20,601 nt of DNA, taken from IMG/VR virus record IMGVR_UViG_3300009181_000443, positions 1-20,601 of that record; one strand, written 5' to 3'. Within the stretch, counting starts at the first letter, position 1, and every line of letters begins with the position of its first letter. Under the pieces are notes generated by a model, which was given only the letters and a program-made list of their open reading frames with translations, was not told the DNA's origin and ran no database searches. Both the position numbers and the translations under genes were made by a program. Below are positions 1 to 20,601 of this stretch, piece by piece. The DNA comes from a virus.

Positions 1-1
1 A

Positions 2-973
2 TACAGTCAGAATGGGCTCACAGGTCTAAAGTTAGTAGCCAACGCCGATCAAGGACAAAATGTAACTATTATGGGTACAGGTAATAACACCTTCCCGATA
101 CTAAATTATGTTGGTACAACTTTATCCGGTATCACTATTGGTACTCCGGAGGGAGACTGGAACTTCATGAATGGTAATCTAACCATTCCAGGCGATATCC
201 GCAGTGAAAACAACATCAACATTGACATCAACTTATCAGACTCAACTCTACGTAGATGGACATTTGGTGAGGATGGTAATTTAACATTGCCTACTGGTAG
301 TAGTATTGCAGATGCTGTTGGTAATGCAGTTATTGGTAGCAATTCAGGAACAGTTTCTATATACACTTTAGAGGTTATGAACTTTACTCAGCTTGCACCA
401 AGTAATTATCTGTGGATCACTAATCAATATTATTCAGGATCATTACTGACCAGTACGTTTGGCTCCATATCTGGAACAGCAGTTGGAACAACCCATCCTG
501 TCGTGGGACTCACACAATTGAGTACCAGTGGCCGCGGCAGTGGTGCTATCTTTCAAGTAACTGTTTATTATAATGGAAGCAGTACAACATACATTAATGT
601 GGGTATTTACTACAATGGCGGAAATCAACAATACGGCACTGGTTATGCTGTGGGCGACACTGTTACTATTGCTGGTGCTGATCTTGGCGGCACCACTCCC
701 GCAAACAATTTGACATTTACAATTGGTAACGCTGTCAAAAATAACTATCCAGCTGGGATAGAGGGTAGGATAATTTATGATTATAGTAATAAACATTTCT
801 TAGCGTATAATGGTTCAACATGGACGCAACTTGATAATCCATTGACTCCCAATGGTACCAAAGCATCAAATGCGTACGGTGTAGCTGGACAAACCAGTTA
901 CGATTCCAATTACTTTTATATCTGCATAGCAACCAATACATGGCGTCGTGTGGCGTTAGGAAGCAGTTACTAA
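2..973 (+). CDS. Phage tail-fibre/virion structural protein, 5' end outside window
   Basis: The reading frame is open from base 2, before the first internal ATG at 71, so the start lies upstream of the window and 323 codons are visible. The product is rich in Gly, Thr, Asn and Ser. It contains short beta-type repeats such as GNLTIPGDI and GNLTLPTGS near residues 60 and 90 of the visible part. Its C-terminus (YNGSTWTQL, then FYICIATNTWRRV) resembles the end of many phage fibre or tip proteins, where a short globular domain follows a fibrous shaft. It is the first of five consecutive structural genes. Role as a fibre or baseplate-attached protein is inferred from composition and context; no specific T4 counterpart is recognised. 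Confidence 0.7.
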   Translation, partial: YSQNGLTGLKLVANADQGQNVTIMGTGNNTFPILNYVGTTLSGITIGTPEGDWNFMNGNLTIPGDIRSENNINIDINLSDSTLRRWTFGEDGNLTLPTGSSIADAVGNAVIGSNSGTVSIYTLEVMNFTQLAPSNYLWITNQYYSGSLLTSTFGSISGTAVGTTHPVVGLTQLSTSGRGSGAIFQVTVYYNGSSTTYINVGIYYNGGNQQYGTGYAVGDTVTIAGADLGGTTPANNLTFTIGNAVKNNYPAGIEGRIIYDYSNKHFLAYNGSTWTQLDNPLTPNGTKASNAYGVAGQTSYDSNYFYICIATNTWRRVALGSSY

Positions 974-981
974 TAAAACGG

Positions 982-987
982 TAAATA
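982..987 (+). promoter_or_regulatory. T4-type late promoter motif (TAAATA)
   Basis: GGTAAATATAC lies between two structural genes, 17 nt before the next ATG at 1005. T4-like phages use TATAAATA-type -10 elements recognised by the phage late sigma factor gp55, with no -35 box. There is no -35-like hexamer here. The same core precedes four other genes in the window. A purine-rich AGAGAGA at 992-998 would serve as ribosome binding site. Confidence 0.5.
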
Positions 988-1004
988 TACTAGAGAGATA
1001 AAAT

Positions 1005-1460
1005 ATGCCCATACAAACAATAAACTTAGGAAATTACGCAAATGACGGCTTAGGTGATGATCTACGCACGGCCTTTGAAAAAGTAAATGCCAATTTTAAC
1101 CTGTTAAACACCACTGATACAACAGCCGCAGCCAACTTGGGCACAGGCAGTGGCATTTTTGCACAAAAATCCGGCACCAGTTTACAGTTTAAATCATTAA
1201 TTGGCGGATCAAACATCACGCTAAGTTCCAATGGAACATCCGTTACCATTAACGGATCAGGAAATTTATCCAGTGAAACAAGTCCAAGTTTGGGCGGCAA
1301 TTTAAATTTAAACGGCAACAACATTGTTGGGTCCGGAGATATTAGAGCAACGGTTTGGGGCATTGACATTAGAACAATGAGTGCTACCAGTGGTGTTGAT
1401 TACGGCACTTACACACTGCCAAATACGTATACAGGAATGATTGACCTTGGGTCATTTTAA
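1005..1460 (+). CDS. Small tail-fibre-like structural protein with NDG.GDDLRTAF.KVN.NF start
   Basis: This 151-residue protein begins with MPIQTINLGNY and then has the segment NDGLGDDLRTAFEKVNANF at about residues 13-31. That N-terminal pattern is common in structural and fibre proteins of T4-like marine phages, where it probably forms the part attached to the particle. The rest is a Gly/Ser/Thr/Asn-rich shaft (GGSNITLSSNGTSVTING) with a short end domain. It follows a TAAATA late promoter motif and is followed after 16 nt by another fibre gene. The short length suggests an adaptor or a small fibre. The exact function is not known to me. Confidence 0.7.
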   Translation: MPIQTINLGNYANDGLGDDLRTAFEKVNANFNLLNTTDTTAAANLGTGSGIFAQKSGTSLQFKSLIGGSNITLSSNGTSVTINGSGNLSSETSPSLGGNLNLNGNNIVGSGDIRATVWGIDIRTMSATSGVDYGTYTLPNTYTGMIDLGSF

Positions 1461-1476
1461 GGATTAGGGGATAAAA

Positions 1477-2586
1477 ATGGCATTACAAATTAGACGCGGT
1501 ACTGATACACAACGACAAGCACTTAGTGGCCCAAACACTCCTATTGCTGGTGAGTTGCTGTACAATACAGACAATAAAAAATTATATATCGGAGACGGCA
1601 CTACAACTGGCGGAACTAGCATTGGCTATTTTGGATCAGTTGCGGTCAGCGGTCAAAGCACAATTAGATCAACTGGTGTCAATGAGGCTCTTACCATTGT
1701 TGCTGGTGCAAATATTTCATTGATAACTGATGCTAACACTGGCACACTGACCATTGCGGCTGCTCCACAAGAACTTACTAACGGTAGTTTACGTTTATTC
1801 CAAAACAATATAACCAGTCTTAACAGTAACGAAGATATTAATATTGATCCAGCAGGCACTGGTAAAGTAAATGTTACTGGCAACTTGACTGCTACAACAT
1901 TAACTGGTACGTTAACTGGTAATGTTACTGGCATTGTAACTGGCTCTGCTGGATCTTCACTAGTTGGTAATGTAACTGGCAATGTTACTGGCAATGTTAC
2001 TGGAAACGTAACTGGTAGTGCAGGCAGTGTAACGAATGGTGTATACACAACTGACACAGGTACAGTTACCAATACCATGCTTGCTGGCAGTATTGCAAAT
2101 GCTAAACTACTCAATAGTTCTTTGACTATAGGATCAACTGCTATTAGTTTAGGCAGTGCTGGTACAACAATATCTGGACTAACTTCGCTAACATCAACTA
2201 CACTGAATTCCACTAATTTAACCGTTACTAATGAATTTACTAATCAAAGAATTAGAATAAAAGATAATCTTATTATAGGACTATCAAGTAACGAAAATAT
2301 TGATATTGACTTTAATGGTTCAGGACTTTTAAACGTTATTGGTGGGATACAGTCTAAAGGATTGAGCATTTTTGGTGCGGGTATTGGTGGTGAAAGTGGT
2401 AGCGGGCAACTTGTTGTTACAACACAATCAACAACCTTATCACCTGTAGTAGTATTTACTGCACACGACACTGCATCATATAACGGCGGTACAACATTTA
2501 CTAGGGCGCGAGGTGGACTATTAACACCTAGCATTGTACAAAATGGCGATGTTTTACATAATATTGTGTTTAACGGTTACAATTGA
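1477..2586 (+). CDS. Tail-fibre protein, N-terminal part ending at an in-frame TGA
   Basis: The visible ORF is 369 codons. It opens with MALQIRRGTDTQRQAL followed by AGELLYNTDNKKLYIGDG at about residues 24-41, an N-terminal module seen in many phage fibre proteins and reminiscent of trimeric tropism-determinant knobs. Two blocks of four TLTG/NVTG-type tetrapeptides follow (residues about 141-156 and 165-180), then modules with the pattern NSNEDINIDPAGTG. A ribosome site (TTAGGGGAT) precedes the ATG. The ORF stops at TGA 2584-2586, but the same frame stays open to 3228, and the next part carries another copy of the same module. It is probably one 583-residue protein broken by a nonsense mutation or sequence error, or a fibre made in short and readthrough forms. 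Confidence 0.75.
   Translation: MALQIRRGTDTQRQALSGPNTPIAGELLYNTDNKKLYIGDGTTTGGTSIGYFGSVAVSGQSTIRSTGVNEALTIVAGANISLITDANTGTLTIAAAPQELTNGSLRLFQNNITSLNSNEDINIDPAGTGKVNVTGNLTATTLTGTLTGNVTGIVTGSAGSSLVGNVTGNVTGNVTGNVTGSAGSVTNGVYTTDTGTVTNTMLAGSIANAKLLNSSLTIGSTAISLGSAGTTISGLTSLTSTTLNSTNLTVTNEFTNQRIRIKDNLIIGLSSNENIDIDFNGSGLLNVIGGIQSKGLSIFGAGIGGESGSGQLVVTTQSTTLSPVVVFTAHDTASYNGGTTFTRARGGLLTPSIVQNGDVLHNIVFNGYN
1897..2016 (+). repeat. 12-bp repeats encoding (T/N)(L/V)TG in fibre shaft
   Basis: Two runs of four 12-bp units (1897-1944 and 1969-2016) are variants of AATGTTACTGGC. They encode TLTG, TLTG, NVTG, IVTG, then NVTG four times. The runs are separated by 24 bp encoding SAGSSLVG. Such short beta-forming repeats are typical of trimeric fibre shafts and can expand or contract by slippage, changing shaft length. 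Confidence 0.85.
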
Positions 2587-3228
2587 TCAACAACATTAGG
2601 ATCTTCTTCAATTACAGCATCTGTAGACGGTACTGCAACAAGTAGTTCTATGCCTGGTAAACTAACATTTTCTATAGCTGGAGTAGGTAGTGGAATTTTA
2701 CCTAAATTAACTGTAAGTTCAACAGCAGTAACCAGTACTGTGCCTATTAGTACTGGAAGTTTGCAACTGTTCCAAAATAATTTAACTGGCCTTAACAGTA
2801 ACGAAGATATTGTAATTGCACCATCTGGTACTGGCGGAGTTAAGATTGATAAGGTTGCGGCACCAACTGCAACAACCACAGCCTCAAGTATTGGATACTT
2901 GGGTATGCCGGTAAGCACAGTCACAGGCACAGGCACATTGACCTTAGCTGATGCCGGTAAACACATTTATATAACAACCACAGGTCAGACAATAACCATC
3001 CCAGCAGCAAGTTCAGTGGCCTATCCCATAGGAACCACTATAACATTCATAGCAGGACCAAGTGCTACCACAGCCACTATTGCTATTGCCACAGACACAC
3101 TGAGATTGGCGGGTGGCACAAGCACAGGCTCAAGAACACTGGCCGCAAACGGTATGGCCACAGCAGTCAAGGTCAGCGGCACCAGCTCAGCTGGCGTATG
3201 GTACATCAACGGAACAGGAATAACATAA
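2587..3228 (+). CDS. C-terminal part of the tail-fibre protein downstream of in-frame TGA
   Basis: These 213 codons continue the frame of the preceding fibre gene without any stop after TGA 2584-2586. The first ATG in this part (2650) has no Shine-Dalgarno sequence and lies 21 codons inside the open frame, so independent translation is unlikely. The segment GSLQLFQNNLTGLNSNEDI and following PSGTGGVKID repeats the module found upstream of the TGA (GSLRLFQNNITSLNSNEDI), which argues for one original protein. The C-terminal 110 residues are a Thr/Ala/Ile-rich beta domain ending in AGVWYINGTGIT, a typical fibre or particle end domain. It is either a readthrough extension or the tail of a broken gene. 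Confidence 0.6.
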   Translation, partial: STTLGSSSITASVDGTATSSSMPGKLTFSIAGVGSGILPKLTVSSTAVTSTVPISTGSLQLFQNNLTGLNSNEDIVIAPSGTGGVKIDKVAAPTATTTASSIGYLGMPVSTVTGTGTLTLADAGKHIYITTTGQTITIPAASSVAYPIGTTITFIAGPSATTATIAIATDTLRLAGGTSTGSRTLAANGMATAVKVSGTSSAGVWYINGTGIT

Positions 3229-3234
3229 AAAATT

Positions 3235-5595
3235 ATGGCCACAGTAAATCTTTGGAATCAACTCTCTGGATATAGTTTTGGAACTATACAAGAAGGATCT
3301 ATCATTGATTTATCACTGCCTACCAGTTTTACATCTGCACAGTTTAGGGTAATATCAGGACAGTTACCCACTGGCCTACGTATAGTTAATGCTAAAATTG
3401 TGGGAACACCGTTTGAAGTTCCAAGAACCACTGAATTTAACTTTTGTATTAGAGCAACACTGAACAATCAAATATCTGACAGAACCTTTAAGATCACTGT
3501 AGAAGGTGCAGATGTTCCAGTTTTTAATACTAGTGAAGGCGCATTACCTGTAGGAACAAATAGTTTATATTTTGTTTTAGATTCAAGTTTTGTTAATTTT
3601 CAAATAAGTGTTACAGATACTGATACTACTGCTGGACAAGTTTTAAAATATTTTATTTCCAGTGGCGATGGTGATTTACCACCAGGACTAACATTAACTG
3701 AAGATGGTAAAATTGTTGGCCTAATCAAACCATTATTTGCCATATCAGAGTCCATTGTTGGTAATGGCAATTACGGCAATGATTTATTTGACGTTGCTGG
3801 ATATGACTTTGGTGTACGTGCAGATAACGGCTACGAGAGTTTTGGCTACGACAGTGTGTTTTATGATTATTTTATACCAGCCAAAGCACCTAAAAAATTA
3901 AACAGAAATTATGAATTCATTGTGTCAGTTAGCGATGGTGACACTGTCAGTAAACGTAAATTTAAAATATACGTTGTTGGTGAAGATTACCTACGTGCAG
4001 ACAATACAATAGCATTTGCATCCAGTGGTGTATTTACTGTTGATGGTTCATACCTACATAATCCTGTTTGGTTAACTCCTGAAAATTTAGGCCTACAAAG
4101 AGCAAATAACTATTTGACAATCGTTTTAGATTGTTATGATGCTGTTGAATTAGGCCCAATTGTCTACACATTGGATACCGTAAATCCAGATACTACGGCC
4201 AGCGCACTACCACCAGGACTAACATTAGACCTAGTTACATCAGAATTATTCGGTGTCATTCCCTATCAACCCACAGTCACTGAAACTTACAAATTTACTG
4301 TAACAGCCACACGCTATGGACTCAACAACGAAATAGCCTATGCAAAACGTACCTTTACACTTAGAACATTGGGTGCAGTTGATAGTGTACTAACTTGGGA
4401 CAGTGCCGAATATCTTGGAGTAATTGATGCAAACTTTATTAGCAATTTAAGAGTAAGTGCCACAAGCATTATTGAAGGCGCAACAGTTGTGTATTCATTA
4501 CTGAGTGGCAGTTTGCCACCAGGATTAACTTTACAGTTAGATGGTGAAATTACTGGAAAAGTAAATCAATACGGAACTTTAAATACTCCTGGTATTGTTA
4601 CATTCTCAGATGGTCCGTACACTAATCAAACATTTGATGGTGGAACTACTAGCATTGATAAAAAATATACATTTACAATCAAAGCACAAGATCAGTTTGG
4701 TTACAGCAGTATTACTAGGAAGTTTATTTTAGATGTTGATACACCTAATGATAGATTGTACAGTAATATTGTAGCACGAACATTCATGACTAGAGAAAAA
4801 CGTAGCAAGTTAAACACATTTTTAAATAACAGTAACACTTTTCCAGCAAGTAGTATTTACAGACCCAACGATCTTAACTTTGGTATACAGCGTGATTTGA
4901 CCATGACCGTGTATAGTGGTATAGAAACAAAAACTGCTGGACAATATGTTTCAGCTATGGGATTGAATCATAAAAAGAAACGATTTGTGTTTGGTGATAT
5001 CAAAGTTGCCAAGGCAAAAATCACTGGTACTAACGATGTGGTTTACGAAATCATTTATGTTGAAATGATAGATCCTTTAGAAAAAGGTAAAACATATCTA
5101 AGTTCAAGTTTAAAAGGACTAGCAAAGGATCCAAAAAAAATCACAGTTGATTCTAGCAACTCTTTATGGGCTGGGCGTGAAAATCCAGCACTATTAGAAC
5201 GAACTGAACCGTTTGCCCCTAGACCAGATAATAGAATAACCATAGATCAAACTAATTTGTTGGTCAGTGATAGTAATCCAACCAAGCGTTTTCCAAGCTC
5301 AATTAGTTTATGGAGAAAACAGTTAGCCACAGTAGGCTCAACAGAACGTAATTATTTGCCTCTGTGGATGCGCAGTATCCAAGACGAATCTAAACAAGAA
5401 CTTGGATTTGTACTAGCAGTGCCAATATGCTACTGTAAACCCGGAACTAGTGCAGATATTTTATTAAACATCAAGTATAGCGGCTTTGATTTTAAAGATT
5501 TAGACTATACAGTAGACAGATATATAATAGATTCCGTGACCGGTTCGGGTGACGATAAATATCTAGTATTTAAAGATGACAGGGTAACCATATGA
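3235..5595 (+). CDS. Large virion structural protein with four putative Ig-like (He_PIG-type) repeats
   Basis: This 786-residue protein starts 6 nt after the fibre frame ends. It contains the motif LPxGL at residues 44, 148, 325 and 427, each followed by a beta pattern of the type GKIVG or GEITG. This is the signature of putative Ig domains (He_PIG type) used by surface proteins and phage tail proteins for carbohydrate or cell contact. Four copies are spread over the first 520 residues. The last 260 residues are different: they contain charged, non-repetitive sequence (TREKRSKLNTFLNN, NHKKKRFVFGDIKVAKAKI, YEIIYVEMIDP) likely to be the particle-attached or conserved structural domain. There is no signal peptide. 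A tail or baseplate protein is inferred. Its stop overlaps the next start (ATGA). Confidence 0.7.
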   Translation: MATVNLWNQLSGYSFGTIQEGSIIDLSLPTSFTSAQFRVISGQLPTGLRIVNAKIVGTPFEVPRTTEFNFCIRATLNNQISDRTFKITVEGADVPVFNTSEGALPVGTNSLYFVLDSSFVNFQISVTDTDTTAGQVLKYFISSGDGDLPPGLTLTEDGKIVGLIKPLFAISESIVGNGNYGNDLFDVAGYDFGVRADNGYESFGYDSVFYDYFIPAKAPKKLNRNYEFIVSVSDGDTVSKRKFKIYVVGEDYLRADNTIAFASSGVFTVDGSYLHNPVWLTPENLGLQRANNYLTIVLDCYDAVELGPIVYTLDTVNPDTTASALPPGLTLDLVTSELFGVIPYQPTVTETYKFTVTATRYGLNNEIAYAKRTFTLRTLGAVDSVLTWDSAEYLGVIDANFISNLRVSATSIIEGATVVYSLLSGSLPPGLTLQLDGEITGKVNQYGTLNTPGIVTFSDGPYTNQTFDGGTTSIDKKYTFTIKAQDQFGYSSITRKFILDVDTPNDRLYSNIVARTFMTREKRSKLNTFLNNSNTFPASSIYRPNDLNFGIQRDLTMTVYSGIETKTAGQYVSAMGLNHKKKRFVFGDIKVAKAKITGTNDVVYEIIYVEMIDPLEKGKTYLSSSLKGLAKDPKKITVDSSNSLWAGRENPALLERTEPFAPRPDNRITIDQTNLLVSDSNPTKRFPSSISLWRKQLATVGSTERNYLPLWMRSIQDESKQELGFVLAVPICYCKPGTSADILLNIKYSGFDFKDLDYTVDRYIIDSVTGSGDDKYLVFKDDRVTI

Positions 5596-6161
5596 CCAGT
5601 GCAATAACAACAACAAATATCGACGGAGCGTTCCCAATTGCTGGGCAAGACAACAACAGTCAAGGCTTTAGAGATAATTTTACAAATATCAAAACAGGGT
5701 TGAACACAGCCAAGTCTGAAATCACAACCTTACAGACCACCGCCGCCAAATTGAACACTGATAACAATTTCAATGGTAACATGATTGAAAATGCTGAAAT
5801 GAATCAAGTGTATGGATCTGTTAGAAATAACGGAACTATCAGTACCACTACAAGTATTGATCTTGAAAACGGCCCACTACAAATTTACACCCTTGCTGGA
5901 AATGCAACTTTACAATTTACCAATTGGCCAGCAAGCGATTTGTATGCTAGAATTAGATTGCATTTAAAAAGCGACACTGTTAGTGCAAGAACTGTAGTAT
6001 TTTCTACCGAAGCTGGTGGAGCAATTTTAAAATCTGGTGATGGTGCGGCATTTCCAAGTCCATTTACTCTAAACATAAACGGTGCTTTTCGTGTAGTTGA
6101 AGCATGGACTTATAATGCTGGAACTACTGTTTATTTGAAATACTTAGGTGAATTTACATAA
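5592..6161 (+). CDS. Virion structural protein, fibre/tail-associated
   Basis: This 189-residue protein starts in the ATGA overlap with the large Ig-repeat protein, so the two are translationally coupled. Its N-terminus (TTNIDGAFPIAGQDNNSQGF, then RDNFTNIKTGL) resembles the particle-attachment segments of T4-like marine phage structural proteins and loosely parallels the NDG.GDDLRTAF.KVN.NF segment of the gene at 1005. A short coiled-coil-like stretch (residues about 36-55) follows. The C-terminal half is a beta-rich domain (GNATLQFTNWP, ARIRLHLKSD, TVVFSTEAGGAIL). It closes the structural block. Exact role is unknown. Confidence 0.65.
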   Translation: MTSAITTTNIDGAFPIAGQDNNSQGFRDNFTNIKTGLNTAKSEITTLQTTAAKLNTDNNFNGNMIENAEMNQVYGSVRNNGTISTTTSIDLENGPLQIYTLAGNATLQFTNWPASDLYARIRLHLKSDTVSARTVVFSTEAGGAILKSGDGAAFPSPFTLNINGAFRVVEAWTYNAGTTVYLKYLGEFT

Positions 6162-6397
6162 TGGTAATTAATCCCCTAGTTGACAACTTATCCGAACTTA
6201 AAGATTCAGAACTTGAAAGTAAAATTCAAGATTTGAGTAAAAAGTATTGGATGGTCAACAATCCCAATATAAGAAATCAAATTGGATTGTTTATTGAAAT
6301 GCATAGGGAAGAGTTAAAGGCCAGGCATGCAAGAGCCTGGGAGCAACAAAACCAAAAACGTAATAAAGATCTTGACAATTTAATACAAGTCAGTTAA
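6161..6397 (+). CDS. Small charged helical protein, unknown function
   Basis: This 78-residue product starts in a TAATG overlap with the preceding structural gene. It is strongly helical and charged: LSELKDSELESKIQDLSKKYW, then IRNQIGLFIEMHREELKARHARAWEQQ. There are no cysteines and no membrane segment. Position at the end of the structural operon suggests a small virion, assembly or chaperone-type protein, but this is only inference. The end of the gene contains the -35 and -10 boxes of the promoter for the following gene. Small proteins of this shape occur in T4-like marine phages, where they are usually annotated as hypothetical. Confidence 0.6.
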   Translation: MVINPLVDNLSELKDSELESKIQDLSKKYWMVNNPNIRNQIGLFIEMHREELKARHARAWEQQNQKRNKDLDNLIQVS

Positions 6398-6400
6398 AAT
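6372..6400 (+). promoter_or_regulatory. Sigma70-type promoter TTGACA-17-TAAAAT
   Basis: A perfect -35 (TTGACA, 6372-6377) is separated by 17 bp from TAAAAT (6395-6400). Both lie in the end of the preceding gene, whose stop TAA is inside the -10. The next ATG (6407) is only 6 nt downstream, at the expected transcription start, so the mRNA would be leaderless. Confidence 0.7.
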
Positions 6401-6408
6401 ACTTGTAT
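6383..6408 (+). promoter_or_regulatory. Operator-like inverted repeat ATACAAGT-N10-ACTTGTAT
   Basis: A perfect 8-bp dyad (6383-6390 and 6401-6408) exactly brackets the -10 box and runs into the start codon at 6407. Since transcription would begin inside the right arm, it cannot act as an RNA hairpin from this promoter and looks like a binding site for a dimeric regulator. Confidence 0.5.
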
Positions 6409-6916
6409 GACATCTGACAAATACGGTAACATAGTATACACATCTTTTGATATTGTAGATTTATTGTACAAAGGTAAATCCCAATATCTAGATCAAATTT
6501 TCTGCGAAAACAATAAAGAAACACGGGCTCTTGCAGAAACCTCAAACATACAGCTAAAACACATTGATGAATCGTTTTATGACATTTCCATCAGTGATTT
6601 TGACTCCGCTTGTCAAAATGATTGGCTAATGCCCCAAGAATACAAAACAATGGACATTGCCAAGTGGGTGTTGGATCAGTGTAAGGATCAAGATCAACTA
6701 CAGAGAGTTGGCGAAGAATTACTAGAATTTCAGCGAAGAAACATGATGGATTTGCTTCGTTGGCTTAAATATTTCGTAGACTATTGTAGAGACAATAAGA
6801 TACTATGGGGTGTAGGTCGTGGCAGTAGTGTGGCTAGTTATGTACTATATTTGATTGGAGTCCATAAGATAGACCCATTAAAATATAATTTAGACTGGCA
6901 GGACTTCTTGAGATAA
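6407..6916 (+). CDS. Stand-alone fragment of DNA polymerase III alpha subunit (DnaE-like), no catalytic residues
   Basis: The 169-residue product ends with GVGRGSSVASYVLYLIG at residues 135-151 and IDPLKYNL at 155-162. This matches the conserved GPGRGSGAGS...ITDLDPL segment of bacterial DnaE, preceded by the matching helical stretch LRWLKYFVDYCRDNKI. In DnaE about 1160 residues are usual, and the catalytic aspartates (PDFDVDF) come just after this point; here the protein stops first. The N-terminal PHP domain is also absent. It therefore cannot polymerise DNA itself. It may bind DNA, or partners of the host replisome, or act as a decoy; these are inferences. There is no Shine-Dalgarno sequence, and the promoter places the start codon at the mRNA 5' end. 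Confidence 0.7.
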   Translation: MTSDKYGNIVYTSFDIVDLLYKGKSQYLDQIFCENNKETRALAETSNIQLKHIDESFYDISISDFDSACQNDWLMPQEYKTMDIAKWVLDQCKDQDQLQRVGEELLEFQRRNMMDLLRWLKYFVDYCRDNKILWGVGRGSSVASYVLYLIGVHKIDPLKYNLDWQDFLR

Positions 6917-6942
6917 GTATATGCATAATCCAGGAGATTAAT

Positions 6943-7161
6943 ATGGCAATGAAAGAACAACAAAGAACTGTTTACCGTAGTGCTAACGGTAGAGAAGTTG
7001 ATATGGAAAAACTTAGAAATCAAAACGAATTAACATTGGCAGTGGGTAATGCTAGAGTTAATGCTCGTGGTGATGAACTAGGTCCAGGTGGAAAGATTAT
7101 TCGCAAACGTGAAGATGTTGTTAGCGAGTATTTTACAGGCAAACCAAACAAAGGTGAATAA
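6943..7161 (+). CDS. Conserved small phage protein, unknown function
   Basis: The 72-residue product starts 6 nt after a strong AGGAG (6932-6936). It contains the motif VNARGDELGPGGKIIRKRED at about residues 39-58, a pattern I associate with small conserved hypothetical proteins of T4-like marine phages. It is basic, with no cysteine and no membrane segment. The end overlaps the GroES-like gene start (TAATG), so the two are coupled. A one-mismatch version of the late promoter core (ATAAGTAT, 6913-6920) lies upstream. Function unknown; a role in capsid or neck assembly would fit its neighbour but is not shown. Confidence 0.6.
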   Translation: MAMKEQQRTVYRSANGREVDMEKLRNQNELTLAVGNARVNARGDELGPGGKIIRKREDVVSEYFTGKPNKGE

Positions 7162-7502
7162 TGAACGTTGTAAAAGGCAAAATAAAACCAATCCGTGACA
7201 ACGTACTTGTTACTGACATGGAGTTTGAAGCAATAACTACTGCATCAGGAATTTTTATTCCAAGTCAAAACGGCAAAAGTGAAGGTGTTAAACCACGTTG
7301 GGGTCGTGTTTGGGCCATTGGTCCAGAACAACAAGATGTTAATGTTGGTGATTGGATCTACGTGGAACACGGTCGTTGGACTAGAGGCATTACAGTTGAG
7401 GACGAAAACGGTGATGAAATCATTATTAGACGAGTTGAAAACAAATCAATTATGATGCAGTCAGACGAAAGACCTAACGATGTTTATATTCCAAAAATGT
7501 AA
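7161..7502 (+). CDS. GroES/gp31-like co-chaperonin
   Basis: This 113-residue protein has the GroES fold pattern: KIKPIRDNVLVTDME (residues 7-21), a mobile-loop-like stretch TTASGIFIPS (26-35) where GroES has GGIVL, then WGRVWAIGP (47-55), VNVGDWIYVE (60-69) and IMMQ near the end. Host GroES is about 97 residues. T4 encodes an unrelated-looking but similar cap, gp31, that works with host GroEL to fold the major capsid protein gp23. This protein probably plays the same part, replacing GroES on the host GroEL ring. It starts in a TAATG overlap with the preceding gene and is followed by a terminator. The GIFI tripeptide region is the expected GroEL contact. Confidence 0.8.
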   Translation: MNVVKGKIKPIRDNVLVTDMEFEAITTASGIFIPSQNGKSEGVKPRWGRVWAIGPEQQDVNVGDWIYVEHGRWTRGITVEDENGDEIIIRRVENKSIMMQSDERPNDVYIPKM

Positions 7503-7522
7503 TTAACGGCAAAATCATTTGC

Positions 7523-7551
7523 ATAGGGCCATTGACAGGCCCTATTTTTTT
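7523..7551 (+). terminator. Intrinsic terminator after GroES-like gene
   Basis: A perfect 8-bp stem ATAGGGCC/GGCCCTAT (7523-7530 and 7538-7545) with a 7-nt loop ATTGACA is followed by an unbroken T-tract (7545-7551). It ends the transcript covering the GroES-like gene. Its loop contains the -35 box of the next promoter. Confidence 0.9.
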
Positions 7552-7560
7552 CTGTATAAT
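7532..7560 (+). promoter_or_regulatory. Consensus sigma70 promoter TTGACA-17-TATAAT for clamp-loader operon
   Basis: Both hexamers match the consensus perfectly (TTGACA 7532-7537, TATAAT 7555-7560) with the ideal 17-bp spacer. The -35 is the loop of the upstream terminator and the spacer holds its descending arm and T-tract. Transcription should start near 7566-7567. Confidence 0.85.
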
Positions 7561-7566
7561 AACATA

Positions 7567-7596
7567 ATGAAAACTGACAGACTTTTTAGGAAATAA
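7567..7596 (+). CDS. Possible 9-residue leader peptide MKTDRLFRK
   Basis: An ATG lies 6 nt after the TATAAT box, at the expected transcription start. It opens a nine-codon frame whose stop ends 1 nt before the clamp-loader ATG. The Shine-Dalgarno of the clamp-loader gene (TTAGGAAA, about 7586-7593) is inside it. Translation of this frame would couple to or tune clamp-loader expression. It may be chance. Confidence 0.3.
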   Translation: MKTDRLFRK

Positions 7597-7597
7597 A

Positions 7598-8512
7598 ATG
7601 AAAGAACTATGGGTAGAAAAATATCGTCCTAACACTATAGACGGCTATGTGTTTAGAGATGCACATCAAAAACATCAAATTGAAAAATGGATCAAAGACG
7701 GAACCATTCCCCACTTGCTGTTTAGTGGCAGTGCTGGTATTGGAAAGACCACGCTGGCAAAAATATTGTTTAATCAATTGGAAATTAATTATCTTGATAT
7801 TTTAGAAATTAACGCTAGTCGAGAAAATAACGTTGACACAGTTAGAGATAAAATTATCAACTTTATACAAATGATTCCGTTTGGTGATTTTAAAGTTGTA
7901 CTACTTGACGAGGCTGATTATCTAAGTCCAAACGCACAAGCGGCATTGCGTGGTGTTATGGAAGAGTATCATCATACTTCCCGTTTTATCCTTACGTGCA
8001 ACTATCCCAACAGAATTATTCCAGCATTGCACAGTCGTTGTCAAGGCTTCCACATAGAGAAAGTTGACATTACAGAATTTACTGCCCGTGTTGCAACTAT
8101 CCTTGTAGAAGAAAACATTGACTTTGATCTTGACACATTGGACACATTTGTCAAAGCAACATATCCAGACTTGCGTAAGTGTATTAATACAGTTCAAATG
8201 AACAGTATGGATGGTAAATTGCACACTCCAGAAAAAGGTGACACTGGGGAAGCTGACTATAAAATTGAAATGGTTAGCTTGTTTAAAGCTGGCAAGATTA
8301 GCGAAGCACGTAAGTTGATTTGTAGTCAAGCACGTCCAGAGGAAATGGAAGATATTTACAGATGGCTCTATGATAACATTACACTATTTGGTGATGATGC
8401 AAAACAAGAGAAAGCAGTTTTAATTATTAAACAAGGGCTAGTTGACCATACACTGGTTAGCGATGCAGAAATTAACTTAGCGGCAACTTTAATTAGGTTA
8501 TCACATCTATGA
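7598..8512 (+). CDS. Sliding-clamp loader large subunit, gp44/RFC-like AAA+ ATPase
   Basis: This 304-residue protein is a clamp-loader ATPase of the T4 gp44/RFC small-subunit type (gp44 is about 319 residues). It starts [11 protein letters not shown], the standard RFC opening. It has Walker A GSAGIGKT (44-51), Walker B VVLLDEAD (100-107), sensor 1 TCN (133-135) and the SRC arginine-finger motif (146-148). In the phage replisome it loads the gp45 clamp onto primed DNA together with gp62. Neither gp45 nor gp62 is visible next to it, unlike T4, where 45-44-62 are adjacent. The gene follows a consensus sigma70 promoter and its stop overlaps the ferredoxin start (ATGA). Confidence 0.93.
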
Positions 8513-8832
8513 CTTATCTAGTGACTGAAAATTGTATCAAATGTAAACATACTGATTGCGTTGAAGTATGTCCCGTTGATTGCTTTTATGAAGGTCCAAA
8601 TTTTTTAGTAATTAATCCAGATGAATGTATTGACTGTGGAGTGTGCGTTCCAGAATGCCCTGTTGATGCTATTGTAGCAGACAACGATGTAAATACCAAT
8701 ATAGTGTTTTGGACTGAAATTAACACTAGGTTAAGTAAAAAATGGCCCGTTATAACAAAAAAGAAATCAGCATTGCCAGACGCTGAAGAATGGAAAAACA
8801 AGCCAAATAAAATTACTCTATTAGAAGAATAA
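8509..8832 (+). CDS. Bacterial-type 7Fe ferredoxin ([3Fe-4S][4Fe-4S])
   Basis: The 107-residue protein matches FdxA/Azotobacter FdI-type ferredoxins in length and in every cluster ligand. C9, C17 and C50 would bind the [3Fe-4S] cluster and C21, C40, C43 and C46 the [4Fe-4S] cluster; C12 and C25 are also conserved. The segments [19 protein letters not shown] and [18 protein letters not shown] are diagnostic. It is a small soluble electron carrier. In a phage it is most simply an auxiliary metabolic gene taken from a proteobacterial host, supplying electrons to a host or phage reductase. It is coupled by ATGA to the clamp loader and by TAATG to the next gene, in an operon that also makes dCMP deaminase. 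Its redox partner is not visible. It differs from the plant-type [2Fe-2S] ferredoxin of cyanophages. Confidence 0.92.
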
Positions 8833-9308
8833 TGGACGAAGAAAAATCTAATGTTGCCAAGGGCAGAAATAGTTTTGATGCAAATGTAGACGGCAGTATC
8901 ATTCCATTTTTTAATAGGAATGTAACTCCGTATCCAACAGAAGCCGGTGGACCTAAATTTGATCTAATACCAGTTACCAAACAAAAAGACATAATGATTA
9001 ATCATGCTAGGATGTATGCCCAGCAGGAATATGATCGTATTATGGAACTAGTCACAGTTTTACAAAAACAAGCAGATGATATCAAACGCAGATTAGATGT
9101 TACTGATGCAGTTCATGCCGCAGAGTATCAATTTCAAATTGTAATGGGACAATGTTATTGGTTAGCTTGGGATAGTAGAAAACAACAAATGATATTAACG
9201 CACCATGGTCCAACAGATTGGAGCAGTGGTCCACCAATTGACTATGTTTATCAAACTAAGGTAAAATACATGGGCGACCATACTTGGATGGAAATATATG
9301 AAAGATAA
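8832..9308 (+). CDS. DUF2452-like protein, unknown function
   Basis: This 158-residue protein resembles the DUF2452 family (bacterial and phage proteins, with a distant eukaryotic C1orf50 relation) in its order of parts. A loop with GGPKFDLIPV is followed by a helical segment with YAQQEYDRIMELVTVLQKQA (about residues 57-76) and IKRRLDVTDAVHAAEYQF, then aromatic C-terminal strands including CYWLAWD and YMGDHTWMEIYE. No catalytic motif is evident. It starts in a TAATG overlap with the ferredoxin and its end overlaps dCMP deaminase by 11 nt, so the three are one translational unit. The family assignment is from memory of its pattern. Confidence 0.6.
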   Translation: MDEEKSNVAKGRNSFDANVDGSIIPFFNRNVTPYPTEAGGPKFDLIPVTKQKDIMINHARMYAQQEYDRIMELVTVLQKQADDIKRRLDVTDAVHAAEYQFQIVMGQCYWLAWDSRKQQMILTHHGPTDWSSGPPIDYVYQTKVKYMGDHTWMEIYER

Positions 9309-9726
9309 ATTTATTGACGCATACATGGATGTGGCTGAACGATTTGCACAGTTAAGTTCAGCACGTAGACTTCATGTGGGTGCTATTGTGGTCAAGGATG
9401 ATAGAATAATATCTATTGGATACAACGGTATGCCCAGCGGTTGGGACAACGATTGTGAAGACAAAGTTTGGACACAAGACGGCGATTATACATTAAAAAC
9501 TAAACCAGAGGTGCTTCATGCTGAAACTAACGCCATTGCGAAATTGGCTAAATCTAACGAATCTGGTTTGGGTGCTACTATGTTTATTACCCATGCTCCA
9601 TGTTTGGACTGTGCCAAACTTATCTACCAAAGTGGTATTGGCAGTGTTTTATATAGGAACAGTTATAGGGATACTAGTGGCGTCACGTTTCTTGAAAAGT
9701 CAGGTATTCAAGTAACGCAGATATAA
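9298..9726 (+). CDS. cd: Deoxycytidylate (dCMP) deaminase
   Basis: The 142-residue enzyme has the zinc-dependent deaminase signature: HAE at 74-76 (zinc ligand and catalytic glutamate) and PCLDCAK from 101 (two further zinc ligands, C102 and C105). The N-terminal block SSARRLHVGAIVVKDDRIIS and GYNGMPSG (41-48) are typical of dCMP deaminase. It converts dCMP to dUMP, feeding thymidylate synthesis for phage DNA replication, as gene cd does in T4 (193 residues there, so this one is compact). It overlaps the DUF2452-like gene by 11 nt. It ends just before a convergent terminator. Confidence 0.9.
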   Translation: MKDKFIDAYMDVAERFAQLSSARRLHVGAIVVKDDRIISIGYNGMPSGWDNDCEDKVWTQDGDYTLKTKPEVLHAETNAIAKLAKSNESGLGATMFITHAPCLDCAKLIYQSGIGSVLYRNSYRDTSGVTFLEKSGIQVTQI

Positions 9727-9728
9727 AA

Positions 9729-9750
9729 ATAGGGGCAACAACACCCCTAT
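9729..9750. terminator. Convergent terminator between dCMP deaminase and phoH
   Basis: A 7-bp perfect stem ATAGGGG/CCCCTAT (9729-9735 and 9744-9750) with an 8-nt loop sits between two converging genes. On the minus strand it is followed by TTTTTATAT, a good intrinsic terminator for phoH. On the plus strand the following CCTTTTG is weaker but usable for the upstream operon. Confidence 0.75.
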
Positions 9751-9765
9751 CCTTTTGACGTTGGT

Positions 9766-10482
9766 TTAATCACCGTACAGCGATAACACCTCCTTGACTG
9801 CATTGTGACGTTCAATATCTTTGTGGTCAAATTGCACGATGTCAATGTGTTTTAGTGTTTTGCTGGTCAACAGACCACAAAAGTTCACTAATCCATTGTC
9901 ATTGACACGATCTGCTTGCGCCAAATCTCCTGTCACTACCATCTTAGACCCTTCTCCCAATCGGGTCAGTAGCATTTTCATTTGATTAACTGTGGCGTTT
10001 TGCATTTCATCTGCAATAATATAGGCATTCTTAAATGTACGTCCACGCATATAGGCTAGTGGACTTATTTCTATCACTCCTTCTTCCAACATCTTAGCGA
10101 TGTCTTTGGTTTGATAATACTCTCCTAGTACGTCGAATATAGGTCTTGTCCAGGGTGCCATCTTTTCATTTAGCGTACCTGGTAAAAATCCTAGATCCTC
10201 GTCTACACTGACGGCGGGTCTTGTAACAATGATTTTATCAACTAAACCTTCCTGAAACTGCTTGATACCATTTTGCACGGCTAGCATGGTTTTACCTGTG
10301 CCTGCTGGGCCAATAGCCAAGACGATACTTTTGGTTTCATCCTGTAACTTTTGGAGGTATGTTTGCTGGTTTGGGCTTCGCGCATACAGACTTACTCTCT
10401 GCTTTTTCTGCGGAAGATATGATTGAAAATCTAACACGTTAACTTCTGACGTAAAACGTTTTTTCACTCTTTGCTTACTCAT
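9766..10482 (-). CDS. phoH: PhoH-like P-loop ATPase
   Basis: This 238-residue protein is PhoH-like, a family common in marine phages. It has Walker A GPAGTGKT (58-65), the segment IIVTRPAVSVDEDLGFLPGT, Walker B AYIIADEMQN (153-162) and the sensor TGD (184-186). The N-terminal 40 residues are basic (KKRFTSEVNVLDF) and family-specific. Its role in phages is not settled; the bacterial protein is phosphate-starvation-inducible and the fold is that of an RNA/DNA helicase-like ATPase. It is the only minus-strand gene in the window. A GGAG lies 10 nt before the ATG, at the foot of a leader hairpin, and a TAAATA motif on the minus strand sits upstream of the leader. Confidence 0.93.
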   Translation of the reverse strand: MSKQRVKKRFTSEVNVLDFQSYLPQKKQRVSLYARSPNQQTYLQKLQDETKSIVLAIGPAGTGKTMLAVQNGIKQFQEGLVDKIIVTRPAVSVDEDLGFLPGTLNEKMAPWTRPIFDVLGEYYQTKDIAKMLEEGVIEISPLAYMRGRTFKNAYIIADEMQNATVNQMKMLLTRLGEGSKMVVTGDLAQADRVNDNGLVNFCGLLTSKTLKHIDIVQFDHKDIERHNAVKEVLSLYGD

Positions 10483-10495
10483 TGTTTAATGTCTC

Positions 10496-10554
10496 CTACA
10501 TTGGGGAATGTAGAACGACCGTAGTGACCGCCCGATAACTACCGTTCGTCCTAC
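10496..10554 (-). promoter_or_regulatory. Structured phoH 5' leader with two mutually exclusive hairpins
   Basis: In the phoH transcript a long imperfect stem (arms 10539-10554 and 10510-10524, about 14 pairs with one bulge and one mismatch, 14-nt loop) shares the four bases at 10510-10513 with a second perfect hairpin (arms 10507-10513 and 10496-10502, loop CCCC). The second hairpin abuts the Shine-Dalgarno GGAG. The two cannot form fully at once. Confidence 0.55.
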
Positions 10555-10559
10555 AAAGA

Positions 10560-10565
10560 TATTTA
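10560..10565 (-). promoter_or_regulatory. T4-type late promoter motif for phoH
   Basis: The minus strand reads GTTAAATATC here, containing TAAATA. Transcription starting about 6 nt further on would begin almost exactly at the first base of the leader hairpin (10554). No clear sigma70 pair is seen upstream on this strand. Confidence 0.4.
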
Positions 10566-10612
10566 ACGTTTTGAACAAAAAGTAAACATATACTACATAG
10601 ACTTTTTCAAGC

Positions 10613-10618
10613 TAAATA
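10613..10618 (+). promoter_or_regulatory. T4-type late promoter motif (CTAAATA)
   Basis: GCTAAATAAC occurs 28 bp before the ATG at 10646, diverging from the minus-strand motif at 10560-10565. The core TAAATA matches the other late-type sites in the window. A ribosome site AGGA follows at 10634-10637. Confidence 0.5.
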
Positions 10619-10645
10619 ACTGAGTATTAATACAGGACCCATTCC

Positions 10646-11200
10646 ATGCGTGATATTTTAGAAGTCATCAAAAACGTACAGAGCATATACACAAACAACT
10701 CCAGCTTGGCAATCTTAAAAGATTTTGAAAGAGTTATGGATGAGATGGATATGTACGTATATAAAAATTGGAAGGACGGTGAACTAGCAAGCGGACCAAA
10801 AGTTGACAGACATTGGGTAACAGCTGAGTTCATGTGGCCTTATGATAAAATGCCCGATCCAGTTGCGGCAAAAAGATTAACAGATTTAGGTTGCAAAGTA
10901 CATTACGAAAAAACAAACATTGTTGAACCTAGAAAAATACGTGATCCTGATGACCTACGTCCAGGCACAAAGAAAGGTAAACTAGATACTAAGCCAGTTT
11001 GGGTAGTTGGTATTATGATGCCTAAAAAATTAGTATTTGATATTTTTAACGGATACATGGATCGTATTAGAGAAGAAAGACAAAGTAAAGAGCCTACTAA
11101 GAAAGAAGCAGGCGCAGGTGGTGCGGCAGCACCAACAGCGGCTCCGGCAGCACCAACAGCGGCTCCGGCAGCGCCCCCAGCAGGCGGAGCACCAGTATAA
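10646..11200 (+). CDS. Unrecognised phage protein with Ala/Pro-rich C-terminal tail
   Basis: I do not recognise this 184-residue protein. The first 145 residues look folded: a helical N-terminus (MRDILEVIKNVQSIY), then FMWPYDKMPDP and GIMMPKKLVFDIFNGYMDRI. The last 35 residues are low-complexity Gly/Ala/Pro with two AAPTAAP units encoded by a perfect 21-bp repeat. Such tails are flexible linkers or protein-contact regions. AGGA lies 8 nt before the ATG and a TAAATA motif lies upstream, so late expression is likely. It is coupled to the next gene by a TAATG overlap. No signal peptide or membrane segment is present. A structural or assembly role is possible but unproven. Confidence 0.7.
   Translation: MRDILEVIKNVQSIYTNNSSLAILKDFERVMDEMDMYVYKNWKDGELASGPKVDRHWVTAEFMWPYDKMPDPVAAKRLTDLGCKVHYEKTNIVEPRKIRDPDDLRPGTKKGKLDTKPVWVVGIMMPKKLVFDIFNGYMDRIREERQSKEPTKKEAGAGGAAAPTAAPAAPTAAPAAPPAGGAPV
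11125..11166 (+). repeat. 21-bp tandem repeat encoding AAPTAAP
   Basis: The unit GGCAGCACCAACAGCGGCTCC occurs twice in perfect tandem (11125-11145 and 11146-11166), with a third copy beginning at 11167 and diverging after a few bases. It is much more GC-rich than the surrounding DNA and encodes the Ala/Pro tail of the gene at 10646. Copy number may vary. Confidence 0.9.
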
Positions 11201-11934
11201 TGCAACAGTTAAACGAAGAACTTCAAGCAGGTGATTTAAAATACCTTGTAAGTCATATATTTGACATTGACAGCTATAAGTCAAAAATTGGCGAAGATGG
11301 CGACATGGTTGTTTTAAGTTTTACAGTAGACGACAAAGCACCGGCTGATGATCTTGCTAGATTTTTAGAGATGGGTTATGAGTTTGTGTTAGACGCAGAT
11401 TCAACTAGTGGACCAACAAGCAACGGCAAACATAAAGTGTTTGTTGAGATGGAGCGTAATAGACATGTTCCAAAACAAATTATGGAACTAGTTGATGGTA
11501 TTGGTAGACTAGCTGGATTAGAAAGATTTAAATTTAGATATTATAAGAGTTTTAAAAGTTTACCAGCTGATGAAGACACGTTAGAGCAAGCTATTCCAAC
11601 AAACACTAATGAATATGACGACCGTGTTGCTAACAACGAAATGAATAACTTCTCAAATTTCTTTAATAGAAGTTTTATTGAAAACATTGATGTACTAGAA
11701 GATGACATTAGATTTGAAAAAATGTTTTCAGAGTCTATTAAAATGAAAATAAAAGACTTTGGTAGTAAAGAAGAAGTGTATAATAATATACCGGGTAAAC
11801 TTAAAATGGAGTCAAAAGATGTAAGTGAGATTCTATTCTTAACTAAGTTCATTGGTGATTACAATATTACAAAAATTGACAATACATTTGTATTTGAAAA
11901 TAACGGATACGCCGTAGCATTGGAGAGAGCATAA
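11200..11934 (+). CDS. Unrecognised 244-residue phage protein
   Basis: I do not recognise a family. The protein is acidic and soluble, with no signal peptide or membrane segment. The N-terminal 110 residues resemble an alpha/beta domain (MVVLSFTVDDKAPADDLARF, then KHKVFVEMERNRH and IMELVDGIGRLAGL). The middle (residues about 125-150) is polar and probably disordered, and the C-terminus is helical and charged. It starts in a TAATG overlap with the Ala/Pro-tailed protein and ends in a TAATG overlap with the i-spanin, so it sits in the late operon that leads to lysis genes. The partner gene upstream suggests the two act together. Confidence 0.65.
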   Translation: MQQLNEELQAGDLKYLVSHIFDIDSYKSKIGEDGDMVVLSFTVDDKAPADDLARFLEMGYEFVLDADSTSGPTSNGKHKVFVEMERNRHVPKQIMELVDGIGRLAGLERFKFRYYKSFKSLPADEDTLEQAIPTNTNEYDDRVANNEMNNFSNFFNRSFIENIDVLEDDIRFEKMFSESIKMKIKDFGSKEEVYNNIPGKLKMESKDVSEILFLTKFIGDYNITKIDNTFVFENNGYAVALERA

Positions 11935-12425
11935 TGTGGCAGTTTCAATGGGCAGTTAGTTTAATTCCTGATGCCATGTTAAATTGGATCTACTGGGTTA
12001 TTATTGCTATTGGACTCACAGGAGTACTTGCCGGGTGGGTTGGTAAATTAATTCCGTTTTACGGAAATTATGTAAAAATATTACAACCTATTGGAATTAT
12101 TTTACTTGTGTTAGGTGTGTGGCTACGTGGCGGTTATGATGTAGAAATGTCATGGCGAGCAAAGGTTGCTGATGTTGAAGCTAAAATTGCAATAGCTGAA
12201 AAACAATCACAAGAAACAAATACAGTCATAGAGCAAAAAGTTGTTGAAAAGACCAAAGTTATTAAAGGTAAAACTGAATACATTACACAGTATTTGGACC
12301 GAGAAGTTATAAAGAAAGAAGAAATCATCAAATATATTGAACAATGTCCAGTTCCTAAAGAAATTATTGATGTTCATAATCAGGCTGTGGAAATGAATAA
12401 AGCCGCGGAAGGAACTAAGAAATGA
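11934..12425 (+). CDS. Putative inner-membrane spanin (Rz-like)
   Basis: The 163-residue protein has two hydrophobic helices near the N-terminus (about residues 18-38 and 48-66), then a long charged coiled-coil segment (about 75-140: VADVEAKIAIAEKQSQ, KTKVIKGKTEYITQYLDREV) ending with CPVPKEIIDVHNQA. This matches the periplasmic part of phage i-spanins, which link to an outer-membrane lipoprotein and fuse the two membranes at lysis of Gram-negative hosts. Classical Rz has only one N-terminal membrane helix, so two is unusual. The adjacent, ATGA-overlapping gene encodes a lipoprotein that fits the o-spanin partner. C-terminal KAAEGTKK is hydrophilic. Confidence 0.75.
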   Translation: MWQFQWAVSLIPDAMLNWIYWVIIAIGLTGVLAGWVGKLIPFYGNYVKILQPIGIILLVLGVWLRGGYDVEMSWRAKVADVEAKIAIAEKQSQETNTVIEQKVVEKTKVIKGKTEYITQYLDREVIKKEEIIKYIEQCPVPKEIIDVHNQAVEMNKAAEGTKK

Positions 12426-12712
12426 GATTGCCATCAATATTAGCCGTATTTCTTATTTCATTACTACTAGTATTATTTCTTGTTGCGTGTTCCACAACAG
12501 TTCCTGTGAGACAAAAGTTTCCAGATGTGCCTAAAGCATTAGTTGAAAAATGCGAAAACTTAAAGAAAGTAGAAGGCGATAAAGTTGCTATTACAGAAAT
12601 GTTAAGAGTAATAGTGCAAAATTATGGTATGTATTATGAATGTGCCGCTAAGGTAGAAGGGTGGCAAGAATGGTACAACGATCAAAAGAAAATATACGAA
12701 AGCGTTAAATGA
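12422..12712 (+). CDS. Putative outer-membrane spanin lipoprotein (Rz1-like)
   Basis: The 96-residue product has a hydrophobic signal sequence (LAVFLISLLLVLFL) and a lipobox LVAC with the lipidated cysteine at residue 23. The mature part begins STTVPVRQKFPDVPKALVEKC, followed by a helical, aromatic end (VEGWQEWYNDQKKIYESVK). This matches Rz1-type o-spanins of T4-like marine phages, which sit in the outer membrane and bind the coiled coil of the i-spanin. The mature protein has two further cysteines that could pair. It starts in an ATGA overlap with the i-spanin and ends in an ATGA overlap with a second lipoprotein. Confidence 0.8.
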   Translation: MRLPSILAVFLISLLLVLFLVACSTTVPVRQKFPDVPKALVEKCENLKKVEGDKVAITEMLRVIVQNYGMYYECAAKVEGWQEWYNDQKKIYESVK

Positions 12713-12978
12713 AGTTTATATTAATTCTAACAGTTGTATTATTTGCAGGATGTGCAAGTACAAGTGTGGATGAATATGCTCTTTATCTAGATGCACAAAA
12801 ATCCATTTCAAGAGATAATGCTATGCTTGAAGCATCAAGAATTTTAGCATTAGTTGAAATGACTAAGAGTCATGATCCAGGAACAAGAGCGACCGGTATC
12901 ATGTTGTTGCAACAATTACAAAACAACACAAAGCCAATTAAAATTGAGCCACCATCAAAAGGGTGGTTTGGATTATAA
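12709..12978 (+). CDS. Second small lipoprotein, unknown role
   Basis: This 89-residue protein begins MKFILILTVVLFAGC, a typical lipoprotein signal with the lipidated cysteine at residue 15. The mature part is a predicted helix (DEYALYLDAQKSISRDN, ILALVEMTKSHDPGTRATGI) with a short tail ending PPSKGWFGL. It is coupled by ATGA to the o-spanin-like gene. Two lipoproteins side by side are odd for a spanin pair; this one could be a superinfection-exclusion or accessory lysis factor, or the true outer-membrane partner. I do not recognise a family. Confidence 0.65.
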   Translation: MKFILILTVVLFAGCASTSVDEYALYLDAQKSISRDNAMLEASRILALVEMTKSHDPGTRATGIMLLQQLQNNTKPIKIEPPSKGWFGL

Positions 12979-12992
12979 TATAGGTATATGAT

Positions 12993-12998
12993 TAAATA
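12993..12998 (+). promoter_or_regulatory. T4-type late promoter motif (TAAATA)
   Basis: ATTAAATAAG lies 18 bp before the ATG at 13016, in the 37-bp gap after the second lipoprotein gene. It matches the late-type core found elsewhere in the window and would drive the DUF4337-like and holin genes. A TATAAT at 12974-12979 has no matching -35 at the right distance. Confidence 0.5.
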
Positions 12999-13015
12999 AG
13001 TGTAAGGAGCGAACT

Positions 13016-13579
13016 ATGGCACTAATTGATTCAGTATTAAATTTAGTAACTAAACAAGCAAAAGATCCGGATGCACCAAAGCCTCCAGTAGGATCACGTA
13101 GCGAGCGTGAAGCCAAGCTAAAAGACAAAGCAGGTATGGTTATTTCCGTATTTGCATTGTTGCTAGCAGTCAACGCATGGTACGGCGGCAAACTATCCAG
13201 CACAGTATTAAACAATACACTAGGTGCTAACAACACCTGGGCACAGTATCAGGCCAAAGCAGGTCGTGGCGTTAGTTACGAGATTGCCGCCAAGACAACA
13301 GCTGATCCAAAAATTAAAGCAGAGTTCATGGCAGAGAAAGAACGCATGGATGCTGACAAGAAAGAAATTGCTGTTAAAGCAAGAGAGATGGAAGCCCTAC
13401 GTGAAGAAGCTAAAAAATCCAGTCCTTGGATTGGTTATGCAAGTACAGCATACCAATTGGCCATTGTTGTATTATCAGCAAGTATTCTTGCAGTTAGTGT
13501 AGCCATGTTCTGGGGAAGTTTTGCTGTAGCGGCATTCGGAGTACTACTAAGTCTAAACGGCTTATATCTTTGGTTTTAA
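13016..13579 (+). CDS. DUF4337-like membrane protein
   Basis: The 187-residue protein has one membrane helix near residues 39-55 (MVISVFALLLAVNAW) and two at the C-terminus (about 145-163 and 165-186), with a soluble, helical, charged middle (residues 72-137). The order helix, NTWAQYQAKAGRGVSYEIAAK, charged coil and two closing helices matches the DUF4337 family, whose function is unknown. A strong AAGGAG lies 6 nt before the ATG. The location between spanins and putative holin points to a role in lysis timing or membrane damage, but that is inference. AGGAGCGA before its start is repeated before the next gene. Confidence 0.7.
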   Translation: MALIDSVLNLVTKQAKDPDAPKPPVGSRSEREAKLKDKAGMVISVFALLLAVNAWYGGKLSSTVLNNTLGANNTWAQYQAKAGRGVSYEIAAKTTADPKIKAEFMAEKERMDADKKEIAVKAREMEALREEAKKSSPWIGYASTAYQLAIVVLSASILAVSVAMFWGSFAVAAFGVLLSLNGLYLWF

Positions 13580-13598
13580 AATAAATTAGGAGCGACAA

Positions 13599-14168
13599 AT
13601 GAGCGAAGAAGTTAAAAGCGGTAGCGAACAAAAGAAAGAAGATTGGATGAACAGTAAATGGCGTCCAATGATGGGGTGGATGTACATGGTTGTCTGTATG
13701 ATGGACATGGTTATATTTCCAATCCTATGGAGTCTACTACAGACATTTACCCATACACAAATTACACAATGGAATCCTCTAACACTACAAGGTGCTGGAT
13801 TGTTCCACATTGCTATGGGTGCTGTACTAGGTATTGCGGCATTTGGTCGTACACAAGAAAAATTAGGAGGAGCAAATAATGGCGGAGCACAAACACCAGC
13901 AACAGGATTTGCGAGCGGGACTCCAGCATTTGGCACTGCGCCGGCAGGAGGAGCAGTATCAACAGGCTTTGGTAATAGTTCAGGGTTTGGAGCGACAACG
14001 CCTGTCGCAAGTGTACCAGCAGGCAGTTTCGGAGGCGGCTTTGGAAGCGCACCTGTAACGCCAGCAGTAAGTGCATCATCAACTCCAACTAGCACATTTG
14101 CATTGTCAGACACAGTAGCAGAACCATCAGGAACATCGATGGGCATTAAGCGTCCAACAATCGGTTGA
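13599..14168 (+). CDS. Putative holin with FG-rich low-complexity C-terminal tail
   Basis: The first 90 residues resemble marine phage holins of the 3TM-superfamily type: a charged N-terminus, the motif SKWRPMMGWMYM (19-30) leading into a long membrane helix (to about 48), then PLTLQGAGLFHIAMGAVLGI (60-79) as a second helix, and GRTQEKLGG. Holins open the inner membrane at a set time to start lysis. Unusually, about 100 residues follow that are almost only Gly, Ala, Ser, Thr, Pro and Phe with GFG/FGG-type repeats, probably a disordered cytoplasmic tail. AGGAG lies 6 nt before the ATG. It follows the DUF4337-like gene by 19 nt. No endolysin is seen beside it. Confidence 0.7.
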   Translation: MSEEVKSGSEQKKEDWMNSKWRPMMGWMYMVVCMMDMVIFPILWSLLQTFTHTQITQWNPLTLQGAGLFHIAMGAVLGIAAFGRTQEKLGGANNGGAQTPATGFASGTPAFGTAPAGGAVSTGFGNSSGFGATTPVASVPAGSFGGGFGSAPVTPAVSASSTPTSTFALSDTVAEPSGTSMGIKRPTIG

Positions 14169-14179
14169 TAATCAGTTAG

Positions 14180-14208
14180 TTGACTAGTGGGTCATAGTCA
14201 TGTATAAT
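14180..14208 (+). promoter_or_regulatory. Sigma70-type promoter TTGACT-17-TATAAT for dnaJ, with internal dyad
   Basis: TTGACT (14180-14185) and a perfect TATAAT (14203-14208) are 17 bp apart. A 6-bp dyad TGACTA-N8-TAGTCA (14181-14186 and 14195-14200) fills the space between the boxes and looks like an operator. The dnaJ ATG at 14216 is only 7 nt after the -10, at the expected transcription start. Confidence 0.7.
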
Positions 14209-14215
14209 TACATAT

Positions 14216-15052
14216 ATGACCTACTACAATACACTTGGCGTTTCACAAGACGCTAGTCAAAACGATATTAAAAAAGCATATCGTAGTTTGGCTATGAAAC
14301 ATCACCCAGATCGCGGTGGTGATGCAGATACATTCAAAAATATTTCAGTAGCATACGACACGCTCAGCGATGAGGACAAACGTGCTCAATATGACCAACA
14401 GTTAATGGGCGGTCCACAAATCAATATGCATAACTTTGGTGATATAAACGAAATGTTTGGAAACATGTTTCGTTTTGGTCCAGGGTTTGCTGGGTTCCAA
14501 CAACAAGGTCACATTCAAAAAAATAGAGATTTAAATCTACGCTGTCAAATTACACTACGCGATAGCTTTGTTGGCAAAGAATTGGAAGCAACGTACACAT
14601 TACCGTCTGGTAAAAGACAAACTGTTGGTATAACAATTCCTATAGGCATTGAAAACGGACAAACTATACGCTACAATGGATTGGGCGATGATACATATCC
14701 TCAACTACAACGAGGACATTTAAATGTCACAGTACTGGTAGAACCAGACATTAACTATCATAAACGCGGTGATGACGTTTGTACTGTTGTTAACATTGAT
14801 GCATTTGAAGCAATGTTAGGCTGTACCAAAAAAGTTAAGACAATTGATGACAAAACTTTAAAAATAAACATACGCCCTGGAATTGAACACGGCGGCGAGT
14901 ATCAAGCGGCGGGCATGGGGTTTCAAAATGCACAGCGTAGAACTACAGGCAATTTCATTATTATTGTAAACATAACAATACCAGCAATAACCAATGATGA
15001 AATTAAAACAAAATTAGAAAATATTAGAGATGAATTTAACGCAAGCTCTTGA
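14216..15052 (+). CDS. dnaJ: DnaJ-like (class B, CbpA-type) co-chaperone
   Basis: The 278-residue protein begins with a J domain (residues 1-63) whose HPD motif at 30-32 would stimulate ATP hydrolysis by host DnaK. A short Gly/Phe-rich linker (about 70-98) follows, then two C-terminal substrate-binding beta domains from RDLNLRCQITLRDSFVG to the end. The zinc-finger region of classical DnaJ (CxxCxGxG repeats) is absent, so it is of CbpA/class B type. It probably redirects host DnaK to phage proteins or DNA-protein complexes. No Shine-Dalgarno is present, and the consensus promoter predicts a leaderless mRNA. The start is fixed by the conserved MxYYxxLGVxxDAS. Its stop overlaps the -35 of the clpA promoter. 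Confidence 0.92.
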   Translation: MTYYNTLGVSQDASQNDIKKAYRSLAMKHHPDRGGDADTFKNISVAYDTLSDEDKRAQYDQQLMGGPQINMHNFGDINEMFGNMFRFGPGFAGFQQQGHIQKNRDLNLRCQITLRDSFVGKELEATYTLPSGKRQTVGITIPIGIENGQTIRYNGLGDDTYPQLQRGHLNVTVLVEPDINYHKRGDDVCTVVNIDAFEAMLGCTKKVKTIDDKTLKINIRPGIEHGGEYQAAGMGFQNAQRRTTGNFIIIVNITIPAITNDEIKTKLENIRDEFNASS

Positions 15053-15076
15053 CATTATTAAAAATTAGTGTAAAAT
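15049..15076 (+). promoter_or_regulatory. Sigma70-type promoter TTGACA-16-TAAAAT for clpA-like gene
   Basis: A perfect -35 TTGACA (15049-15054) contains the dnaJ stop codon, and TAAAAT (15071-15076) follows after 16 bp. A perfect dyad GTGTA-AAA-TACAC (15068-15080) is centred on the -10. The leader carries a Shine-Dalgarno AGAGGA at 15101-15106, 5 nt before the ATG. Confidence 0.65.
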
Positions 15077-15111
15077 ACACAATAGAGCAACGTATTATCT
15101 AGAGGAAAAAA

Positions 15112-17379
15112 ATGGTAGAACCAAGTGAAAATTTAAAATTAGTTTTTGACAAGGCCCTTGATGTAGCCAAAAAGCTACAGCACGAGTACTTGACTATCGA
15201 GCATTTGCTATTTGCCATGCTGTGCGAAGAAAGTTTCTTCAATTGTGTGCAGGGCTATGGGGCAGATCCGGACTACATTAAAAAGAATTTAGAACATTAT
15301 CTAAAAACAAAATTAACAGATATTGTTGTACAAGAAACTATGAAACCAAAAAAGACACAGACTGTGGAGCGTGTACTTAATCGTGCATTTACACAGGTCT
15401 TGTTTAATGGTCGTCAACAAATTGAACCTACAGATGTTTTCCTTGCTATTATGAGTGAAAAGCGTAGTTGGGCCAGTTATTATATTCAACAAGCAGAAAT
15501 TGATAAAGACAAATTTTCTGATTATCTCAGCAACGAAATGGAAAGTGGTGAAGAAGAAGTGCCTGATACTCAAAGCGAACGTGCATTAAAAGCATTTACT
15601 ACCAACTTAAATGAAGCAGTAAAGAAGAACAAAATAGATCCAGTGATTGGTCGTATTAGTGAACTTGAAAATATTGCCCTTGCAATGGGACGTAGAAACA
15701 AGAACAACGTAATGCTAGTTGGTGAGCCAGGTGTTGGTAAAACTGCTATTGCAGAAGGACTTGCTTTTAACATTGTTAAAGGTGCAGTTCCAGACTTCCT
15801 AAAAGATTACACAGTTTACAATTTAGACATTAGCAGTATGCTTGCTGGCAGTAAGTATCGTGGAGACTTTGAAGAAAGATTCAAAGCAGTATTAAAAGGT
15901 CTTGAAAAGAAAGGTAAAACTATTCTCTTTATTGACGAAGCACACATGATTAGTGGTGCCGGTAGTGCAGGCAATAGTGCTAACGACCTTGCTAACATGA
16001 TGAAGCCAGCACTGAGCAAAGGCAATATTAAAGTTGTTGCAAGTACTACATGGGAAGAATACCGCAAGTACTTTGAAAAAGATCGTGCATTGATGCGTAG
16101 GTTCCAACGTATTACAGTTGATGAGCCAAGTCCAGAAGTTGCACTACAAATTCTCAAAGGTCTTAAAAAGTATTACGAAACACATCACAAAGTTAAGATT
16201 TTAGATGAAGCATTGAATGTTGCAGTCAAGTTAAGTGTAAAATATCAAAGTGATAAAAAATTACCTGATAAGGCCATAGACCTAATTGATTGTGCATGTT
16301 CACGTTTTAACATTAAACTTTCGGATGAACGCACTGTTGGTGAAAATGAGATTCAATATGAACTTGCACAAATGGTACAAATGCCCGCTGAAGCTATTGC
16401 AGAAACTGAAAGTGGCAATCTTGCTAACTTAGAAGAACAATTACAAACTGAAGTGTATGGTCAAAATTCTGCCATTACAGAACTTGTGGATAAAATACTG
16501 GTTGCTAGAGCTGGACTTAAACCTGAAAACAAACCCATTGGTAGTTTTGTATTCATGGGCCCAACTGGCTGTGGTAAGACTGAAACTGCTAAAGCATTGA
16601 GCAAACATCTTGGGGTTAAGCTGTTACGTTTTGATATGAGTGAATATCAAGAAAAACATAGCCTAAGTAAACTTATTGGTAGTCCTCCGGGATATGTTGG
16701 CTTTGAAGAAAATGCTGGCTTATTAATTACACAAATTCAAGAGAATCCAAATTGTGTATTACTGTTTGATGAAGTTGAAAAATCACATCCAGATGTTAGC
16801 ACAATTTTGTTACAGTTAATGGATAACGGATTTGTTACTGGATCAAATGGTAAAAAAGCAGATTGCAGAAACATTGTTCTTATTCTAACTACCAATGCTG
16901 GCGCACAGGCCGCGGAAAAGAATAGAATTGGATTTGGTGATCAGGAACAAGAGTATGAAGATAAAGAACTTAAGAAATTCTTTGCTCCAGAGTTCCGTAA
17001 TCGTTTGGATGCCGTTGTGACATTTAAGAAACTTGGCAAAGAAACAATGGTAAAAATTGTCAACAAGTTTATTTCTGAACTAAGTATTCAAGTTAAAGAC
17101 AAAGGTATTAAAATTAAGATTAGTAGCGAGGCAATTAACTTGCTTGTCAAGAAGGGCTTTGATAGCAAAATGGGCGCAAGACCATTGCAACGTACTATTG
17201 ATCAATTGATTAAGAGACCGCTAAGTCGTATGATGCTGTTTGGAGATTTGAAAGACGGCGGATTGCTAATGATTGGCGTTGAAAACGATGCAATTACTTT
17301 AACTAAAAAAGTAAAACCTCAAAAGGTACAAGTTGTAGAACATGAAACTGAACTCGAAGATTCAACTCAAGGAAACTAA
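15112..17379 (+). CDS. clpA: ClpA-like AAA+ unfoldase
   Basis: At 755 residues it is close to E. coli ClpA (758). A Clp N-domain (about 1-145, with LTIEHLLFAML) is followed by AAA module 1: Walker A GEPGVGKT (204-211) and Walker B with D275/E276. Module 2 has Walker A GPTGCGKT (483-490), Walker B D553/E554 and the arginine-finger motif FRNRLD (628-633). There is no ClpB middle coil domain. The tripeptide IGF at 606-608 sits where ClpA has its IGL loop that docks on ClpP. ClpA with host ClpP degrades proteins; alone it remodels complexes. All key residues look intact, so it should be active. No clpP or clpS is nearby. It is behind its own promoter directly after dnaJ. Confidence 0.9.
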   Translation: MVEPSENLKLVFDKALDVAKKLQHEYLTIEHLLFAMLCEESFFNCVQGYGADPDYIKKNLEHYLKTKLTDIVVQETMKPKKTQTVERVLNRAFTQVLFNGRQQIEPTDVFLAIMSEKRSWASYYIQQAEIDKDKFSDYLSNEMESGEEEVPDTQSERALKAFTTNLNEAVKKNKIDPVIGRISELENIALAMGRRNKNNVMLVGEPGVGKTAIAEGLAFNIVKGAVPDFLKDYTVYNLDISSMLAGSKYRGDFEERFKAVLKGLEKKGKTILFIDEAHMISGAGSAGNSANDLANMMKPALSKGNIKVVASTTWEEYRKYFEKDRALMRRFQRITVDEPSPEVALQILKGLKKYYETHHKVKILDEALNVAVKLSVKYQSDKKLPDKAIDLIDCACSRFNIKLSDERTVGENEIQYELAQMVQMPAEAIAETESGNLANLEEQLQTEVYGQNSAITELVDKILVARAGLKPENKPIGSFVFMGPTGCGKTETAKALSKHLGVKLLRFDMSEYQEKHSLSKLIGSPPGYVGFEENAGLLITQIQENPNCVLLFDEVEKSHPDVSTILLQLMDNGFVTGSNGKKADCRNIVLILTTNAGAQAAEKNRIGFGDQEQEYEDKELKKFFAPEFRNRLDAVVTFKKLGKETMVKIVNKFISELSIQVKDKGIKIKISSEAINLLVKKGFDSKMGARPLQRTIDQLIKRPLSRMMLFGDLKDGGLLMIGVENDAITLTKKVKPQKVQVVEHETELEDSTQGN

Positions 17380-18004
17380 ACGACTGTTTATGGACAAATA
17401 CCAGTACAAAACTGTGCTGGTATGTCCTGTTGCAAGTTGGTTTCGTGGAGTTAATTTAGAGTATGTTCGTGAAAAATTACTTGAAATTGAAGACAAACCA
17501 TTACCTTTAGATACTCCTCTGTGGAGTAAACTTAGGAATAGGGACGATCTTGAATATTGTTTAAAACTAGAACACGGATTATCAACAATAAAAGATTTTT
17601 CTGTTAGGGTTGAACATCCGTTAATAAGTTTGTATTCAAACAACATCAATGACATTGTCAGTATTAGCAATATAGATCCTGAAAGAGTAAAATACGTATC
17701 TAAACCAGGGGATGAAGTTAGACCCAAGTTGGAAAAAAATACAGTGTTCTTACCTAAAATCAAATATGGGTTTAAGATAACCTTGGGTAAAAGCACACAT
17801 AGTCACGAAAACTTTGTCTCATGGGCGGCTAAATCAGAACACGTTAAGTTAACTAAGAGTTGCATCAGAGATCTTAGTAGGTCTAAGAGTTGGGGCGGCA
17901 GTTATTTTTATGCCAAGGATGAGCGTAGTATTACCATGGTTCGCATGTTTCTAACAGCAGAAATCAACAGAATCGACCGCGTAATAAACGATTTACCACA
18001 GTAA
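17342..18004 (+). CDS. Unrecognised 220-residue phage protein (or 204 residues from 17390)
   Basis: I do not recognise a family. The longest frame starts at 17342 and overlaps clpA by 38 nt. A second in-frame ATG at 17390, 10 nt after the clpA stop, gives MDKYQYKTVLVCPV, which looks more like a natural start, but neither start has a well-spaced Shine-Dalgarno (an AAGGAA lies 15 nt before 17390). The protein is basic and soluble, with conserved-looking stretches KYGFKITLGKSTHSHENFVSWAAKS and KSWGGSYFYAKDERSITMV near the end. It has one or two surface cysteines and no signal peptide. Its position after clpA may mean co-transcription. It could act with the unfoldase as an adaptor, but nothing shows this. 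Confidence 0.6.
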   Translation: MKLNSKIQLKETKRLFMDKYQYKTVLVCPVASWFRGVNLEYVREKLLEIEDKPLPLDTPLWSKLRNRDDLEYCLKLEHGLSTIKDFSVRVEHPLISLYSNNINDIVSISNIDPERVKYVSKPGDEVRPKLEKNTVFLPKIKYGFKITLGKSTHSHENFVSWAAKSEHVKLTKSCIRDLSRSKSWGGSYFYAKDERSITMVRMFLTAEINRIDRVINDLPQ

Positions 18005-18034
18005 ACAATCAATCTCCCTAATTGCTAATATCGA

Positions 18035-18040
18035 TAAATA
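18035..18040 (+). promoter_or_regulatory. T4-type late promoter motif (GATAAATATT)
   Basis: TCGATAAATATTAC is the best match in the window to the T4 late element TATAAATA. It lies 41 bp before the ATG at 18082 and would start a transcript near 18046 covering the nucleotidyltransferase-like genes. Confidence 0.6.
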
Positions 18041-18055
18041 TTACAACGGGAAGCC

Positions 18056-18085
18056 ATGCGGCTTGTTGACTTGGTAAAATTATGA
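18056..18085 (+). CDS. Possible 9-residue leader peptide MRLVDLVKL
   Basis: An ATG sits in the loop of a small hairpin (AAGCC-ATGC-GGCTT, 18051-18064), two nt after GGGAAG. Its nine-codon frame stops at TGA 18083-18085, overlapping the ATG of the next gene (ATGA). The next gene lacks its own Shine-Dalgarno, so coupling is plausible. The frame may be chance. Confidence 0.25.
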   Translation: MRLVDLVKL

Positions 18086-18480
18086 AAATAACAGAATTAT
18101 TTGACAGAAATAAAATAGATAAAGAGTTTGGGCTTGATAAGATCAGCATGAAACACGGGCCAAACGACACAGGCAGGGTTGATGATGAACTAACATTTGA
18201 CCTAGCAGAAGACCTTATCTATTTTATGCACAACAACGATGACTTTTATCGTAAGAACTTTTTCCCTGTAATACGTTTATGCAAAAAGAACTTTGATCAG
18301 GGCAATAATTTCAGTCACAGGGTTTTTAAACCAGTAGTGGAAAAAGCATATGGCATTTACCAAAAAGAATTTCCATTGAGAGAACTTAGAGATTCTCTAG
18401 AAGAAGAGATGATTGAAGAAGTTTGTAAGAAAATCCACGAAGCTGAAATGCTCAATATGCGTGAAGGAAATTACAAATGA
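18082..18480 (+). CDS. Unrecognised small phage protein starting MKITELF
   Basis: This 132-residue protein is mostly helical and charged, with FDLAEDLIYFMHNNDDFYRKNFF in the middle (about 48-70) and an acidic helix ELRDSLEEEMIEEVCKKIHE near the end. No enzyme motif is seen. Its N-terminus MKITELF resembles those of the genes at 19241 (MRLRELF) and 20403 (MLLRELF). It follows a late-type promoter and overlaps the next gene by ATGA. The start codon lies inside the stop of a possible 9-codon leader frame. A virion-internal or assembly-associated role is possible given the shared N-terminus; this is inference. Confidence 0.65.
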   Translation: MKITELFDRNKIDKEFGLDKISMKHGPNDTGRVDDELTFDLAEDLIYFMHNNDDFYRKNFFPVIRLCKKNFDQGNNFSHRVFKPVVEKAYGIYQKEFPLRELRDSLEEEMIEEVCKKIHEAEMLNMREGNYK

Positions 18481-19244
18481 TACTTATAGAAGGCGGTAAT
18501 ATTTGGCCAGAATCAGAACCGTTTGATCAAGCGATTGCTCCTGAACTGGACCAAGCCACTGATAGATTACTACAAGGTACTGGTTTAAAAGTTCACATTA
18601 TTGGCAGCGCGGCAACTCCTACTCCTGGAAAAATGAGTGGCGATTTAGATGTAATGACCGACATGGATCTAGTTAAAAAGTTTTTTGACATTCCTAAAAT
18701 GAAAAAACTTGCTGACGAAGACAAAGCCGCTAGACAAGCACTTGATGACTATTTGCAATCCAAAGGTGTTAAAACATACAAAGCTGGTGTTACTGTACAT
18801 ATATTGTTGCCATTTCAAGGCAAGTTTCATCAAGTAGATATTAAAGTGGTACGCAAGGCAGAAAAAGTTGCCGCGTTCCACAGACACAAAATTCCCGCTG
18901 GTAGTCCTTACAAAGGCGTCAATAAACAAATGATGATGAATAGTCTTGCATCTAGTCAAGGTCTATTATGGAGTCCAGATGAAGGACTGTATAAGCGAGA
19001 TGAGCAAGGCAAGAAGGCAGACTTTTTAAGTGATGACTTGGATGAGATTGCACAATATTTGTTGGGCAAGGGTGCCAATGCAGATAGTTTAGGCAGTGTT
19101 GAATCCATTTTAGCCGCAATTCCTGATGAAGCAAAGCGTAATGAAATATTTGACAAGGCCCGTAGTTCAGCAAGTTGGCAAGCCGCAACTCCTACTGTAG
19201 GAACTAACGAGTGGTTTAGTCGTATGAAAAGGATGCTGTCGTGA
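18477..19244 (+). CDS. Nucleotidyltransferase-fold (Pol beta-type) protein
   Basis: The 255-residue protein carries the minimal nucleotidyltransferase signature: GSA at 43-45 followed by DLD at 56-58 (metal-binding acids) and a third acid, D121, in HQVDIKVV. The spacing and beta-strand pattern (KVHIIGSA, GDLDVMTD, VTVHILLP, FHQVDIKVV) fit the Pol beta-type fold used by tRNA- and antibiotic-modifying enzymes and toxin-like transferases. The insertion TPTPGKM between GS and DxD is longer than usual. The C-terminal 130 residues are helical with no known motif. Substrate unknown. It starts in an ATGA overlap with the gene at 18082 and overlaps the next gene by ATGA-type 4 nt (GTGAG context; start ATG absent, see next entry). 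Confidence 0.65.
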   Translation: MILIEGGNIWPESEPFDQAIAPELDQATDRLLQGTGLKVHIIGSAATPTPGKMSGDLDVMTDMDLVKKFFDIPKMKKLADEDKAARQALDDYLQSKGVKTYKAGVTVHILLPFQGKFHQVDIKVVRKAEKVAAFHRHKIPAGSPYKGVNKQMMMNSLASSQGLLWSPDEGLYKRDEQGKKADFLSDDLDEIAQYLLGKGANADSLGSVESILAAIPDEAKRNEIFDKARSSASWQAATPTVGTNEWFSRMKRMLS

Positions 19245-20401
19245 GATTAAGAGAACTATTTGAAGCGGCAGCTCCAGCAGTAGGTCGCAAATATCAACAC
19301 ATTGAAGATTTAGTTTTTACTAATGGCAGTGTTGGTGGATTACATGCCGTTGAACGTATGCGTAAAATGAGTCAACAAGGCGGCAGTATAGAATTAAAAT
19401 GGGACGGTAGTCCAGTTATATATTGGGGCCGTGATGAAGCTGGTCGTTTTATGTTAATTCCTAAAAATGCATGGGACTACTTAAAGCGTGGCAAGAAAGA
19501 AACTACTAACGGTGTTAGTACTGTAATGACTAGCCCTAAAGACATTAGTAATTTTATTTTAAACACTGGCAAAGCTGAGCCGGGTAAAGAAAAACAACGC
19601 CAAGGGTATGCTGATCAATTGGCAAGTTTGTGGAGTTATTTTGAAAGCATAAGTCCAGAAAAAGGATTTATTGAAGGCGGACTATTATTTTATCCTGGAT
19701 CAAAACCAGATGGTAGTTCAGCAATGCCTGTATTAAATCCCAAAACAAAAACTTACGATTTTAAACCAAACATAACAACATTCCACATTCCTCAAGATAG
19801 TGACTTGGGTGCTAAAATTAAATCAGCCAAGGTTATGGTTGCGGCAACTGGCTTTTATGACAAGCTAGGTGACGGCAGTGAATCACGTTATCCAAATGCT
19901 GAAGAATTATCAACAGCTGAAGTGCTGGTACAGGGCACAACCTATGTACAAGAAGCACCACAGTTTGAGCAAAGCGACTTGGATCAAGCTGAACAATTTA
20001 TAGAACAAAACGCTGAAAGTATAGATAGCTTTATTGCTGGACAACCAGGTCTTGCTAAACCGGGTGATGTATTATATTCTTTCTTTAATCAAAATTTACG
20101 TATTGAAGGCGTTAAGAGTAAGTTTGAACAATGGGTTAGACAACAATTCCCAACTGGTGGCAAAGCTGAAAAGATATTAAATCACCCAGGACTTAACCCA
20201 ACACTAAACGCTGTGGAACAATTGACTAGAGCAAAAATGAAATTAATTAATGCGCTTAACGCTGGCACACACGGTGGCATTAAACAAACTAAACCAGAAG
20301 GTTATGTACAAGCTCACCCAGGTGGAGAGTTTAAACGTGATTTGCCAGGACAATTTGTAAAAACAATTGACCAAGGCAACTGGGCGCCAAGGAAAGATTA
20401 A
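19241..20401 (+). CDS. DUF6267-like protein with ligase-type KxDG motif
   Basis: The 386-residue protein begins at GTG 19241 (GTGAGA overlap with the preceding stop). It has HIEDLVFTNG (20-29), then SIELKWDGSPVIYWG at 49-63 with K53, D55 and G56, resembling motif I (KxDG) of ATP-dependent ligases and capping enzymes, where the lysine is adenylylated. Another ligase-like block, FIEGGLLFYPGS (143-154), has E145 where motif III is expected, and NITTFHIPQDSDLGAKIKSAK follows. The pattern matches a family common in T4-like phages that I know as DUF6267 (sequence type KWDGAP). Enzymatic activity is not established for it. The N-terminus MRLRELFEAAA looks like a T4 capsid-targeting sequence with a possible prohead-protease site after E8. 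Confidence 0.7.
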   Translation: MRLRELFEAAAPAVGRKYQHIEDLVFTNGSVGGLHAVERMRKMSQQGGSIELKWDGSPVIYWGRDEAGRFMLIPKNAWDYLKRGKKETTNGVSTVMTSPKDISNFILNTGKAEPGKEKQRQGYADQLASLWSYFESISPEKGFIEGGLLFYPGSKPDGSSAMPVLNPKTKTYDFKPNITTFHIPQDSDLGAKIKSAKVMVAATGFYDKLGDGSESRYPNAEELSTAEVLVQGTTYVQEAPQFEQSDLDQAEQFIEQNAESIDSFIAGQPGLAKPGDVLYSFFNQNLRIEGVKSKFEQWVRQQFPTGGKAEKILNHPGLNPTLNAVEQLTRAKMKLINALNAGTHGGIKQTKPEGYVQAHPGGEFKRDLPGQFVKTIDQGNWAPRKD

Positions 20402-20402
20402 T

Positions 20403-20601
20403 ATGCTATTAAGAGAATTATTTTTTGAAAGTTTAGATCGTACAGGTGAAAGTAAAAGCGCAGTAGTAGGCTGGGGCCGTGGTATGGGACACAAAGGACA
20501 TATGTTCCTTGCCAGTAGCGTATTGACACAGGCAAACGAGTCAGGATCTGATCCATATTTTGTTATTAGTCGTACAATGGGCAAAGACGATCCATTAAGC
20601 A
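20403..20601 (+). CDS. HxGH nucleotidylyltransferase-like protein, 3' end outside window
   Basis: Sixty-six codons are visible and the frame runs off the end of the window. After MLLRELFFESLDRTGESKS comes AVVGWGRGMGHKGHMFLAS (20-38), with the HxGH signature at H30-K31-G32-H33 of class I nucleotidylyltransferases (cytidylyltransferase/NadM-type HIGH fold). The later YFVISRTMGKDDPLS fits the second strand region of related phage proteins that read GRFNPPTTGHEKL at the first motif. It would transfer a nucleotide to an unknown substrate. It starts 1 nt after the stop of the DUF6267-like gene, so the two are coupled. Only the N-terminal quarter or so is present, so the family assignment is tentative. 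Confidence 0.6.
   Translation, partial: MLLRELFFESLDRTGESKSAVVGWGRGMGHKGHMFLASSVLTQANESGSDPYFVISRTMGKDDPLS

Follow-up and report, generated by a model that had tools for sequence, protein, structure and literature searches.

In the review PMC9636201 holins are described as accumulating and coalescing into a raft, after which the hole opens, and the biophysical properties of holins that drive formation of this death raft are put as an open question. Two membrane helices with both ends inside mark the class II holins, S21 of phage phi21 among them (PMC9636201). TeaA of Vibrio phage ICP1, a holin of the Pfam family PF11351 (GTA_holin_3TM), has been tested for activity, with lowering of the membrane potential and triggering by dinitrophenol; its assignment to PF11351 was published as a remote homology (PMC7182436), and the Pfam PF11351 model gave no match to TeaA in our scan. 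The C-terminal ~25 residues of TeaA are rich in charged ones. In brushes of FG nucleoporins, Phe governs cohesion, and changing Phe to Ser raises the brush height (PMC11407397). Here we describe a phage protein that resembles S21 in its predicted two-helix hairpin and the PF11351 and phrog_3427 holins in family match, helical hairpin and lysis-gene neighbours. It differs from S21 in a long, predicted disordered arm on one end, and from the PF11351 and phrog_3427 holins, TeaA included, in having two hydrophobic helices and a long FG-rich arm in place of a short tail.

The protein (189 aa) is encoded on the plus strand of a 20,601-base stretch of an IMG/VR virus record, which was analysed whole and is called the window below. 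Its gene follows two spanin-like genes, a small lipoprotein gene and a DUF4337 gene, and precedes genes for DnaJ and a Clp-type ATPase:

11934–12425, plus strand: Rz-like (i-spanin-like) membrane protein, weak matches (phrog_4952, 1.4e-4; phrog_312 Rz-like, 0.033)
12422–12712, plus strand: Rz1-like lipoprotein (phrog_456, 5.7e-8; Pfam LysC 26.5 bits, just below the cut-off of 27)
12709–12978, plus strand: small lipoprotein-like gene, matched in 8 of 145 C-type loci (see below)
13016–13579, plus strand: DUF4337 membrane protein (5.7e-25), encoded between the spanin-like pair and the holin
13599–14168, plus strand: holin-like gene, 189 aa, with a C-terminal FG-rich tail (PF11351, phrog_3427, 80 kept relatives)
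14216–15052, plus strand: DnaJ-like co-chaperone, the usual downstream neighbour
15112–17379, plus strand: ClpA/ClpB-like AAA+ ATPase, also a usual downstream neighbour

The first half of the protein matched PF11351 with 28.2 bits (curated cut-off 24.8) over profile positions 59–122 of 123, the first part of the profile being unmatched, and matched phrog_3427 (holin) with E 1.6e-8. The PF11351 cut-off was also passed by all eight FG-type relatives scanned and by an armless relative, L111. Foldseek against BFVD returned two significant matches only, both named 'Holin of 3TMs'. With the lysis cassette found in the window's clade, these matches bear out the label of putative holin given by the initial annotation, and from them we infer holin activity. 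The three helices of the family name were not found, as AlphaFold2 gave two helices and hydropathy two peaks; going by these models, the window protein is a two-helix variant of the PF11351-type holin, set apart from the 3TM holins. Its parts are as follows:

13623–13751, plus strand: first long helix, residues 9–51 (AlphaFold2), hydrophobic segment about 23–51 (hydropathy), holds D36
13782–13874, plus strand: second long helix, residues 62–92 (AlphaFold2), hydrophobic segment about 61–85 (hydropathy), holds H70
13848–13886, plus strand: juxtamembrane RTQEKLGGANNGG, basic, conserved in the window's clade, on the putative cytosolic side
13881–14123, plus strand: FG-rich linker, predicted disordered (motif counts, AlphaFold2)
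14124–14165, plus strand: C-terminal tip, last 14 aa, the window being in a minor tip class (MGIKRPTIG)

AlphaFold2 with a 111-row alignment predicted these two helices to pack as a hairpin. Basic residues lie at both of its flanks, and from the charges alone we infer an N-in/C-in topology, which would probably make the protein class II-like. W21, Y29, C33, D36, P41, H70 and G74 are invariant in the 111-row alignment. D36 (13704–13706) and H70 (13806–13808) place an acidic residue and a His inside predicted membrane helices; as a buried polar pair, they could matter for triggering. The core motif W-x-P-L-T-L-x-x-x-G-x-F-H-x-A-x-G (10-row alignment) is common to PA5oct gp178, Atu_ph07 gp285 and the homologue in Sinorhizobium phage Phosso. 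These differ from the window protein beyond the core: the PA5oct homologue has 108 aa and no arm, the tail of Atu_ph07 gp285 is short and charged, and that of the Phosso protein is Tyr/Gln/Pro-rich.

The window's tail extends from around residue 95 (13881) up to residue 189 (14165), so that the description of an FG-rich tail at 13870–14160 was correct within a few codons. G, A, S, T, P and F make up 83% of its 95 aa. The tail contains seven Phe, five FG, three GFG and four charged residues. The order of its residues is not that of a random mixture: FG occurs five times against 1.38 expected (reached by 4 of 2000 shuffles of the tail's own residues) and GFG three times against 0.28 (5 of 2000), the excess of GF alone being weaker (4 against 1.44; 68 of 2000). 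The tail-coding stretch contains no tandem repeat arrays at the DNA level, and the GFG codons at 13965, 13983 and 14037 read GGCTTTGG, GGGTTTGG and GGCTTTGG, and thus differ. After residue 92 AlphaFold2 (111 sequences) predicted no secondary structure, with block-mean pLDDT of 46–57. The charge-hydropathy index of the tail (+0.305), however, does not call it disordered, so the disorder call, which the initial annotation had made, rests on AlphaFold2 and composition. As a separate observation, the virion structural protein phrog_12928 (10646–11200) has at its end a low-complexity, Ala/Pro/Gly-rich tail that lacks Phe.

The same annotation had likened the tail to nucleoporin FG regions. This holds for composition and fails for homology and motif type. 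FG nucleoporins and the phage arms share an FG about every 20–25 residues (median FG density 4.8 per 100 aa in C-tails and 4.1 in N-terminal extensions of relatives), low charge and predicted disorder. However, FG-nucleoporin Pfam models did not match the window protein at E up to 1; among 10 proteins scanned the best match was PF15967 at E 1.4, with 7.8 bits against a cut-off of 32.3. Searched against PDB sequences, the tail of the window protein had no match with E of 10 or below. GLFG or FxFG accounted for none of the 587 FG in 142 unique extensions (382 in 94 C-tails and 205 in 48 N-extensions), where the residue before FG is mostly Gly, Ser, Ala or Thr. We therefore reject homology to nucleoporins and take the resemblance as compositional. 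The window's arm also differs from FG nucleoporins in being short, joined to a membrane hairpin and encoded by a phage.

Relatives of the window holin are numerous in IMG/VR. Scanning with the window protein found them in at least 586 of 599 stretches (80 kept), with an alignment of distant cores in at least 543 of 600 (80 kept), with L111 in 18 of 21 and with another relative, L145, in at least 597 of 599 (80 kept); among cellular genome assemblies, 4 of 34 were positive. We collected 267 ORFs from 267 sources (266 complete), classified 262 and dropped 5 without a match to our regular expressions. Among 239 superclade loci, 120 had a C-terminal FG arm, 20 another C-terminal extension, 60 an N-terminal FG arm, 20 another N-terminal extension, 19 neither and none both (C-terminal 140, N-terminal 80 in sum). 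The 'neither' class shrinks to 16 when two loci cut by a contig end (L070, L234) and a second sampling of the L111 contig (L172) are removed; the clearest armless loci are L111, L174 and L178–L188. Counted as 201 unique combinations, the classes were C-FG 94, N-FG 48, other C 15, other N 15, neither 11 and distant cores 18. Since the loci are related and some contigs were taken more than once, these counts describe a pattern, not a probability, and since sampling was by similarity to the queries, the proportions are not population frequencies. Trees on the short core (95 and 81 columns kept), with many forks unresolved, were used for the clustering of arm types only.

Most close relatives fetched share the FG-rich, predicted disordered tail; others have Pro/Ala-rich linkers or no extension at all. 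In L022/L028, with a core 97% identical to the window's, and likewise in L056, L132 and L141/L143, the linker is Pro/Ala/Thr-rich with few Phe and the tip is kept. FG cannot be indispensable, because Pro/Ala-rich linkers replace it in such near relatives. Tails on distant cores can be Tyr-rich (7 Tyr in 60 residues in Phosso, 7 in 66 in L087 and 8 in 56 in L089), and by eye four distant cores with differing tails (L082, L130, L165, L092) have a short DNP[DN] in common close to the C-terminus.

A new finding is that a sister clade carries its FG-rich segment N-terminally. The initial annotation had treated the segment as a C-terminal tail; this is so in the window, but the segment is not bound to the C-terminus. 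Holins of the clade near L145 have no C-tail, and carry an N-terminal extension in frame with the core, in the FG type with a median of 106 aa beyond the juxtamembrane 20. L145 itself, a candidate armless relative, was rejected as such when its start was found further upstream, giving a 70-aa N-terminal extension. Starts of N-type proteins were set by a rule preferring an upstream ATG with a Shine-Dalgarno-like match, a choice supported by the conserved N-terminal start. The extension is coding, as second codon positions differ less (tip 0.13, linker 0.20, core 0.05) than fourfold sites (0.35–0.42) in 21 pairs. AlphaFold2 predicted residues 42–119 of one such protein (L213) to be structureless. 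GFG occurs 71 times in 34 non-redundant N-linkers against 7.1 ± 2.8 in shuffles, and 193 times against 17.0 ± 3.8 in 86 non-redundant C-tails of the window's clade, where shared ancestry inflates the excess; at either end it is about tenfold above shuffles. A similar arm on opposite ends of the protein in related phages suggests that the arm has a job, perhaps in the timing of lysis; the condensation and gating of oligomerisation named by the initial annotation are candidate roles.

A folded tail, or a tail encoded as a separate gene, in relatives had been named as speaking against the initial description. Neither was seen in the two AlphaFold2 models, in the DNA past two relatives without a C-tail or in flanking sequence from the first 166 sources. 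In these flanks no other ORF fitted the tip and no second FG-rich protein was found, the 13 weak FG-like windows all being on minus-strand frames. Among 1526 stop-to-stop frames of at least 60 aa on a 356-kb relative contig, an FG cluster (at least 4 per 60 aa) occurred in the holin only. An N-type relative, L207, sits on a viral contig of 524,565 bases, so the holin family reaches very large phages.

We then compared gene neighbourhoods, taking as C-type 145 loci (139 of the superclade and 6 with distant cores). A GH19-type endolysin of about 210 aa (phrog_181, E 8.5e-76 to 3.4e-81 in three tested), with no export signal to the eye, lies in the flanks of 85 of the 145, at a median of 1.9 kb upstream of the holin. 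It was near the holin in 5/80 N-type, 8/19 'neither' and 2/17 distant loci, and it was present on 10 of the 12 N-type contigs searched. In L111 the endolysin stop codon (7936) is just ahead of the holin start (7938). The window, a fragment, had no match to this endolysin. Rz1-like and Rz-like genes were matched in 106 and 101 of the 145 C-type loci, and in 6 and 3 of the 80 N-type loci, so spanin-like genes are mostly away from the N-type holin. DUF4337 was matched in 79/145 C-type and 2/80 N-type loci; it is possible that this protein is an antiholin or accessory. DnaJ was found within 1.3 kb of the holin in 109/145 C-type, 61/80 N-type, 6/19 'neither' and 0/17 distant loci. DnaJ and the Clp-type ATPase follow the holin in most C- and N-type loci, while spanin and endolysin genes vary.

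Other endolysin families were also searched for with Pfam models. PF00959 was rejected as the superclade endolysin, since among 16 contigs searched it was on none of the 13 from the superclade and on all 3 with distant cores. PF01510, PF08291, PF05838 (its control matched nowhere) and PF13539 were matched in none of the 13 superclade contigs. PF00182 matched 7 of the 13, 6 above the cut-off, with its control also matching nowhere.

To see what is preserved within the arm, we measured residue retention in linkers, using in both clades pairs picked for arm similarity. Losses of Phe were rarer than those of Ser, Thr or Ala. In 32 pairs of the C clade, aligned by identity only, retention was F 0.93, G 0.85, P 0.81, A 0.75, S 0.73 and T 0.73, where a neutral simulation gave F 0.86, S 0.82, T 0.83 and A 0.84. 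The Phe excess was smaller in the 13 gap-free C pairs (F 0.85, G 0.80, P 0.77, A 0.76, T 0.75, S 0.69), where V had 0.83 and Q, at 0.87, stood above F. In 21 pairs of the N clade, whose values stand without a neutral simulation, F had 0.83, L 0.82, G 0.81, Q 0.80, S 0.71, T 0.62, P 0.60 and A 0.44. C-linkers had fewer differences at fourfold sites (0.163) than cores had (0.324), from which nothing is concluded because the pairs were chosen by tail similarity.

The free C-tip, as far as the alignments tell, is more conserved than the FG linker, a feature that the initial annotation had not noted. Over 85 tails the last 13 residues carry about 1.9 bits per column, compared with about 0.3 for positions -30 to -39, a comparison that favours the tip because the alignment is anchored at the end and the variable-length linker is unaligned there; a rough dN/dS in the 32 C pairs points the same way (core 0.08, tip 0.17, linker 0.56). 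Most relatives' C-tips end in P-x-[IL], with Pro at -3 in 69 of 85 and Leu or Ile at -1 in 64 of 85, and by pattern they fall into five classes, leaving 6 of 85 unclassed. N-tips are conserved too, with a short predicted helix at residues 19–26 (pLDDT about 55–60). Although the N-tip (LPKKAGFEQP...) and the C-tip (GKKIVPDFDQPAI) are alike by eye, homology between them was rejected (hhalign Prob 0.09, E 0.57; 11 of 100 column shuffles equalled the score).

The reading that we put first, tentatively and at somewhat under an even chance, is that the FG arm tunes clustering of the holin and hence the timing of lysis. A two-helix holin of the PF11351 kind, in a lineage including very large phages, would build up in the inner membrane and release the endolysin at lysis time. 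Each hairpin would bear one long disordered arm, probably cytosolic, C-terminal in the window's clade and N-terminal in its sister, in which weak Phe stickers are set in a Gly/Ser/Ala/Thr/Pro spacer that ends in a conserved free tip. Neighbouring arms would touch weakly and multivalently, and their tuned gathering into a hole-opening raft would be the lysis clock. The arm would be a position-independent FG brush, probably on the cytosolic side. We prefer the brush because an arm at either end, kept stickers and drifting spacers fit it better than they fit a folded domain or a plain spacer.

It is possible, if less probable, that the arm is a flexible tether, in which FG belongs to a disordered spacer and the conserved free tip docks a cytosolic partner, such as an antiholin, a chaperone or a Clp ATPase. 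The working part would be the tip, mostly GKxxxPxx[QD]Px[IL] at the C-terminus and LPKK..DDDHH..LA.DP at the N-terminus; in favour are the higher conservation of tip over linker in both bits and dN/dS, the short predicted helix of the conserved N-tips, the retention of the tip in the relatives that lost FG, and the DnaJ and Clp genes after the holin in both clades. However, L111, without arm or tip, still has DnaJ downstream, a pure spacer would not need to keep Phe over Ser, Thr and Ala, and a single docking partner is doubtful because N- and C-tips are not detectably related and C-tips form five classes. The brush and a docking tip can also both be true together. A stronger form of the brush, which we hold unlikely, would make the lysis clock a two-dimensional condensation switch, where an inner-face FG layer at either holin end nucleates rafts at a sharp concentration threshold and aromatic-sticker arms arose repeatedly (C-FG, N-FG and Tyr-rich on distant cores). 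On this reading, the endolysin might even leave through a hole lined by the FG layer.

Fast divergence of the linkers could instead mean that the extension is passive, drifting under weak selection, or protective, a poor substrate for AAA+ proteases that lets the holin accumulate. Gly/Ala-rich stretches can stall such proteases; the linkers of the 32 C pairs contain 166 gap positions, whereas their cores contain 41 and their tips 2; in 116 of 5886 pairs the linkers are largely different although the cores have at least 97% identity; and some relatives miss the extension. Such an extension would not be expected to show ordered FG and GFG, to keep Phe preferentially, to have a conserved tip or to recur as an FG segment at the opposite terminus, and we consider it improbable. 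Quite improbable, too, is a virion or assembly-site membrane protein that inherited the holin label from its family name. The PA5oct gp178 homologue is annotated as a structural protein with ESI-MS/MS and lies among structural and tail-type genes, phrog_12928 and phrog_13138 are structural genes upstream in the window, and 61 of 80 N-type loci have a match to phrog_13138 some 0.5 kb upstream; but carry-over of membrane proteins into virion preparations also yields MS peptides, and the PF11351 and phrog_3427 matches, the activity of TeaA, the endolysin and spanin-like genes beside C-clade holins and the endolysin abutting the holin in L111 all speak for lysis.

Among the matches listed from the open-licence literature, with subscription journals largely outside it, we found no FG-rich or disordered holin arm, which is weak evidence of absence. 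More than 200 natural holins on related hairpins have an FG arm at the C- or N-terminus, a Pro/Ala-rich linker, or none, and because such variants exist, the question of what drives raft formation can be tested by comparing them. If the FG arm does set timing, phages would offer an example of sticker-and-spacer control within a membrane, at either end of one kind of protein.

Elsewhere in the window, a 169-aa ORF at 6407–6916 matches only part of DNA polymerase III alpha (Pfam, 1.2e-12; also phrog_11127, a family of 171 positions), looking as if the polymerase were split.
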